Position numbers and translations under genes: made by a program. Shown here one piece after another: positions 1 to 64,000 of a stretch of 64,000 bases of DNA (its first letter is position 1; the number at the start of each line of letters is the position of its first letter). Source of the stretch: Lachnospiraceae bacterium. Its GTDB lineage: Bacteria > Bacillota > Clostridia > Lachnospirales > Lachnospiraceae. The stretch covers positions 1 to 64,000 of the forward strand of contig JAGAFR010000053.1 in NCBI GenBank assembly GCA_017612555.1, in the 5' to 3' direction. Under the pieces are notes generated by a model. It was not told the origin of the DNA. It saw only the letters and a program-made list of their open reading frames with translations, and did not search any database.

Positions 1-1233
1 CATCCCATTATTACAGTGAAACAGCCTGTCCCTGATATACTTAAATACTTCGATCACGGTAAGGATAATGATCTCCAGCTTTGACCTTTTTCTCCCGTTC
101 TCAGTATAATGGGGGATTTTTATTGTGAATGGTCTGTAATCATCTCTTATTTCCGTGTTAAATATGATAAGTTCATCCTTTTCATCCCTGAGAGCTTCAA
201 GAAACCTGTTTATACGGTCCTCCCTCTCTGATGAAAACTCCTCCTGTTCGCGAACTATCTCTCCGTTCTTTCCTATGCTCATCCACTTCGCGTAACCATA
301 CTTTTCACAAATATATCTGCGTGTGTACTCATCTCCCAGAGTGCCGTCCTTAACCTTGAACGGCTTTCCGTTCTTCATAAGCAGGTTCTTTTTGGTAAAT
401 GTAACCTTCTTTCCGGTTTGAGTGATCTCATAGTCAAGATTCTGTTTGAGATGCCTTACTAAATCATCAAATGCCTTAAACTCTGATCCGTGCGTTTCAA
501 GAACAGAATCTATATCCGCTCGTACAATATCTTTCATCGTATGTCCATGCTTTTTCCTGATGCGCTGCTCATCATGTTCCGTGTTTTCGGGACGGTACAT
601 CGCGTGCTCCTCAAGGACGGGGAGACCGTATTTGATACTGATCTCATCATTGAGTCTCCTGATCGAACGGCGGAAAGCCTTATCAAAGTTGAGTTTATGC
701 CTGCCGTCCTCATTATAGGCGCATACTGCCATGTGGTTATGGATATGATCCGTATTAAGATGTGTTGTAACGACGACCTTATGCCCGGGAAAGGCCCTCT
801 TTGCATATTCCACACCCATCTGATGCGCGATCCTCGGATCAAGATCCACTCCCTGTTCCTTTCCGGGAAAAGACTGTATGACGTGATATGCGTCACGCTC
901 GCTTGCCTTTCCTTTATCAACGCGGCCGTACCCTCTCCGGTCTCCCTTTTTATACTCCCTGTAGCGTTCCTTATCTTCGATAAAATCATACTCATCAAGT
1001 TCACGACATTCGTTGCCGGCCCTTATGGAAGAGATCAAAACAGTTTTGACCATATTCTTTAGATCCAGCATGGTCTTGTCGTCATTCTCGGTATAATCAA
1101 GTAAGTTTCGGATGGTGACCTTATCCTTTTCATGATGATCGTCCTTGATATAATCCATGAGCTGTGCCACGCCTTTGACTCCACAGAATATCCCGTTTGC
1201 ACATTTCACGGCTATGTCCTTCTCTATTGCCAT
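1..1233 (-). CDS. Relaxase / mobilization nuclease (MobA/VirD2-like), 3' end outside window
   Basis: Open minus-strand frame of 411 codons from an ATG at 1233, still open at base 1, so the C-terminus is missing. The N-terminal part carries the PF03432-type relaxase signature: a YHVIQSF strand, then a KVVVTTHLNTD strand leading into the three-histidine metal site HIHNH at residues 163-167. Relaxases of this family nick one strand at oriT and stay covalently bound through a tyrosine near the N-terminus. The preceding gene stops one base before this ATG, so the two are translationally coupled. The adjacent integrase and hairpin-rich intergenic region support a mobilizable or conjugative element. 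A class (MobP or MobQ type) cannot be assigned without the C-terminus. Confidence 0.88.
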   Translation of the reverse strand, partial: MAIEKDIAVKCANGIFCGVKGVAQLMDYIKDDHHEKDKVTIRNLLDYTENDDKTMLDLKNMVKTVLISSIRAGNECRELDEYDFIEDKERYREYKKGDRRGYGRVDKGKASERDAYHVIQSFPGKEQGVDLDPRIAHQMGVEYAKRAFPGHKVVVTTHLNTDHIHNHMAVCAYNEDGRHKLNFDKAFRRSIRRLNDEISIKYGLPVLEEHAMYRPENTEHDEQRIRKKHGHTMKDIVRADIDSVLETHGSEFKAFDDLVRHLKQNLDYEITQTGKKVTFTKKNLLMKNGKPFKVKDGTLGDEYTRRYICEKYGYAKWMSIGKNGEIVREQEEFSSEREDRINRFLEALRDEKDELIIFNTEIRDDYRPFTIKIPHYTENGRKRSKLEIIILTVIEVFKYIRDRLFHCNNGM

Positions 1234-1234
1234 A

Positions 1235-1786
1235 TCACATTCCCGCTTTCCTGAACTTGTTATTAAACCGTCTCTTCGTATAAAAGAAATTCTTACGAAG
1301 AAGTTTCATTGTCCGTATAAGCTCGTCGGTCTTTATGATGAGTTCATGAAGATACGATCTGTTCGCGACATCTCCCTTCAGACATTCAATAAGGATCTGC
1401 ATATCCTCAATGAGTGGGATAGAATACTCAGCCCACCGATCCACTCCGGGGATATTGACTTCATTGATGACAACCTTTCCGAATCTGGCGAACCGCCTTA
1501 TCAATTCTGTCTCGGACAGCCGGGCTTCATTCGCAAAAGCCTCAAGTCGCAATGCATCTTCTCCTGAAAGTTTTATCTCCTTAACATATCCGGACGGGTC
1601 TCCTTCATAATGGACTTCCCGCAGACCGCCATCAGCCCGGTTTAATATGTCGGGATCATATGAACTGTATTTCTCTGCGCACGCTTGAACAACAACCTTA
1701 TTAAATGACGCTCCCTGTCGTTTTGCCTCGATATTCAGTACTTCGTTGATATCATCAGGGAAGACCACACTTCGTTTTACGCTCAT
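1235..1786 (-). CDS. MobC-like relaxase accessory protein (inferred)
   Basis: 183-residue soluble protein ending one base before the relaxase start. The N-terminus (SVKRSVVFPDDINEVLNIEA) resembles a ribbon-helix-helix DNA-binding segment: a short basic/hydrophobic strand followed by helices. RHH proteins encoded just upstream of relaxases typically bind oriT and recruit the relaxase; here that role is inferred from position and N-terminal look only. I chose the ATG at 1786 because AGGTGA lies five bases upstream of it. A GTG at 1795 is in frame but would place that ribosome site inside the gene. The C-terminal half is rich in Leu, Lys and Arg and not recognised. Confidence 0.6.
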   Translation of the reverse strand: MSVKRSVVFPDDINEVLNIEAKRQGASFNKVVVQACAEKYSSYDPDILNRADGGLREVHYEGDPSGYVKEIKLSGEDALRLEAFANEARLSETELIRRFARFGKVVINEVNIPGVDRWAEYSIPLIEDMQILIECLKGDVANRSYLHELIIKTDELIRTMKLLRKNFFYTKRRFNNKFRKAGM

Positions 1787-1840
1787 TCCTATCACCTGCC
1801 TTTCGATAAAGCATTTCCTCCTTACTGCGAAGCAGCCATA

Positions 1841-1918
1841 TTCCCGGCTCTGCCGGGAAGTCTTTCGGGGTTGTAGGGGCCCGCCCCTGCCAAGCAGGAA
1901 TATTCACCCTTTAGGGTG
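1841..1918. repeat. Cluster of four inverted repeats, candidate origin of transfer
   Basis: Four dyads in 78 bp: TTCCCGGC-tct-GCCGGGAA (1841-1859), AGGGGC-cc-GCCCCT (1875-1888), CCTGC-caa-GCAGG (1886-1898, overlapping the previous one) and CACCCT-tt-AGGGTG (1905-1918). All arms are perfect. Relaxase genes commonly sit beside an oriT built of such hairpins with a nick site at one flank. The oriT role is inferred from this arrangement and the position upstream of the MobC-like and relaxase genes. Confidence 0.5.
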
Positions 1919-1986
1919 GATTTTCCTTTGCTTGCTTACGATTACTCCAACCGTTCTACCTTACTAATACAGATAATGAGCGATTC

Positions 1987-2208
1987 TTAAGACATCCGAA
2001 TGTAAACAGATGCAAACAAACGCATTTTTTCCATTCGCCCGCCATCGTCCGCACTTGATCAGGCCATTTCCGGCTGATTTTCACAAAACTTGACGCATTA
2101 TGTCTTGAATCAAAATAAAAGTCCGTATGGGGTAGATAAGAGCAAAAAACAATCATGTCTGCTTGTCGAACACCGTCAGGCACAAAAATGAAAAGCGAGA
2201 TGTCTTAA
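1987..2208. repeat. Widely spaced 10-bp inverted repeat
   Basis: TTAAGACATC at 1987-1996 and its exact complement GATGTCTTAA at 2199-2208, 202 bp apart, in the non-coding half of the intergenic region. It could be a protein-binding pair near the 2271 gene or a chance match. Confidence 0.3.
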
Positions 2209-2270
2209 ATCCTGCGAATTTTTTGTATTAAGGGATTAGCAAAGGAAATACTAGAAAGGAGCGATGCGAA

Positions 2271-2675
2271 ATGCAGAAACAGTTTACCTTTACCCGGACA
2301 GATAACCTGTCCGAATACCAGAAACTGATCTATGACATGTTCGAGGTCTGGGGACACGAACGGTTCCAGCTGCTGACACTGCTGTTCCAATCCATGTTCA
2401 CGGAAGAAGAGATGCACAGACCGGAGTATGTAACATCAAAGCTCGTTGCGCTCTCCCAGCAGGGGTTTGCATCCATAAGAGCAGCCCCCTCGGCTGCTTA
2501 TCAACCGGCTCCGATAATCTCGCCTGCTCAGGCAGCAGATGCGTCGACAATTACAGAGTCCGAAACAGAGGCAGTCGCGGAAGATATCAGTATAGATCTC
2601 GGCCCGCTAAACAGCTTCAGAACCCAGATAACAAAAACCAGCTTCGAGAAAGGAGATAATCGCCATGATCAATGA
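2271..2675 (+). CDS. Small protein of unknown function upstream of ParM-like gene
   Basis: 134 residues, not recognised. AGGAG lies nine bases before the ATG. Residues 1-65 are predicted helical (RTDNLSEYQKLIYDMFEVWG, then a hydrophobic helix around FQLLTLLFQSMF). Residues 66-105 are a low-complexity Ala/Pro/Ser/Thr/Glu linker, followed by an acidic-to-basic tail. The gene overlaps the start of the actin-like gene by 11 bp, so the two are translationally coupled. A partner role for the actin-like ATPase (adaptor or regulator) is a reasonable guess, but nothing in the sequence proves it. Classical ParR adaptors are usually encoded downstream of parM, not upstream. Confidence 0.7.
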   Translation: MQKQFTFTRTDNLSEYQKLIYDMFEVWGHERFQLLTLLFQSMFTEEEMHRPEYVTSKLVALSQQGFASIRAAPSAAYQPAPIISPAQAADASTITESETEAVAEDISIDLGPLNSFRTQITKTSFEKGDNRHDQ

Positions 2676-3738
2676 AGCACGTAATGACATACAAAAGAAT
2701 ATGGAGATCGCGACGAACAGTTTCAAGATCGCGATAGATACCGGCAAAGCATTTACAAAATACTGCTATAAAGGTCCCGATGGAAAGATAAAATGCCAGA
2801 AATTCATTTCTGCCATGGGTACTGTTCCGGATAATGTCCTTAAGGCCGACAGCAACAAAACATTTTTCTGCGGAGCGCTTAAGGATAACTACTACGTCGA
2901 TATCCCGGAACTGTGTGATATCACAACAACAAGCGATAACGAAAAGAACGGATCAGGCCTTTCGACAGGTGAAAGTAATCACGACCGTGAGATAGCGATC
3001 CTCGGAATGTGCTTATCAATAGCGAAAGCCATGAAAGATCTCGGTATCTACAACACATCCGTTGATGTGGCGATCGGTTCGCCGCTTACAGAATATGAGA
3101 AGGTCACCCGGGATGAAGAGGCATATTTCAAAAGCCTCCTTCCTGTAGGACGTGCCATAAAATGCAGGTATGAAGGAACGGCTTACATGTTTACCGTAAA
3201 CAGATTCGCGATCTTTCCCGAGACACTGTCGTCGTTCATGCTCAACAACTGTACCGAGTTCGGTAATATGATCCTCGTAGACGTCGGCGGTAACAATATC
3301 CAATACATCTGCTCAACAAACGGACAGATCAGTTATGACAAGTCAAAAACCTTCACTAGCAAAGGCGGCGTAAACAATTTCGTTCGCAGGATCCGTACGC
3401 TTATGATCCAGGATCAGATCGAACCGGTCGGATCGTTCGTCGAGATATCCGCATGGCTTGCGGATACAAAATCTCTCCCCTCAAAATACGGTAACAACTG
3501 GAAAGAACGCTTCTTAAAGCTTGTCAAAGAGGAGAAGAAGGAATACTTCAGAGATATCAGTCGTATCTTTGATCCCACCGGCGGCAACTACAGAGATGAA
3601 ATGCTGCGCGGATACAAAGTGTATTACACCGGCGGAGGATCGATCCTTTTTAAGGACGAGATCAAAACAAACGGAGGAACGATATTAAACAATGGCGAAT
3701 ACGCCAATGTAATGGGATTTTTCGGGATGCTCAAGTAG
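2665..3738 (+). CDS. ParM/StbA-like actin-family ATPase
   Basis: 357 residues with the signature pattern of bacterial actin-like segregation proteins. Phosphate-1 loop IAIDTGKAFTKY lies near residue 22 with Asp25, phosphate-2 loop ILVDVGGNNIQY near residue 200, and adenosine motif YYTGGGSILFK near residue 325. Family members polymerise with ATP and push plasmid copies apart. On an integrated element such a protein could stabilise the excised circular form. AAAGGAG precedes the ATG at 2665; a second ATG twelve codons later is possible. It follows the 134-residue gene with an 11-bp overlap and precedes the integrase by 49 bp. Confidence 0.8.
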   Translation: MINEARNDIQKNMEIATNSFKIAIDTGKAFTKYCYKGPDGKIKCQKFISAMGTVPDNVLKADSNKTFFCGALKDNYYVDIPELCDITTTSDNEKNGSGLSTGESNHDREIAILGMCLSIAKAMKDLGIYNTSVDVAIGSPLTEYEKVTRDEEAYFKSLLPVGRAIKCRYEGTAYMFTVNRFAIFPETLSSFMLNNCTEFGNMILVDVGGNNIQYICSTNGQISYDKSKTFTSKGGVNNFVRRIRTLMIQDQIEPVGSFVEISAWLADTKSLPSKYGNNWKERFLKLVKEEKKEYFRDISRIFDPTGGNYRDEMLRGYKVYYTGGGSILFKDEIKTNGGTILNNGEYANVMGFFGMLK

Positions 3739-3787
3739 CCCACAGGGCCATTGACCGATCTGGACAAACCGGGAAAGGAGGAAGACT

Positions 3788-5044
3788 GTGGTGATTAATC
3801 TGCCCGATTATGATAAAATGACTCTGCGGGATGCCCGAGAGTTATATATGTACATTGAAAAAAAGCAAATACTGGATCAGTACAGTTTTCCCAAGAAACC
3901 CGGTAAGGACGGATACTTCCGTATCTATGTCGCAGACAGTACCAAAAAGTCCGGCCGCAAACAGCTCTTTGCCAAGTCTTTACATGAACTTGAAGATAAG
4001 GTGATAGATCACGAACGCGGAAAGGATGGTAAGACGAAGAAAACATTCAAGGATGTCTATGAGATAGTGCTGTCCGATAAGCTCAGATACATCAAAGATC
4101 CGGAAAAGATAATCAGCCGACAGAATACCATAAATATCTGCCGGTCAAATTATAAAAGATTCTTTGCCGGAACCGAGTTTGAGCAGATGTTCATTGATTC
4201 GATCACCAAATCCGATATCGAGGATATCGTCTGTTATAACCTGGACCGTTACACTCTGCGCGAGAAGGCTTTGAAAGAACTGAAAAGCATCCTTAAGGGT
4301 GCTTTCACTCTTGCATACGAAGAGTACTGGATCAAGGACAATGTGTATGCGCGTATTAACTTCAACAAGTTTAACGGAATGGTTGCAAACAATGTCGACA
4401 TCGAAAAGCGTGCTCACTCTACGGACGATGTAAAGCGGATTCTTGATGCGATCCACGAACATCAGAGAACGCATAAAGATTTTGTTCCTGCGTACGCACT
4501 CGAAATGCAGATACTTACCGGGGCAAGGCGCGGCGAAATACCCCCGCTCAGACGTTCTGATGTCAGGGATACGTGTCTGTCGTTTACGCGTGAGCAGCTC
4601 ACCGTCAAAGGATCCGATGGAGCACCGACTCGTTTTACGATCGTTGAACATACGAAGACATATAAGGACAGGATCTTTCCCCGTACAACATTGCTGAACG
4701 AGTTTCTGGAAAGGCTGTACGAAATGCTTGACACTTATTATCCGGAAAGCGAATACCTTTTTCCGTCCAATACTGAAAACGGAGTGATCACCAACAATGT
4801 TGTTTACCGCTTTTACAGAAGGATCTGTGATAAACTCGGGATCAGAATAAGCCGGGAAGAAACAAAGGGAACTCATTCCTTCAGAAGAAACGCCATTACG
4901 GATGTTGTCAACGCGTCGGGCGGGAATCTGATCCTTGCGGCTGCGCTGTTCGGAAATTCCCCCGAAGTAGCCAAAAGAAATTACTATACCGGCATCAACA
5001 AAGAAGAAGCTCTCAGGGTATTAAACGAAAGAAAATTTTCTTAA
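3788..5044 (+). CDS. Tyrosine site-specific integrase of the tRNA-Pro element
   Basis: 418 residues starting at GTG (AAAGGAGG six bases upstream; an adjacent GTG is equally possible). Residues 40-75 form an AP2-like arm-binding domain region, about 85-200 a SAM-like core-binding domain, and 210-418 the catalytic domain. Visible catalytic residues are Arg247 in TGARRGE, Lys290 in EHTKTYKDR, His363 and Arg366 in HSFRR, and the nucleophile Tyr399 or Tyr400 in NYYT. The usual His/Trp of the LGH box is Asn390 (FGNSPE), which is unusual. The gene ends 90 bp from the 3' end of tRNA-Pro, the standard position for an integrase next to its attachment site. Confidence 0.92.
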   Translation: MVINLPDYDKMTLRDARELYMYIEKKQILDQYSFPKKPGKDGYFRIYVADSTKKSGRKQLFAKSLHELEDKVIDHERGKDGKTKKTFKDVYEIVLSDKLRYIKDPEKIISRQNTINICRSNYKRFFAGTEFEQMFIDSITKSDIEDIVCYNLDRYTLREKALKELKSILKGAFTLAYEEYWIKDNVYARINFNKFNGMVANNVDIEKRAHSTDDVKRILDAIHEHQRTHKDFVPAYALEMQILTGARRGEIPPLRRSDVRDTCLSFTREQLTVKGSDGAPTRFTIVEHTKTYKDRIFPRTTLLNEFLERLYEMLDTYYPESEYLFPSNTENGVITNNVVYRFYRRICDKLGIRISREETKGTHSFRRNAITDVVNASGGNLILAAALFGNSPEVAKRNYYTGINKEEALRVLNERKFS

Positions 5045-5060
5045 CCAAATCTTAACCAAA
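5039..5060. repeat. Tandem 11-bp direct repeat at the end of the integrase gene
   Basis: TCTTAACCAAA occurs twice with no gap (5039-5049, 5050-5060); the first copy includes the integrase stop codon. Repeats between an integrase gene and the attachment site are often arm-type integrase or excisionase binding sites; that role is inferred from position. Confidence 0.45.
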
Positions 5061-5080
5061 AAATGTGCGGTTTTTCATCC

Positions 5081-5122
5081 AAAGAAAAATCGCAAACCCC
5101 GTAAATACGCGGGTTCGCGATT
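5081..5122 (-). terminator. Rho-independent terminator of tRNA-Pro
   Basis: Read on the minus strand, a 12-bp stem (AATCGCGAACCC pairing with GGGTTTGCGATT, one G-T wobble; 5088-5122) is followed by TTTTCTTT. It lies 12 bp beyond the tRNA 3' end, on the element side of the likely junction, so the element may supply or restore the tRNA terminator. Confidence 0.75.
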
Positions 5123-5160
5123 CAAAATGGACGTCGGGGTGACAGGATTCGAACCTGCGG
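5123..5160. other. Probable element-chromosome junction (att site) at the 3' end of tRNA-Pro
   Basis: The integrase gene faces the 3' end of the tRNA gene (base 5134), the usual geometry when an element recombines into a tRNA 3' end and its att core restores the acceptor and T-arm sequence. The exact core cannot be fixed because the other end of the element is outside the window. Confidence 0.5.
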
Positions 5161-5208
5161 CCTCCTGGTCCCAAACCAGGCGCTCTAGCCAAACTGAGCC
5201 ACACCCCG
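5134..5208 (-). tRNA. tRNA-Pro (anticodon TGG)
   Basis: 75-nt cloverleaf on the minus strand. The acceptor stem CGGGGTG (5208-5202) pairs with CACCCCG (5141-5135), with discriminator A at 5134. The anticodon arm is CCTGG-TTTGGGA-CCAGG with anticodon TGG, and the T-arm has GGTTCGAATCC. CCA is not encoded. It is the integration target of the element to its left. Confidence 0.95.
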
Positions 5209-5237
5209 TGAGAGTTACCGTCTGTAACGGCAAAGCA

Positions 5238-5267
5238 ATTATATACGAGCCGATTCCGTAATGTCAA
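5238..5267 (-). promoter_or_regulatory. Promoter of tRNA-Pro
   Basis: Minus-strand TTGACA (5267-5262), 18-bp spacer, TATAAT (5243-5238), about 30 bp upstream of the tRNA 5' end. Both boxes match consensus. The -35 box overlaps the stop codon of the yfcE-like gene. Confidence 0.8.
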
Positions 5268-5743
5268 ATAAAGCGTATCTCAAACTCCGGCTTCTTTCCG
5301 TCCTCCATGGTACCTACGATATATGTCGGTACTCTTCCATGCTGTCTGGGATATGTAAGTGAACCGGGATTGATAAGAGTTACCGGTCCTTCCTCGTGGA
5401 TAACCGGTACATGAGTATGTCCGAAGATAACGTAATCGGCATGATTTTCCGCCGCCAGATAAAACAGGGGATCGTAACCCGAGTACAGATGATATCGATG
5501 TCCGTGTGTTATGACAGCCCGGTAGTTTCCTATATCGATGACCTTGATCCGTTCCATATCGGGATCATAATCGTTGTTTCCGGCTACAACATGTAATGTG
5601 CAGTCAATCTTTTCACGGAGCCTGTCATATTCACCTTCGATATCACCGCAGTGTATCAGCATGTCAAACGGAGATTCTTTTTTAATGACACTGTACATTG
5701 TTTCATTGTATCCGTGAGTATCACTCACTATCAGGATCTTCAT
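5264..5743 (-). CDS. YfcE/MJ0936-type metallophosphoesterase
   Basis: 159 residues with every metal-binding motif of the calcineurin-like YfcE family: SDTHG (Asp8, His10), HCGDIEG, GNND, THGHRY and FGHTHVP. These enzymes hydrolyse phosphodiesters with two metal ions in the cytoplasm; physiological substrates are generally unclear. The start overlaps the end of rdgB by 4 bp (ATGA). The same rdgB-phosphoesterase pairing occurs in other Firmicutes (ysnA-ysnB in Bacillus subtilis), which supports co-transcription. Confidence 0.9.
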   Translation of the reverse strand: MKILIVSDTHGYNETMYSVIKKESPFDMLIHCGDIEGEYDRLREKIDCTLHVVAGNNDYDPDMERIKVIDIGNYRAVITHGHRYHLYSGYDPLFYLAAENHADYVIFGHTHVPVIHEEGPVTLINPGSLTYPRQHGRVPTYIVGTMEDGKKPEFEIRFI

Positions 5744-6333
5744 TTTGCTTCCTTTGCCAAAATATCACGCATCTTCCGCAGTGCCTTACCCCTGTGACTG
5801 ATCAGGTTTTTCTCCTCGGGTGGAAGTTCTGCGCTTGTGCACCCTCTCTCGGGCAGGTAAAAAATCGGGTCATATCCGAACCCGTTCTCGCCGGCTATCT
5901 CATAGGCTACGCGGCCCTCCATCGTTTCCCTTACAGTCTCCGTTGACCCATCCGGTCGAACAAGGCAGATCGCGCATACAAAACGTGCTGTCCGCTCTTC
6001 GTCGGGTACTCCTTCCATACGGCGCAGCAGTTCAGCATTCTTAACACTGTATGGAGTGTCTTCTCCCATGTACCTGCTGGAGTATATCCCGGGTTCTTTA
6101 CCAAGGTAGTCAATCTCCAGTCCGGAGTCGTCCGCAAGTGTGGGAATTCCGGACTTCTTCGCTATCGCATTTGCTTTAAGAAAAGCATTTTCCTCAAACG
6201 AAGTCCCTGTTTCCTCGACATCCTCAAAACATCCGGCATCCTTCATGGATACGATCTCAATATCCATGTCCGCCGTGATCTGTCTTATCTCGCGAAGCTT
6301 ATTCTCATTACCTGTTGCAAATATATATTTCAT
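5740..6333 (-). CDS. rdgB: XTP/dITP pyrophosphatase (RdgB/HAM1)
   Basis: 197 residues, normal family length. N-terminal FATGNENKLREI and central DDSGLEIDYLG are the HAM1 signatures for the nucleotide pocket and the metal site; GFGYDPIFYLPERG and ISHRGKALRK near the C-terminus contact the base. The enzyme removes deaminated purine nucleotides (dITP, XTP) by hydrolysis to monophosphate and pyrophosphate. It overlaps its neighbours by 4 bp on both sides, so it is the middle gene of a three-gene operon. Confidence 0.95.
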   Translation of the reverse strand: MKYIFATGNENKLREIRQITADMDIEIVSMKDAGCFEDVEETGTSFEENAFLKANAIAKKSGIPTLADDSGLEIDYLGKEPGIYSSRYMGEDTPYSVKNAELLRRMEGVPDEERTARFVCAICLVRPDGSTETVRETMEGRVAYEIAGENGFGYDPIFYLPERGCTSAELPPEEKNLISHRGKALRKMRDILAKEAK

Positions 6334-7523
6334 ACGATAGTACTCCGTCCCCGCTCAAGCGGCGCTCCGCCTGTCAAGATCTTCGATCTTGACATAGGTT
6401 TAGGCCCGTTGAAACTGTAAAAATACGTCTTCATCATTCCGTTATAGATCTTACGGTTCTTATCAGCCTTACGTCCCATGTATTTTTCAGCATCTGCATA
6501 TCCCGTTATGATAAATGCGGACCACGAATCAAGTGCCGCAAATCTTTCGGCCAGTTCCTTATATACGGTAATGACCTCATCATTGCTTCCCAGACGTTCT
6601 CCGTATGGTGGATTGGTTATGATAAAACCGTATTTTTTCGGATGCGACAACTGCGATACAGGCCTTTGTTGAAAATGTATCATCTCCGAAACACCGGCTG
6701 CTTCGGCATTTTCCCTTGCGGATCTGACCATGTCGGCATCTATGTCGTATCCCTGTATATCCAGGTGAACCGACATATCGATCATGTCATTGGCCTCATC
6801 GATCGCGCTGTACCAGGACTTGCGCGGCGCAATGTGTTCCCAGTTTTCGGCAGTAAACTCCCTGTTCATTCCCGGCGCGATCTTTGCCGCTATCATCGCC
6901 GCTTCTATAGGTATCGTCCCACACCCGCAAAACGGATCCACCAGTATCCTGTCCTGTTTCCACGGTGTCAGTGCTATAAGACCTGCCGCAAGATTTTCCG
7001 CAAGAGGCGCCGCACTTACAAGCTTCCTGTATCCGCGCTTATGAAGGGATTCACCTGTAGTGTCGAGACCTACAAGTACTCTGTCTTTTGTGATAAAAAT
7101 TCTGAGCGGAAAACTGTCTCCATCCTCGGAAAACCAATCGGTGGCATACTTTTCCTTCATACGCTCGACCATAGCTTTTTTCGTAATCGACTGAATATCC
7201 GACGGCGAAAAAAGCTTCGACTTAACGCTTGCCGCCTTCGCGACCCAGAACCTTCCGTTCTCCGGTATGTACTCCGGCCAGTCGATACTCTTGATCCCTT
7301 CAAAGAGCTCATCAAACGTCGTTGCCGTAAAGTCTCCAACAAGTAAAAGGATACGCTCCGCAGTACGCAAAAAAACATTCGATCTTGCTATGGCAGCATC
7401 GTTACCGAAAAAGATAACACGGCCGTCCATAACCTCAGAGATCTCATATCCCAACTGAGTTATTTCTTTCTTCAGCACCGACTCCATTCCGAAATGACAA
7501 GGTGCCATAAGTCTGTTTCGCAT
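6330..7523 (-). CDS. rlmL: THUMP-domain 23S rRNA (guanine-N2)-methyltransferase, YpsC/RlmL family
   Basis: 397 residues. Residues 1-155 are an N-terminal THUMP-type RNA-binding region. Residues 160-385 form the SAM-dependent methyltransferase: DPFCGCGTIPIEAA is the SAM loop and TNPPYGERLG the NPPY catalytic motif for exocyclic guanine amines. It lacks the second (RlmK) domain of the E. coli fusion, as is usual in Firmicutes. It is first in the rlmL-rdgB-yfcE operon. There is no ribosome site before the ATG and a -10 box only seven bases upstream, so the mRNA may be leaderless. Confidence 0.88.
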   Translation of the reverse strand: MRNRLMAPCHFGMESVLKKEITQLGYEISEVMDGRVIFFGNDAAIARSNVFLRTAERILLLVGDFTATTFDELFEGIKSIDWPEYIPENGRFWVAKAASVKSKLFSPSDIQSITKKAMVERMKEKYATDWFSEDGDSFPLRIFITKDRVLVGLDTTGESLHKRGYRKLVSAAPLAENLAAGLIALTPWKQDRILVDPFCGCGTIPIEAAMIAAKIAPGMNREFTAENWEHIAPRKSWYSAIDEANDMIDMSVHLDIQGYDIDADMVRSARENAEAAGVSEMIHFQQRPVSQLSHPKKYGFIITNPPYGERLGSNDEVITVYKELAERFAALDSWSAFIITGYADAEKYMGRKADKNRKIYNGMMKTYFYSFNGPKPMSRSKILTGGAPLERGRSTIV

Positions 7524-7530
7524 AGTTTAG

Positions 7531-7539
7531 ATTTTACCA
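7531..7539 (-). promoter_or_regulatory. Extended -10 promoter for the rlmL operon (leaderless start)
   Basis: Minus strand TGG-TAAAAT (7539-7531), then seven bases to the ATG at 7523. The predicted start of transcription coincides with the start codon. Confidence 0.6.
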
Positions 7540-7603
7540 CAAATCAGGGCATCCGCAAGATGTTGTGGGGCAAAAAAAGTTAGATACTATTTTCCAAAAA
7601 CGG

Positions 7604-7632
7604 TTGTTTTTTTCAGGTATTCAATATATAAT
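7604..7632 (+). promoter_or_regulatory. Promoter of the malic enzyme gene
   Basis: TTGTTT (7604-7609), 17-bp spacer, TATAAT (7627-7632). Predicted transcript start is near 7639, giving a leader of about 120 nt. Confidence 0.7.
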
Positions 7633-7638
7633 AACAAT

Positions 7639-7739
7639 CGTAAGCGAGAATCTCCCCTTCAATAGATTCTCATTTACGACCCCTTATTAATTATTTATAC
7701 TCCCCTCATCGTAGCCCGTTGGTTCCCCCTTCGGGCTAC
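7639..7739 (+). promoter_or_regulatory. Two-hairpin leader of the malic enzyme mRNA
   Basis: The first hairpin starts at the predicted transcript start: arms 7639-7653 and 7664-7678 pair at 13 of 15 positions plus one G-U, with a 10-nt loop. The second has perfect 8-bp arms GTAGCCCG (7711-7718) and CGGGCTAC (7732-7739) with a 13-nt loop, ending nine bases before the GGAGG ribosome site and followed by AATTTTA. The first may stabilise the 5' end or be a DNA operator; the second may modulate translation or act as a weak terminator. Function is not established. Confidence 0.55.
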
Positions 7740-7759
7740 AATTTTATGGAGGTAATAAA

Positions 7760-8932
7760 ATGGACGCAAAAGAATTCGCACTTAAGAAGCACGAAGAATG
7801 GCAGGGAAAGATCGAAGTAACTCCCCGTTGCGAGGTCGAATCTATGGAAGACCTTGCGGTGGCGTACACTCCGGGCGTTGCGCAGCCCTGTCTTGCAATA
7901 AAGGATGATATAGATCTTTCCTATAAATATACGAGAAGATCCAATCTGGTTGCGGTTGTGACTGACGGAACGGCTGTTCTCGGGCTCGGAGATATCGGAC
8001 CCGAAGCGGGTATGCCTGTTATGGAAGGAAAATGCGTTCTGTTCAAGAGATTCGGAAACGTCGACGCTTTTCCCCTGTGCATCCGTTCCAAAGATGTGGA
8101 CACGATAGTAGATACCGTAGCGCTTCTTGCAGGATCGTTCGGCGGTGTTAATCTCGAAGATATAGCTGCTCCAAGATGTTTTGAAATAGAGAAAAAACTC
8201 AAAGAACGCTGCGACATTCCGATCTTCCACGATGATCAGCACGGTACAGCTGTAGTCGTGCTTGCGGGACTGATAAATGCCCTCAAGCTTGTCGGCAAGA
8301 AGATCGAAGATATCGAAGTAGTCGTAAGCGGGGCAGGTGCAGCAGGGATCGCCATAACAAAGCTCCTTATGCAGACGGGACTTAAGAATGTGATATTATG
8401 CGACAGGACCGGTGCCATCTACAAGGGGCGCGATAACCTCAATCCGATCAAAGCGGAGATGGCCGAAGTATCCAATCGTCTTATGAAAAAGGGCACTCTT
8501 AAGGATGTGATAGAAGGAGCCGATGTATTCATCGGGGTTTCCGGACCCGGCGTTCTTACAAAAGAAATGGTTTCGATGATGGCGGATAAGCCTATAGTAT
8601 TTGCCATGTCAAACCCTGTTCCGGAGATCCTTCCGGAGGATGCAAAAGAAGCAGGAGTCGCAGTAATGGCGACCGGGCGAAGCGATTATCCGAATCAGAT
8701 CAACAACGTTCTTGCTTTTCCGGGAATATTCCGTGGTGCTCTTGATGTTCGCGCATCCGATATAAACGAAGAAATGAAGCTTGCTGCCGCAAAAGCCATC
8801 GCAGAGATCGTTACCGATGCTGACAGGAGCTGTGATTATATAATTCCCGACAGCTTTAATAAAAAAGTGACAGCCGCTGTTGCGGCTGCCGTCTCCAAGG
8901 CTGCTAAAGAAACCGGGGTTGCACGTATTTAA
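7760..8932 (+). CDS. NAD(P)-dependent malic enzyme
   Basis: 390 residues, the short prokaryotic form. Tyr36 in VAYTPGVAQPC and Lys91 in MEGKCVLFK are the expected acid/base pair. FEIEKKL and IFHDDQHGTA (to residue 163) supply metal ligands, and VSGAGAAGIA (190-199) is the dinucleotide-binding loop. It oxidatively decarboxylates malate to pyruvate and CO2 in the cytoplasm. GGAGG lies seven bases before the ATG. Transcribed alone from a promoter at 7604-7632; its last four bases overlap the end of the convergent lacI-type gene. Cofactor preference cannot be read with confidence. Confidence 0.93.
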   Translation: MDAKEFALKKHEEWQGKIEVTPRCEVESMEDLAVAYTPGVAQPCLAIKDDIDLSYKYTRRSNLVAVVTDGTAVLGLGDIGPEAGMPVMEGKCVLFKRFGNVDAFPLCIRSKDVDTIVDTVALLAGSFGGVNLEDIAAPRCFEIEKKLKERCDIPIFHDDQHGTAVVVLAGLINALKLVGKKIEDIEVVVSGAGAAGIAITKLLMQTGLKNVILCDRTGAIYKGRDNLNPIKAEMAEVSNRLMKKGTLKDVIEGADVFIGVSGPGVLTKEMVSMMADKPIVFAMSNPVPEILPEDAKEAGVAVMATGRSDYPNQINNVLAFPGIFRGALDVRASDINEEMKLAAAKAIAEIVTDADRSCDYIIPDSFNKKVTAAVAAAVSKAAKETGVARI

Positions 8933-9933
8933 CTGATCTTTTTAACCGATGCACCTTCGATCATCTTTCCGGGCACCGTTATCTTTTCGATAATGGTGCT
9001 CTTTTGATCACGTATCAGCTTGATAAGCGACTTGGCCGCGATCCGTCCGATCTCCTCGGTATTTTGCTCATATGTCGTAAGCTTGGGACGAATTATCTGT
9101 GATACATATATTCCGTCAAATCCCATCACCGAAATATCTTCAGGAACCGACAGTCCTGCCTCTTCTATCGCAGTCAGTCCCCCTATCGCCGAATAATCAT
9201 CCGGATATATTATGCATGTGGGACGGTTGTTCATCTTGAGCAATTCTTTTGTATGAAGTGCCGCAAGCTTGGGATTACGGTATGCGGAAGCTATCGCGTA
9301 GTTATCCCTTGCCTTGATCCCAAGATCCTTGAGCGTGTTATAATAACTTGCCACTCTGTTACGCGTAACGGCCGTATCATCACCATACACGTATGCGATC
9401 TTCTCATGCCCCATCGAATTCGCATAACGGACCAGTTCTCGTATCCCGTTTATGTTATCGGATACGACCGCGATCCTGTTATCAAAAACGTGATCGATCG
9501 TAACGACCGGAAGATCGCTGTTTACAAGGTCTATAACATCCCTGTCATCAAAATCAACGCAGGCGATCACAACTCCGTCAACACCCCTGTAGTACGAGTG
9601 TTCCAGATACGTCATCTTCTGGCTTGTCGCATTGATAAAAGTAATATCATATCCCGACACTTCCGCGACTTTTTTAAAACTATCAAGCACTCTTGCAAAA
9701 TAATCATGCGTCAGACCGCTCATACCTTCATCGACGAATAGTACTCCGATATTGGAACTTTTCTTCGTCTTGAGCGCACGGGCCGAACTGTTCGGATAGT
9801 AGCCGAGCCTGTCGGCAGTTGCCTTGATGAGCTTTTTGGTTTCCTCGCCTATATCATTATGGTTGTTAAGCGCTTTGCTGACAGTTGCAACAGAAACACT
9901 GCATTTCTCAGCAATATCTTTCATCGATACCAT
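8929..9933 (-). CDS. LacI-family transcriptional regulator (probable cellobiose phosphorylase regulator)
   Basis: 334 residues. The N-terminal helix-turn-helix and hinge (MKDIAEKCSVSVATVSKALN, then YYPNSSARALKTKKS) are typical of LacI/GalR, followed by a periplasmic-binding-protein-like sensor domain from about residue 62. AAGGAG sits ten bases before the ATG at 9933. It is divergent from the cellobiose phosphorylase gene. Two identical 13-bp putative operators lie between them, one overlapping this gene's ribosome site, suggesting autoregulation and control of the phosphorylase. The effector is probably a cello-oligosaccharide or glucose derivative (inference). Confidence 0.92.
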   Translation of the reverse strand: MVSMKDIAEKCSVSVATVSKALNNHNDIGEETKKLIKATADRLGYYPNSSARALKTKKSSNIGVLFVDEGMSGLTHDYFARVLDSFKKVAEVSGYDITFINATSQKMTYLEHSYYRGVDGVVIACVDFDDRDVIDLVNSDLPVVTIDHVFDNRIAVVSDNINGIRELVRYANSMGHEKIAYVYGDDTAVTRNRVASYYNTLKDLGIKARDNYAIASAYRNPKLAALHTKELLKMNNRPTCIIYPDDYSAIGGLTAIEEAGLSVPEDISVMGFDGIYVSQIIRPKLTTYEQNTEEIGRIAAKSLIKLIRDQKSTIIEKITVPGKMIEGASVKKIS

Positions 9934-9946
9934 GAGTCAGTAACTC

Positions 9947-9959
9947 CTTAATCGTTTTC
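9947..9959. promoter_or_regulatory. Putative LacI-type operator, copy 1
   Basis: CTTAATCGTTTTC, with the central CG and AAnCGnTT core typical of LacI-family sites. It overlaps the ribosome site of the regulator gene. Identical to copy 2, 195 bp away. Confidence 0.6.
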
Positions 9960-10034
9960 GTTAAATAGTATATATCAAATTTCCCTAATAATCTATTACT
10001 ATTTTTCGCTTTTTAGTACAAATTTCCGAAAAAA

Positions 10035-10054
10035 ATTTGTTACATTTAACAAAT
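10035..10054. promoter_or_regulatory. Perfect palindrome upstream of the cellobiose phosphorylase promoter
   Basis: ATTTGTTA-CATT-TAACAAAT: perfect 8-bp arms around a 4-bp centre, ending 24 bp upstream of the -35 box. The position suits an activator or second repressor site; unlike the 13-bp elements it has no central CG, so it is probably bound by a different protein. Confidence 0.45.
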
Positions 10055-10078
10055 ATGTCAATTATTCCCATTTTTTTA

Positions 10079-10107
10079 TTGTGCGGCACCATCATTTGGC
10101 ATATACT
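10079..10107 (+). promoter_or_regulatory. Promoter of the cellobiose phosphorylase gene
   Basis: TTGTGC (10079-10084), 17-bp spacer, TATACT (10102-10107). Start of transcription near 10114, so operator copy 2 lies about 30 bases into the transcribed region. Confidence 0.65.
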
Positions 10108-10141
10108 ACACCTAGCAAGTCATATTTTTTTTGCATTTTTA

Positions 10142-10154
10142 CTTAATCGTTTTC
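10142..10154. promoter_or_regulatory. Putative LacI-type operator, copy 2
   Basis: Exact repeat CTTAATCGTTTTC of copy 1, downstream of the predicted +1 of the phosphorylase gene, where a bound repressor would block elongation or cooperate with copy 1 by looping. Confidence 0.6.
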
Positions 10155-10204
10155 TTTGATCGGAATGCAGGAAAACAGACTATTAAAGAGAATGGAGAAC
10201 AACT

Positions 10205-12640
10205 ATGAAATTTGGATTTTTCGATGACGTCAATGCCGAATACGTCATTACCACCCCGAAAACCCCGTTACCCTGGATCAACTACCTTGGTACCAATGAT
10301 TTTTTCAGTCTGATATCCAATACATGCGGCGGATATTCATTCTACAAAGATGCCAAGCTTCTGCGTCTTACACGTTATCGCTATAACGGCATCCCTGCCG
10401 ATTTTAACGGCAAATACTTCTATATCAAGGATGGCGACTGCGTTTGGAATCCCGGATGGCAGCCCACCAAAACAGAGCTTGATACGTACGAGTGCCGTCA
10501 CGGTATCGGCTACAGCAAGTTCAAAGGCATTAAGAACGACGTTGAAGCAAATGTGCTTTCGTTTGTCCCTATCGATGATACATGCGAGATAAGCCGCATC
10601 ACGCTGACGAACAATTCGTCTTCAGCAAAGAGCCTCAAGCTCTTCTCATATGTAGAATGGTGTCTGTGGAATGCGGATGATGATATGAAGAATTTCCAGC
10701 GTAATTTCTCCACAGGCGAAGTTGAGGTGATCGATTCGACCATATATCACAAAACGGAGTACAGAGAACGTCGTAACCACTATGCCGTATATTCCGTAAA
10801 CAGCAAGATCGACGGCTTTGAGACTTCTCGCGACGCGTTCCTTGGCCTGTATCGCGATAACAGCAATCCCGAAGCGGTAGAAAAAGGAAAATGTTCAGAC
10901 TCTATCGCACACGGCTGGTCACCTGTTGCGGTTCACCAGATAAATGTGGATCTTGCTCCGGGCGAGACCAAGTCATTTGTTTTTGTACTCGGCTACTGTG
11001 AAAACCCCGTTGACGACAAATGGGAATCAAAGGGCATCATCAACAAGAAGCCCGCAAAGGCACTCCTGTCCAAATACCGGACAGATGCAGACGTTGATAA
11101 GGCGTTCGCTAAGCTTAACGATTATTGGAAGGGTCTTCTTTCAATATATTCAGTCAAGTCGAAGAACGACAAAGTCAATCGCATGGTCAATATATGGAAC
11201 CAGTACCAGTGTATGGTCACCTTTAACATGAGCCGTTCCGCTTCATATTATGAGTCCGGTATCGGCCGTGGAATGGGATTCAGAGACAGCAACCAGGATC
11301 TTCTCGGATTCGTTCATCTGATCCCGGAGCGAGCAAGAGAACGTATTATCGATATCGCTTCAACACAGTTCCAGGACGGAAGTGCATACCATCAGTATCA
11401 ACCTCTTACGAAGAAAGGTAACTCCGACATCGGTTCGGGATTCAACGATGATCCGCTGTGGCTCATCGCCGGAACAAGCGCTTACGTCCGCGAGACCGGA
11501 GACCTTTCCATACTCAAGGAAAACGTTCCTTATGATAATGATATGAGTGTTGCTACATCTCTTATGGAACACTTGAAGCGTTCATTTGATTATATCGTTA
11601 ACCATAAAGGTCCTCACGGACTGCCTCTTATCGGACGTGCGGATTGGAACGACTGCCTGAACCTCAACTGCTTCTCTGAGCATCCCGGTGAATCGTTCCA
11701 GACTTTCGGACCTTCGGAAGGGCCTGTTGCAGAGTCTGTATTCATTGCCGGAATGTTCGTTAAATACGGTGAGGAATATGCACAGCTGTGCGATGAGACA
11801 GGTGATACCGCAGAGGCTGCAAGAGCCCGCGATGAAGTTAAAAAGATGTACGACGCAGTCCTGAAAGATGGTTGGGACGGCGACTGGTTCGTAAGAGCAT
11901 ATGATGCTTACGGCAAAAAGATCGGTTCAAAAGAATGCGAAGAAGGTAAGATCTATATCGAGTCAAACGGTTTCTGCTCACTCGCAGGTATCGGTGTCAA
12001 GGAAGGACTCGCCGAGAAGGCTCTTGATTCGGTCAAAAAGCATCTTGACTGCGATTACGGTGTAATGATCCTCCAGCCCGCATACACGGTTTATCACTTA
12101 GAGCTTGGTGAGATCAGTTCATATCCGCCGGGATACAAAGAGAATGCCGGAATATTCTGCCACAACAATCCATGGGTATCCATCGCAGAGACAGTGATCG
12201 GACGCGGTGACAGAGCGTTTGAGATATACAAAAAGACTTGTCCCGCATATACCGAAGAGATATCCGAGATCCACAAGACAGAGCCTTACGTATACTGCCA
12301 GATGGTAGCCGGAGCAGATGCATATCTTCCGGGCGAAGGCAAGAACTCATGGCTTACCGGAACAGCTGCATGGACATTTACGAACATCAGCCAGTACATC
12401 CTCGGCGTATATCCTACACATAAGGGTCTTCAGATCGATCCTTGTGTACCTCATGATTTCGGTGATTTTGAGATCACACGTAAGTTCAGGGGAGCCGTTT
12501 ACAACATAAGCGTTAAGAATCCTTCGAGCGTTCAGAAGGGCGTCAAGTCAATGACCGTAAACGGAAAATCGGTCAGTGGATGCATCGTTCCGATCGAAAG
12601 CGGCGTGAAGGAATACAATGTAGAAGTTGTTATGGGATAA
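10205..12640 (+). CDS. cbp: Cellobiose phosphorylase (GH94)
   Basis: 811 residues, the normal length of GH94 cellobiose phosphorylases. The N-terminal beta-sandwich ([36 protein letters not shown]) is followed by an (alpha/alpha)6 barrel. The catalytic-acid motif [10 protein letters not shown] places the general acid at about Asp483; [16 protein letters not shown] is the conserved substrate-site segment. The cytoplasmic enzyme splits cellobiose with phosphate to glucose 1-phosphate and glucose, saving ATP. No signal peptide. AATGGAGAAC precedes the ATG. No cellobiose transporter is in the window, so uptake genes must be elsewhere. Confidence 0.93.
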
Positions 12641-12645
12641 AGATC

Positions 12646-13938
12646 CTACTCATATGTCAGTGCGTCGATCGGATTCATCTTCGCCGCCTTGTTTGCGGGA
12701 TAGTAACCGAAGAACAGTCCGATCGCCATTGAGAATCCCACCGACTCGATTATGCTCGAGACAGACGGATGTGCTGTAGCTTTCATCAGTTTGGCAGCAA
12801 CCGCACCTCCGGATATTCCGAGTATCACGCCGATGATGCCGCCTATCAGGCACAGCACCATCGCCTCTATTATAAACTGCAAACGTATGGAGCCATTCGT
12901 GGCTCCAAGCGCTTTGCGGGTTCCGATCTCACGTGTTCTTTCCGATATCGATACGAGCATTATATTCATAACACCGATACCGCCGACAAGGAGTGCTATA
13001 CCCGCTATTATCGATATCGCCGTCGATATTGTTCCCATAGTGTTTGTCAGTTCATCAAGGAGACTTTCCATACTTGATGTAGTCACCTCAAATACCCTGT
13101 TTGTATGATAATACCTGTCAAAAAATATCTGTATCCTGCTCCGCAGTTCCTTTGAGTCAACCGACGTATCCGCTACCTTGGAAACCGTAAAGCTCTCATA
13201 TCCGTTTATATGAGAATGTCTCTTTACGCATCCCAGCGTTGTATAAAGAGTCGTTTCCCTGTCCTCATTCCCGCCGAACAGCATTCCCTGATCCTGAAGC
13301 TTATATACACCCACTACCGTAAAATCATAGAATGTGCGTCCCGACACGACCTGCAGTTTCTTTCCCAGTGCGATTTCGGGATCGTCTGTTTTGTACAGCT
13401 TCTCCACCGCATAATCCGATATAAGACACGCAGATTTGCCGCCTTTCTGAGCTTTATCTCCTATCTCCCGCCCGGCAACAAGTTCAAGATTCTGCCCCTT
13501 AAAATAACCCTCATCACCGCCGGTAACAGATACCTTGGCACTGTTTCTGCCGACAGTTACGGTTCCGGATCCGAGGCTCTCGGAAAGAAGTATATAGTCG
13601 ATCTCTTTAGCAAATTCCTGCCTGAAATCAGCGATCATATCATCCGTGATATAATCCTTTTCTTCCGGCATCTTCCTGTCACGCCTTCCACGAAACTCAA
13701 GACCGCTCTGTCCGCCTTTAACGGTCTCAGTCTCTCTTTGCGTGACTCCGACAGATATATTTGTAGCGCCCATGGAAGACATGGATTCCGAGAAGGTTTC
13801 GGTCACGGAATTTCCCACCGTACGGATAGCTATGACCGATCCGATACCGATTATTATCCCGAGCATCGTCAGAAGCGCTCTCATTTTGTTAGCCATAATA
13901 GCTGCCATCGCCATAGCGATGTTCTCACCCAGCAGCAA
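12646..13938 (-). CDS. MacB-like ABC transporter permease
   Basis: About 430 residues with a membrane segment near the N-terminus (MRALLTMLGIIIGIGSVIAI), a large extracytoplasmic MacB_PCD domain, and three C-terminal FtsX-type helices (AISIIAGIALLVGGIGVMNI; AMVLCLIGGIIGVILG; SMAIGLFFGYYPANKAAK). The latter carry the ERTREIGTRKALGA coupling motif. I chose a TTG start at 13938 because AAGGGGAG lies eight bases before it; an in-frame ATG at 13962 has no ribosome site and would lengthen the overlap with the ATPase gene to 38 bp. It is the last gene of an adaptor-ATPase-permease operon. Confidence 0.88.
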   Translation of the reverse strand: MLLGENIAMAMAAIMANKMRALLTMLGIIIGIGSVIAIRTVGNSVTETFSESMSSMGATNISVGVTQRETETVKGGQSGLEFRGRRDRKMPEEKDYITDDMIADFRQEFAKEIDYILLSESLGSGTVTVGRNSAKVSVTGGDEGYFKGQNLELVAGREIGDKAQKGGKSACLISDYAVEKLYKTDDPEIALGKKLQVVSGRTFYDFTVVGVYKLQDQGMLFGGNEDRETTLYTTLGCVKRHSHINGYESFTVSKVADTSVDSKELRSRIQIFFDRYYHTNRVFEVTTSSMESLLDELTNTMGTISTAISIIAGIALLVGGIGVMNIMLVSISERTREIGTRKALGATNGSIRLQFIIEAMVLCLIGGIIGVILGISGGAVAAKLMKATAHPSVSSIIESVGFSMAIGLFFGYYPANKAAKMNPIDALTYE

Positions 13939-14641
13939 CTTTTCCGCTCCCCTTTCTCTCATTAACGATAAGACCGTCGTGGATCGTCATTATACGTTGT
14001 GTTTCCTCTGCAAGCTCAGGCGAATGCGTGATCAGTACGATCGTCTTGCCCTGTTCTTTGTTGAGTTTATGAAAAATATCCATGATAAGCCTTCCCGTAG
14101 CAGAATCAAGTGCTCCGGTAGGCTCATCGGCAAGTATTATCGAAGGATCATTTGCCATAGCCCTTGCTATCGCAACCCTCTGCTTCTGTCCGCCGGACAG
14201 TTCATCCGGATTGTGATACATTCTCTCTTCCATCTCCATCATATGAAGAAGCTCTTTAGCCCGATCATTTCTCTCTCTTCTTCCCATTCCGGCATAGAGC
14301 ATCGGAAGTTCTACATTCTTCAGTGCGGTCATCCTGGCGATAAGATTATATGTCTGAAACACGAATCCGATCTTTTTGTTCCTTATCGCAGACAGATCAT
14401 CCTCACGCGCATGGAACATATCAAATCCGTCAAGTTTGTACTGTCCCTCAGTCGGAAGGTCGAGCGCTCCGATAACGTTCATGAGCGTTGATTTTCCCGA
14501 TCCGGACGGACCTACAACGGCGACAAATTCACCCTCATAAACCTTCAGATTGACCCCGTGGAGCACTTCAAGCTCGTTGGGCTTGCCTATGAAATATCTC
14601 TTTACGATATTGTTCATGTCAATGATAAGCTTTTTTTCCAT
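13925..14641 (-). CDS. MacB-like ABC transporter ATP-binding protein
   Basis: 238 residues with Walker A GPSGSGKST, signature LSGGQKQRVAIARA, Walker B IILADEPTGALD and switch LITHSPELAEE, the LolD/MacB subfamily pattern. It powers conformational work of the FtsX-type permease encoded next, not ordinary translocation through a pore. Its ATG directly follows the adaptor stop codon, and it overlaps the permease gene, so the three are co-translated. Confidence 0.92.
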   Translation of the reverse strand: MEKKLIIDMNNIVKRYFIGKPNELEVLHGVNLKVYEGEFVAVVGPSGSGKSTLMNVIGALDLPTEGQYKLDGFDMFHAREDDLSAIRNKKIGFVFQTYNLIARMTALKNVELPMLYAGMGRRERNDRAKELLHMMEMEERMYHNPDELSGGQKQRVAIARAMANDPSIILADEPTGALDSATGRLIMDIFHKLNKEQGKTIVLITHSPELAEETQRIMTIHDGLIVNERKGSGKVAAG

Positions 14642-16426
14642 TTACATCCCCATGAACATATCCATATCATTCTTTATCTCACCGGCCGTACTGTTAACGA
14701 GCACGGTCATTCCTTCACTGATATCCGGGCTTATGACTTCCGTATAATAATCGCTTTCAAGACCGATCTGTACCGGGATCTCTTTCGCGTTGCCCATTTT
14801 ACCGGCCGCACCGGTCTTATCGGGCTTGGCAGGTTTGTCCCCGGTATTCTTAAGAAGACCGTCTTCCCCGAAGACCTGTATCACAGGTTGGCCCTCCTCC
14901 GTGCGCTCGGGCTTCTCTTCATTTTGGACAACATATATAACCGTCTGTCCGCCATCCTTCTCTTCTATTGCATCATAAGGAACCGCAAGGACATTATCAT
15001 GAGTATCAACGAGAATATTAAGCTTTGCACTCATTCCCAGCTTCAATCGTTCATCTTTGTTCACGATATCCATCTTAACCTCGAATGTGTTGGATGTTGA
15101 ATTGCCCGTAGCTGCAGTTGCAGTCGGCGCTATGAAAGTCACTCTGCCCTCGAGTTCATCATCACCTGTGGCATCCGTCATTATTGCGACCTTCTGTCCG
15201 ATCTTTACGTTATTGATATCATACTCATCGACCTGCGTGGTTACTTCGAAAACGTCTATCGCCTGTACCGTGAACAGTGCTCCCGTGGTCGCCTGATATC
15301 CGTTGCCTTCCTGCGCGTTCACCGTGGTGATCACACCGCTTATAGGTGCAGTAACTATATAGTTATCAAGCGAGTCCTGATTCTGTTCCAGCTGTCTTTC
15401 AAGACTCTTAACGTTATCATTCGCGGAAGCATTACCCTTATTCAATGTGTAGTCACTCTTAGCATTACTGAATGATGCGTCATAACCTTTCTTGTTAAAG
15501 TCAACAAAAGCATTGTCATATGCTTTTTGTGCATCATCCACAGAACGTTGTGCGCTTTTTTCTTTTTCCTCGTAGTCCTTAATGGTCGAATCGTATTTGT
15601 CGCCCAGAGCGCTGCTGTATTTGGCGAGCTTATTACTCAGATCCTCAACTTCGATCGTCAGTTTTGCGATCTCATCAGGGTCCGGGCTCGATGATGCCTG
15701 TTTTTCCTTAAGCTTAGCCTGTTTGTCTATATAATCTTTCTCAACACTTTCTCTTTTTGACTGCGCCTCTTCATGCAGGCTCTTAAAATCTCCCTTTTCA
15801 TTGCATATCCTGGCAAGATCATCCTTCGCCTTCTGAAGTGCGTCACCTTTCTGTTGAAGAGTATCATATGCCATAGCCACATTATATGTCTGCAGGTCAT
15901 AACTGTTCACATATGTATTTTTACGATCCCCTTCATCAAGTCCCTTCACGGTCTTGGCTTCAGTTATATCCTCTTCTATCTGTCCTATTTTCTTATTAAT
16001 ATCCTCGAAGGAAAATTCGACAACAACATCGCCCTCCCGGACCGTCTCACCGACCTTAAAGTGAACCTTATCGATCTTGACACCGGAAAGCGGGCTTGTG
16101 ATGGTACGTACATCTTTGCTCTGTATCGTTCCCGTCGTACTTATCGCCTTTGATATGTCCATCCGGGTGATCTCGGCTGTCGTCGTATTGCTCTCGTCAA
16201 GCACAGCCTGCACCTTATTCTTTGTATCAATGACTTTGTATACTACAAATCCGATGATACCTGCAGCAAGCAGTCCTATCACCGTCCATTTGATCCATCC
16301 GTGCTTCTTTTTGCGGAACTGATCAACGGATGTGTCCTGATTATTCTTTTTCCTGTTGGGTTTCTTTCTGATCTCTTCTGAAATGTCTTCGATGTCGGAA
16401 TTATCCGTTTCCATATTATCGCTCAA
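14642..16426 (-). CDS. HlyD/MacA-like efflux adaptor subunit
   Basis: 594 residues. Charged cytoplasmic N-terminus (about 1-45), one membrane helix (WTVIGLLAAGIIGFVVYKVI), a lipoyl-type half motif, and a long coiled-coil hairpin (roughly 140-330, rich in Lys/Glu/Asp). Then come the second lipoyl half (DNYIVTAPISGVITTVNAQE) and beta-barrel domains. Such adaptors in Gram-positives link MacB-type pumps to the wall side and move peptides or toxic compounds. The start is TTG at 16426, with GGAGG eight bases upstream; the next ATG is 12 bases further. Residues 500-530 form a Lys/Pro-rich linker not usual in MacA. Confidence 0.85.
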   Translation of the reverse strand: MSDNMETDNSDIEDISEEIRKKPNRKKNNQDTSVDQFRKKKHGWIKWTVIGLLAAGIIGFVVYKVIDTKNKVQAVLDESNTTTAEITRMDISKAISTTGTIQSKDVRTITSPLSGVKIDKVHFKVGETVREGDVVVEFSFEDINKKIGQIEEDITEAKTVKGLDEGDRKNTYVNSYDLQTYNVAMAYDTLQQKGDALQKAKDDLARICNEKGDFKSLHEEAQSKRESVEKDYIDKQAKLKEKQASSSPDPDEIAKLTIEVEDLSNKLAKYSSALGDKYDSTIKDYEEKEKSAQRSVDDAQKAYDNAFVDFNKKGYDASFSNAKSDYTLNKGNASANDNVKSLERQLEQNQDSLDNYIVTAPISGVITTVNAQEGNGYQATTGALFTVQAIDVFEVTTQVDEYDINNVKIGQKVAIMTDATGDDELEGRVTFIAPTATAATGNSTSNTFEVKMDIVNKDERLKLGMSAKLNILVDTHDNVLAVPYDAIEEKDGGQTVIYVVQNEEKPERTEEGQPVIQVFGEDGLLKNTGDKPAKPDKTGAAGKMGNAKEIPVQIGLESDYYTEVISPDISEGMTVLVNSTAGEIKNDMDMFMGM

Positions 16427-16488
16427 TCTCTCATCCTCCGATTACGACCCTGTTCCATGCTCCCCTCAGAGCACACAAATACCTATAT

Positions 16489-16517
16489 ATTGTACCGCAA
16501 ATCAAATGCATATACAA
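16489..16517 (-). promoter_or_regulatory. Promoter of the efflux operon
   Basis: Minus strand TTGTAT (16517-16512), 17-bp spacer, TACAAT (16494-16489), giving a leader of about 55 nt before the adaptor gene. Confidence 0.6.
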
Positions 16518-16574
16518 TATATATCTGGTCAAAAACAAAAACAAAACATAAATCGGAAAATCAGATGACAGACA

Positions 16575-17093
16575 TCAACGATAACAGCGATCACGCAAAT
16601 ATCCGGTATATACAAGCGGATAATGCTGTTCACCCCTGTTGATAAGAGCATTGCGATTAGTATTGATATAATTCTCAGCCCAGGAGATGTTCATGTACGT
16701 TGCAGGATATTTGATCTTGTTGACATAGTCGCACCAGGCAGTCTGCGCATACATGGAATTGACCGCGTATGTGGCGGGATTGACAGCTCCTGCGGGTGCC
16801 GCTGCTATAAGCTCGGTGTTGCGGGCGATCAGAACATTCAGAGTGTTTACAAGATTCGCGGCATCATTCACGGCCGCCTGGGCCATGGCCTTTTCGATAT
16901 CGGTGCCGTTCTCACGATACATGTTAAGAGCGTTTTTCTTCTCCCTAAGGATCATCTCGGCGCCGTCAACATTATACATGAGCCTGAAAACAGGCACCAT
17001 ATTGTCAGCTGTGACCTCATCCGCGCTGACTGTCCTTGTACCCATCGCAACAAACAGCATAATGATCAGGCATATTGAAGGGATTTTTTTCAT
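16575..17093 (-). CDS. Small exported protein of unknown function
   Basis: 172 residues, not recognised. Residues 1-24 are a clear signal peptide (KKIPSICLIIMLFVAMGTRT, cleavage expected near VSADE). The mature part is mostly helical, with Ala/Asn-rich stretches and two tyrosine-rich ends, and no lipobox. GAGGAG lies eight bases before the ATG. It lies upstream of the efflux operon in the same orientation, but that operon has its own promoter. No cysteines except one near residue 127 and one near the end. Confidence 0.7.
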   Translation of the reverse strand: MKKIPSICLIIMLFVAMGTRTVSADEVTADNMVPVFRLMYNVDGAEMILREKKNALNMYRENGTDIEKAMAQAAVNDAANLVNTLNVLIARNTELIAAAPAGAVNPATYAVNSMYAQTAWCDYVNKIKYPATYMNISWAENYINTNRNALINRGEQHYPLVYTGYLRDRCYR

Positions 17094-17137
17094 TTGATCA
17101 GCTCCTCGTGATTTTCATAGAAAGCTTTACAGTACCA

Positions 17138-17146
17138 ATTATAACA
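17138..17146 (-). promoter_or_regulatory. Extended -10 promoter for the small exported protein
   Basis: Minus strand TGT-TATAAT (17146-17138), 44 bases upstream of the ATG at 17093. No good -35 box at 17 bp, which fits an extended -10 promoter. Confidence 0.5.
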
Positions 17147-17209
17147 TCGTGACCATATAATCAATATATATCATAAATATCTCCGGCAGGCAATTCCCCC
17201 GGTATTCTA

Positions 17210-17218
17210 TGGTATAAT
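17210..17218 (+). promoter_or_regulatory. Extended -10 promoter with leaderless start
   Basis: TGG-TATAAT at 17210-17218, seven bases before the ATG at 17226. No ribosome site is present. Confidence 0.6.
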
Positions 17219-17225
17219 ATGTGAC

Positions 17226-17651
17226 ATGAAGACAAGGAACGGTATCAATATCAGGAAGTGGTGCCTGGAGCATGAAGAATTGATCGAAACAAGACTTGCC
17301 GGCGAAACAGACGCTGACGAGTTGGCTGTACTTTTGGCGCTCCACGAAAAGAAGCTCTCCTGGCTCATGCACGAGCGGCTCGTTCATCTGATAGTTATGT
17401 GCCTTACCGCCGTGCTTGTGATGTTTTCAATGGGGCTGATATTATTTGTTCCGGAAACAATAACGCTATCAGGTCCGTTGTTCCTGATAGCGTTTGTATT
17501 GCTCATATTCTATGTGCGGCACTATTTCTTTTTAGAGAACACGGTACAACGATGGTATTACATATCCTCCGTCATAACAAATTCGTCGGTAACAACCTCT
17601 TCATCCTCATCTTCTTCCGAAGTTGCGATCGGCACGAATTCAGACATATAA
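17226..17651 (+). CDS. Small two-helix membrane protein
   Basis: 141 residues. An acidic, charged N-terminus (residues 1-55, with MHERLVHLIV at its end) is followed by two membrane helices (VMCLTAVLVMFSMGLILFV; GPLFLIAFVLLIFYV) and RHYFFLENTVQRWY. The pattern resembles small Clostridia membrane proteins that end soon after the VQ-x-WY segment. Here the frame continues about 30 residues into a Ser/Thr-rich tail. That tail is antisense to the Glu/Asp-rich end of the convergent gene, suggesting loss of an earlier stop codon. A -10 box seven bases before the ATG implies a leaderless transcript. Confidence 0.65.
   Translation: MKTRNGINIRKWCLEHEELIETRLAGETDADELAVLLALHEKKLSWLMHERLVHLIVMCLTAVLVMFSMGLILFVPETITLSGPLFLIAFVLLIFYVRHYFFLENTVQRWYYISSVITNSSVTTSSSSSSSEVAIGTNSDI
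17462..17494. repeat. Perfect 12-bp inverted repeat inside the small membrane protein gene
   Basis: AACGCTATCAGG (17462-17473) and CCTGATAGCGTT (17483-17494), 9-nt loop. Neither strand shows a proper T-run after it. It sits 64 bp beyond the stop of the convergent ABC operon and might mark the 3' end of that transcript. Confidence 0.5.
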
Positions 17652-18022
17652 GCCTGCTGAGGAAGACCGGCCATAAGCTCAGGAACGTTGATCACTATCC
17701 CGTCCGTTCCGTATGGTATCGGCATGCTCACTTTATGAGAATGAGGCTCCTGTCCCTTCTCATCGGTTATCTCAAGTGTCATTGAAAGGGTCTGTCCCAT
17801 CAGATCCGTCATACCTCTTTCGTCATCCGACAGCTTTGCAACCTTTTCCTTATCCTTTATGACCGTAACCTTATAATATGCTTTATACTGTTTGCCTTCA
17901 TACTCGGCTGATTTGTTGTCAAAGTAGATCGTGTGTCCTCTTCCTATGATGAACATGATGACTGCGAGGATCAGTATCAGTACTATCGCTGCCGCACGGA
18001 ATAATAACTGTCTTTTGTTCAT
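17558..18022 (-). CDS. DUF6672-type membrane-anchored protein of the ABC importer operon
   Basis: 154 residues: one N-terminal membrane helix (LLFRAAAIVLILILAVIMFIIG) and an extracellular domain of about 110 residues with a strongly acidic tail (SEEDEDEEVV). It overlaps the preceding permease gene by 4 bp (ATGA) and is the last gene of the operon. I recall proteins of this shape beside importers with DUF3798 lipoproteins; the family name is from memory and was not checked. An accessory role in substrate capture or complex assembly is inferred. Its 3' end overlaps the convergent 17226 gene by 94 bp. Confidence 0.7.
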   Translation of the reverse strand: MNKRQLLFRAAAIVLILILAVIMFIIGRGHTIYFDNKSAEYEGKQYKAYYKVTVIKDKEKVAKLSDDERGMTDLMGQTLSMTLEITDEKGQEPHSHKVSMPIPYGTDGIVINVPELMAGLPQQAYMSEFVPIATSEEDEDEEVVTDEFVMTEDM

Positions 18023-19131
18023 GCGACCACCTCCCCGGCATCGTCACTCTGCTGCTCCTGAAGCTTCATGGAAGCAGCGCTCTTTGCCTTTCTCTTATTG
18101 GTCTCATACATGATGAGTGCCACCGTTATGACCGCATATGATACAAATACACGGAAGTACTCACCTATCATGGAGTCTCCGGTGATATAAGCTCCGGCTC
18201 TGGGTGCCACGATGAACATCGTATGGAACAGTACAACTCCGAGGAAGACATTTCCGATCGAAGCCTTATCGACCGACGCTCCTCCGACAAGGAGTGCAGC
18301 GATACAGAACATGCCGATCTGGCTATGTGCGGTATATGTGGCGATATTCCCCATGTTCTGGAGGTATATGATCATTCCGAAACCTGCAAGGACAGTTGAG
18401 ATCACGATGGATATTATCCTTGTTCTTTCCACATTTATTCCGGCATCTCTTGCAACTTCCATATCCTGGCCTACCGCTCTCATATCCTGGCCGAGCTTTG
18501 TACGCCTGAACCATACTATTATCAGACACATGATGGCGATGATGATAAATGTAAGGAGCGGGATCTTAACCCCCGCGATGTTTATCGCCAGCATGTTATC
18601 AAGCTTCTGCCGCATGGAAAGAAGCGAGACCGTATTTCTTATACCGTATCCTCTCGGAAGTTTGATCGAAGAATGCTTTATGGGAATTACTTTACCCATG
18701 AGGTAGAGCACGACTATCTGATATATACCGTTGATGAAGAAAGCCATGATATAGCTTGTGATCATCTCGCGTCCCTTTGCCCTGTTAAGGATCCTTCCGC
18801 AGAATATTCCGAGAAGCACGGAGATCGGAACGGATATGATGGCTGCAAGCACCATTCCGGGAACGCCTACTATCTGCCAGTCACACACGAGTATCAGCGC
18901 TATCTCAGCTGCCATGGCTCCGAGTGTCATACCGAAGTTAAGGCCCATGCCTGCCATGATCGGTATGAGAAGACTGAGTATCAGAAAAGCATTTCTGCCC
19001 ATTCTCGTGATGATCTCATTGATCAGCATCTTCGGAGACAATCCCGAAAGCGGAATACAGAATATACATATGATAATGAACATGATAGGCACGGAAGCCT
19101 GTCTTAAGTTGATCTTCTTCTTTTCGTTCAT
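18019..19131 (-). CDS. ABC transporter permease, RbsC/BMP type (second permease)
   Basis: 370 residues and 8-10 membrane helices of the BPD_transp_2 family, with LVGGASVDKASIGNVFLG near the C-terminus. The start is ATG at 19131, coupled to the upstream permease by ATGA; upstream in-frame codons read through that permease gene and are not real coding sequence. GGAGG lies eight bases before the ATG. It forms a heterodimeric channel with the permease at 19128-20177. Confidence 0.9.
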   Translation of the reverse strand: MNEKKKINLRQASVPIMFIIICIFCIPLSGLSPKMLINEIITRMGRNAFLILSLLIPIMAGMGLNFGMTLGAMAAEIALILVCDWQIVGVPGMVLAAIISVPISVLLGIFCGRILNRAKGREMITSYIMAFFINGIYQIVVLYLMGKVIPIKHSSIKLPRGYGIRNTVSLLSMRQKLDNMLAINIAGVKIPLLTFIIIAIMCLIIVWFRRTKLGQDMRAVGQDMEVARDAGINVERTRIISIVISTVLAGFGMIIYLQNMGNIATYTAHSQIGMFCIAALLVGGASVDKASIGNVFLGVVLFHTMFIVAPRAGAYITGDSMIGEYFRVFVSYAVITVALIMYETNKRKAKSAASMKLQEQQSDDAGEVVA

Positions 19132-20177
19132 CTTGATGCCTCCGTCTTTCTTGTGAGGGCAAACAGTATCATACCCATTGAAGCGATTATCCTGATGACC
19201 TCTGACATATCCATGTGTATCATGTTGTTCATCACGGTCGGTGTCATCGTAACTATTCCCTGGAACAATATCGTACCAACTATAACATTCATTATGCTCG
19301 CCTTGTTGACCGATGCGCCTCCGATGAGGATCGCAGATACGGCAGGAAGAGCCATGTAGAACGGTGCCATATAAAGCTGAATGAAACCGAATCCCTGCTC
19401 GTAGACGAGTATTCCGACAGCAGCAAGCCATGTAGACATCACGACTGACAGCATCCTGATCTTATCAACGTTGATCCCGGCAGCCTTTGCGAACGTAGGG
19501 TTCGATCCTACCGCTGTCATGGCTGTTCCGGTCTTGGTGTGAAGAAATGCCCAGATCGCAAAAGCAAGTATCGCAAAGAAGATAAGTGTTCCGGTCGGTA
19601 TCGACACATTTCCGATATTGATCCTTGCTATCGAAGCAAGTGCCTGATCAAAATATCCTTCAAGTGAGATCGTTGTACGAAGACCTTTTCCGGCAAGACC
19701 CCATACCATGTTGGGGCTGTGATACGGAAGTACGAGCCACATCATGCACATAAGTGATACCGAAGAAAATCCGACATACGTCGCGATCATCATCTCTCCG
19801 CCTTTTATCTTATTAAGAAGCCATCCGTAAAGGGATCCGAACACAAGCGCAAAAGGAGTTGCAACGAGTATCGCTACAACAAATGACATCCCGCCTGTAA
19901 ATCCCATCTCGATCGAGATCGTTGCTCCAAGCAGTCCGGAGATGATACCGAGAGGGAGGCCGAAGTTAAGACCACACCCGCTGTGAACCATTGGAACCAT
20001 GGCAAGTACCAGTATACCGTTCCATGAGAACCTGTTTATTATATTCGATATCTGCGTCGGCAGATCCGCTCCAACAAACGGAGCCATTATGAGAAGGAGT
20101 ACGAGAAATCCCGTGATTATCAGTCTGGGCAACCCGAATTCCTTGAGCGAATCCATTATTTTCTCTTTCATTTTCAA
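19128..20177 (-). CDS. ABC transporter permease, RbsC/BMP type (first permease)
   Basis: 349 residues, BPD_transp_2 family, about ten membrane helices, with AILIGGASVNKASIMNVIVG parallel to the same motif in its partner. It lies 36 bp downstream of the ATPase gene and overlaps the next gene by 4 bp. Permease pairs of this family serve ribose-, galactoside-, nucleoside- or autoinducer-type importers; the substrate cannot be read from the permease. Confidence 0.9.
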   Translation of the reverse strand: MKMKEKIMDSLKEFGLPRLIITGFLVLLLIMAPFVGADLPTQISNIINRFSWNGILVLAMVPMVHSGCGLNFGLPLGIISGLLGATISIEMGFTGGMSFVVAILVATPFALVFGSLYGWLLNKIKGGEMMIATYVGFSSVSLMCMMWLVLPYHSPNMVWGLAGKGLRTTISLEGYFDQALASIARINIGNVSIPTGTLIFFAILAFAIWAFLHTKTGTAMTAVGSNPTFAKAAGINVDKIRMLSVVMSTWLAAVGILVYEQGFGFIQLYMAPFYMALPAVSAILIGGASVNKASIMNVIVGTILFQGIVTMTPTVMNNMIHMDMSEVIRIIASMGMILFALTRKTEASR

Positions 20178-20213
20178 AACCTCATTCCTAAGAGTCTCGC
20201 CTTTTTACGGTAC

Positions 20214-21803
20214 CTACACAACTCCCTGAAGCATCATGGTACCGAATTCTTCCGTTGAAGAATCTGCAGGCAAAATGCCCGATATACGTCCGCCTGATAC
20301 TATCGCTATTCTGTCACATGTCATACGAAGCTCCTCGAGCTCAGATGATACCATGACTATCGTTACACCGCTTTCACGGTTGAATTTTCTCAACGCATCA
20401 AGCACAAGTGCTTTTGCTCCGACGTCGATACCTCGCGTGGGCTCCGATACGAACAATAGCTTCGGTTCAAGAGCAAATGCCTTGGCAAGGCAAACCTTTT
20501 GCTGGTTTCCGCCCGACAGTTCCTTTGCCCTTTGCTTGGAACTCGTACATTTTATCTGAAGCTCGTTGATATATTTTTCCGTTATCTGGCGGATCGCTTT
20601 TTCGTCTCTCCATTTGATGAGCCCGCCAAGATATTTCTTCAAAAACTTGTTCTGTATCTGCATTGCGGGAAATGCCACATTCCATTCAAGTGACTCGTCA
20701 AGAAGAAGACCTACGCCCCTTCTGTCCTCGGATACGAATGCAAACGACGAATCAAGACATACTCTCGGACTGTTAAGAGGAATATCTTTTCCGTCAAACT
20801 CCACGCTGCCGCCTGCCTCATAAAGTCCCATTACCCCGTTGGGGATGCCGAGCTTTCCCTGGCCTGCCAGTCCGCCAATTCCGAGTATCTCTCCTTCTTT
20901 TACCTCAAGAGATACATCCCTTACCGTCTCTCCGGGCATGTCGACCCAGAGCCTGTCTATCTTCAGTATCGTCCTGCCTTCTCCGGAGCCCTTGATCTCA
21001 TGGTCTTTTGAAGCATTGACGCTTCTGCCGACCATACTCTTTGTGATGGCTGCAACACTCGTCTCAGCTGACGGTACGCATTCTACAAGTACACCGTCTC
21101 TCATAACGGCGACCGTATCACATACCGATAATACTTCCTGTAATCTATGTGTAATGAAGATGACTGAAATGCCGCGCTCGGACATGCCGCGAATTGACTC
21201 GAGGAGTGATGCGGCCTCACGCTCTGTAAGTACTGCAGTAGGCTCGTCAAGTATAAGAAGTCGCAGCTGCTCTTTGGACAGTTCCCTTGCGATCTCCGTA
21301 AACTGCTTGTGTCCCACCGGCATCGTATTGATCATCATATGCCTGTCGATCGCAACGCCCATCTTTTCTATCGCATTTTTCGCGCGCGTATCCATCTCGC
21401 TTCGATCAAGCGTGTTCAGTCTGTCTCCAAATATTTCCGAAACAAAATTATGCTTCTCGGGCTCTCTGTTGAGAAGAATGTTCTCAGTCGCATCAAAGCC
21501 CGGGATAAGCGAAAATTCCTGGTGGACCATTCCTATACCCGCAGCTATCGCCTCAAAGGGTGTCTGGAAGCTGACTTTCTGTCCATCAAGATAAATATCC
21601 CCTTCGTATCCTCCGGTCTCGGCAATATCCGCCGCACCGAACAGGATCTTCATAAGTGTTGATTTTCCTGCACCGTTCTCACCGCACAGACCCAGGACTT
21701 CACCGGGGCGAAGCTCAAGATTGATATCCGTAAGCACCTGATTGCCGAAGAAATCTTTCTTTATGCCCTGCATCGTAAGCAGCGGTGCACTGTTCCTATC
21801 CAT
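20214..21803 (-). CDS. ABC importer ATPase with two nucleotide-binding domains (RbsA/MglA type)
   Basis: 529 residues. First domain: Walker A GENGAGKST near residue 42, signature LSKEQLRLLILDEPTAVLTE, with LSKEQ instead of the usual LSGGQ. Second domain: degenerate P-loop GIGGLAGQGK and a full signature LSGGNQQKVCLAKAF followed by VSEPTRGIDVGAK. This asymmetric tandem layout is normal for monosaccharide and BMP-type importers. ATG at 21803 is preceded by AAAGG; a TTG directly before it is possible. Separated from the binding-protein gene by a strong terminator hairpin, so it is probably expressed at a lower level. Confidence 0.9.
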   Translation of the reverse strand: MDRNSAPLLTMQGIKKDFFGNQVLTDINLELRPGEVLGLCGENGAGKSTLMKILFGAADIAETGGYEGDIYLDGQKVSFQTPFEAIAAGIGMVHQEFSLIPGFDATENILLNREPEKHNFVSEIFGDRLNTLDRSEMDTRAKNAIEKMGVAIDRHMMINTMPVGHKQFTEIARELSKEQLRLLILDEPTAVLTEREAASLLESIRGMSERGISVIFITHRLQEVLSVCDTVAVMRDGVLVECVPSAETSVAAITKSMVGRSVNASKDHEIKGSGEGRTILKIDRLWVDMPGETVRDVSLEVKEGEILGIGGLAGQGKLGIPNGVMGLYEAGGSVEFDGKDIPLNSPRVCLDSSFAFVSEDRRGVGLLLDESLEWNVAFPAMQIQNKFLKKYLGGLIKWRDEKAIRQITEKYINELQIKCTSSKQRAKELSGGNQQKVCLAKAFALEPKLLFVSEPTRGIDVGAKALVLDALRKFNRESGVTIVMVSSELEELRMTCDRIAIVSGGRISGILPADSSTEEFGTMMLQGVV

Positions 21804-21837
21804 CAATAATTACCTTTCCGATAAACTCTTCCTGCTC

Positions 21838-21887
21838 AAAAAAAATAAACATGGTGAGGAGGAAATAAGAGTTCCTCCTCACCGTGT
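21838..21887 (-). terminator. Intercistronic terminator between binding protein and ATPase genes
   Basis: On the minus strand, 16-bp arms (21887-21872 with 21864-21849, one G-U pair and no mismatch) and a 7-nt loop, followed by TTTATTTTTTTT. Located seven bases after the binding-protein stop. It probably gives partial read-through, so the lipoprotein outnumbers the membrane subunits. Confidence 0.85.
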
Positions 21888-21893
21888 GGTTAA

Positions 21894-23204
21894 TTACTTG
21901 ATCGTAAAGTACTTCTCGGGAACTTCAACCTTTGTTGAACCCATGTACTTTCCGGGATCACCCATGATATATGTATCCTGGTAGATAAGGAAAGTATTGT
22001 CAGCCTTTACGCCTGTCTCTGCATTTGTGTACTTGGAACCGTTCCACTCAGCACCGGGTGAGAACACACCGTATGCCTTGGAGATATCATCGATATCGGT
22101 AAGATCGCTCTCGCCGAGGATGACATTTCTTGCATGTTCAGCAAGACCTGCTGATACGGTATAGCCGTATGAGTATGCCCATGTACCGAATCTGCCTGCA
22201 CCGCCTTTTTCAACAACGGCTGACTCAACCTTTGCAAGGATCTTCTCAAAGTCACCTGCTTCCTCGGTAAGGTCAAGACCCAGTGCTCCGGGATATCCCA
22301 TAAGAGGTGAAGGAAGGTCTGCTTCGATGAAGTATCCGCCACACTCAAGAAGCTTCTTAAGAAGAGGCTCTGTATGAGCATCGTTTGTACAGAAGTAAGC
22401 CGAGTTTGTGCCGTACTTGTCAACCCACTCGGGAACATGCTCAAGGATGTATGCCTGTGCTCCGGGAACACCTACATCTGTTGTAGGATCGGGAGCTGTC
22501 TCCATCTCGAACTTCATTCCGAACTCTTCACATGCTGCCTTCATGATGGCAACACGCCTTGACATTGTCTCGTATGAAAGATGACGAGGGAATGAGATAT
22601 GTACGAAAGTATCACATCCGAGTTCATGAGCTGTACGGATCATAAGGTATCCGCGTGCAACGAAGTCATTGTTTACAACAAGGTCAGCTGCCGAACCGAT
22701 CTCGGGAAGATCCTCGTGTGACTCACCTGCGATGCAGAGGATGTCGGGTCTTCTTTCCTTGATCTGACGGAAAGCTTCGGTTGTTCCGGGGATAGCCTGG
22801 TTAACGATGATAGCCTTCATATCAGGGTCATCCGAAAGGTTAACGATAGTCTGGATCGTTGTCTCAAGCTCCTCTGTAAAGTTGTCGGGATAGATGGCAA
22901 GTGTGACCTTGTCCTCACCGTACTTTGCCTGGAATGCTTCAGCACCTCTTCTGTCATCCTCAGACTGAGATACCGAACCTGTTACGATACCAATGTGAAA
23001 ATCATCTGACTTAGCTTCTTCAACGGCATCTTCTACAGCGTCTTCAACCTTATCAGCGGTTTCTTCAACAGCATCAGCTGCTTCCTCTGTGGCATTCTCA
23101 ACGTTCTCGATAGTAGCTGCGGGCTGTCCGGCAGCGCCGTTGCAGGCAGCAAGGCTGAGAACCATTGCAGATGCCATAAGAACACTTACAATTCTCTTTT
23201 TCAT
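21894..23204 (-). CDS. DUF3798-type substrate-binding lipoprotein
   Basis: 436 residues. Signal peptide with lipobox LSLAAC (Cys21), then an acidic Glu/Ala/Val-rich tether with heptad-like spacing (about 35-70, possible coiled coil). A periplasmic-binding-type domain starts at FHIGIVTGSVSQSEDDRRGA. The fold assignment and the DUF3798 name come from recall of this N-terminal pattern and were not checked by search. AAGGAGG precedes the ATG. It heads a five-gene importer operon with its own promoter overlapping the end of feoB. Ligand unknown. Confidence 0.85.
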   Translation of the reverse strand: MKKRIVSVLMASAMVLSLAACNGAAGQPAATIENVENATEEAADAVEETADKVEDAVEDAVEEAKSDDFHIGIVTGSVSQSEDDRRGAEAFQAKYGEDKVTLAIYPDNFTEELETTIQTIVNLSDDPDMKAIIVNQAIPGTTEAFRQIKERRPDILCIAGESHEDLPEIGSAADLVVNNDFVARGYLMIRTAHELGCDTFVHISFPRHLSYETMSRRVAIMKAACEEFGMKFEMETAPDPTTDVGVPGAQAYILEHVPEWVDKYGTNSAYFCTNDAHTEPLLKKLLECGGYFIEADLPSPLMGYPGALGLDLTEEAGDFEKILAKVESAVVEKGGAGRFGTWAYSYGYTVSAGLAEHARNVILGESDLTDIDDISKAYGVFSPGAEWNGSKYTNAETGVKADNTFLIYQDTYIMGDPGKYMGSTKVEVPEKYFTIK

Positions 23205-23239
23205 AAGTTCCTCCTTATAAAATAAAAAATACCTACAAT

Positions 23240-23267
23240 ATTATACACGCTTTTACGCCATTTGCAA
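23240..23267 (-). promoter_or_regulatory. Promoter of the DUF3798 importer operon
   Basis: Minus strand TTGCAA (23267-23262), 16-bp spacer, TATAAT (23245-23240). The -35 box lies inside the last codons of feoB. Confidence 0.65.
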
Positions 23268-25607
23268 TATCAGATATACGATAAAAGCCATGATCCACGC
23301 GATAAGACACTGCCAGCAGACAACAAGAGCAGCCCATTTTCTGCCAAGTTCCCTTTGTATCGATGCGATCGCCGCAACGCACGGAGTATACAGCAGCGAG
23401 AAGACCAGAAGTGCAGCTGCTGACGCAGATGTCATATACTTTGTCACGTTTCCTTCAAACAACACTTCGAGAGTGGATACCACGCTCTCTTTTGCCATAA
23501 ACCCGCTTATGAGGGCAGTGCATATCCTCCAGTCTCCCAGTCCCAGCGGCTTCATGAGAGGCGCGATCCACCCGGATATGACCGCAAGGATGCTAAGGTG
23601 CTGATCGGATACAAGTCCGAAGTGGATGTCAAAACTCTTTAGGAGCCATATGATTATCGTGGCTATGAATATGATCGTAAACGCCCTCTGAAGAAAATCC
23701 TTCGCCTTTTCCCACAAAAGCTTTGCTACATTTCCCATGGTCGGAAGTCTGTAGTTGGGAAGTTCCATAACGAAAGGAACTGCCTCCCCCTTAAAGATCG
23801 TCCGCTTAAACACAAGCGCGATAACAACAGACATGATTATGCCGAGCAGGTACAGTCCGATGAAGATAAGAGCCTTATGCTCCGCAAAAAAAGCATCAAC
23901 AAAGAAAGCATATATGGGCATTTTTGCGGTACAGCTCATGAACGGTGTGAGCAGTATCGTCATCTTTCGGTCGCGCTCACTCGGGAGAGTCCTTGTGGAC
24001 ATGACAGCCGGCACCGTGCATCCGAAGCCGATCAGCATCGGCACGATGCTTCTTCCGGACAATCCTATCCTTCGAAGTATCTTATCCATGAAGAATGCAA
24101 CCCTTGCGATATACCCCGAGTCCTCAAGAAGCGACAGGAAAAAGAACAGAGTAACCACGATGGGGATAAAACTTAAGACACTGCCTACTCCCGCAAATAT
24201 CCCGTCTATGACAAGACCTCTTATAACGTCGTTGACTCCTATGGTCAGCAGAGTTTTATCGGTGGCCGCCGTAAGCGCATTTATCGCGTTTTCCAGCAGA
24301 TTCTGAAGGGATCCTCCTATAACGTTGAAAGTCAGATAAGACACAACGAGCATGATGACTATAAAGAGGGGGATAGCGGTCCATTTACCGGTCAGGACGG
24401 TATCTATCCTCTCGCTCCGGATGCTTTCCCTGCTCTTATGAGGTTTTTTTACAAAGGCAGCACATATCTTCTCAATGAACGAGTAGCGCATATCGGCTAT
24501 TGCAGCGCTTCTGTCAAGACCGCGCTCCTTTTCCATCTGTAATACGATATGGTCGATCATCTCTTTTTCGTTATCATCAAGCTTTAACTGGCCGATTACG
24601 ATACCGTCTCCCTCTATGACCTTGCTCGCCGCAAATCTGAGCGGGATCCCGGCTTCCTTCGCGTGGTCCTCGATCAGATGAAGCACCGCATGTATACATC
24701 TGTGGACGGCTCCGCCATGATCGTTCTCATCACAGAAATCCTGCCGCAGAGGCGGCTCACAGTACCTGGCCACATGAATCGCGTGCTCAACAAGCTCATG
24801 TATACCCTGATCCTTTGCCGCGGATATCGGGACAACAGGAACCCCTAGGGCCGCTTCCATTTTGTTGATATCGATCGTTCCGCCGTTTGAGCGCACTTCA
24901 TCCATCATGTTAAGTGCTACTACCATAGGTATGTTCATCTCCAGAAGCTGCATGGTCAGATACATGTTTCTTTCAATGTTGGTCGCATCAACGATGTTTA
25001 TGATGGCTTTTGGCTTTTCGTTCATCACGAAGTTTCTTGAAACGATCTCTTCGCTGCTGTAGGGTGACATGGAGTATATGCCCGGAAGATCCGTAACAAG
25101 CGTATCTGGATGTTCTCTTATGGCTCCGTCCTTACGGTCAACGGTAACGCCCGGGAAATTACCCACATGCTGACTGGAGCCTGTGAGCTGGTTAAACAGA
25201 GTAGTCTTGCCGCTGTTCTGGTTCCCCACAAGCGCAAAAGTAAGAAGCGTTCCTTCAGGCAGCGGTTTGCTGTTTTCCTTGTCATGAAACCTTCCTCCCT
25301 CTCCGAGACCGGGGTGGTCAATACTTGATACCATCTCGCTTTTTCTGTCGTCTTCATCTGCTTTTTCAGCCGGCATAACGCTGATCTGTTTTGCATCATC
25401 AAGGCGCAGCGTGAGCTGGTATCCCCGGATCAGCAGTTCAACGGGATCTCCCATCGGAGCATACTTTACTACGGTGACCTTTGCGCCGTTGATCACACCC
25501 ATATCAAGAAAATGCTGCCTTAGCGCGCCTTCTCCTCCCACATGCGTGATCACGCAGGTTTCCCCGATCTTCATGTCATTAAGTGTCATTTCTTCTGATT
25601 TTCTCAT
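23253..25607 (-). CDS. feoB: FeoA-FeoB fusion, ferrous iron transporter
   Basis: 784 residues. Residues 7-80 are a FeoA-type SH3-like domain (TLNDMKIGETCVITHVGGEG, ending in QISVMP). A linker of about 40 residues follows. The FeoB G domain has G1 GNQNSGKT (128-135), G3 DLPG (173-176) and G4 NMMD, then a helical GDI domain. The membrane part has two Gate motifs (LSFIPIVVTLFFFLSLLED, IGFGCTVPAVMSTRTL). It takes up Fe(II). Fusion of FeoA to the N-terminus replaces a separate feoA gene. The ATG is far (about 14 bases) from GGAG. I saw no convincing Fur-type palindrome upstream. Confidence 0.94.
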   Translation of the reverse strand: MRKSEEMTLNDMKIGETCVITHVGGEGALRQHFLDMGVINGAKVTVVKYAPMGDPVELLIRGYQLTLRLDDAKQISVMPAEKADEDDRKSEMVSSIDHPGLGEGGRFHDKENSKPLPEGTLLTFALVGNQNSGKTTLFNQLTGSSQHVGNFPGVTVDRKDGAIREHPDTLVTDLPGIYSMSPYSSEEIVSRNFVMNEKPKAIINIVDATNIERNMYLTMQLLEMNIPMVVALNMMDEVRSNGGTIDINKMEAALGVPVVPISAAKDQGIHELVEHAIHVARYCEPPLRQDFCDENDHGGAVHRCIHAVLHLIEDHAKEAGIPLRFAASKVIEGDGIVIGQLKLDDNEKEMIDHIVLQMEKERGLDRSAAIADMRYSFIEKICAAFVKKPHKSRESIRSERIDTVLTGKWTAIPLFIVIMLVVSYLTFNVIGGSLQNLLENAINALTAATDKTLLTIGVNDVIRGLVIDGIFAGVGSVLSFIPIVVTLFFFLSLLEDSGYIARVAFFMDKILRRIGLSGRSIVPMLIGFGCTVPAVMSTRTLPSERDRKMTILLTPFMSCTAKMPIYAFFVDAFFAEHKALIFIGLYLLGIIMSVVIALVFKRTIFKGEAVPFVMELPNYRLPTMGNVAKLLWEKAKDFLQRAFTIIFIATIIIWLLKSFDIHFGLVSDQHLSILAVISGWIAPLMKPLGLGDWRICTALISGFMAKESVVSTLEVLFEGNVTKYMTSASAAALLVFSLLYTPCVAAIASIQRELGRKWAALVVCWQCLIAWIMAFIVYLILQMA

Positions 25608-25634
25608 TTGTTACTGTTAGTTTCTCCAAACATG

Positions 25635-25644
25635 TGCTATTATA
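25635..25644. promoter_or_regulatory. Overlapping divergent -10 boxes for feoB and the receiver gene
   Basis: Plus strand reads TGC-TATTAT (25635-25643), six bases before the ATG at 25650. Minus strand reads TATAAT (25644-25639), 31 bases before the feoB ATG. The two boxes share five base pairs, so polymerase can use only one direction at a time. Confidence 0.5.
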
Positions 25645-25649
25645 CAGTT

Positions 25650-26219
25650 ATGGAAGACGATATTTTTCTGCAACTATCAAACTTACTCAATGATGATTCG
25701 CCGTCAGCCGGCACGGGCGGTTTTTCGCGCGAGTACGGCGGGGCGGAAGATTCGACGATGTTTGCATATGACAGCATGGTCTCCCCTGATATCAAGCCCA
25801 AGAAGAGCGGCAGCGGCAGACGCAACATAGTCGTTATCGACGATGATTTCTCAACCCTCGATCTTATGAAGATCTATCTTCAGCGCGACTTCGACGTTGA
25901 AGTATTTGACAACCCCAAAAATGCGATCTTTTTCCTGAACGGAACAGTTCCGGACCTGATCTTCATAGACTGTTACCTGAATGTTATGTCAACCAAAAGG
26001 GTCCTTGATATCATAAGAACATATAAGGAGCTTGCAAACACTCCCATCGTCTACCTTGCTGAGCCTTCGGAACAGGCCGCCATAGAATCAAAGCTTCCTC
26101 CGGATGTATCCGACATCATTTCCCGTCCGGTAAGCCGTGCGGATCTTCAGCAGATCCTTGATAAATTCATCAAGGATGACGCAGACGGAGTCACAGGCGG
26201 ATCCGAACCTGTTATTTGA
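25650..26219 (+). CDS. Stand-alone receiver-domain protein with altered switch residues
   Basis: 189 residues. An N-terminal acidic, disordered region (1-55) is followed by a CheY-like receiver: VVIDDDFSTL (acidic pocket at 64-66), LIFIDCYLNVM with phospho-acceptor Asp107, and a C-terminal helix. No output domain. The Thr/Ser switch is Ala137 (VYLAEPS) and the conserved Lys is Arg159 (ISRPVS), so phosphorylation may not signal in the standard way. The ATG at 25650 has no ribosome site and a -10 box six bases upstream, so the message may be leaderless. It converges on the esterase gene with an 8-bp overlap. No histidine kinase nearby. Confidence 0.75.
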   Translation: MEDDIFLQLSNLLNDDSPSAGTGGFSREYGGAEDSTMFAYDSMVSPDIKPKKSGSGRRNIVVIDDDFSTLDLMKIYLQRDFDVEVFDNPKNAIFFLNGTVPDLIFIDCYLNVMSTKRVLDIIRTYKELANTPIVYLAEPSEQAAIESKLPPDVSDIISRPVSRADLQQILDKFIKDDADGVTGGSEPVI

Positions 26220-27609
26220 ATAGCATCTCTTCTTTTGCTCTGTCATCTCCGGCAGACTCTATCCACTTTGGCAGTTCCTTTCCGTCATACCCCGGTCCGT
26301 TCGGATCGGATCTTTTTATGAAATTGCACCAGTAGTCACACATCTTTCTTGCAAGTTCATAGTGTGCACCGCTATATGGTCTCCAGCACTTCTGTATTGT
26401 CTCAAAGAAAAACCAAAGATCGCATGAATGAAAAACACCGGGGGCATCTTTTCCGGGTACATCGATTGCAAACCTGTAAGTATATATCGGAGCCTTATAT
26501 CCGTTTTGGGCATGTGCGTCGACTATCGTCCTTACGGAATCCTGAACGACGTTAAACATCTTTATTCCGCTCTTTTCGATGATATCGGCTTTAAGTATAC
26601 GCTCCGCATCATCTCTGTGTTTGGGAAGCTTATCGATGAACTCGTCCTGCGTGTATCCGGTAAACATGGGAATGTCAGGCATTTTCCCCTCAAGCATCAT
26701 TGCAAACGGATCTTCTTTAACATATACGCCGTCAATGCACGGCACAAATCTCGGGTGATCCTTTGCAAAATCAAGATAGGCATCAACTATCGCCGGGGCA
26801 CTTATGTTTCTGGCCTCTTCTACCGAAGAACAGCCAAGACTCTTTATGAACTCGATACCGCTTTTTTTTACGTCCTCGATCATTCGCGGACTGATGATCC
26901 CGTCAAAATAAAAAGGATTCCTGATAAAACCGCTGAATACCGTGGCTTTTTTGATCATGTGCAGGTTTTCCGGGTTTGCCATCGCATAGGTAACGCTTGC
27001 CCCGCCCGCAGACTGTCCCGCAAGAGTGATATTCCCGGGATCACCGCCGAACGCCGCTATGTTCCTGTATACCCAGGCAAGACCTGCCTGTTGGTCAAGA
27101 AGCCCGAAGTTCGTAGGATGCGCACCATCTTCCGCGTCAAGGTCGGGATGGGCAAGGAACCCGAAAACACCGAGCCGGTATGCGATGGATACAACGACCA
27201 CCCCGTGCCTTGCAATGCGCTCACCGTTGAACTCCATCTCGGCCGTATAGCCCCACTGAAAAGCCCCGCCGTATATCCACACAAGTACCGGAAGCCTCTC
27301 ATCCGTGCTCTTCGCGCCTGTCCAGACGTTAAGATACAGACTGTCCTCACTTATAGCAATATCCGGATCCACATGAAACTCCCTTTCATACAGACCGTCC
27401 TCGATACCCGGCCTGTCCTGCATTGATATCGGTGCAAAACGACAGCACTGCCTTACCCCGTCCCAGTGTTCGCACGGCTGCGGTGCTCTCCACCGGTTCT
27501 TACCGACAGGGGGCGCGGCAAAGGGTATTCCTCGAAAGACCGTCACTCTCGGATCATCTGCCGGAAGGCCTTCTATCTTACCGCTCTCAACAGTTGTCTC
27601 TCTTATCAT
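26212..27609 (-). CDS. Type B carboxylesterase
   Basis: 465 residues, alpha/beta-hydrolase of the COesterase family. FRGIPFAAPPVGKNRW (25-40), EDSLYLNVW (88-96), nucleophile elbow GQSAGG with Ser200, oxyanion segment YGGAF, acidic residue in YTQDEF and probable catalytic His in VFHSCDLWFF. No signal peptide, so cytoplasmic. The ATG at 27609 is preceded by GGAGGG; the longer in-frame start at 27666 runs through a terminator hairpin and is rejected. Substrate unknown; plausible targets are acetylated or feruloylated plant-derived esters (inference from family). Confidence 0.88.
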   Translation of the reverse strand: MIRETTVESGKIEGLPADDPRVTVFRGIPFAAPPVGKNRWRAPQPCEHWDGVRQCCRFAPISMQDRPGIEDGLYEREFHVDPDIAISEDSLYLNVWTGAKSTDERLPVLVWIYGGAFQWGYTAEMEFNGERIARHGVVVVSIAYRLGVFGFLAHPDLDAEDGAHPTNFGLLDQQAGLAWVYRNIAAFGGDPGNITLAGQSAGGASVTYAMANPENLHMIKKATVFSGFIRNPFYFDGIISPRMIEDVKKSGIEFIKSLGCSSVEEARNISAPAIVDAYLDFAKDHPRFVPCIDGVYVKEDPFAMMLEGKMPDIPMFTGYTQDEFIDKLPKHRDDAERILKADIIEKSGIKMFNVVQDSVRTIVDAHAQNGYKAPIYTYRFAIDVPGKDAPGVFHSCDLWFFFETIQKCWRPYSGAHYELARKMCDYWCNFIKRSDPNGPGYDGKELPKWIESAGDDRAKEEMLFK

Positions 27610-27620
27610 GTGTCCCTCCG

Positions 27621-27661
27621 ATAAAAAAGCTTGAAGCGCCGCAAAGAGCATTTCAAGCTTT
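27621..27661 (-). terminator. Rho-independent terminator of the liv operon
   Basis: Minus strand 10-bp arms AAGCTTGAA and TTCAAGCTT (27661-27652, 27635-27626) followed by a TTTTTTAT run, 23 bp after the livF stop codon. Confidence 0.8.
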
Positions 27662-27683
27662 GTCATGTTTCACTTTATAAATG

Positions 27684-28403
27684 TCAGGAATTTCCGCTTC
27701 CAAGATATGCCGCACGGACTTTCTCATCCTCAAGAAGCTGCCTTCCGGTACCTTCCATCGCTATCATACCGTTTTCGATAACATATGCACGGTCTGCCAC
27801 ATGAAGTGCCATATTGGCGTTCTGTTCGATAAGAAGCACGGTTGTCCCCGCTTCATTGATCTGCTTGATGATATCGAATATACCCTGCACGACTATAGGA
27901 GCCAGTCCGAGAGACGGCTCATCCATCATGAGCAGCTTCGGCCGTCCCATGAGAGCTCGTCCCACAGCAAGCATCTGCTGTTCTCCGCCCGACAGTGTAC
28001 CGCCCTCCTGCCAGGAACGCTCTTTAAGCCTTGGGAAATACTCAAATACCATCTCTATATCTTTCTCAAGATCGTCTTTTCTAAGATACGCACCGATCTT
28101 CAGATTCTCAAGCACGGTCAGGTTAGGGAATATCCTTCGTCCCTCGGGGACCATCATCAGACCTTTTGATACGATGTTCGTCGGATCTTTCGATGTAATG
28201 TCCTCACCGTTAAAAATGATACTTCCTTCCACGGGTTTGACAAGCCCGCTTATCGTACGAAGCGTCGAACTCTTTCCCGCACCGTTCGCTCCTATGAGCG
28301 TGACTATCTCCTTGTCCTTAACATCAAAGCTGATGCCGCGAACAGCTTCGATACCGCCGTATCTGACCTTAAGATTTTCTATTTTCAGGACCTGTTCACT
28401 CAT
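27684..28403 (-). CDS. livF: Branched-chain amino acid ABC transporter ATPase LivF
   Basis: 239 residues. Walker A GANGAGKSS, signature LSGGEQQMLAVGRALM, Walker B LLMMDEPSLGLAP, and the LivF-specific IEQNANMALHVADRAYV. Start chosen at 28403 (GAGGA just upstream), overlapping the end of livG by 8 bp; an in-frame ATG at 28436 lies well inside livG. It pairs with LivG to energise the LivHM channel. Confidence 0.94.
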   Translation of the reverse strand: MSEQVLKIENLKVRYGGIEAVRGISFDVKDKEIVTLIGANGAGKSSTLRTISGLVKPVEGSIIFNGEDITSKDPTNIVSKGLMMVPEGRRIFPNLTVLENLKIGAYLRKDDLEKDIEMVFEYFPRLKERSWQEGGTLSGGEQQMLAVGRALMGRPKLLMMDEPSLGLAPIVVQGIFDIIKQINEAGTTVLLIEQNANMALHVADRAYVIENGMIAMEGTGRQLLEDEKVRAAYLGSGNS

Positions 28404-29250
28404 TGTCTTCCTCTTCCGTTGTTCCGAGATATGCATCGATAACGTGCTTGTTGTTCCTTACCTCTTCAGGGATACCGCGTGCGATCTCGCTTCCGAAATC
28501 GATGACATAAATGTAATCGGATATGTTCATGACAAGATCCATATGATGTTCTATAAGGAACACCGTCAGATCATATTTATCACGTATCTGTCTGACAAAA
28601 TCAGCCAGTTCCGCTGTCTCCTGCGGGTTCATTCCCGCTGCCGGCTCATCAAGAAGAAGGAGTGTAGGCTTCGTTGCAAGAGCTCTCGCGATCTCAAGGC
28701 GGCGCTGCAATCCGTACGGAAGGCTGACTGCCAGTTCATCTTTATATGCATCGAGTCCCTGCTCCACAAGGAGCTCCATCGTCTCTTCTCTCATCCGCTT
28801 TTCTTCGGCAAGATTCTTTCTGAAAACCGCGGAAAATACGTTCTGCTTCGCGTGTTGATGCTTTGCAACGAGCACATTTTCAAACACGGTCATGCTCTTC
28901 CACAGACGTATGTTCTGGAATGTACGTGCTATTCCAAGCCCGGTGATCTCATCGGGTGTAGGAGCCAGTATCGGATCATTTGAATACCTGTCCGCATTCT
29001 CTCCCTTATATGACTTGGCCGTGGAGCGTGACGGATGATTCCTTACCATAGGCTTTCCCATGAACTCGATCAATCCGTTGGTCGGCTGATATACACCGGT
29101 GATACAGTTAAAGGCAGTCGTCTTGCCGGCACCGTTCGGTCCGATGAGCGCGATTATCTTGTGCTCCGGAACATCCAGGGTAAGGTTATTGACGGAAACC
29201 ACACCCCCGAACTGCATTGTTACATTTTCCAAATGCAGGGCATTTCCCAT
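28396..29250 (-). CDS. livG: Branched-chain amino acid ABC transporter ATPase LivG
   Basis: 284 residues, Walker A GPNGAGKTT, signature in SLPYGLQRRLEIARALAT, Walker B LLLLDEPAAGMNP, and the family-typical FLIEHHMDLVMNISDYIYVI. An insertion around residues 60-85 (NHPSRSTAKSYKGENADRYS) is longer than in E. coli LivG. It follows livM by 3 bp. Confidence 0.94.
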   Translation of the reverse strand: MGNALHLENVTMQFGGVVSVNNLTLDVPEHKIIALIGPNGAGKTTAFNCITGVYQPTNGLIEFMGKPMVRNHPSRSTAKSYKGENADRYSNDPILAPTPDEITGLGIARTFQNIRLWKSMTVFENVLVAKHQHAKQNVFSAVFRKNLAEEKRMREETMELLVEQGLDAYKDELAVSLPYGLQRRLEIARALATKPTLLLLDEPAAGMNPQETAELADFVRQIRDKYDLTVFLIEHHMDLVMNISDYIYVIDFGSEIARGIPEEVRNNKHVIDAYLGTTEEEDNE

Positions 29251-29253
29251 AAC

Positions 29254-30447
29254 CTAACTCTTCCTTTCCGATCTTTTGGAGATCTTATCAATAAGGCCTC
29301 CTATGCTTATCTCGCGATTACCCATGATACCCTGTGAAAAGAACAGGACTATCACCATGATGACTATCGAGAATACTACCATTCTGAATCCGTTACGAAG
29401 AAGCGGGAGCTTGAAGCTTCCGATGTAGATCTCGGTATCAAGGAATCTCAGCCACCACTCCGAACATGCCACATACAGGAACGTAGCAAGCACACTTCCG
29501 CTGACCGAACCGATACCGCCGATAACAACGATCAGCAATATCTCATATGTCATTACGGAAGTAAAAGCTTTGGCCTGTGCATTGGCAACATACATCGCAA
29601 AAAGCGCTCCGCCTACTCCGGCAAAGAAGCTTGATATGACAAATGACATCATTTTATGTTTAAACAGACTGATACCCATTGCCTCTGCCGCAACTTCGTC
29701 ATCACGGATGGCTTTGAACGCTCTTCCGTATGAAGAATTGATCAGCAATACGATCAGCAGTATACATATCGAAGATATAAGGAACGGTACAAATGTCGAC
29801 AGACGCAGTATCGTCTGTGATCCGTTCGTAATGTTAAAATCCGAAAAAGTCGGGAATCCTTTTATCATGTTGGCCCCGTTTGTGATCCTGCCAAGCTTCT
29901 GCCACTGGAAGATCGCACGGATTATCTCGGCAAATCCGAGTGTGGCTATCGCCAGATAATCACTCTTGAGCCTGAGTACCGGTATACCTATAAGATATGA
30001 GAAAAATCCCGCAACGCATCCCGCAAGAATGAGTGCCAAAAGACTTCCCAGTATCATGCTTACGGCACCGCCTGCTCCGCTTTCTCCGAATATTCCCTTG
30101 AACATATCAACAAGAGAGAAGTTAAAAGCACATCCGCCGAACAGATAATATACCTGTTCCTTCATTGCGGAAGGCACGGTGAGTATCGCATACGTATACG
30201 CACCAAGCAGCATGAATCCGGCCTGTCCGAGAGAGAACAACCCCGTAAAACCGTTAAGGAGATTCATTGATACCGCAACGAGTGAATACACAGCCGCTTT
30301 CTTGAGCACCGTAAAGAGCGGACTCGTAGGTTCAAATACCTGCGGAAGTCTTATCACGGAGCTTATGTTCTCAAGCAGGATGATAAACAGAAGCAGTATC
30401 GATATAAATATAAAAATCTTGAATGTCTTTCTTTTCTGATCCATCAT
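29254..30447 (-). CDS. livM: Branched-chain amino acid ABC transporter permease LivM
   Basis: 397 residues, about ten helices, BPD_transp_2 family. NLLNGFTGLFSLGQAGFMLLG and the loop SYGRAFKAIRDDEVAAEAMG, which couples to the ATPase, are LivM hallmarks. It overlaps livH by 4 bp (ATGA). Confidence 0.93.
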   Translation of the reverse strand: MMDQKRKTFKIFIFISILLLFIILLENISSVIRLPQVFEPTSPLFTVLKKAAVYSLVAVSMNLLNGFTGLFSLGQAGFMLLGAYTYAILTVPSAMKEQVYYLFGGCAFNFSLVDMFKGIFGESGAGGAVSMILGSLLALILAGCVAGFFSYLIGIPVLRLKSDYLAIATLGFAEIIRAIFQWQKLGRITNGANMIKGFPTFSDFNITNGSQTILRLSTFVPFLISSICILLIVLLINSSYGRAFKAIRDDEVAAEAMGISLFKHKMMSFVISSFFAGVGGALFAMYVANAQAKAFTSVMTYEILLIVVIGGIGSVSGSVLATFLYVACSEWWLRFLDTEIYIGSFKLPLLRNGFRMVVFSIVIMVIVLFFSQGIMGNREISIGGLIDKISKRSERKS

Positions 30448-31331
30448 ACCTTATCCGTCGCTGCCTCCCCGAAAAGTCCCTGAGGTTTGAATATCAGGAT
30501 GATTATAAGAAGCGCAAAAGTAAACGCATCCGAGAACACCGATACATCCCATGCGGAAGGAAGTCCCTTTATTATAGTCTCGCATATTCCGATAAGAAAC
30601 GCTCCGATAACGGCGCCGGGTATGGAGCCTATCCCTCCGAATACAGCGGCTACAAATGCCTTAAGTCCCGGCATCGCGCCTGCCGTGGGAGTGATGGCCG
30701 GATAATTCGTAAAGAAAAGGATGGATCCTACAGCCGCAAGTGCCGATCCTATTATGAACGTAACGGAGATAACGCTGTTGATCCTGATCCCCATGAGACG
30801 GCTCGTCTCAAAATCCTTGGACACCGCTCTCATTGCCATTCCAACCTTGGTATGATTTATAAGCTGCGTCAGTCCGAACACAAGTGCAAGAACAAGGAAC
30901 GGTGTGATGATAACAACCCACTTTGTCTGTGTCCCCGCTACATTGACCGTATCGGACAATCCCTTTATCACGGGATATGTCATCGGCTGCCCTCCGGTGA
31001 TGTAAGTGGCAGTATTCTGAAGCAGATAGCTCACTCCTATGGCAGAGATCATGACCGACATCCTCGGTGCGCTTCTAAGCGGCTTGTATGCCGCACGCTC
31101 GATCGAAAAGCCGAGCAGCACCGTTAATATTATCACGAGAGGCAGTGCCTCCGTGAAAGGAAGTGATGCCGAGAAATATATTCCCATAAGTCCCGCGACC
31201 ATGAACACGTCTCCGTGTGCAAAATTGATCAGTCGCAGGATACCGTATACGAGTGTGTATCCTATCGCTATTAGAGCATATTGTCCGCCCACCGATATAC
31301 CGGAGAGTAGAACCGAAATGACATATTCCAT
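30444..31331 (-). CDS. livH: Branched-chain amino acid ABC transporter permease LivH
   Basis: 295 residues, eight or so helices. YALIAIGYTLVYGILRLINF followed by AHGDVFMVAGLMG is the conserved LivH entry; AVFGGIGSIPGAVIGAFLIG lies near the C-terminus. It starts 12 bp after the binding-protein gene. Confidence 0.94.
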   Translation of the reverse strand: MEYVISVLLSGISVGGQYALIAIGYTLVYGILRLINFAHGDVFMVAGLMGIYFSASLPFTEALPLVIILTVLLGFSIERAAYKPLRSAPRMSVMISAIGVSYLLQNTATYITGGQPMTYPVIKGLSDTVNVAGTQTKWVVIITPFLVLALVFGLTQLINHTKVGMAMRAVSKDFETSRLMGIRINSVISVTFIIGSALAAVGSILFFTNYPAITPTAGAMPGLKAFVAAVFGGIGSIPGAVIGAFLIGICETIIKGLPSAWDVSVFSDAFTFALLIIILIFKPQGLFGEAATDKV

Positions 31332-31343
31332 AAAATCAATCCT

Positions 31344-32549
31344 TTACTTTGATCCTGTCTGAACCTTTTCAAATGCCCAGGTACCTGCAGAAGTATCTGC
31401 TGTCTTGATGTATGCTGTATCACGTACGGCATCGCCGACCTGGTCAAATGCGATCGAACCCGAAACGCCTGTATATGTTACGCCGGGGATAGCTGCCTTG
31501 ATGGCACCCTTATCGCCTGAGCCTGCTGCCTTGATAGCTTCAAGGGCAACATAGTATGCATCATAACCCATTGCCGTTACGGCAGCTATTGTGTCGTTTC
31601 CGCCGTTTGCCGTCATAGCATCCGAATTGTTGTTGATGTAATCCTTGATACCCTTATCAAACTTCTCGGAACCGCCTTCCTGATAGAAGGTTGATACGTA
31701 GAGCTGAAGGTTTGTTCCCTTTGTTGCCTCAAGGACCATGTTATCGTCAAGTGTATCCGATCCGAGGAAAGGAATTCCGATATCAAGTGAAGCTGCCTGC
31801 TCCATGATCTGCTTTGCATAAGCGATCGAAACGGGTGTAAAGATAACGTCCGCTCCTTCGCTCTTTGCTTTGTTCAGGTATGAAGTAAAGTCTGAGTTGT
31901 TGGTCGGGAATGAGTCTGTGATGACTTCGCCGCCTGCTGCTTCAAACACCTGCTTGAAGAATACGCAAAGACCCTGATCGTACTCGTTTCCGTTCTCACC
32001 GAGGCAGTATGCCTTCTTGGCTGAGAATTTTTCCATTGCAAAGTTTGCAAGAACGTCTGCCTGGAAGTTATCAAGGAAACATATTCTGAAGTAGTAATCA
32101 TTTCCTGCGGTAACGTTAGGGTTTGTACATGTTACGCCGATAGCTGCAAGTCCTGCTTCCTCAAACTTGGGGCCGCCTGCCATTGACACGCCCGAACCGT
32201 AAGATCCGAGTATAAGTGAAACGTCCTTACCGACCAGCTCTGAAGCTGCTGACGGAGCCTTATCTGCACTTGAACCGTTATCAGCCATAACAAGCTCTAC
32301 ATTATATGTCTTGCCGCCCACTTCAACCGTGGGAGTCTCGGCATTTGCATACTGCATTCCAAGGATCTCCTTCTTTCCGCCCGAAGCCGAATCACCGGTT
32401 GAGGGCTCGAATACACCGATCCTGATAGTGTCTCCCGATGATGACGAAGGCGCAGCAGCACCTGCTCCATCCGCACTTCCGGCAGCGGCACAAGCCGTAA
32501 GGCCCATTGCCATAACACCGGCCATTAACATAGCCATAATCTTTTTCAT
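31344..32549 (-). CDS. livJ: Branched-chain amino acid binding lipoprotein LivJ/LivK
   Basis: 401 residues. Signal peptide and lipobox MGLTAC (Cys20), short Ala/Ser linker, then a Peripla_BP_6 domain (IRIGVFEPSTGDSASGGKKE; VSLILGSYGSGVSMAGGPKF). ATG at 32549 has AAGGAGG nine bases upstream; an in-frame start at 32615 would precede the promoter region and is rejected. Actual ligand could be any branched-chain or other hydrophobic amino acid. First gene of livJHMGF. Confidence 0.92.
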   Translation of the reverse strand: MKKIMAMLMAGVMAMGLTACAAAGSADGAGAAAPSSSSGDTIRIGVFEPSTGDSASGGKKEILGMQYANAETPTVEVGGKTYNVELVMADNGSSADKAPSAASELVGKDVSLILGSYGSGVSMAGGPKFEEAGLAAIGVTCTNPNVTAGNDYYFRICFLDNFQADVLANFAMEKFSAKKAYCLGENGNEYDQGLCVFFKQVFEAAGGEVITDSFPTNNSDFTSYLNKAKSEGADVIFTPVSIAYAKQIMEQAASLDIGIPFLGSDTLDDNMVLEATKGTNLQLYVSTFYQEGGSEKFDKGIKDYINNNSDAMTANGGNDTIAAVTAMGYDAYYVALEAIKAAGSGDKGAIKAAIPGVTYTGVSGSIAFDQVGDAVRDTAYIKTADTSAGTWAFEKVQTGSK

Positions 32550-32586
32550 AATCTGTGACCTCCTTTTTGTAACAAATACGCCAATT

Positions 32587-32615
32587 ATTTTACTGTTTAT
32601 CGCTTGCAAAATCAA
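32587..32615 (-). promoter_or_regulatory. Promoter of the liv operon
   Basis: Minus strand TTGATT (32615-32610), 17-bp spacer, TAAAAT (32592-32587). A small dyad CGCTTG-attttg-CAAGCG covers the -35 box (about 32601-32618) and could be an operator. The promoter starts 15 bp after the carB stop codon, so liv transcription may also receive read-through from the nitrogen operon. Confidence 0.6.
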
Positions 32616-32631
32616 GCGCCAGATACCATGC

Positions 32632-35600
32632 CTAGAATATCGTCGATACCTTTATCGTAAGTTCTTCAAGAACATCGAGCAGAACTCTTACCGTATCAAG
32701 GGATGTAAAGATCGTTACGTTATTTTCTATAGCACATCTTCTTATGGCTGCGCCGTCCTGATAATGGACTCCCGACAGTACGGCACGGCTGTTTATGACA
32801 TATGCGACATTTCCCGAACGGATGGCATCAAGTATCTCTTCGCTTCCCTCGCTGAGTTTCTTTCTGATACGTGTCCTGACGCCGTAGTTCTTCAGATACT
32901 CACCGGTAAGGCTCGTAGCCTCGATATTAAATCCCATATCGTAAAACCGTTTGATAAGAGGCATTCCCTCGATCTTATCTTCATCGGCAAGCGATACTAT
33001 AACGGTGCCGTAGTTCTTCAGTTTGATACCCGATGCGATGAGCGCTTTATACATCGCCCTGTGAAGTCTTTCATCATATCCGATCGCTTCGCCGGTTGAT
33101 TTCATCTCAGGCGACAGATACGAATCCATTCCTTTGAGCTTCGAGAACGAGAAGGCCGGAACCTTGACACACCACCTTTTTCTCTCTTCGGGATAGATAT
33201 CAAATATACCCTGCTCCTTAAGTCCTATACCCAGTATGCACTTCGTTGCGATGTCCGCAAGCGGATAGCCCGTAGCCTTCGACAGGAACGGGACCGTTCT
33301 CGATGATCTCGGGTTAACTTCTATAATAAAGACTTTTTCATTCTCATCGACGATGAACTGAATATTAAAGAGTCCTATAATCCCGATCCCGACTCCGAGC
33401 TTCTTCGTGTACTCAAGTATCGTTCCCTTGACACTGTCGGAAAGTGAGAACGGGGGATATACGCTTATTGAGTCTCCCGAATGAACTCCGGTCCTCTCTA
33501 CCAGCTCCATGATACCCGGGACGAACACGTTCATTCCGTCGCACACCGCGTCAACTTCAACTTCTTTTCCCTTTATGTATTTATCAACAAGCACGGGCTT
33601 ATCGATATCTATCTCAACAGCGGTCTGAAGGTAATGTCTCATCTCTTCTTCCTTGGACACTATCTGCATTGCTCTTCCGCCAAGGACAAAACTCGGACGC
33701 ACCAGCACAGGATATCCTATATCCTTTGCCGCATTCACACCATCCTCAACCGACGTTACCGCAACACCCTGTGGCTGCGGTATGTTTAGATCCTCAAGAA
33801 CTTTTTCAAACGCATCACGGTTCTCGGCACGCTCGATGGCCTCACATCCGGTACCTATGATCTTTACTCCGTACTCAAGGAGCGGCTCAGCAAGATTTAT
33901 GGCGGTCTGTCCTCCGAGTATCGCAATGACGCCTTCCGGTCTTTCCATCTCTATTATGTTCACCACATCTTCAACGCAGAGCGGTTCGAAATACAGCTTA
34001 TCCGAAGTCGTGTAATCGGTGGAGACCGTTTCCGGATTGTTGTTGATTATTATCGCCTCATATCCCAGCTTCTTTATCGTCATGACGGCATGTACCGTCG
34101 AGTAATCAAACTCCACGCCCTGACCTATACGTATGGGTCCGGAACCCAAAACAATGATCTTCCTGTTTTCGGTTATCTGGGATTCGTTCTCCTGTTCGTA
34201 CGTCGAGTAAAAATACGGCACATATGACTTAAACTCCGATGCGCACGTATCTATCATCTTGTAGACAGGCATGATACCGTTCTGCTTTCGGATGTCAAAT
34301 ACTTCATGGGCACTGATCCCCCACAGCATTCCGACTTCTTTATCTGAAAAACCCATCCGCTTGGCATCAGCCAGAACCTTCATATCCCGAGGGTGGGATG
34401 CAAGCTCCCTTTCCTGTTTTATGATGTTCCTGAACCTGCATATGAAAAAGATATCGATCCCGGTTATCTGTGATATGAGCTCTGCATCGGTATCACGACG
34501 GAGAAGCTCCGCTATAGCATATATTCTGTCATCCGTTCCGATCCTGATATAGTCCTTCAGATCATCCGTTGCAGACTCATCAAACTTATCGAGATGCAGA
34601 TGGTACGCACCCACCTCAAGACTGCGGATAGCCTTTAAGAGGCTTTCTTCGATCGAGCGGCCTACGCTCATGACTTCACCGGTCGCCTTCATCTGAGTAC
34701 CGAGACTGTTGTTGGCATCGGTGAATTTATCAAACGGAAACCTCGGCATCTTGGTCACCACATAATCCATCGACGGTTCGAACGATGCTACCGTGTTGGC
34801 AAGTTCTATCTCTTCAAGATGCATCCCTACGGCGATCTTGGCCGATACCCTTGCGATCGGATAACCACTGGCCTTTGATGCAAGTGCCGATGACCTGGAT
34901 ACCCTGGGGTTAACTTCTATGAGGTAATAATCAAAAGAATGAGGATCGAGCGCAAACTGTACGTTGCACCCGCCCTCGATCTTCAGTTCTCTTATTATCT
35001 TAAGCGCGCTGCTTCTAAGCATCTGATAGTCTTTGTTCGTAAGTGTCTGCGACGGACAGACGACTATCGAATCCCCCGTATGTATTCCGACAGGATCGAT
35101 GTTTTCCATATTACATACGGCGATCGCTGTATCATTTGCATCTCTTATGACTTCATATTCTATCTCTTTGTAGCCTCTGACGCTTTTCTCCACAAGGACC
35201 TGATGTACCGGCGACAGTTCGAGAGCATTCTTCATGATCTGCCGGAATTCTTCTTCGTCATCGGCAAATCCGCCGCCCGTACCTCCGAGAGTATAGGCGG
35301 GACGAAGCACTACAGGATATCCTATCTTTTCCGCTGCCGCGATACCCTCTTCCATTGACTCGGCGATCATTGACGGAAGTATCGGCTCTCCTATCCTCTC
35401 ACAAAGTTCCTTGAACAGCTCACGGTCTTCAGCCATCTCGATACTTTCGGCTTTGGTCCCTAAGAGCTGCACTCCGCACTCGTCAAGGACACCTTTCTTC
35501 TGAAGTGATACGGCAAGATTGAGTCCGGTCTGTCCGCCTATGCCTGCCAGTATCGCATCAGGACGTTCCATACGGATTATCTTGGCAATAAACTCAAGAG

Positions 35601-35808
35601 TGAGCGGCTCCATGTAAACCTTGTCCGCGATCACCTCGTCGGTCATTATCGTGGCCGGATTCGAATTACAAAGAACAACTTTGTATCCCTCCTCGCGAAG
35701 TGCCAGACACGCCTGTGTCCCGGCATAGTCAAACTCCGCAGCCTGACCTATCACGATAGGCCCAGAGCCGATCACGAGTATTTTTTTGATATCGGTTCTT
35801 TTGGGCAT
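32632..35808 (-). CDS. carB: Carbamoyl phosphate synthetase large subunit
   Basis: 1058 residues, two homologous ATP-grasp halves. First half opens with [20 protein letters not shown], second with [20 protein letters not shown]; each has an ATP-grasp glycine loop ([20 protein letters not shown]). A C-terminal MGS-like allosteric domain (about 930-1058) is expected to bind UMP or ornithine. It converts ammonia from CarA plus bicarbonate and two ATP into carbamoyl phosphate for pyrimidines and arginine. One base separates it from carA. It is the last gene of the glutamine cluster. Confidence 0.97.
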   Translation of the reverse strand: [1058 protein letters not shown]

Positions 35809-35809
35809 A

Positions 35810-36889
35810 TTATTCTCTCCTTAAGAGTGCTGTGAACTTATCGAAAAGATATTGGCTGTCGCACGGGCCGGGTGCGCTCTCGGGATGGTACTGTACCGAG
35901 AACAGCATGTCCTTTTCGCACTCGACGCCTTCGATCGTATCATCGAGCAGGTTAAGATGTGTTACGGATAAACCTGTTCCCTGAAGACTCTCGGGAACTA
36001 CCGCGTACGAATGATTTTGAGAAGTGATCTCAATCTTTCCAGTCAAAAGATTTTTGACAGGATGATTTCCGCCCCTGTGCCCAAACTTCAGCTTATAAGT
36101 TTTGGCACCGTATGCAAGACTGATTATCTGGTGTCCGAGGCAGATGCCGAAGATCGGAAACTTTCCCTTGAGATTTCTGATCGTCTCTATCGTCGGTGCG
36201 CAGTCTTCCGGGTTTCCGGGACCGTTTGATATGAACACACCGGCCGGGTCATACGTAAGTATCGATGTAACGTCGGTATCCCACGGTACTACTACCGTGG
36301 GAATGCCGCGACTGTCAAGTTCTCTTAATATGTTCAGTTTGATGCCGCAGTCTATGACCACCACCGGCTTTGCTTTTTGCGGACCGGTATCGCCGAATCT
36401 GTACGGCCTTTTCGTGCTTGCTCTTGCCACCTGATCGGTGGGAAGTTCTGTTTCTTTCAACGCCTCAAGGGCCTCTTTCGTATCCCGCTCGGCGTCCGTG
36501 ATCAGGGCTTTAATGCTTCCTATATCCCTTATATGACGTGTGATCTGTCTCGTGTCCACACCACTGATCCCGACGATATCATATCTTTTCATTACTTCTT
36601 CAAGATCTTCCATGCACCTGAAGTTCGACGGTTCTCTGCAATACTCACGAACGACAAGGCCGGATATCATCGGTGCTTCGGATTCAAAATCATCCGCGGC
36701 GATACCGTAGTTGCCGATGACCGGATACGTCATAACAACGGCCTGATCGGTGTATGATCTGTCCGAGATTATCTCCTGGTATCCTACCATGGAGGTGTTG
36801 AACACAAGCTCCACAAACCTTTCTCTGCTGCTTCCGAATCCGAATCCTTCATATACGGTTCCGTCTTCAAGTATGATCTTCCTGTCCAT
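35810..36889 (-). CDS. carA: Carbamoyl phosphate synthetase small subunit (glutamine amidotransferase)
   Basis: 359 residues. N-terminal CarA-specific domain (ILEDGTVYEGFGFG), C-terminal class I glutaminase: nucleophile Cys in FGICLGHQIISLAYG, and the His/Glu pair in VQYHPESAPGPCD. It releases ammonia from glutamine into the CarB tunnel. GAGGAG precedes the ATG; 18 bp downstream of gltD. Confidence 0.96.
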   Translation of the reverse strand: MDRKIILEDGTVYEGFGFGSSRERFVELVFNTSMVGYQEIISDRSYTDQAVVMTYPVIGNYGIAADDFESEAPMISGLVVREYCREPSNFRCMEDLEEVMKRYDIVGISGVDTRQITRHIRDIGSIKALITDAERDTKEALEALKETELPTDQVARASTKRPYRFGDTGPQKAKPVVVIDCGIKLNILRELDSRGIPTVVVPWDTDVTSILTYDPAGVFISNGPGNPEDCAPTIETIRNLKGKFPIFGICLGHQIISLAYGAKTYKLKFGHRGGNHPVKNLLTGKIEITSQNHSYAVVPESLQGTGLSVTHLNLLDDTIEGVECEKDMLFSVQYHPESAPGPCDSQYLFDKFTALLRRE

Positions 36890-36907
36890 AAATCTCCTCT
36901 TTGGCGA

Positions 36908-38413
36908 TCACAGATTGGTATATCCCACAAGGGATTCATCAACCGCTGCCGCAGCGGCACGTCCTTCGGCTATTGCCCATACAACGAGGGACTGCCCCCT
37001 GTGCATATCACCGGCAGTAAAGATATCATCGGCACTTGTAGCATACCGGCCTTCAGCGGTAGCAACGTTTCCGCGGCCGTTTACATCGACACCGAATTCC
37101 TTCGTGACATATTCCTCGCTTCCCAAAAATCCCGCTGCTATCAGCACGATATCTGCCGGAAGCTGACCCTCTGTTCCCGCTACATTTTCAAACGAGACTT
37201 TTCCGTCTTTGCCGATCTTACGCTCAAGCTTTATTGTCTTAACAGCCGTAAGGTTTCCTTTTTCATCCTTGACAAACTCGGTGACCGTTGTCGAGAATAT
37301 CCTCGGATCCTTTCCGAAGCAGAAGATCGCTTCTTCCTGACCGTAATCGGTCTTAAGGACCTTAGGCCACTCCGGCCAGGGATTTGACACCGCTCTTTTT
37401 TCCGGAGCGGGAGGCATCATCTCTATCTGTGTTACCGATGCGGCTCCGAGCCTGATGCTCGTTCCCACACAATCGTTTCCGGTGTCGCCTCCGCCTATGA
37501 CGACGACATTTTTTCCTTTAAGACTCCCGAAAGAAAAGTCCTTTGCGCCGATCACCTTCTTGTAGTCATAGTCATGGTCCATGACCTTTTTGCTGACCTC
37601 ACGAAGAAACGGCACTGCGAACATTATACCACTTGCATCCCTTCCCGGCACATTAATATCACGAGGCTTGGATGCGCCGCAGCAAAGAACCACTCTGTCG
37701 AACTTGCTGCACAGCTGCTTGGCGCTTATATCTTTACCGACATCCACGCCGCATTTAAACTCTATACCGCTCTTTTTCATGACTTCGATACGTCTGTCAA
37801 CGATCCTTTTGTCGAGCTTCATGTTGGGGATCCCGTATCGAAGGAGTCCGCCCGGTCTGTCAAAGCGCTCGAACACCGTGACTTTATGTCCTCTCCTGTT
37901 AAGAAGCTGTGCACAAGCAAGTCCCGAGGGGCCGCTTCCTACAACAGCGACGGTCTTTCCGGTCCGAACAGACGGTTCGCTCTCATCGACAAGACCGTGT
38001 TCATATGCAAATTCGATTATGTCTTTCTCGTTATCTTTTGTCGTTACGGCTTCGCTCACATATCCGCATGTACATGCCGCTTCACAAAGTGCGGGACATA
38101 CTCTCCCGGTAAACTCCGGAAAGCTGTGTGTCTTTGAAAGCCTGCGATACGCCTGTTCGTAATTGCCGTGATACAGGAGTTCGTTTGTCTCCGGGACAAG
38201 GTTGTGAAGCGGACAACCCGACGCCATCCCTGCTATCATCACACCTGCCTGACAGAACGGAACCCCGCACGCCATACATCTTGCCGCCTGAGTGCGCCTT
38301 TCTTCTTCGGAAAGAGGAACGTGAAACTCATCAAAGTTTTTTATCCTGTCCTTGGGAGCAATGCTTGTAAGCTCACACCTGTCGTATTCCATAAATCCTG
38401 TAGCTTTTCCCAT
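36908..38413 (-). CDS. gltD: Glutamate synthase small subunit (GltD, FAD/Fe-S)
   Basis: 501 residues. N-terminal Fe-S cysteines (CMACGVPFCQ, SGCPLHN, CPALCEAACTCG), FAD loop VAVVGSGPSGLACAQLL and NADPH loop VVVIGGGDTGNDCVG. It passes electrons from NAD(P)H to GltB. The ATG at 38413 has a G-rich ribosome site inside the gltB end; a GTG at 38419 overlapping gltB is the alternative. It lies directly after gltB. Confidence 0.95.
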   Translation of the reverse strand: MGKATGFMEYDRCELTSIAPKDRIKNFDEFHVPLSEEERRTQAARCMACGVPFCQAGVMIAGMASGCPLHNLVPETNELLYHGNYEQAYRRLSKTHSFPEFTGRVCPALCEAACTCGYVSEAVTTKDNEKDIIEFAYEHGLVDESEPSVRTGKTVAVVGSGPSGLACAQLLNRRGHKVTVFERFDRPGGLLRYGIPNMKLDKRIVDRRIEVMKKSGIEFKCGVDVGKDISAKQLCSKFDRVVLCCGASKPRDINVPGRDASGIMFAVPFLREVSKKVMDHDYDYKKVIGAKDFSFGSLKGKNVVVIGGGDTGNDCVGTSIRLGAASVTQIEMMPPAPEKRAVSNPWPEWPKVLKTDYGQEEAIFCFGKDPRIFSTTVTEFVKDEKGNLTAVKTIKLERKIGKDGKVSFENVAGTEGQLPADIVLIAAGFLGSEEYVTKEFGVDVNGRGNVATAEGRYATSADDIFTAGDMHRGQSLVVWAIAEGRAAAAAVDESLVGYTNL

Positions 38414-38415
38414 GA

Positions 38416-41400
38416 TCACACCCCCTCACCGCATATTACCCGTTTGTACTCTTCGGGTATTATCTTCTTAAACTTCGGGATATAGTCATCAAAGCTTTCC
38501 AGTATCGTCTTTGCTTTCTTTGATCCCGTGTAATCCTGATGCTTTTTAAGCATCTTCCGGATCATGTCTATATCGGATCCGTCTTCAACGTTTTCCATAA
38601 GGACAAGTTCCTTATTAAGATTTTTGTACAGCGTATTATGATCGTCAAGAACATACGCGATGCCGCCGCTCATGCCCGCGGCAAAATTCTTTCCTACCTT
38701 TCCGAGTATGAGCGCGGTTCCGCCTGTCATGTACTCGCATCCATGCTCACCCACACCTTCTACAACGCAGCTTGCTCCGGAGTTTCGAACGCAGAATCTC
38801 TCACCTGCCATTCCCGCTATATAACCTTCACCGCTCGTCGCGCCGTAAAAAGCAACGTTTCCGATGATGATATTATTCTCCGCATCATACGATGCATCAT
38901 CGGGTGCTTTGATCACAAGCTTTCCGCCCGAGAGTCCTTTTCCGAAGTAATCGTTTGCATCCCCCGTCAGGATCACGGTCTCACCCTTTGGCATGAATGC
39001 ACCGAAGCTCTGTCCTCCTGCTCCGTGACATTCTATCCTGACCGTGTCTTCCCGAAGCCCGTTGTGATGATACTTGGTTATGTATGAACCGATCATCGTT
39101 CCGAAAGCTCTGTCCGTGTTGACGACTTCGCATGAAACCGTAGATGCCGCACCGGTCTCGATCGACTTTACGATACCCTTTTTCCCGGACAGTACTTGGG
39201 ATTCCTTGCGCGAATCAAGTTCAAAATCATACATGCGCTTCTTGTCGTACGGCGCCGAAAGCGGCATGCTCTCTCCTATCATCCTGCTAAGATCAAGCTT
39301 GGCGGCATGACCCTTCAGATCATTCTTTACTTTGAGAAGATCATATCTTCCGACCAGTTCATCAATGTTTGCGACTCCGAGAGCTGCCATGTATTCGCGA
39401 AGCTGCCTTGCGATGAACATCATAAAGTTTTCAACGTATTCCGGCTTACCGGTAAAGTTTTTGCGAAGCTCGGGATTCTGTGTCGCGATACCCATCGGGC
39501 ATGTATCAAGATTACATACACGCATCATCACGCATCCGAGTGTAACAAGGGGTGCTGTTGCGAATCCGAATTCTTCGGCTCCGAGTATCGCAGCGATGGC
39601 AACGTCCTTTCCGCTCATGAGCTTTCCGTCAGTCTCAACGACAACGCTGTCGCGAAGCCCGTTCATCATAAGGGTCTGATGTGTTTCCACAAGACCCAGC
39701 TCCCACGGAAGACCCGCATTATGTATAGAGCTTATAGGAGCGGCTCCGGTTCCTCCATCGTAACCCGAGATCAGGACAACGCCCGCACCTGCTTTTGCAA
39801 CACCCGCAGCGATCGTTCCCACACCTGCTTCGGATACGAGCTTAACGGATATACGTGCTTTTTTATTGGCACATTTCAGATCGTATATGAGCTGTGCCAG
39901 ATCTTCTATCGAATAAATATCATGATGCGGAGGAGGCGATATAAGGCTGACTCCCGGAGTTGAATGCCTTGTCTTTGCGATCCACGGATATACTTTTTTA
40001 CCCGGAAGATGTCCGCCCTCACCGGGTTTTGCGCCCTGCGCCATTTTGATCTGTATCTCTTTGGCACTCATCAGATAACGGCTGGTGACACCGAATCTTC
40101 CCGACGCAACCTGCTTGATCGCGGAGCTCATGTCATGGTCCGTTCCCGCACTCTCAAGCCTTTCATCACTCTCACCGCCTTCACCGCTGTTCGACTTACC
40201 CTTCAGCCGGTTCATCGCAACGGCAAGTGCGGTGTGTGCTTCTTCGGATATCGATCCGTAAGACATTGCACCTGTCTTGAATCTTTTTACTATCTGCTCT
40301 TCGCTTTCAACCTTCGACAGATCAAGGGGCTTATCGGCATATTTCAGATCGAAAAGGCTCCTGATATATCCGGTCTCTTCGCTGTCTATCATCTCGGTGT
40401 ATTTTTTAAACTTTTCATAATCGTTCTCACGTGTCGCACTCTGAAGCATGTGGATCGTCTGAGGGTTATATCTGTGATGTTCACCGCCGCTTCGCATCTT
40501 ATGAGAACCGACTGAATCAACGCTGAGATCCGAATCAAGTCCGAGGGGATCAAAAGCTTTCGAATGCTGTCTGTCGGTTGCAACGGCGATATCCTCTATA
40601 TCTATTCCGCCGATGCGCGAAATCGTTCCCGCAAAGTATTTATCGATAACCGACTGTGAGATACCTATCGCTTCAAATATCCTGCTACCCTGATACGACT
40701 GTATCGTCGAGATCCCCATTTTTGACGCTATCTTCACTATGCCGTCAAGGACTGCGCTGTCATAATCCGTTACGGCTGCATAATAATCCTTCACAAGTAT
40801 ACCGTCGTCAATGAGTTCCTTTATCGTTGCATGTGCAACATAAGGATTGACCGCGCATGCACCAAATCCGAGAAGAGTCGCAAAATGGTGAACGTCCCTC
40901 GGCTCACCTGTCTCGAGTATGAGCGACATAGCCATACACTTCTTGGTAGTAACAAGGTAATTATGTACAGCCGATACACACAGAAGCGAAGGGATCGCAA
41001 CGTGATTTTCATCCACTCCCCTGTCGGACAGTATCAGTATGCTCGCACCCTTCCGGTAAGCTCTGTCAACCTCAACGAAGAGATTGGACAGAGCTCTGTC
41101 CAGAGGAGTTCCTTTATAATACAGTGTCGATACTTTGGCAACACTGATGCCGTGCTTACTCAGATGCTCTATCTTCATAAGATCGAGATCCGACAATATC
41201 GGATTGTTGATGCGAAGGACGTTACAGTTGGACGGTTTGTCGGACAGAAGGTCCCCGTTCTTTCCGGCATAGACACACGTTGCGGTCACTATCTTTTCTC
41301 TTACCGCATCGATAGGCGGATTGGTAACCTGTGCGAACAACTGCTTGAAATAATCAAACAGCGGTCTGTACTGATCTGACAGAACCGCAAGCGGTGTATC

Positions 41401-42867
41401 CACTCCCATGGATCCTATCTGCTCGCTTCCGTTCAGTGCCATTGCCGGGATACGTTCCCTACATTCTTCATATGTATATCCGTAGGACTTTTGAAGTCTT
41501 TCAAGATCTTCTTTTTCAATTGCCGGAACCGCTTCGTTGGGAATCTTGAGTTCGGAAAGACGTACAAGATTGGAATCCAGCCATTCACCGTAGGGCTGGC
41601 GCATCGCATATCTGTCCTTGATCTCGCGGTCGGTATAGATCTTCCCCGTCTTCGTATCGGCAAGAAGGATCTTTCCGGGATAAAGGCACCCCTTTTCGGT
41701 GATCTTGGATTCATCAAGAGCCAGAACCCCGACCTCGGATGAGAGAATGAGTCTTCCGTCACTCATGACATAATAACGCGAAGGACGAAGTCCGTTACGG
41801 TCAAGTATCGCAGCCATCACGTCACCGTCCGAGAGCATGATCGATGCAGGGCCGTCCCAGGGTTCCATCATCGTCGCATAGTACTGATAAAAATCTCTCT
41901 CTTCCGTCGTGAGAGTGTCATTATTTTCCCACGGTTCCGGAACGAGGATCATTGCAGCAAGTGCCGGCTCCATTCCGCCCATTATCATGAACTCGAGAGC
42001 ATTATCGAGCATTGCCGAATCGGATCCGCCTTCATTTATCACGGGAAGGACTTTACCCAGCTCTTCGTCGGTAAAGCAGCTTGTCTGTATCGTCTCTTCC
42101 CTTGCCACCATCTTATCAACGTTTCCGCGGATAGTGTTGATCTCGCCGTTATGCACTATGAATCTGTTGGGATGAGCACGCAGCCAGCTCGGCTGGGTAT
42201 TGGTCGAGAACCTGGAATGGACCATCGCAAGAGCCGATTCATAGTCCGGATCACGAAGGTCTTCAAAGAAAGTCCGCAGCTGTCCTACAAGGAACATTCC
42301 CTTGTAGACTATCGTCCTGCACGAAAGAGATACTACGTATGTATCTTCATTTGAATGTTCGAACACACGTCTTATGACATAGAGTTTTCTGTCAAAATCA
42401 AGGTCGCTTGCGGCATTTTTCGGACGCGCCACAAAGCACTGCCAGATCGCCGGACATGCATCAAGCGCCCGCTGCCCGAGCACTTCGCTGCTCACGGGGA
42501 CCTGCCTCCATCCGAGAAGCTTTACGCCTTCCTTGGCCGAAATGATCTCGAACATCTTCATGGCCTGCATCCTTGCAAGTTCCTCCTGCGGGAAAAAGAA
42601 CATTCCCACGCCATAAGATCTTGCTTCTTTTATTTTAATGCCGAGAGGCGCACATACCTTGACCATGAATCTGTGAGGTATCTGCGTCATGATACCAACA
42701 CCGTCACCCGTCTCGCCTTCGGCATCCTTTCCCGCACGGTGCTCAAGGTTTTCGACTATGGACAGAGCATCGCTGACTATCTCATGACTTGCCACACCGT
42801 TTATATTTATTATCGAACCTACACCGCAATTATCATGTTCAAACTGCGGTTCATAAAGAGTCTTCAT
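38416..42867 (-). CDS. gltB: Glutamate synthase large subunit (GltB)
   Basis: 1483 residues, full length. The mature N-terminus is expected at Cys14 (HDNCGVGS) after loss of a 13-residue propeptide; this Cys is the class II glutaminase nucleophile. The central domain is followed by the FMN/3Fe-4S synthase domain (SGYDGGTGAAPISSIHNAG; CVMMRVCNLDTCPMGIATQN) and a C-terminal beta-helix (GEGYIAGMAGERFCVRNSGA). It makes two glutamates from glutamine and 2-oxoglutarate. The gene starts 30 bp after pyrG. Together with GlnN this is the GS-GOGAT ammonia assimilation route. Confidence 0.97.
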   Translation of the reverse strand: MKTLYEPQFEHDNCGVGSIININGVASHEIVSDALSIVENLEHRAGKDAEGETGDGVGIMTQIPHRFMVKVCAPLGIKIKEARSYGVGMFFFPQEELARMQAMKMFEIISAKEGVKLLGWRQVPVSSEVLGQRALDACPAIWQCFVARPKNAASDLDFDRKLYVIRRVFEHSNEDTYVVSLSCRTIVYKGMFLVGQLRTFFEDLRDPDYESALAMVHSRFSTNTQPSWLRAHPNRFIVHNGEINTIRGNVDKMVAREETIQTSCFTDEELGKVLPVINEGGSDSAMLDNALEFMIMGGMEPALAAMILVPEPWENNDTLTTEERDFYQYYATMMEPWDGPASIMLSDGDVMAAILDRNGLRPSRYYVMSDGRLILSSEVGVLALDESKITEKGCLYPGKILLADTKTGKIYTDREIKDRYAMRQPYGEWLDSNLVRLSELKIPNEAVPAIEKEDLERLQKSYGYTYEECRERIPAMALNGSEQIGSMGVDTPLAVLSDQYRPLFDYFKQLFAQVTNPPIDAVREKIVTATCVYAGKNGDLLSDKPSNCNVLRINNPILSDLDLMKIEHLSKHGISVAKVSTLYYKGTPLDRALSNLFVEVDRAYRKGASILILSDRGVDENHVAIPSLLCVSAVHNYLVTTKKCMAMSLILETGEPRDVHHFATLLGFGACAVNPYVAHATIKELIDDGILVKDYYAAVTDYDSAVLDGIVKIASKMGISTIQSYQGSRIFEAIGISQSVIDKYFAGTISRIGGIDIEDIAVATDRQHSKAFDPLGLDSDLSVDSVGSHKMRSGGEHHRYNPQTIHMLQSATRENDYEKFKKYTEMIDSEETGYIRSLFDLKYADKPLDLSKVESEEQIVKRFKTGAMSYGSISEEAHTALAVAMNRLKGKSNSGEGGESDERLESAGTDHDMSSAIKQVASGRFGVTSRYLMSAKEIQIKMAQGAKPGEGGHLPGKKVYPWIAKTRHSTPGVSLISPPPHHDIYSIEDLAQLIYDLKCANKKARISVKLVSEAGVGTIAAGVAKAGAGVVLISGYDGGTGAAPISSIHNAGLPWELGLVETHQTLMMNGLRDSVVVETDGKLMSGKDVAIAAILGAEEFGFATAPLVTLGCVMMRVCNLDTCPMGIATQNPELRKNFTGKPEYVENFMMFIARQLREYMAALGVANIDELVGRYDLLKVKNDLKGHAAKLDLSRMIGESMPLSAPYDKKRMYDFELDSRKESQVLSGKKGIVKSIETGAASTVSCEVVNTDRAFGTMIGSYITKYHHNGLREDTVRIECHGAGGQSFGAFMPKGETVILTGDANDYFGKGLSGGKLVIKAPDDASYDAENNIIIGNVAFYGATSGEGYIAGMAGERFCVRNSGASCVVEGVGEHGCEYMTGGTALILGKVGKNFAAGMSGGIAYVLDDHNTLYKNLNKELVLMENVEDGSDIDMIRKMLKKHQDYTGSKKAKTILESFDDYIPKFKKIIPEEYKRVICGEGV

Positions 42868-42897
42868 TTAATGTCACTCCTTCCCTTTTCGTATGCA

Positions 42898-44490
42898 TTA
42901 TCCCAAAGCTGCCCTGATCAGCCCCGCAAACAGCGGATGCGGCATATCCGGTCTTGACTTGAACTCCGGATGTGCCTGCGTCGCAACAAAGAACGGATGA
43001 TCTTTAAGCTCTATCATCTCAACTATCCGTTTATCGGGTGACATTCCGGAAAGTATCATTCCGTGCTCAGTCAGGATCTGTCTGTAATCATTGTTTACTT
43101 CATATCTGTGTCTGTGTCTTTCCGTTATCTCTTTTTTGCCGTACAGTTCATAAGCCCTGGTTCCTTCGGTAAGGACACACGGATATGACCCGAGCCTGAG
43201 CGTTCCTCCTATGTCTTCAAGGTGCTCCTTCTCGGGCAATATATGTATAACGGGATTTTTAGTCTCCGGTGACAGTTCCGATGATGCGGCATCGGTAAGA
43301 CCGCATACGTGCCTTGCAAACTCAACAATGGCAAGCTGCATACCAAGGCAGATGCCCAGGTACGGAATATTGTTTTCTCTTGCAAAATGCGCTGCGGCGA
43401 TCTTTCCTTCGGTCCCCCTGTTTCCGAATCCTCCCGGAACGATCATTCCGTCGACGCCTTCAAATATCCCGGTAGCATTTTCCATCGTCACATCTTCGGC
43501 ATCAACCCATCGGATCGATACCTCGGTGCGGTTTGCTATGCCTCCGTGCTTAAGAGCTTCCACAACGCTCAGATATGCATCATGAAGTGCAACATATTTC
43601 CCAACGATGGCTATGGTCACGGTATGCTCAGGATTTTCAAAGTCTTCCGTAAGCCGTCTCCATGCCTTAAGATCCGGCTCCGGGCAGGACAACCCGAGAC
43701 ACTCGCATACCCTCTGAGCAAGATGCTCTTCCTCCAGCATCAACGGAACCTCGTAGAGTGATCGTGCATCCAGATTCTGAAGAACGTTTTCTTTTCTGAC
43801 GTTGCAGAAAAGAGCGATCTTCTCGCGCATGCTCTCATCGATCGGATAATCCGATCTGCATACGATGACATCCGGCCACAATCCCATACTCTGTAAGGTT
43901 TTGACGCTCATCTGGGTAGGCTTGGTCTTGAGCTCGCCCGAAGCCTTCAAAAATGGGATAAGAGTAACATGTATGATAACGGAATTGTTTCTTCCGATAT
44001 CAACCTGAAATTGCCTTATTGCTTCAAGAAAAGGCTGGCTTTCAATGTCGCCGACGGTTCCGCCGATCTCGATTATTGAGATCGTAACGTTGTCCGAAGG
44101 CTCCTCTTTATGAAATCTTTCCTTGATCTCATTTGTTATATGAGGGATGACCTGGACCGTTCCCCCGCCGTAATCTCCGTGGCGCTCCTTGTTGAGCACC
44201 GTCTGATATATCTTTCCGGTAGTGACGTTTGAATTATAATTGAGCGACTCGTTGATGAACCTCTCGTAATGTCCGAGATCAAGGTCGGTCTCCGTTCCGT
44301 CATCCGTAACAAAAACCTCTCCGTGCTGAATAGGGTTCATCGTACCCGGATCCACGTTGATGTAGGGATCGAACTTCTGCATCGTAACGTGGTAACCTCT
44401 GGCCTTAAGAAGCCTTCCGAGGGAGGCCGCGGTTATTCCTTTTCCGAGACCTGATACGACACCGCCGGTAACAAAAACATACTTTACCAT
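42898..44490 (-). CDS. pyrG: CTP synthase
   Basis: 530 residues. Synthase domain starts [20 protein letters not shown] (P-loop), and a C-terminal class I glutaminase has Cys in [15 protein letters not shown] and His/Glu in [19 protein letters not shown]. It aminates UTP to CTP using glutamine. AGGAGG is five bases before the ATG at 44490; 17 bp after asnB. Placement inside a glutamine operon rather than beside rpoE or fba is unusual. Confidence 0.97.
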
Positions 44491-44507
44491 ATGCACCTCC
44501 TGACAGA

Positions 44508-46088
44508 TCACTCTCCACTGGCACCGTAGTTGGACAGGACTCTTGCGGACGGATCATCCACATTACATCCTTCCCATTCTTTGTTCGGCATCCAGAAATC
44601 GACTATCATCTCCGACTGTCCGGGATAATACTCTTCAAATATCTCGCGATAGAGAAGCGATTCCTTTGTAAAAGGACGTGCATGTTCGTACTTCTTTATT
44701 TTTTCTTTAAACTCTTCGTCAGTGTATTTCTTCTCCGCATACTCCTTCAGATGATCTACCATTGAGTGTCCGACAGCATCCGAAAATGCCGCTTTTTCTC
44801 GCATCAGTATATCCTCCGGAAGGTAGTCTCCTTCGAACGCATGACGCAGAAGATACTTACCTTTGTTGTATTTATTCAGTTTCATCTCGGGATCTATGCT
44901 CATCACATAACGGACAAAATCAAGATCGCCGAAGGGTACTCTTGCCTCAAGGCTGTTCACCGATATGCATCTGTCGGCACGAAGTACATCGTACATATAC
45001 AACTCGCTAATACGCTTGACTGCTTCTGCCTGGAACGCAGCCGCATCGGGAGCAAAGTCGGTGTATTTGTATCCGAACAACTCGTCCGATATCTCGCCGG
45101 TAAGTATTACCCTTACATCGGTCTGTTCATGTATCGCCTTGCAGCACAGATACATTCCGATCGATGCACGTATCGTGGTAATGTCAAATGTTCCGAGAAG
45201 ATGTATCACATCGGGAAGTGCCTTTATGACATCTTCCTTTGTTATGATGACTTCGGTATGATCGGATCCGATATAATCAGCCACTTCCTTGGCATATTTA
45301 AGGTCAATGGCATCGGTGCTCATTCCTATCGCAAATGTCCTGATGGGCTTTTTCAGTATGCGCGCGGATACCGCACACACAAGCGATGAATCGAGTCCGC
45401 CCGAAAGCAGGAACCCAACAGGTGCATCGGCATCAAGTCTTTTTCTAATGCCTTCCACAAGCTTGTCGTGGATGTTTTTACATACCGTCTCGATATCATC
45501 CTTTACAACTGTTTCAACGCAGGTCGGATCATAGTACTGCGTGAACTGTCCGTTTGCGTAATAATAACCCGGCGGGAACGGATATATCTTTCCCACAAGA
45601 CCCACAAGGTTCTTGGCTTCACTCGCAAACACTATCTCGGCTTTTTCCGTATAACCGTAGAAAAGCGGCCTGATCCCTATGGGGTCTCTTGCCGCAACGA
45701 GCTGCTCGCTGTCCTTGTCATAGATGATGCATGCAAACTCCGCATCAAGCATTGCAAACATATCCGTTTTGTACAGTTCATACATCGGCAGCAGTATCTC
45801 ACAGTCACTGTCACTTTTGAACGAATAGCCCTTTGCGATAAGTTCCTCTTTGATCTTACGAAATCCGTAGATCTCACCGTTGCAGACGATGTAATTTCCC
45901 TTATGCTCGAAAGGCTGCATACCCTCTTCCGAAAGTCCCATTATGGAGAGTCTTTCAAATCCAAGTACCGCTCCTTTCGGGCAGGTAAACCTCTGCATGT
46001 CCGGTCCTCTCGAGACCGTTCTGTCAAAGAAGGGTTTCAGATCCTCCTCCGACAAAGTGCTGCCCAGATATCCCATTACCACGCACAT
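44508..46088 (-). CDS. asnB: Asparagine synthase (glutamine-hydrolysing, AsnB type)
   Basis: 526 residues. Class II glutaminase with the nucleophile at Cys2, which fixes the start at the ATG at 46088 (AGGAGG ten bases upstream). [11 protein letters not shown] and [11 protein letters not shown] line the glutamine site; the synthetase domain has the PP-loop [13 protein letters not shown] near residue 225 and [16 protein letters not shown]. The N-terminus MCVVMGYLG departs from the usual MCGI. It amidates aspartate with ATP. A terminator hairpin separates it from glnN, so its expression depends on read-through. Confidence 0.94.
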
Positions 46089-46110
46089 GTTACTCTTTCC
46101 TCCTGTTACT

Positions 46111-46144
46111 AAAAATAAAGGCACTCTTCCTAAGGAAGAGCGCC
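46111..46144 (-). terminator. Intercistronic terminator between glnN and asnB
   Basis: Minus strand arms GGCGCTCTTCC and GGAAGAGTGCC (46144-46134, 46130-46120) with a 3-nt loop, followed by TTTATTTTT. It lies 41 bp after the glnN stop and 23 bp before the asnB ATG, leaving no room for a separate promoter between them. Confidence 0.85.
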
Positions 46145-46184
46145 ATTGCTCTCTGTTGATAGGGGGGATGGGACCCTCCTATTA

Positions 46185-48284
46185 TCAAACGTAAAACAGT
46201 ATCTGCTCATACGTAGGATAGGGAAGGTATCCTTCAGGAATGAGCGGCTCCGCTTCATCCGCATACTGCCTTATCTTTGTCATATCCTCAACGATCACGT
46301 CATGGTAGAACTTCGCCTGATCAAGAGTAGTATCCATAGCTTCTGCCTTATCCGTATCGGCTGCAAGCTTGTCCGTTGCTTTAATGACTTCTTCGTAAAG
46401 TCCTGCCAGCTTTTCGATCAGATCCTTCTGTGAGGATACGGCTTTTTCAATACCAAGCTCCTTCTTGGACATTACCGATGCAGTAAGATCATCGATGTAA
46501 TCCATAAGTGCCGGAGCGAACTGCTTCTGTACCATATCTTTGAGCGTGAGTGCTTCGATGTGGATCGTCTTCGTGTAGTTTTCGATCCTGATCTCATACC
46601 TTGATTCAAGCTCCGTTTCGGAATAGATATGATGTTTCATGAACATCTTCTTATTCTTCTCTGCGATAAGAGCAGGCATTGCATCGGGTGTTGACTTAAG
46701 GTTATAAAGTCCTCTCTTTTCAGCTTCCTTAACCCACTCGTCGGTATATCCGTTTCCGTTGAAGATGACCCTCTTATGTTTAACGATCGTTTCCTTCACA
46801 AGTGCATGGACCGCTTCATCCATCTTATCGGCAGGAACATCTTTAAGCTTATCATAGAACAGGCTCAGTGACTCTGCTACTGCTGTGTTGAGCATTATGT
46901 TAGGTCCTGCTATCGAAAGCGATGAACCGAGTGATCTGAACTCAAACTTGTTACCCGTAAATGCGAACGGCGATGTACGGTTTCTGTCGGTAGTATCTTT
47001 TGCAAAATGAGGAATGACCTTTGCACCCGTCTCGATGGTTACCTTCTCACTGTTGCTGAAATACTCGTCTTTTTCGATCGCATCTATGACCGCACCGAGC
47101 TCGTCGCCAAGGAACATCGATATGATCGCGGGAGGAGCTTCGTTGGCTCCGAGTCGGTGATCATTTCCGGCACTTGCAACAGACAGTCTTAAAAGATCCG
47201 CATAATCATCTACCGCCTGTATGACTGCCGAAAGGAACAGAAGAAACTGTGTGTTCTCTCCGGGAGTCTTGCCGGGATTAAGAAGATTCTCTCCGGTGTT
47301 GGTCGTAAGTGACCAGTTGTTATGCTTACCCGAGCCGTTGATACCTGCAAACGGCTTCTCGTGAAGGAGGCATGCATATCCGTGCTTCTTGGCAACCCTC
47401 TTCATTATCTCCATCGTAAGCTGATTGTGATCTACCGCAACGTTAGTTGTATCAAATACCGGTGCAAGTTCATGCTGGCAGGGTGCCACTTCGTTATGCT
47501 TTGTCTTGGCCGGTATCCCGAGCTTCCAGAGTTCTTCGTCAAGATCATGCATGAACGCCGCAACTCTTGTACGAAGATTTCCGAAATAATGGTCATCCAT
47601 CTCCTGTCCCTTCGGAGCGGGAGCGCCGAGAAGTGTTCTTCCGGTAAATATAAGGTCTTTTCTCTTCTTGTAGTCTTCTATGTCGATAAGGAAATATTCC
47701 TGCTCGGGTCCTACGGTCGTCAGAACGTTTGTCACGTCGTCCTTGCCGAGGAGCTTCAGCACCTTAACGGCTTCCTTACTGATCGCATCCATCGAACGAA
47801 GGAGAGGTGTCTTCTTATCTAGAGCTTCTCCGCTGTATGAGCAAAATGCAGTGGGAATGTAAAGTGTTCCGTCCTTGATAAATGCAGGGCTTGTAGGATC
47901 CCATGCCGTATATCCTCTTGCTTCGAAAGTAGCTCTTATTCCGCCCGAAGGAAAACTCGAAGCATCAGGTTCACCCTTAACGAGTTCCTTACCGGAGAAC
48001 TCCATAATGACTTCACCCTTATCTACCGGGCAGATGAAGCTGTCATGCTTTTCGGCCGTATAACCTGTCATGGGCTGGAACCAGTGGGTAAAGTGTGTTG
48101 CTCCGTTCTCTACCGCCCATTCCTTCATGGCTACCGCAACTGCGTTGGCAACGTCAAGTTCCAGATGCGTATTATTGTCGATAGTCTTCCTAAGTGCTTT
48201 GTAGATGTCCTTCGGAAGCTTTTCTCTCATGATCCTGTCGCCAAACACAAGGCTTCCGAAAAGTTCAGGGATGTTTTTTTCCAT
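46185..48284 (-). CDS. glnN: Type III glutamine synthetase
   Basis: 699 residues, the large GSIII form (GSI has about 450). Visible landmarks are [20 protein letters not shown] and [28 protein letters not shown] and [20 protein letters not shown] form the metal and glutamate site, and [20 protein letters not shown] follows; a helical C-terminal extension of about 120 residues is typical of GSIII. It makes glutamine from glutamate, ammonia and ATP. AGGAGG precedes the ATG. First gene of the glutamine cluster, behind a structured leader and a strong promoter; a LysR regulator is divergent. Confidence 0.96.
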
Positions 48285-48450
48285 TGCTTCTTCCTCCTAT
48301 GATAATTCTGATTGAGACTCGCACATTTGAGATCGACTTCGTCGATGGTGCTCGTCGTGCAGTCAGGTTCTTCCCACTTTGCGGGCCCCTCCTAACTGCA
48401 TAAAAAGAGGCGCCTCGGACATACGTCCGAAGCGCCCTTGCTCTTTATGA
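48285..48450 (-). promoter_or_regulatory. Structured leader of the glnN operon, candidate cis-regulatory RNA
   Basis: About 165 nt from predicted +1 to the glnN ATG. In order of transcription: an early terminator (48436-48402); a hairpin with 9-bp base (48399-48391 with 48367-48359, one G-U) topped by CCCGC-aaa-GTGGG; a small hairpin ATCGAC-gaa-GTCGAT (48346-48332); and a segment GTGCGAGTC (48323-48315). That last segment can pair either with the middle of the leader (48355-48347) or with GACTGCAC (48364-48357), the 3' strand of the 9-bp stem. The latter pairing would break that stem, so the RNA has mutually exclusive folds. It matches no riboswitch class I know. Confidence 0.55.
48402..48436 (-). 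terminator. Early leader terminator upstream of glnN
   Basis: Minus strand 12-bp arms GGCGCTTCGGAC and GTCCGAGGCGCC (one G-U), loop GTAT, then CTCTTTTTA. It starts only about 14 nt after the predicted +1, so terminated transcripts would be about 50 nt long. Confidence 0.8.
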
Positions 48451-48456
48451 CTCGAT

Positions 48457-48485
48457 ACTATAAACTCATTTACTTCGATTGTCAA
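48457..48485 (-). promoter_or_regulatory. Promoter of the glnN operon
   Basis: Minus strand TTGACA (48485-48480), 17-bp spacer, TATAGT (48462-48457). A small palindrome GATTG-T-CAATC covers the -35 box (48477-48487). Confidence 0.8.
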
Positions 48486-48538
48486 TCACTTTTTTCCGAT
48501 CGATCAATCTCACTTATTTTCGAATCAATGATATCTCT

Positions 48539-48567
48539 TTACAAGCACATAGTATAATACATATAAT
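48539..48567 (+). promoter_or_regulatory. Promoter of the LysR gene
   Basis: TTACAA (48539-48544), 17-bp spacer, TATAAT (48562-48567). A second TATAAT at 48553-48558 could also serve. Confidence 0.6.
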
Positions 48568-48572
48568 ATAGG

Positions 48573-48594
48573 GGTAATGATACCTTTTTGGTAT
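48573..48594. promoter_or_regulatory. Triple GGTA/TACC inverted motif, possible LysR autoregulatory site
   Basis: GGTA-atga-TACC-ttttt-GGTA(T): the middle TACC can form a dyad with either flank. It lies at the predicted transcript start of the LysR gene, between the two divergent operons. Confidence 0.4.
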
Positions 48595-48633
48595 ACAAGG
48601 TCCCGGATGTTTTCATGAAACGGAGGTGCGGCT

Positions 48634-49518
48634 ATGGAACTGAGGCATTTACGTTATTTTCTTACAGTATGTGAAGAGATGAATTTTACAAAAGCAGCTG
48701 AAAGACTCATGATCGCGCAGCCGCCCCTGTCCCGTCAGATAAAGGACCTTGAGGAAGAGCTCGGGGCACCTCTTTTTATCAGACAGCATCATCAGCTTAC
48801 GCTGACCGATGAAGGTGTCAGGTTCAGATCGTATGCCAACCGTATAGTGTCTCTTGCGGACCGTTCGGTGGAAGATATAAAAGAGATGAACACCGGACTT
48901 CAGGGTACCGTATATATAGCCCAGGTTGAAGGAAAAGCGCCGAGACTGACATCATCATATATCGCATCTTTTTCCAAGATCCATCCCGACGTTCAGTACA
49001 GCATATGGAACGGTAATTCGGATGAAGTTACCGCCAGAGTCAGAAACGGACTTTCCGATCTGGCGATAATAATGGAACCGTATGATCCGAAGGATCTTCA
49101 TACGGTACCGGTATATAAGGAGCCGTGGGTTGCGATGTTCTCATGTAAACACCCGCTTGCGCATTCAAAAAAGAAAACCATTCCGCTTAAACTCCTTGCA
49201 GAACATGACCTTATAATCCCATCAAGGGGTTCAAGGCTCCAGGAGATCAGCGACTGGTTTTCGCCTCTTGGCATAACGCCCAAGATACGTGCAAAGATCT
49301 CAAACGCTACGACCGTATATGAACTGTGCGTACAGAACGTAGGAGTAGCCATATATCCCGCTGCCGCCGGAGATCTGATCCACGACGACAGCGTTATGAT
49401 CCGAAAGATAACGGATCCCGAATTCATGACCACTTATATACTGATATACTCGGATGCACATCCTCTCTCCCCCGTGGCCGATAAGTTCATCGAACACGTT
49501 CTGGGGCAGATCAAATGA
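48634..49518 (+). CDS. LysR-family transcriptional regulator
   Basis: 294 residues. Winged helix-turn-helix at 1-60 (MELRHLRYFLTVCEEMNFTK, then RLMIAQPPLSRQIKDLEEEL), and a two-lobed effector domain from about 90. GGAGG lies before the ATG. It is divergent from the glnN operon and convergent with metY-cysK, touching cysK by one base. LysR proteins usually control their divergent neighbour, so glnN (GltC-like role) is the first candidate, with the sulfur operon as the alternative; the effector is unknown. Confidence 0.93.
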   Translation: MELRHLRYFLTVCEEMNFTKAAERLMIAQPPLSRQIKDLEEELGAPLFIRQHHQLTLTDEGVRFRSYANRIVSLADRSVEDIKEMNTGLQGTVYIAQVEGKAPRLTSSYIASFSKIHPDVQYSIWNGNSDEVTARVRNGLSDLAIIMEPYDPKDLHTVPVYKEPWVAMFSCKHPLAHSKKKTIPLKLLAEHDLIIPSRGSRLQEISDWFSPLGITPKIRAKISNATTVYELCVQNVGVAIYPAAAGDLIHDDSVMIRKITDPEFMTTYILIYSDAHPLSPVADKFIEHVLGQIK

Positions 49519-50454
49519 TCACGCTTCCGTAAACAGGGCTGTAGAGTAATACCTGTCTCCGCTGTCGGGAAGAAGTGCAACTATTACTTTACCGGCATTT
49601 TCAGACTTCTTTGCATACTCTATCGCAGCATGAAGTGCAGCTCCCGACGATATTCCGACCGAGATGCCTTCCTTTTTGGCAAGCAGTTTTGCTGCCGCAA
49701 AAGCATCTTCGTTCGCTGCCGTGTAAACCTCATCATACACTTTCGTGTTGAGAACATCCGGAACAAAGCCCGCACCTATTCCCTGGATCTTGTGCGCTCC
49801 TGCTTTTCCTTCCGACAGTACAGGTGAATCCTTGGGTTCAAGTGCCACTACCTTAACGTTCGGGTTCTGCTCCTTCAGATACTCTCCGGTTCCGGTGACC
49901 GTTCCGCCCGTACCTACTCCGGCAATGAAGATATCAACCTTTCCGTCAGTATCCTTCCATATCTCCGGACCCGTTGTTGCCTTATGTATCGCGGGATTTG
50001 CAGGATTGACAAACTGCCCGGGAATAAAGCTGTTCGGGATCTCGTTTGCAAGTTCCTGTGCCTTTTCTATGGCGCCCTTCATTCCTTTGGCTCCTTCGGT
50101 CAGAACGATCTCCGCACCATATGCTTTAAGGATGCTCCTTCTTTCAACGCTCATCGTCTCAGGCATCGTAAGTATTATGCGATAACCCTTTGATGCCGCG
50201 ATTGCGGCAAGACCTATACCTGTGTTTCCGGATGTGGGTTCAATGATGACCGATCCTTCCTTTAACAATCCCTTCTGTTCCGCATCCTCGATCATCGCTT
50301 TTGCTATACGATCCTTGACGCTTCCTGCCGGGTTAAAGTATTCCAGCTTTACAAGCACCGTTGCCGACAGTCCGAGTTCTTTTTCGATATTGACTATCTC
50401 AACAAGAGGTGTGTTTCCCACAAGTCCAAGAGTTCCTTTGTAAATGTTTCCCAT
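49519..50454 (-). CDS. cysK: Cysteine synthase (O-acetylserine sulfhydrylase)
   Basis: 311 residues. PLP lysine Lys47 in GSVKDRIA, substrate loop PTSGNTGIG (73-81), PLP-phosphate loop [12 protein letters not shown], and [13 protein letters not shown] near the C-terminus. It makes cysteine from O-acetylserine and sulfide. ATG at 50454 follows AAAGGAAAGG; a start eight codons upstream lacks a ribosome site. It lies 41 bp after metY and shares its attenuated leader. Confidence 0.94.
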
Positions 50455-50495
50455 TTTTCTTTCCTTTCCTTTAACCAATGATCATGTGCCACTTA

Positions 50496-51776
50496 TCAGA
50501 TCGCCGCAAATCCTTTCTCAAGATCGGCGATTATATCATCTATATGCTCCGTTCCTATCGAAAGTCTTATCGTATTCTTCTTGATCCCCTGATCGATAAG
50601 CTCTTCTTCCGAAAGCTGTGAATGTGTTGTTGATGCGGGATGTATCACAAGGCTCTTAACATCCGCAACGTTTGCAAGAAGCGAGAAGATCTTGAGGTTA
50701 TCGATGAACTTCCAGGCCTCGTCCTGACCTCCCTTTATATCAAATGTAAAGATCGAACCCCCACCGTTCGGGAAGTACTTCTGATACAGAGCATGATCCG
50801 GATGATCAGCGATCGAAGGATGATTGACTTTCTCGACCTTCGGATGCTTTGACAGGAATTCAACCACCTTCTTCGTATTCTCAACGTGCCTCTCGAGACG
50901 AAGCGATAAAGTCTCAACACCCTGAAGAAGAAGGAATGCGTTAAACGGTGAGATGGTCGCTCCGGTATCTCTTAAGAGTATCGCCCTGATATATGTCACG
51001 AAAGCAGCCGGTCCCACCACATCGTAAAATGATACTCCGTGATAGCTCGGGTTGGGAGCCGCGATGTTCGGGTACTTTCCGCTTGCCTTCCAGTTAAACT
51101 TTCCGGACTCCACTATGATACCACCGAGTGTGGTACCGTGTCCTCCTATGAATTTTGTTGCGGAGTGCACGACTATATCCGCACCGTGCTCTATGGGCCT
51201 GATCAAAAACGGCGTTCCGAACGTATTGTCCACGACAATGGGGAGACCGTGCTTGTGTGCTATTTCAGCGATGGCATCGATATCCGGGATATCACTGTTG
51301 GGGTTTCCGAGAGTCTCAAGGTAGACGGCTCTTGTGTTATCCTTGATCGCTGCCTCAACCTCGGAAAGGTTGTGCGCATCAACAAACGTGGTCTCGATCC
51401 CGTACTGGGGAAGAGTATGTGCCAGAAGGTTGTAGCTTCCGCCGTAGATCGTCTTCTGTGCGACTATATGTCCGCCGTTTGCCGCAAGAGCTTCTATCGT
51501 ATACGTTATCGCTGCAGCTCCCGATGCAAGTGCAAGTGCAGCGTTTCCGCCTTCAAGTGCCGCAAGTCTCTTTTCAAGTACGTCCTGCGTTGAGTTGGTA
51601 AGTCTGCCGTATATATTTCCGGCATCAGCCAGTCCGAATCTGTCGGCTGCGTGTTTACTGTTATGAAAAACATAAGATGTTGTCTGGTATATGGGTACCG
51701 CTCTTGCGTCACTTGCCGGATCGGCCTCTTCCTGTCCTACGTGCAACTGTAATGTTTCAAATCTGTAATCGCTCAT
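50496..51776 (-). CDS. metY: O-acetylhomoserine sulfhydrylase
   Basis: 426 residues, Cys/Met-metabolism PLP family, MetY length. PLP lysine Lys208 in VVHSATKFIGGHGTT; VVDNTFGTP and YLETLGNP are the usual PLP contacts. Converts O-acetylhomoserine plus sulfide or methanethiol to homocysteine or methionine. AAAGGAG precedes the ATG at 51776. First protein-coding gene after the Cys/Met leader peptide, forming an operon with cysK. Confidence 0.93.
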   Translation of the reverse strand: MSDYRFETLQLHVGQEEADPASDARAVPIYQTTSYVFHNSKHAADRFGLADAGNIYGRLTNSTQDVLEKRLAALEGGNAALALASGAAAITYTIEALAANGGHIVAQKTIYGGSYNLLAHTLPQYGIETTFVDAHNLSEVEAAIKDNTRAVYLETLGNPNSDIPDIDAIAEIAHKHGLPIVVDNTFGTPFLIRPIEHGADIVVHSATKFIGGHGTTLGGIIVESGKFNWKASGKYPNIAAPNPSYHGVSFYDVVGPAAFVTYIRAILLRDTGATISPFNAFLLLQGVETLSLRLERHVENTKKVVEFLSKHPKVEKVNHPSIADHPDHALYQKYFPNGGGSIFTFDIKGGQDEAWKFIDNLKIFSLLANVADVKSLVIHPASTTHSQLSEEELIDQGIKKNTIRLSIGTEHIDDIIADLEKGFAAI

Positions 51777-51834
51777 GATATATCTCCTTTTCACCTTTTG
51801 AATATGATCTGCATGGTTTCATTTCGGCCTTGGA

Positions 51835-51869
51835 ATAAAACAGCCCGGAGGCTGATCAGCTCCCGGGCT
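51835..51869 (-). terminator. Attenuator terminator upstream of metY
   Basis: Minus strand AGCCCGGGAG...CCTCCGGGCT hairpin (51869-51842; seven perfect pairs, one G-U, one mismatch, three more pairs, loop GATC) followed by GTTTTATT. Its 5' arm is the segment that can alternatively pair with the leader peptide gene. Confidence 0.85.
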
Positions 51870-51955
51870 TATGGCTTACAATGAGTATGTTTCAACATCG
51901 CTTGTCGAGGCAAAGAAGGCACGATCCTGCCCCGGCCATACTAAAAGCCCGGGAG
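51860..51955 (-). promoter_or_regulatory. Antiterminator pairing of the metY leader
   Basis: CTCCCGGGCTT inside the leader peptide gene (51955-51945, codons 19-23) is exactly complementary over 11 bp to AAGCCCGGGAG (51870-51860), the 5' arm of the terminator. The two structures exclude each other. The segment begins 14 nt after the Cys14 codon, just outside a ribosome stalled there. Confidence 0.8.
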
Positions 51956-52011
51956 TATAGCATTCGCCAACACATACACATGTACTGTTCATCTACGCGA
52001 ATATTAAGCAT
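51892..52011 (-). CDS. Cys/Met-rich leader peptide of the metY-cysK operon
   Basis: 39-codon reading frame, too short for usual gene calls. GGAGG lies eight bases before the ATG at 52011 and the TGA stop is at 51892. The peptide starts MLNIRVDEQY, then MCMCWRMLYSRAF, and ends CLLCLDKRC; Cys at 12, 14, 31, 34 and 39, Met at 1, 11, 13, 17 and 25. All four early control codons are ATG TGT ATG TGT. Ribosome stalling at these codons when Cys-tRNA or Met-tRNA is scarce would free the downstream segment for antitermination. It is shared in design and motif with the leader at 56071-56175. Confidence 0.8.
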   Translation of the reverse strand: MLNIRVDEQYMCMCWRMLYSRAFSMAGAGSCLLCLDKRC

Positions 52012-52046
52012 GTCTTCTTCCTCCTTCTTTACATCATCTGAGCGAT

Positions 52047-52075
52047 ATATTAACACTATTAACCTACTATGTCAA
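52047..52075 (-). promoter_or_regulatory. Promoter of the metY operon
   Basis: Minus strand TTGACA (52075-52070), 17-bp spacer, TAATAT (52052-52047); transcript starts near 52040, 29 nt before the leader peptide ATG. Confidence 0.8.
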
Positions 52076-52084
52076 TAGGTTAAT
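52058..52084. promoter_or_regulatory. 9-bp dyad operator over the metY -35 box
   Basis: ATTAACCTA (52058-52066) and its exact complement TAGGTTAAT (52076-52084), 9 bp apart, flank the TTGACA box. Placement fits a repressor such as an Rrf2/CymR-type sulfur regulator (inference). Confidence 0.55.
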
Positions 52085-52109
52085 TAAATATTTTTTCATT
52101 TTCCTATGT

Positions 52110-52853
52110 TCACTGTTTGGAATACTCGAAAGTACTGAGAAACTTCCTGGCTCTCTCGGTCTTCGGAGACTCAAAAAAGCTTATGGGATCAGACTGTTCC
52201 ACTATGGTCCCGGCATCGAGGAGCACTATGCGGTCGGCGATAGCTTTGGCAAAAGCCATTTCATGTGTGACGATGATCATGGTGCGATCCTGGGACGCAA
52301 GATCAAGTATGACATCAAGAACTTCTCTTACCATTTCGGGATCGAGCGCGGCGGTAACTTCATCAAAGAGCAGGACCTCCGGGTTCATGATAAGCGCTCT
52401 TACTATCGCCACCCTCTGCTTCTGTCCGCCCGAAAGCTGTCTAGGGAAATTACCTTTCTTTGACGACAGTCCGACACGATCCAGGAGTTCTTCAGCTTCT
52501 TTTTTCACTTCAGCCTTGTCCCTTTTCTGAACCTTAAGCGGAGCCAGCATTATATTTTCAAGTATGGTCATATGCGGAAAAAGATCATAGCTTTGGAATA
52601 CCATCCCGATCCTTTCCCGGAGCTTTCTTATATTTCCCGTTGTCGGGTTTACGATCTCGCCGTCAAGAAGGACCTTTCCTTCCTCAATGCTCTCAAGTCC
52701 GTTGATGCAGCGAAGGAGCGTACTCTTTCCGCATCCGGAAGGTCCGACTATGACGACGACCTCTCCCTTACTTACGGAAAGATTTATGTCCTCAAGGACG
52801 GCAAGATCGTCAAAATTCTTATATAAATGATCTATCTTCAGGATCTCTTCCAT
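52110..52853 (-). CDS. Polar amino acid ABC transporter ATPase (cystine/methionine importer)
   Basis: 247 residues, GlnQ/HisP/TcyC family: Walker A GPSGCGKST, signature LSGGQKQRVAIVRAL, Walker B VLLFDEVTAALDPE, VTHEMAFAKAIADRIV. Walker B has DEVTAA, also seen in TcyC-like proteins, instead of the more common DEPTSA. It directly follows the second permease gene. Lacks the C-terminal ACT-like domain of MetN, so this is not a classic MetNIQ ATPase. Confidence 0.92.
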   Translation of the reverse strand: MEEILKIDHLYKNFDDLAVLEDINLSVSKGEVVVIVGPSGCGKSTLLRCINGLESIEEGKVLLDGEIVNPTTGNIRKLRERIGMVFQSYDLFPHMTILENIMLAPLKVQKRDKAEVKKEAEELLDRVGLSSKKGNFPRQLSGGQKQRVAIVRALIMNPEVLLFDEVTAALDPEMVREVLDVILDLASQDRTMIIVTHEMAFAKAIADRIVLLDAGTIVEQSDPISFFESPKTERARKFLSTFEYSKQ

Positions 52854-53522
52854 TTAGTTCTCCCACCTTTTCTCAAGCATCCTGGACAGTCCGCTGATAG
52901 GTCCGCACACGAGATAATACAGCAGAAAGATCACCGCGAACACACCAAAAGCTGCCTTGGGCGAAGTCTTCCTGTTTGCTTCTATTATCTGCTGACCTAC
53001 TTTTAATACCTCTACTATACCGATCATCGTAACAAGGCTCGTTGTCTTGATCATCCTCGTTATGAGATTGATGGAAAGCGGTATGAGTCTTCGTATGATC
53101 TGGGGTATTATAACATAAATATATGTCTGGAGGTTCGACAGTCCCAGCGCCATGCTGCTCTCATACTGTATGGCGGGAATGCTGATAAGGCTTCCGCGAA
53201 CGAGGTCCGCCATCTCTGCCGTGCCCCAGAATGAAAATACTATAAGTGATGCGGTCTCGGCCGAAAGATTAACGCCCGTCATCTTGGTGATCCCGAAGAA
53301 TACTATGAACAAAAGGACCATCTGTGGCATTATACGTACGACCTCAAGATAAATACGCAGTACAGCGTTTACTGCCGGCTTTTTCATTGTCATGATCATG
53401 CCCAGTATGATACCGAGCACTATACTGACCGCCACCGATATCATGCTGATCTTCATGGCAACACCCAGACCTTCGAGAAGTCGTATCAGATTTTTTCCTT
53501 TAAATATAACTTCGATCCCCAT
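52854..53522 (-). CDS. Polar amino acid ABC transporter permease 2
   Basis: 222 residues, five helices, HisM/GlnP family, with the EAA loop near QTYIYVIIPQIIRRLIPLSI. It lies 3 bp after the first permease gene; together they should form a heterodimeric channel. Confidence 0.9.
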   Translation of the reverse strand: MGIEVIFKGKNLIRLLEGLGVAMKISMISVAVSIVLGIILGMIMTMKKPAVNAVLRIYLEVVRIMPQMVLLFIVFFGITKMTGVNLSAETASLIVFSFWGTAEMADLVRGSLISIPAIQYESSMALGLSNLQTYIYVIIPQIIRRLIPLSINLITRMIKTTSLVTMIGIVEVLKVGQQIIEANRKTSPKAAFGVFAVIFLLYYLVCGPISGLSRMLEKRWEN

Positions 53523-53525
53523 ATA

Positions 53526-54185
53526 TCAATCTCCGAACATGCTGTAACGCATTTTCTTTTCGATGATGCTCCCCGCAAAAGACACAGGAAGGAGCATGAT
53601 CACATAAAAGATCACAAGAAGGAACAGACTCTCGGTCGTGTCGTAATACAGACCGATAAGATCCTTTGCCGTAAACATCAGATCCATAAGGCTGATAGCC
53701 GAAAATACACTTGTCTCTTTGAGAAGAAATATGATATTTGCAACGATCGCGGGAACACTTATGGATATCGCCTGCGGAAGGATAACCGATACAAAAAGCC
53801 TGCCCTTTGACATTCCAAGGGCCATTGCACTTTCGGTCTGAATATACGGAACAGCTTCCAGTCCGCTCCTGAAGCTCTCCGCCATATAGCTTCCCCCAAG
53901 AAGTCCGAGAGCTACCGTACCGCAGACTTCTGCGGGAATACTTATTCCGATCGCCGGAAGCCCGAAGTAGATAAAAAACAGCTGGATAAGAAGCGGTGTG
54001 TTTCTGAACAGTTCAACATAGAACTTTATGAATCCCGACAGCATCGGTATCTTGAAATACAGAACAAAAGCACTGAACATGCCGATAAAGACCGCCAAAG
54101 CGATCCCCATCCATCCGATCTTCAGTGTAAGAAGAAATGCCTCCGTGAACAACGGCAAATATGACCTTATGACTTCAAGATCCAT
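53526..54185 (-). CDS. Polar amino acid ABC transporter permease 1
   Basis: 219 residues, HisM/GlnP family, with ELFRNTPLLIQLFFIYFG and the EAA-type loop SKGRLFVSVILPQAISISVP. I took the ATG at 54185; a TTG at 54197 is nearer to AAAGG, but too close to it, so the start is uncertain by four codons. It follows the binding-protein gene after a weak terminator-like hairpin. Confidence 0.9.
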   Translation of the reverse strand: MDLEVIRSYLPLFTEAFLLTLKIGWMGIALAVFIGMFSAFVLYFKIPMLSGFIKFYVELFRNTPLLIQLFFIYFGLPAIGISIPAEVCGTVALGLLGGSYMAESFRSGLEAVPYIQTESAMALGMSKGRLFVSVILPQAISISVPAIVANIIFLLKETSVFSAISLMDLMFTAKDLIGLYYDTTESLFLLVIFYVIMLLPVSFAGSIIEKKMRYSMFGD

Positions 54186-54221
54186 GCTGCCAAACAATTC
54201 CTTTCATTTAAATGACACAAT

Positions 54222-54247
54222 ACGAGAGAGCCGTAAAGCTCTCCCGT
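54222..54247 (-). terminator. Weak intercistronic terminator-like hairpin after the fused binding protein
   Basis: Minus strand arms ACGGGAGAGC and GCTCTCTCGT (one G-U), 6-nt loop, 16 bp after the stop codon, followed by a poor T-run (ATTGTGTCATTT). It probably protects or partly terminates the message so that binding protein exceeds permease. Confidence 0.5.
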
Positions 54248-54263
54248 ACCGTGGCATGACTGA

Positions 54264-55943
54264 TTAGTTTTCAAAGAATACCACTGCACCGTCATATGTA
54301 TCTTCAATGAACTTCTTGATCTCATCAGACCTTAATACTGTAACAAGTGCCTTGATCTTGTCAAGTGATTCATTTCCTTCCTTGACGGCGATGATATTAA
54401 CATATGTCTTGGCTGCTACCGAATCGCTTGCTTCATATGCTATTGAATCCTTACCTACCGAATATCCTGCCTCAAGTGCGTAGTTTCCGTTAAGGACAAC
54501 ATATTCAACTTCGTTTACGACTCTGGCAACCTGGGCTGCTTCAAGCTCAACGAACTTAATGTTGTGAGGATTCTCGGTGATATCATTGACTGTTGCCGTA
54601 AGACCTACGCCATCCTTGAGCTTTAAGAGTCCGTTATCCTGAAGAAGGAGCAGTGCTCTAGCTTCGTTTGTCGTATCATTGGGTACTGCTATCGAATCTC
54701 CGTCCGCAACATCTGCAAGATCCGACTTCTTACCGGGATAGATCCCGAAAGGCTCATAATGGATACCGCCTGCATTTACAAGGTGTGTTCCCTGCTCTTC
54801 ATTAAAACTGTCAAGATAAGGAACGTGCTGGAAATAGTTTGCATCAAATTCACCTGATTCAACAACAAGGTTGGGCTGTACATAATCTTCAAATTCAACA
54901 ACATCAAGCTTGTAACCGTATCCTTCAAGAATGCCTGCTGCCTTTGCAAGTATCTCTGCGTGAGGTGTTGCGGAAGCCGCTATCTTGATAGTCTCACCGT
55001 TTCCGTTCGGTATATCAAGATCGCCTGCTGCTGCGGGAGTACTTGCTGCCTGACCATCGACAACTCCGCCTTCAACCACAAGTGTATCCTCATAATCTTT
55101 TCCGTATGTATCAAGAAGTGTTGCTTCATAGTCTGCGTGGAAGAAGTTCTCGTTTCCAAGTGCGACTATCTCATCATTGAGCCAGTCAAGAAGCGTGCTG
55201 TTTCCTTTTGATACCGCAGGTGCTATCGTATCCTGACTTCCGAGTGAAGGGATACCCACAACGTAGCCTTTGTTTTCAAGTGAGTATGCTATAACTTCCG
55301 TATTGTCATTTGCCCATGCAACGCCTGTTCCGTTCTCAAAAGATGTCTTGGCTGATGCATATGTATCAAACTTCTGAAGCTTGATCTCCGGGTTGTTCTT
55401 CTCAAGGTATGTCTCAGCTGTCGTGCCTGAGATAACGATTATCTGGTCATCGGCTCCCACCTGATCGAGGCTCTCTATAACGTTGTCCTCATGAGATACT
55501 ACACCGAGTGCCACATTCATGTAAGGAAGTGCGAAGTCAACCTTTTCTGCTCTTTCTTCGGTAACTGTAAAGTTTGCAAGTACGATGTCGACCTTACCTG
55601 TCTCAAGATACTCTACTCTGCTTGCTGCTTCGGTCGATACGTAGTTGATATCAACTCCGAGGTCTTTTCCGATCCTCTCTGCGAAGTATACGTCATAGCC
55701 CTGATACTCTCCGTTCTCATCAACATATCCGAAGGGGTTCTTGTCGGAGAACACGCCGATGTTTATCTTTCCGTCGGCCTTGATCTCATCAAGTGTCCTG
55801 TAAACCTTATTTGCGTCATCGGCTGCTGCACCGTCAGATGCGGGTGCTGCGGGTGCAAGCCCTGCGCATCCTGTAAGTGCGGATGCCGCTACACCTATCG
55901 TGATAAGCCCTGTTAACAGTTTTGTTACTAATGATCTTTTCAT
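54264..55943 (-). CDS. Fused SBP_bac_3 plus NlpA/MetQ substrate-binding lipoprotein
   Basis: 559 residues, about twice the length of either family. Signal peptide with lipobox LTGC (Cys26). Residues 47-288 form an SBP_bac_3 domain of the cystine/polar amino acid type (INIGVFSDKNPFGYVDENGE; VDIVLANFTVTEERAEKVDF). Residues 289-316 are a Gly/Ala/Pro linker. Residues 317-559 form an NlpA/MetQ domain (IKIAASATPHAEILAKA; ANYFQHVPYLDSFNEEQG; HYEPFGIYPGKKS). One polypeptide thus carries a cystine-type and a methionine-type receptor for one HisM-type transporter. It is preceded by the second Cys/Met leader peptide and attenuator. Confidence 0.93.
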   Translation of the reverse strand: MKRSLVTKLLTGLITIGVAASALTGCAGLAPAAPASDGAAADDANKVYRTLDEIKADGKINIGVFSDKNPFGYVDENGEYQGYDVYFAERIGKDLGVDINYVSTEAASRVEYLETGKVDIVLANFTVTEERAEKVDFALPYMNVALGVVSHEDNVIESLDQVGADDQIIVISGTTAETYLEKNNPEIKLQKFDTYASAKTSFENGTGVAWANDNTEVIAYSLENKGYVVGIPSLGSQDTIAPAVSKGNSTLLDWLNDEIVALGNENFFHADYEATLLDTYGKDYEDTLVVEGGVVDGQAASTPAAAGDLDIPNGNGETIKIAASATPHAEILAKAAGILEGYGYKLDVVEFEDYVQPNLVVESGEFDANYFQHVPYLDSFNEEQGTHLVNAGGIHYEPFGIYPGKKSDLADVADGDSIAVPNDTTNEARALLLLQDNGLLKLKDGVGLTATVNDITENPHNIKFVELEAAQVARVVNEVEYVVLNGNYALEAGYSVGKDSIAYEASDSVAAKTYVNIIAVKEGNESLDKIKALVTVLRSDEIKKFIEDTYDGAVVFFEN

Positions 55944-56007
55944 AATTATTTTCCTCTCTTCTGATTTTTGTGTTTGTCACTTCGTTATCTGCGTTCCTGT
56001 TTCGGGC

Positions 56008-56037
56008 AAACAAAAAGCCCGGTCTCATCTCCCGGGC
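56008..56037 (-). terminator. Attenuator terminator upstream of the fused binding-protein gene
   Basis: Minus strand GCCCGG (56037-56032) and CCGGGC (56022-56017) with a 9-nt loop, followed by TTTTTGTTT. Its 5' arm overlaps the segment complementary to the leader peptide gene. Confidence 0.85.
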
Positions 56038-56128
56038 AATGGTTCTGCAGTAATCGAAATGACTTCTTTCCTACCTTGGAGTGCATGACAAATGAGCCAC
56101 ACATCCGACCATCTTGCTTGCCCGGGAG
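56029..56128 (-). promoter_or_regulatory. Antiterminator pairing of the cystine/methionine importer leader
   Basis: CTCCCGGGCAA inside the leader peptide gene (56128-56118) is exactly complementary over 11 bp to TTGCCCGGGAG (56039-56029) in the terminator 5' arm. Compared with the metY leader the last two pairs differ but stay paired (TT/AA versus AA/TT), which is compensatory change. Confidence 0.8.
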
Positions 56129-56175
56129 TCCAGCATTCGACACATACAACACATACACATCTCTTTTGCTTTCAT
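56071..56175 (-). CDS. Cys/Met-rich leader peptide of the cystine/methionine importer operon
   Basis: 34-codon reading frame with AAAGGAGG nine bases before the ATG at 56175 and a TAG stop at 56071. The peptide starts MKAKE, then MCMCCMCRMLDSRAS, and ends HLSCTPR; Cys at 7, 9, 10, 12, 25 and 31, Met at 1, 6, 8, 11, 14 and 22. Seven consecutive control codons are Met or Cys. The CTCCCGGGC switch segment starts 11 nt after the Cys12 codon. No other function is suggested. Confidence 0.8.
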   Translation of the reverse strand: MKAKEMCMCCMCRMLDSRASKMVGCVAHLSCTPR

Positions 56176-56201
56176 ATTGTCACGCCTCCTTTCTTGGAAG
56201 A

Positions 56202-56218
56202 TCAGATTATAAATCTGA
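56202..56218 (-). promoter_or_regulatory. 5'-end hairpin of the importer leader
   Basis: Perfect 7-bp arms TCAGATT and AATCTGA with a 3-nt loop, starting about 4 nt after the predicted transcript start; possibly a stabilising 5' hairpin. Confidence 0.5.
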
Positions 56219-56228
56219 ATTGTGTAGT

Positions 56229-56257
56229 ATCATACACCTACTTTTTTAGTATGTCAA
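56229..56257 (-). promoter_or_regulatory. Promoter of the cystine/methionine importer operon
   Basis: Minus strand TTGACA (56257-56252), 17-bp spacer, TATGAT (56234-56229). The plus strand reads ACCTAC and TATGTCAATA here, both also found at the metY promoter with different spacing. Confidence 0.8.
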
Positions 56258-56265
56258 TACCCGGA

Positions 56266-56294
56266 TTGAACTTTTATGTTTATTTTAATATAAT
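56266..56294 (+). promoter_or_regulatory. Promoter of the MBOAT gene (leaderless start)
   Basis: TTGAAC (56266-56271), 17-bp spacer, TATAAT (56289-56294), seven bases before the ATG at 56302; no ribosome site. Divergent from the importer promoter, with eight bases between the two -35 boxes. Confidence 0.7.
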
Positions 56295-56301
56295 ACCGTT
56301 T

Positions 56302-57729
56302 ATGAGCCTGATATCGCTTACATTCCTTATATTCATGATCGTTTTGCTGATCGCATACTATATGGTCCCCGTCGGCCGGCAGTGGGGCGTTCTTCTTTTA
56401 TTTTCTCTTGCATTTTATATGTGGGTACATCCATATTGTGTCATATTCCTTGGAATATCCGTTATTGCCACGTGGTATCTTGCGAAAAAGCAGTCACGCA
56501 CAGCCTGGCTTCTGACTCTTGCGATAAACCTGGGAATACTCATCGTATTTCGCTACAGCATATACTTTGGAGTACATGACCTCATCGTCCCCCTCGGGAT
56601 TTCCTTCTATACTTTCATGACGCTCGGATATGCACATGACTGCTACCAGAAAAAGATCGAGCCGGAGCAGGATCTTCTGCATTATGCACTGTTCATAACA
56701 TACTTCCCGCAGATCACGGAAGGACCTATCGGAACATATCAGAAAATGCAGCCGCAGCTCCTCTCCCCTCACAGCTTTGATATGTCCAATATAAAAGAAG
56801 GCGGATACCGCATCATAAAAGGCTTGTTCAAAAAGCTTGTGATCGCAGGGAGACTCACATATTACGTTGATACCGTGTTCTCTTCTCCGAAAGACTACGG
56901 CGGTCTGACTCTTATCATTGCCGTATTCTTCTATGCGATAGAACTCTACGCCGACTTTTCGGGATATATGGATATCGTGTGCGGTATATCGAAGATGCTC
57001 GGTATAGAACTTGCCGAAAACTTCAGACGCCCGTATTTTTCCCGTAACATACAGGAGTATTGGAGGCGCTGGCACATTACACTTAACGAATGGTTCAAGG
57101 AGCACCTCATGCTCCCCGCCGTGACTTCAAAATGGAACATTAAAGTCTCAAAGGTAATGTACAGGATCTTCCCAAAGGCAAAAAAGGGAACGATCCGTAC
57201 CATCTTCCCGCTCATTCTCGTCTGGGTCATCACCGGAATATGGCACGGCGCGGAGGCAGTATATATGTGCTGGGGAATATACTTTGCGATAGTGATGCTC
57301 ATATCATTTACAACTACGGGATTCTTTAAAAAGTTAAAACTCCGGGTCAGATGGAATGACAGCAATGTTTTCATAATCATATTCCAGACTCTTAGGACAT
57401 TCCTGATCGTACTGTTCGGCGAGGTCATGTTCAGGTCACACACTATGAACGATGCACTTCTTATATACAAAAAGATATTTACAACAACGCGCATAAACGC
57501 GGATGCTATAACTGCCGCACTCGTTCCTTTCGGAAACGGCAACCAGGCCGCCGCATCATCGATCATCCTTGCCGTCCTGATCGGAGGATTGTTTGTGGTA
57601 GAGCTGAGAAAAGAGATGAACGACAACGCATTTACAAAACACCGATATGTTCAGGCTTGCATAATGATGACTGCCATCGCACTCTTTGGGATAATAGGCC
57701 GTTCCAATTTTATGTACCAGCAGTTTTAG
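56302..57729 (+). CDS. MBOAT-family membrane O-acyltransferase (AlgI/DltB type)
   Basis: 475 residues with about ten membrane helices. Start chosen at MSLISLTFLIFMIVLLIAYY, the typical AlgI/DltB entry; earlier in-frame ATGs lie upstream of the promoter and inside the antisense of the leader peptide. Conserved RRWHITLNEWFKEHL (His258) and the catalytic His315 in VITGIWHGAE are present. The enzyme moves acyl groups (acetyl or D-alanyl) across or onto extracellular polymers. It is followed 8 bp later by a DltD-like SGNH protein and lies near an acyl carrier protein gene. Confidence 0.9.
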   Translation: MSLISLTFLIFMIVLLIAYYMVPVGRQWGVLLLFSLAFYMWVHPYCVIFLGISVIATWYLAKKQSRTAWLLTLAINLGILIVFRYSIYFGVHDLIVPLGISFYTFMTLGYAHDCYQKKIEPEQDLLHYALFITYFPQITEGPIGTYQKMQPQLLSPHSFDMSNIKEGGYRIIKGLFKKLVIAGRLTYYVDTVFSSPKDYGGLTLIIAVFFYAIELYADFSGYMDIVCGISKMLGIELAENFRRPYFSRNIQEYWRRWHITLNEWFKEHLMLPAVTSKWNIKVSKVMYRIFPKAKKGTIRTIFPLILVWVITGIWHGAEAVYMCWGIYFAIVMLISFTTTGFFKKLKLRVRWNDSNVFIIIFQTLRTFLIVLFGEVMFRSHTMNDALLIYKKIFTTTRINADAITAALVPFGNGNQAAASSIILAVLIGGLFVVELRKEMNDNAFTKHRYVQACIMMTAIALFGIIGRSNFMYQQF

Positions 57730-57737
57730 GAAGATAA

Positions 57738-58643
57738 ATGAAAAAGATAATCCTTTCGATCACAATCGCATTAGCTGTTACGGCATTTGTCGTTATCTGC
57801 AAGAACCTGTTCTCATACAGGATACCTGTAGGTAACCGCGGGATACAAAGCGCCGTGGATTCGGGTGATATGGACCGGCTCTTTATCGGTTCTTCGACAT
57901 TTCGAAGTAACCTTGATATAGATGTACTTGATAAAGCGTATGACGGGCGTGACTACATCATCGCATACGGCGGAAACCAGCTTATGGCATTTCCGATCCA
58001 GTATGATGAGATAAGGAGTCGCTCGGATAACAGATACGATCTTATGATATTTGAACTGGATCCCCTGATGCTTACGGAAGACGTCAAGCTTTCCGACTCC
58101 CGTGTTGTGTTCGATCTGTCATGGAATGGTAAGAAAGCTCTCTGGGATAAGCTCTCGCGGTCGGAGGCTGCCGATTTTTCCGTCTTCTATGAGTATTTTG
58201 TAACATCGGGACTTGACGATATATTCACGTACCCCCTTACCGAACCGTTCTATTCTACGAGGTATCATAAGGGTGCCAAGACCGGAGATACTCCCTCCTC
58301 GGGACGTGATTATCTTGATAATGAGAAGTTTGATATAAGCGATGCCACGATAGATCCGATACAGGAAAAGGCCGTTTATGAACTGATAGAAAAATGCCGC
58401 GAAAACGGGCAGGATATACTGTTCCTCGAAAGTCCGCATTATCACCGCCTGTCAGACGATCCGGTATACAAACGTTATCTTGGTTATTATACGGATATGC
58501 TTGACGACAACGGTGTGAGATACATTCTCGCCGAAGACGTTGAGTTTGATAACACGGATCCCGAGTACTTTGAAGATATGGGGCATATGTCCGGAAAAGG
58601 TCGCCGGACATATACCGAAAGTCTTATTAAGGTACTATTCTGA
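57738..58643 (+). CDS. DltD-like SGNH-fold membrane-anchored protein
   Basis: 301 residues: N-terminal membrane helix (ILSITIALAVTAFVVIC), then an extracellular SGNH-like domain with nucleophile Ser53 in RLFIGSSTFRSN and the Asp280/His283 pair in EDMGHMSGKG. It probably accepts or transfers the acyl group delivered by the MBOAT protein, as DltD does for teichoic acid. Starts 8 bp after the MBOAT gene. Shorter than DltD (about 400) and lacking its long C-terminal part. Confidence 0.8.
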   Translation: MKKIILSITIALAVTAFVVICKNLFSYRIPVGNRGIQSAVDSGDMDRLFIGSSTFRSNLDIDVLDKAYDGRDYIIAYGGNQLMAFPIQYDEIRSRSDNRYDLMIFELDPLMLTEDVKLSDSRVVFDLSWNGKKALWDKLSRSEAADFSVFYEYFVTSGLDDIFTYPLTEPFYSTRYHKGAKTGDTPSSGRDYLDNEKFDISDATIDPIQEKAVYELIEKCRENGQDILFLESPHYHRLSDDPVYKRYLGYYTDMLDDNGVRYILAEDVEFDNTDPEYFEDMGHMSGKGRRTYTESLIKVLF

Positions 58644-58859
58644 AAGTTTCTGTATCATGTCATACATAGCCTGCATGCTGTTGAAGTTGGCAGGCACGAT
58701 CTGCGTCGCAGGTATGGACACGTCAAATGTTTCATCGATCGCGGCAATGATCTGAATGATATCAAAAGAAGTCAGTATCTTGTCATCGATAAGCTTATCC
58801 TCTTTTGAAAAATCGATATCATCTCTTACATCCTGTAAAAGTTCGAGTAATTCTTCCAT
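58635..58859 (-). CDS. Acyl carrier protein (DltC-like)
   Basis: 74 residues, acidic helical bundle. The phosphopantetheine site is Ser31 in ILTSFDIIQII; the usual Asp before Ser is Thr. AAAGGAG precedes the ATG. It is on the opposite strand from the MBOAT-SGNH pair and converges on it with a 9-bp overlap. No DltA-like adenylation enzyme is in the window, so the loading enzyme must be elsewhere. Confidence 0.85.
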   Translation of the reverse strand: MEELLELLQDVRDDIDFSKEDKLIDDKILTSFDIIQIIAAIDETFDVSIPATQIVPANFNSMQAMYDMIQKLSE

Positions 58860-58874
58860 CTCTTTCTCCTTTTG

Positions 58875-60071
58875 TTAATCCTGTTTTCCAATACCTTCCG
58901 CCATCTTTCCGGCCGCAAACCAGAAGATCGGTGCACATATCTGAAACGCAAGGACGTTGGAACCTATTGACTGAAGTATGCCGACAACAAGTATCCCCGT
59001 TTCCGCGAAGTACTTACGTATGTTCTTCACTCCGCTCTCAAGGCACAGAAACATCAGATATGCCCAAAGGGAAAATCCCACGATCCCGTTCTCGCAGTAC
59101 AGCTTTACAAGCCCACCGTCCGCGATCACATGGGCATCTTCCGTTCCGATCGCTCTGTGTCCGTTGGCTCCGAGCCCGTTTCCTATCCAGAAGTCATACA
59201 TATTATTGACTGCCGCCACCCACTGCTCACTTCTCTCGGAGATCGCGGTAGGAAGCGATATTATCCTGTACCAGAATTTCAGAAGAAAATCAAATCTTAT
59301 GATCCCCACTGCCACAAGAACCACCGCTATAAGTCCCAGCTCATAGAAGAAATATCTGCGCTCTATCATATCAAACACAAAGAACACAAGGACGTTCAGA
59401 TATATCAACACAAGCATCGCAGCGACAAGACCGCTTCGCTGGTTCGCCAGTATCGCAAAGAGAAGGCAGGATGCTATATAGAACAGCCCCTTTTTCTCTT
59501 TTTTTTCGAAAAAGTATGCACCGACGAGCATCCCGGCAACCATCAGGAAGCTTAGGCATGTGCTCCCGACCACGGAATTCATGCGCACCCTTACGGTAGG
59601 TGCATCCGCTTTGGATACATGGCTCCATGCAAATGACCAGTCACAGTAAAACTGCGGTGCCCATATATAAAGAATGAGTCCCACAAATCCGAGGATGAGC
59701 ATCGCATATATGAACATCCTGTACCAATTCCCGGTTCTGTCTCCCGCTGTCTTTCCGACAAAATAGAACACCATCGGAAGAACGGATGAGACAAACTCGT
59801 TTGCAAATACCGAAAATGAGAATCCTCCCCGAAGGAGCCATATGACCGAAATGATCTGGTACGAAAAAAAGGCTATTGCCATGGCATCGGCAAGCGACAC
59901 CGGCCGGAGTCTCTTCTGAAATATCAGTTCCGCAACAACGAGTACCATGAGAATTGCACCGAACACACCCGGGCGCATCCCGCCAAAAGCCAGCGTTGCC
60001 ACGTAGCCCAGTACCGCAAGTTCATAGTACCATTCGGAGATCCTGAAGTTTTTTACAAATGCTTCTTTCAT
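58875..60071 (-). CDS. O-antigen ligase / polysaccharide polymerase-like membrane protein
   Basis: 398 residues with about ten membrane helices and one longer loop toward the C-terminus (NNMYDFWIGNGLGANGHRAI, then AHVIADGGLVKLYCENGIVG), the Wzy_C/WaaL layout. Such proteins polymerise or transfer exported glycans. It starts 3 bp after the secreted Ig-repeat protein gene and lies 15 bp before the acyl carrier protein gene, so the three are probably one operon. Confidence 0.78.
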   Translation of the reverse strand: MKEAFVKNFRISEWYYELAVLGYVATLAFGGMRPGVFGAILMVLVVAELIFQKRLRPVSLADAMAIAFFSYQIISVIWLLRGGFSFSVFANEFVSSVLPMVFYFVGKTAGDRTGNWYRMFIYAMLILGFVGLILYIWAPQFYCDWSFAWSHVSKADAPTVRVRMNSVVGSTCLSFLMVAGMLVGAYFFEKKEKKGLFYIASCLLFAILANQRSGLVAAMLVLIYLNVLVFFVFDMIERRYFFYELGLIAVVLVAVGIIRFDFLLKFWYRIISLPTAISERSEQWVAAVNNMYDFWIGNGLGANGHRAIGTEDAHVIADGGLVKLYCENGIVGFSLWAYLMFLCLESGVKNIRKYFAETGILVVGILQSIGSNVLAFQICAPIFWFAAGKMAEGIGKQD

Positions 60072-60074
60072 AAG

Positions 60075-62225
60075 TTAATATACCGTTAAGCTGCACTCAT
60101 TTCTGACTCCGCCCGTTTCGGTATATATCGTCACCGTGCCCTTGCTTATTCCCACAACGCTTCCGCCCGATTCAACTCTTGCGATCTTCTCGTCCTCGGA
60201 CTTCCATACGACATCCGTTTTCTTAAGCTTTGTATTCTTAAGCGACACTGTGGTTTTCTTGCCCTCTTTTACACGAACAGCTGCCTTTGATATGACCGGC
60301 GCTTTGACATAAACATCGCACAGATACTGCTTCCCGTCTATTGTTGCTATGAGCGATACGGGTTCATTATCTTTGTTCGCCGCAAGTCCCTTGATGACCG
60401 CCTTCCCGGTTGCAGCTCCTTTCTTATTAAGCTGCTTTTGGGCCGCAAGCCGTTCCGGATCGGAAGAGGAATAATCCGCCCCCGAAGCAGCGGTGACATT
60501 CTTCATGGAGATAGTCATTTCCTGTCCCGTAAGTACCTGATATGAGGTTTTTGCATATTGAGGCTTGGAAACAGCCAGCGTTGCTTTTACGGAATAATCT
60601 TTTACGGAACCGTTTTTGCCTTTTCCCGATATTACAACCGTAATGTTGGTCTTTCCCGCGGATCCTGCCGTTATGAGTCCGTCACCGTCTATTTGCGCAA
60701 CATCTGTCTTGGAACTTGCAAATCCTGTGAATGTATACTTAGCTCCTTCCGGAACATTTGTTATTGCATCATAGACCGATATCTGCTGTCCCTCATAGGT
60801 AAGCGGTACGGCAAATTTGATGACCGGCTTGGGAAGAACGTTAAATGACACACTGTCATACTCTTCACCCTTATACCTGTCTGTTACCTTAACAGTGACT
60901 TCACCCGGCTTCTTGACGGTCATGATCCCTTTCTTGTCTATCGAAACAAGACCCGGAACGGATGGCGTAAAGATAAAATCCGACGCCGGAGTCTTTCCGT
61001 CAAAATAAGCTTTGGATATATCCGTCTGTTCGCCTACTATGATCGTTTCAACAAGCTTGCCGCCCGATCTTTTAACAAAAACCTTTGCGGAATCCGTCTT
61101 GGTCACTTCAACATCATCAAGTTTTTCAAAAGCCGTCACCGTGACTGTCGCTGTTCCCGGAGCAAGGGGAGTGATCGTCACGCTTTTTTTGTCCCCGGAT
61201 TCGCTGATCTTTATACAATCACCGTCAACGGTCCACGAAAACCCGGCACGGCAATCCTCGGGCTCTGCGGATGCGCTTATCACTTCTTCATATCCGAGGG
61301 GGAGCGTAACGCTTTCCTTATCAAGCGTAACATTTTTCAGCATAAGGCTCTGATCGACCTTCCAGCGGGCATACAACGTTATGTCACTGTTTACTTTGTC
61401 TGATCCGAACTTCCAGGGTTTTGTCAGCTCCGGATCTTTAAACCATCCGTCAAAAGCATACCTGTCTTTCACAGGAGCCTCCGGTTCTTTCAGCAATCCG
61501 GACTTTACAACCTTAGCAGGCTGTATCTCGCTTCCGCCGTTTGTCTCGAACGTACAGGTAAAGGTTTCCGTATATCTTGTATAATAGTATTCCGAAGCTT
61601 CAACTTCTGCCTTTGTTAACTTCCTGCCCCAATGAACGGAACTGTTCATATTTCCCTCGGCAATGACCACGCCTTCATCATGCTTCTCAAGTATTATCAC
61701 AGTATGATAGTCGCCCTTCAACCGAAGTATATCTCCCACACGCAGGTCATCATAAACCACTGTATTTCTTTCGTATGCCGGAGCATTTCCGAATGCCGCA
61801 TCACTTAATATCATGGCAAACGCAACGCATCCGCCTCCTATAAACTGAGAATACGCCATGCTCGATCCTTCGGGATAGAGGATATTGTACCAGGAGTATT
61901 TATCACTGTTTGTCCAATGCTTTCCCTCCGGATAATCAGATTTCATCGCGATCATCCTCTCATAAATGACCGCTTCATCATCCGTGTATTCCACCGCGGA
62001 AGCAAACTCGTCATGATCCGCCGGTACATCCACTTCATCGAATGTGGCAATGTAGTATCCGGTATCCGAATACGCCTCAGCCGCTATCGAATAATCTGTT
62101 TCGGAAAAGAGGGATCCCTCCTGTTCTTCATTGATCTCATCTGCTAAGACCGGTATAGAAAACGCTCCTGTAGCAACAGATAACATCATCATTAAAGCAA
62201 TGGCCTTATTTATTATACGTTTCAT
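60075..62225 (-). CDS. Secreted surface protein: amidase-like domain, InlB repeat, Ig-like repeats
   Basis: 716 residues. Signal peptide (MKRIINKAIALMMMLSVATG). An NlpC/P60- or CHAP-like cysteine domain follows at roughly 60-210: Cys in FIGGGCVAFAMILSD, His in RLKGDYHTVIILEKH. One Listeria-Bacteroides (InlB) repeat comes next (TFETNGGSEIQPAKVVKSG to DITLYARW), then about four bacterial Ig-like (BIG2) modules to the end. No LPXTG or other sorting signal. ATG at 62225 has GGAGAG five bases upstream. Probably acts on or in the wall; substrate not known. Confidence 0.8.
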   Translation of the reverse strand: MKRIINKAIALMMMLSVATGAFSIPVLADEINEEQEGSLFSETDYSIAAEAYSDTGYYIATFDEVDVPADHDEFASAVEYTDDEAVIYERMIAMKSDYPEGKHWTNSDKYSWYNILYPEGSSMAYSQFIGGGCVAFAMILSDAAFGNAPAYERNTVVYDDLRVGDILRLKGDYHTVIILEKHDEGVVIAEGNMNSSVHWGRKLTKAEVEASEYYYTRYTETFTCTFETNGGSEIQPAKVVKSGLLKEPEAPVKDRYAFDGWFKDPELTKPWKFGSDKVNSDITLYARWKVDQSLMLKNVTLDKESVTLPLGYEEVISASAEPEDCRAGFSWTVDGDCIKISESGDKKSVTITPLAPGTATVTVTAFEKLDDVEVTKTDSAKVFVKRSGGKLVETIIVGEQTDISKAYFDGKTPASDFIFTPSVPGLVSIDKKGIMTVKKPGEVTVKVTDRYKGEEYDSVSFNVLPKPVIKFAVPLTYEGQQISVYDAITNVPEGAKYTFTGFASSKTDVAQIDGDGLITAGSAGKTNITVVISGKGKNGSVKDYSVKATLAVSKPQYAKTSYQVLTGQEMTISMKNVTAASGADYSSSDPERLAAQKQLNKKGAATGKAVIKGLAANKDNEPVSLIATIDGKQYLCDVYVKAPVISKAAVRVKEGKKTTVSLKNTKLKKTDVVWKSEDEKIARVESGGSVVGISKGTVTIYTETGGVRNECSLTVY

Positions 62226-62265
62226 AGATCTCTCCATTTCTGTTATCACTTGAATGTAAGAAAAA

Positions 62266-62778
62266 TCATACATTAATTGTTTCGTACTCGTCAACCACCG
62301 TGTATATCATACCGTTCCTGCCCCGGTCCGAACGCATGAGAGCTATATACTCCACATCCATTGCGGCAGGAAAAGGTGTATCCGTCGGGAAGCCTTTTTC
62401 GTATGTTATCTTTCTTGCGATGGTCATATGCGGTGTGAACTTCTTTTTGTCAAAGGGTATACCGTTATCCGAGAGAGCCTTTCTGATGCGCTTAACGTTT
62501 GCCGCAAGTCCCTTGTCTTCCTTTACACCTATCCAGTATGTATCACCGAAAGTTCCAAATCCGTCGATGACGAGCCTTACCGGCTCAAAGTCTATCTGAG
62601 ACAGTATGTCCGAAATATGATCGGGATCGCTGTATTCTCCTATAAATGCAAGAGTCAGATGCATGTTCTCACGTGTGGTATAGTTACCTTTTACACCCTG
62701 CATCTGAAGGCGCTTTTGTATCATGCACAACTCGTCTTTTATGTTATTGTCGGGAACAATGGCAAGAAAAAGTCTCAA
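62266..62778 (-). CDS. thpR: RNA 2',3'-cyclic phosphodiesterase (2'-5' RNA ligase family)
   Basis: 170 residues with both catalytic HxT motifs: His40-Leu-Thr42 (NMHLTLAFIGE) and His117-Met-Thr119 (TPHMTIARK). Normal family length. Hydrolyses 2',3'-cyclic phosphate ends of RNA; physiological role unclear. Overlaps the upstream phosphatase gene by 4 bp and precedes the surface-protein gene by 40 bp. Confidence 0.93.
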   Translation of the reverse strand: MRLFLAIVPDNNIKDELCMIQKRLQMQGVKGNYTTRENMHLTLAFIGEYSDPDHISDILSQIDFEPVRLVIDGFGTFGDTYWIGVKEDKGLAANVKRIRKALSDNGIPFDKKKFTPHMTIARKITYEKGFPTDTPFPAAMDVEYIALMRSDRGRNGMIYTVVDEYETINV

Positions 62779-63497
62779 TCTTTTCGCTCCTCTTCATTGG
62801 TATAGCACTCCCTGAAGCGTCCGTGGAACGAAGGCTCTATCCCGGCAACATACAGATGGGACGTATCCCCGAACGATGTCATCCTGAATTGAGCGATACC
62901 TTCACGTCTTTCCTCCGTCACGACAGTAGTAACGGAAGTCGGTGCCGCAATAGCCGCATGCCACAGAACAAACAACGGAAGATTCAACAGGTATGACAGA
63001 AGTACGCATTCAAGTCCGAAATGACAAAAGAACACTATCGTATCGTTGTTTGCCCGCTCTGCGATAAACAGTTTTCCATCTTTTTTGTATCCGTGCTGTT
63101 CAAGAAATGATCCAAACTCTGAATATATCCGGTCGATCTCTTCTCGAACACCCGCTTCCTCAAGCTTAGGCTGTTCCGTCCATCTGTCGGGATCAAAAGC
63201 ATGAGGCATGGCCATCCAGTCCTGAGGGAGCCAGTCCCATGCCACACCCTTCTTCTCGGTCCGTTCTACCATCGGTGCAAACTCGCGAAGCCACCAAAGC
63301 TCCCGGGCCTGCATGTTCATCTTCGGAAGGCAGAAGTCAGCCGTCTGTCTTGCTCTTCCAAGCGGGGATACATAGCACTCGTCGGCTTTTATGTTCTTCA
63401 TCCGCTCCGACAGTGCCTCTGCTTCCTTTAACCCTCTTTCGGTAAGCGTATCATTCTCATAATCAGGATCCCCGTGACGTACTATTATCAGTTTCAT
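62775..63497 (-). CDS. Histidine phosphatase family protein
   Basis: 240 residues. RHG motif at 7-9 (IIVRHGDPDYEND), SPLGRARQTA, and the second His in FFCHFGLECVLL: a phosphoglycerate mutase-like phosphatase core. Start set at the ATG at 63497 (GGAGAT upstream) because the RHG strand normally begins within ten residues of the start; an in-frame start 13 codons earlier is rejected. Substrate unknown. Confidence 0.9.
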   Translation of the reverse strand: MKLIIVRHGDPDYENDTLTERGLKEAEALSERMKNIKADECYVSPLGRARQTADFCLPKMNMQARELWWLREFAPMVERTEKKGVAWDWLPQDWMAMPHAFDPDRWTEQPKLEEAGVREEIDRIYSEFGSFLEQHGYKKDGKLFIAERANNDTIVFFCHFGLECVLLSYLLNLPLFVLWHAAIAAPTSVTTVVTEERREGIAQFRMTSFGDTSHLYVAGIEPSFHGRFRECYTNEEERKD

Positions 63498-63580
63498 ATC
63501 ATCTCCGCTTTCTAAACGCTCCGAATTCCTTAACAAGTTCGGCGACCTTATTCATTATACTATATAACGGATATCTTATT

Positions 63581-64000
63581 TCAACTTTCTCTGAAATGAA
63601 GAAAAGATATAACTCCGATGGGCAGAAAATACACACACCACGCTACAAGAGCGAGCCTTCCGCCAAGTCCGTCGCCGCCGGACGACATCTTTGAGAACAT
63701 TCCCGTTATCGGCATAAACGTGCAGCTGAAGTAGAACACCCCATGTATCATCATAAGTGCTTTGAGCCACTTGTCCGCCTTGTTCTCTGCTTTCATCGAA
63801 AGCCCCGTGAAGAATGTCGAAAGTGCCATCATACCGTAGCCAAGCAGGTCGAAGTTAAATATCAGCCCGAACCTGCCGAATTCCAACAGATTTGCCGCCT
63901 GTTCGGTCAGTTGTTCGTTGTGTACCGTGGTCAGCTGGGTAAAGTAAACCAGCATAATAAACGTGCCGTACACCGCGGCAAGGATCAGGCCAATATTCGC
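63581..64000 (-). CDS. Uncharacterised membrane protein, 5' end outside window
   Basis: 140 codons in frame to the window edge with no start required inside. At least three to four membrane helices (LILAAVYGTFIMLVYF; FNFDLLGYGMMALSTFFTGL; KALMMIHGVFYFSCTFMPIT; LALVAWCVYFLPIGVISFLH). NEQLTEQAANLLEFGRFGLI and KADKWLKALMMIHGVF look like conserved loops. Not assigned to a named family. Confidence 0.7.
   Translation of the reverse strand, partial: ANIGLILAAVYGTFIMLVYFTQLTTVHNEQLTEQAANLLEFGRFGLIFNFDLLGYGMMALSTFFTGLSMKAENKADKWLKALMMIHGVFYFSCTFMPITGMFSKMSSGGDGLGGRLALVAWCVYFLPIGVISFLHFRES

Follow-up and report, generated by a model that had tools for sequence, protein, structure and literature searches.

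The leader that precedes the metY-cysK operon in the window, i.e. the whole stretch of 64,000 nucleotides analysed here, is very probably a ribosome-mediated transcription attenuator reading cysteine and methionine codons. An earlier note, made from the letters of this DNA alone, had proposed such an attenuator, and the proposal was supported by the conservation of the reading frame and of a stop codon ahead of the shared arm, by a covarying antiterminator, by Met/Cys control codons found independently and by the sulfur genes lying downstream.

The promoter, the ribosome site and the 39-codon ORF with Met-Cys-Met-Cys and three later Cys, all of them read in the earlier note, were present at their coordinates, and the genes behind the leader proved to be metY and cysK as announced there (Table 1). 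The first leader peptide (MLNIRVDEQYMCMCWRMLYSRAFSMAGAGSCLLCLDKRC, 39 aa) has Cys at positions 12 and 14 and three more Cys later. Inside the ORF, CTCCCGGGCTT (51955-51945) is exactly complementary to AAGCCCGGGAG (51870-51860) of the terminator 5' arm, and the antiterminator arm begins 14 nt past the last early Cys codon, both as originally claimed. A complement of 11 nt did not appear in any of 5000 dinucleotide shuffles of the stretch from the ORF to the terminator, the longest one obtained being of 10 nt, in two shuffles. A weak point of the first terminator is its short U-run (GTTTTATT).

Table 1. Features of the two leaders of the window and of the genes behind them.
Feature	Position	Strand	Details and basis
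Promoter, first leader	52047..52080	-	TTGACA 52075-52070, 17-nt spacer, TAATAT 52052-52047; sequence
Inverted repeat ACCTA-N9-TAGGT overlapping first-leader promoter	within 52047..52080	-	Conserved in relatives
Ribosome-binding site AAGGAGG	52020..52026	-	Sequence
Leader peptide ORF, 39 codons	51892..52011	-	ATG 52011 to TGA 51892; sequence and frame conservation
Control codons Met-Cys-Met-Cys (codons 11-14)	51970..51981	-	Sequence and enrichment in relatives
CGAATG (Arg-Met), between control codons and antiterminator arm	51961..51966	-	Strong conservation
Antiterminator 5' arm	51935..51955	-	Core CTCCCGGGCTT 51955-51945, bulge, outer ATGGC 51939-51935
Hairpin P, within ORF	51906..51934	-	Minimum-energy fold; swap test
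Hairpin Q, overlapping stop codon	51878..51901	-	Minimum-energy fold; weaker swap test
Shared arm GCCATAAGCCCGGGAG, serving as 3' arm of the antiterminator and 5' arm of the terminator	51860..51875	-	Sequence, folds, covariation
Intrinsic terminator	51837..51869	-	GC-rich hairpin 51869-51842, short U-run 51840-51837; sequence, folds
metY, O-acetylhomoserine sulfhydrylase	50496..51776	-	TIGR01326, E 2.8e-191, above cut-off
cysK, cysteine synthase A	49519..50454	-	TIGR01139, E 4.6e-136, above cut-off
Promoter, second leader	56229..56257	-	TTGACA 56257-56252, TATGAT 56234-56229; sequence
Second leader peptide ORF, 34 codons, MCMCCMC control codons	56071..56175	-	Peptide MKAKEMCMCCMCRMLDSRASKMVGCVAHLSCTPR; sequence
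Second antiterminator arm CTCCCGGGCA	56119..56128	-	Sequence, folds
Second terminator GCCCGGGAG..CCGGGC and U-run	56012..56037	-	Sequence, folds
ABC transporter operon under second leader	52110..55943	-	Binding protein, two permeases, ATPase; profile matches

A second copy of the leader was located at 56257-56012 on the minus strand, upstream of an amino acid ABC transporter operon which, by its candidate substrate, may be of the cystine/methionine type. The weak point of this copy is its promoter, without the ACCTA half of the inverted repeat. The binding protein of the operon (54264-55943) has a family-3 binding domain fused to a MetQ/NlpA domain in one polypeptide. Neither of the two window leader peptides gave a match in NCBIfam and Pfam.

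A search with the peptide gave matches in 13 of 61 genomes and led to 12 real leaders besides the window's own, three matches (L011, L013 and L018) being dropped because the leader features were absent. A covariance search, which had been suggested in the earlier note, recovered a family. The model (R1), with a seed of 14 leaders, begins at GAATG, right after the control codons and, as consequence, these codons remain an independent test. R1 gave 27 matches in 16 of 37 genomes of the genus, and matches in 24 of 392 genomes of the order and, with E up to 1e-4, in 5 of 398 of the phylum, the own genome being included in the three sets; in one other genus, matches were obtained in 10 of 29 genomes. 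Of 54 non-seed matches inspected, 52 presented a Met/Cys control-codon ORF (11/13 in the genus, 28/28 in the order, 4/4 in the phylum and 9/9 in the other genus), two further order-level matches lying outside those 54. The R1 matches L038 (E 0.0034) and L039 (E 0.009) were plain terminators and were dropped.

In addition, the exact pattern TGKCGAATGNNNNNCTCCCRGGC was searched across named genomes, giving at least 119 matches in at least 118 loci. Ten of the 119 listed, with neither promoter motif nor terminator arm, were dropped before counting (L067, L074, L075, L083, L090, L107, L113, L132, L157 and L160; by title, eight came from other groups and L157 from Eubacteriales). Among the 109 kept of the matches listed, arm scores were at least 8 of 9 in 105 and TATTGACA was found within 280 nt in 91. 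By title, they belonged to Lachnospiraceae, Ruminococcaceae, Saccharofermentans, Oscillospiraceae, Blautia, Christensenella and other Clostridia or Bacillota, together with one so-called Eggerthellaceae bin, one uncultured bacterium and two Anaerovibrio, which we take to be Negativicutes. Isolates, judged by title, occur among the relatives, for example Anaerovibrio lipolyticus DSM 3074 and Lachnospiraceae AC2029, XBB2008 and YSD2013. All the sets together comprised at least 162 members and, with seven places held twice, at least 155 distinct leaders, mostly of Clostridia. In one locus (L088, 1047-1196) two leaders stand in tandem with an N stretch between them. For studying structure and frame, 112 non-redundant members of the leaders listed were used; L045, L191 and L196, shifted by indels with respect to the frame of the model, were excluded and were also left out of some codon counts.

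The control codons were clearly concentrated in one place. Cys occurred within the six codons before the Arg in 36 of 39 members found with the covariance model (CM members), the three misses being the indel-shifted L045, L191 and L196, in which Cys is present when they are read in their own ORF frame. In the 36 CM members with an assigned start, Cys amounted to 35.1% of the six codons preceding the Arg, to 1.4% before them and to 8.3% after the Arg, the corresponding values for Met being 27.5, 5.2 and 9.7%. The pattern TGKCGAATGNNNNNCTCCCRGGC admits only Cys or Trp at codon -1, and this codon therefore gives no evidence in the pattern matches; codon -2 is free, and it was Cys in 80 of the 109 kept among those listed. 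TGT and TGC were in a ratio of 204:43 in the leaders, which come from many genomes, and of 61:94 in 21 genes of the window, which come from one.

The frame was also conserved. A ribosome site and a start accompanied the control-codon frame in 108 of the 112 members, the two alternative frames having them in 8 and 13; in the control-codon frame a stop codon lay ahead of the shared arm in all 112, compared with 78 and 83 for the alternative frames. The distance from the stop codon to the shared arm had a median of 31 nt and was of 20-45 nt in 141 of 160 leaders listed. The peptide drifts: 13 distinct close pairs had 22 synonymous and 64 non-synonymous codon changes, distributed over the three codon positions as 39, 33 and 43. 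Such drift is compatible with a leader peptide and speaks against a small protein with a function of its own; taken alone it would fit no coding as well.

The Arg-Met that follows the control codons is strongly conserved. CGA, which the genes of the window use least among the Arg codons (16/465), is kept in 36 of 39 CM members, its GA falling within R1, and when a pairing partner for CGAATG was searched by eye in several members none was consistent. A conserved Arg-Met of this kind, with its pairing partner not found, could suggest that the nascent peptide itself arrests the ribosome through a CCRM motif, sensing some small molecule, or translation stress in general, instead of tRNA charging. 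However, the peptide drifts as described, variants of the control region (MWCRM, MYCRM, CMHRM and CMFRM) exist, and the mix of Met and Cys varies among leaders and is different in those before MetN-like genes, so that we consider an arrest peptide very improbable.

The pairing of the antiterminator was studied in a CM alignment that leans towards the structure and comprises 101 members drawn from 100 chosen sources: 96.4% of the cells were paired and double changes were present at 7 of 12 pairs. None of 500 shuffles reached any of five antiterminator measures, and slid structures paired in 21-60%. It must be taken into account that alignment A2 was fitted to the counted pairs and that the core arm was found by complementarity, both of which favour pairing. 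In the swap test, in which pairing with the own partner and with the partners of other members was compared and the better one scored, the own partner was better in 101 of 112 members for the core, 91 of 112 for the outer stem, 97 of 112 for hairpin P, which thus covaries rather than holding its sequence, and 72 of 106 for hairpin Q; no signal was obtained at three control windows. The pairing of the terminator itself gave neither signal in this test (66/112) nor covariation, and a T-run follows the terminator in 147 of 158 leaders listed. A protector hairpin formed by the arm and a segment named 2a, plausible by eye, was without signal (57/112, in a test to which the conserved arms give little power) and is not claimed. 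Of the wiring proposed in the earlier note the core pairing stood, now as part of a longer stem around two hairpins. In five MetN-type leaders (L176, L188, L189, L201 and L203) the terminator 3' arm is shifted (GGCAGTGG or GGCAATGG) and pairs with the outer portion of the shared arm, the antiterminator register being the same. Judged by sequence comparison, the ORF, its control codons, the antiterminator, hairpin P and the gene context can be considered established, and hairpin Q more weakly.

Minimum-energy folds of the 112 members, counted without a shuffled control, gave the following picture. All 112 RNAs ending ahead of the last terminator arm folded into the antiterminator, whether or not the control codons were covered. 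Once the whole leader was made, the antiterminator was obtained in 90 of 112, that is, not in all, when the control codons were covered, and in 87 of 112, with the terminator in 24, when no ribosome was placed on it. With a ribosome at the stop codon, the RNA downstream folded into the terminator in 109 of 112, hairpin P being covered by this ribosome in 57 of 112 only. Since the ribosome-free fold is mostly the antiterminator, termination would have to depend on a ribosome within the loop, a step that goes beyond what the folds show.

A multi-helix antiterminator with a terminator upstream of sulfur genes could also belong to a metabolite-binding riboswitch or a T-box, in which case the ORF would be accidental. 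SAM-I riboswitches and T-boxes are usual before sulfur genes of Firmicutes; SAM-I was present in 28 of 37 genomes of the genus, and the own genome has a T-box match elsewhere (contig C39; 89.2 bits, the cut-off being 93). However, the only match at gathering score in the window with Rfam was a tRNA at 5134-5208, no family of this database matched the leader above that score, and scanning the leader with E up to 5 gave just three sub-threshold matches, to an sRNA and two microRNA families. The T-box and SAM-I models had no match in the window at gathering score nor in the leader with E up to 5, and the one SAM-I match of the own genome (contig C38) stands before a metK gene. Moreover, hairpin P covaries and the frame and the control codons are conserved, which makes this explanation more improbable even than peptide arrest.

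For the attenuator reading Cys and Met codons a mechanism can be proposed, in which four elements are inferred by us: that the ribosome stalls, which tRNA is sensed, that transcription terminates, and what a ribosome does on reaching the stop codon. A ribosome would begin the leader ORF behind the RNA polymerase and, if charged tRNA-Cys were scarce (or tRNA-Met, to a degree depending on the gene), it would stall on the Cys/Met codons and its front edge would come to rest immediately before the arm CTCCCGGGC, 14 nt ahead of these codons. The exposed arm would then pair with the shared GCCCGGGAG arm, closing over hairpins P and Q, and the antiterminator so formed would block the terminator and allow the transcription of metY-cysK or of the transporter. 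With plentiful Cys the codons would be read fast and the ribosome would reach the stop codon, between the two arms, where it would break hairpin Q (and P too in about half of the relatives) and hold the arms apart; the shared arm would pair locally into the terminator and transcription would end. If this is true, the wiring is reverse: transcription would continue on RNA free of ribosomes, and the arrival of a ribosome at the stop codon would be what permits termination. Unlike in trp, loss of leader translation is predicted to raise expression and not to lower it.

The genes behind the leaders were assigned, for the at least 155 distinct leaders, by short motifs chosen by us. Cys/Met genes were the next downstream in 127 of the 155 listed: 73 metY, 31 TcyA-type binding proteins, 14 MetQ, 4 sulfur PLP enzymes, 3 MetN-like and 2 cysK. 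A further 14 had 7 permeases, 4 peptidases, 2 other binding proteins and 1 gene called metK, before which a tRNA intervenes, and no gene was assigned in the remaining 14, six of which have only a short stretch of sequence behind the leader. Ten of these genes were compared with NCBIfam. The cysK, the metK and a peptidase T-like protein were above cut-off; two MetN, two MetQ, of which one is a fusion, and an OAH-sulfhydrylase-like enzyme had these as best match below the curated cut-off; and with E 1e-40 no match was obtained for a permease (L060) or one binding protein (L064). M20/peptidase T-like genes lie behind the leaders L193, checked by NCBIfam, L194, L100 and L165, and in L045 a tRNA-Met gene (1847-1916) is downstream of the leader and cysK.

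The content in control codons differed with the target. Nine MetN-like leaders had 3.9 Met and 1.2 Cys per eight codons, versus 1.4 and 2.3 in 156 others, in a comparison resting on a single other genus with near-identical leaders among the nine; as they share ancestry, their richness in Met counts as one event and not as nine. This dependence of the Met share on the target was not in the earlier note, and neither was the operator-like repeat on the promoter described below. In four loci of the same other genus (L196 and L207-L209, about 1430-1500, minus strand) a tRNA gene is right behind the leader terminator, with 45.2 bits for the Rfam tRNA model in L196 and 39.1, 38.7 and 37.8 bits in L207, L209 and L208, respectively. 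Gene finding identified the one of L196 as tRNA-Cys (GCA) and called none in L207-L209, where the anticodon arm is altered. Behind the tRNA, a DUF2292 ORF was read in the four loci (Pfam match in the two tested), and metK comes only beyond it, not being readable in L207 because the stretch is masked. As the tRNA or tRNA-like gene and the DUF2292 ORF lie between, metK was rejected as direct target in these loci, in which SAM-I was not found at gathering score either. The leader before tRNA-Cys perhaps represents attenuation of a tRNA gene and, if so, a shortage of charged tRNA-Cys could increase the supply of tRNA-Cys.

Of the 162 members listed, 125 have TTGACA no more than 150 nt away from the arm. 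In 111 full-length sites the inverted repeat ACCTA-N9-TAGGT, which overlaps the -35 box, was conserved in 84-96% at the ACCTA positions and in 65-93% at those of TAGGT. The pattern CTATTGACAYNNTNGG occurred four times in the own genome and its reversed control did not occur: before this leader, a PLP enzyme, iscS-iscU-like genes and a second metY-cysK operon with an Rrf2 gene. No leader ORF was seen before the PLP enzyme and the iscS-iscU-like genes, and the second window leader did not match the pattern. The second operon (L217; contig C84, 4713-633, minus strand) has the order metY-cysK-Rrf2-transporter, the same repeat and a short Cys-codon ORF (MYRFIMNKWKDSMCCRCMGSTQTD), with no terminator ahead of metY; it might be a decayed or translational form of the leader. 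The repeat over the -35 box is a putative operator, which probably adds repression by a regulator of the Rrf2 family, a CymR-like repressor being the natural candidate. Two Rrf2 proteins (L214 and L215) are encoded in the own genome. Control exclusively at the promoter by such a repressor, with the ORF translated and the terminator acting as a constitutive brake, would suit the strong conservation of the repeat and its recurrence before genes without leader ORF, but it leaves the covarying antiterminator and the control codons unexplained, and the second window copy retains the leader though its repeat is degenerate, which makes it the least credible of the alternatives.

Beyond the attenuator itself, a wider statement can be advanced with some hesitation, our confidence in the whole of it being slightly short of even: an undescribed family of attenuators, extending from Clostridia to one or more further classes of the phylum, with a Cys/Met mix tuned to the target and a wiring reverse to that of trp, would act in series with a sulfur repressor and, in one genus, where it stands right before a tRNA-Cys gene or a tRNA-like remnant, in a feedback on tRNA-Cys. 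With a leader-peptide attenuator at work, many rumen and gut Clostridia would have an added sulfur sensor based on translation, short unannotated Cys-rich ORFs would be explained, and the charging of tRNAs with cysteine and methionine could be reported in organisms hard to grow. The different Met/Cys mix of the targets makes the rule that codon content sets the signal directly testable.

In Firmicutes, control of the genes for sulfur amino acids is usually attributed to SAM riboswitches, T-boxes or CymR. The attenuators of trp, his and leu in Proteobacteria combine an ORF with control codons, alternative antiterminator and terminator, and biosynthetic genes downstream. The leader described here resembles them in its short control-codon ORF, in its antiterminator opposed to a terminator and in the biosynthetic genes behind. 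However, its codons are of Cys and Met, its antiterminator encloses two further hairpins, a protector hairpin is unsupported in it, and its ribosome-free RNA is predicted to read through instead of terminating.

CymR, an Rrf2 regulator, controls cysteine genes, as stated in the available part of PMC3828012. The likeness with the system proposed here is in the kind of target genes, together with the Rrf2 gene of the repeat-bearing metY-cysK operon of the own genome; CymR control is exerted at the promoter level (PMC3828012).

Among the leaders with Cys codons, the uORFC-8-2 motif preceding cysS in Rhodobacterales has tandem Cys codons and a terminator-like stem with a U-run, and ribosome-mediated attenuation has been proposed for it, according to the accessible text of PMC8632094. 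Compared by description, both share the Cys-codon uORF and this stem; the motif differs in being reported there from Alphaproteobacteria only, before the single gene cysS and with two prominent stems, its junction form being rare and without covariation support. In Mycobacterium and relatives, leader ORFs with Cys runs precede cys genes (PMC1262725, in the portion available) and would act by translational attenuation, as cited in the part of PMC13236596 at hand. They are alike in having Cys codons in a leader ORF ahead of cys genes, and they differ in that, within that portion of PMC1262725, no conserved terminator is found and the Cys run is close to the stop codon. A histidine leader peptide before hisS paralogues of bacilli is, likewise, a leader-peptide attenuator in Firmicutes, but with His codons and other genes; in the extract available, its authors state that, to their knowledge, none had been shown earlier outside Proteobacteria and Actinobacteria (PMC2965389).

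The earlier note had considered a peptide attenuator of this kind to be new. For the sulfur genes of Firmicutes this holds in the literature searched, in which subscription papers are thinly covered and no description of this attenuator family was found; more generally it does not, as attenuators with Cys codons are known elsewhere, i.e. at cysS of Rhodobacterales (PMC8632094, as far as its accessible text goes) and, of translational type, in mycobacteria. In our judgement, it is the wiring and the location that set this leader apart from the leader-peptide attenuators described.
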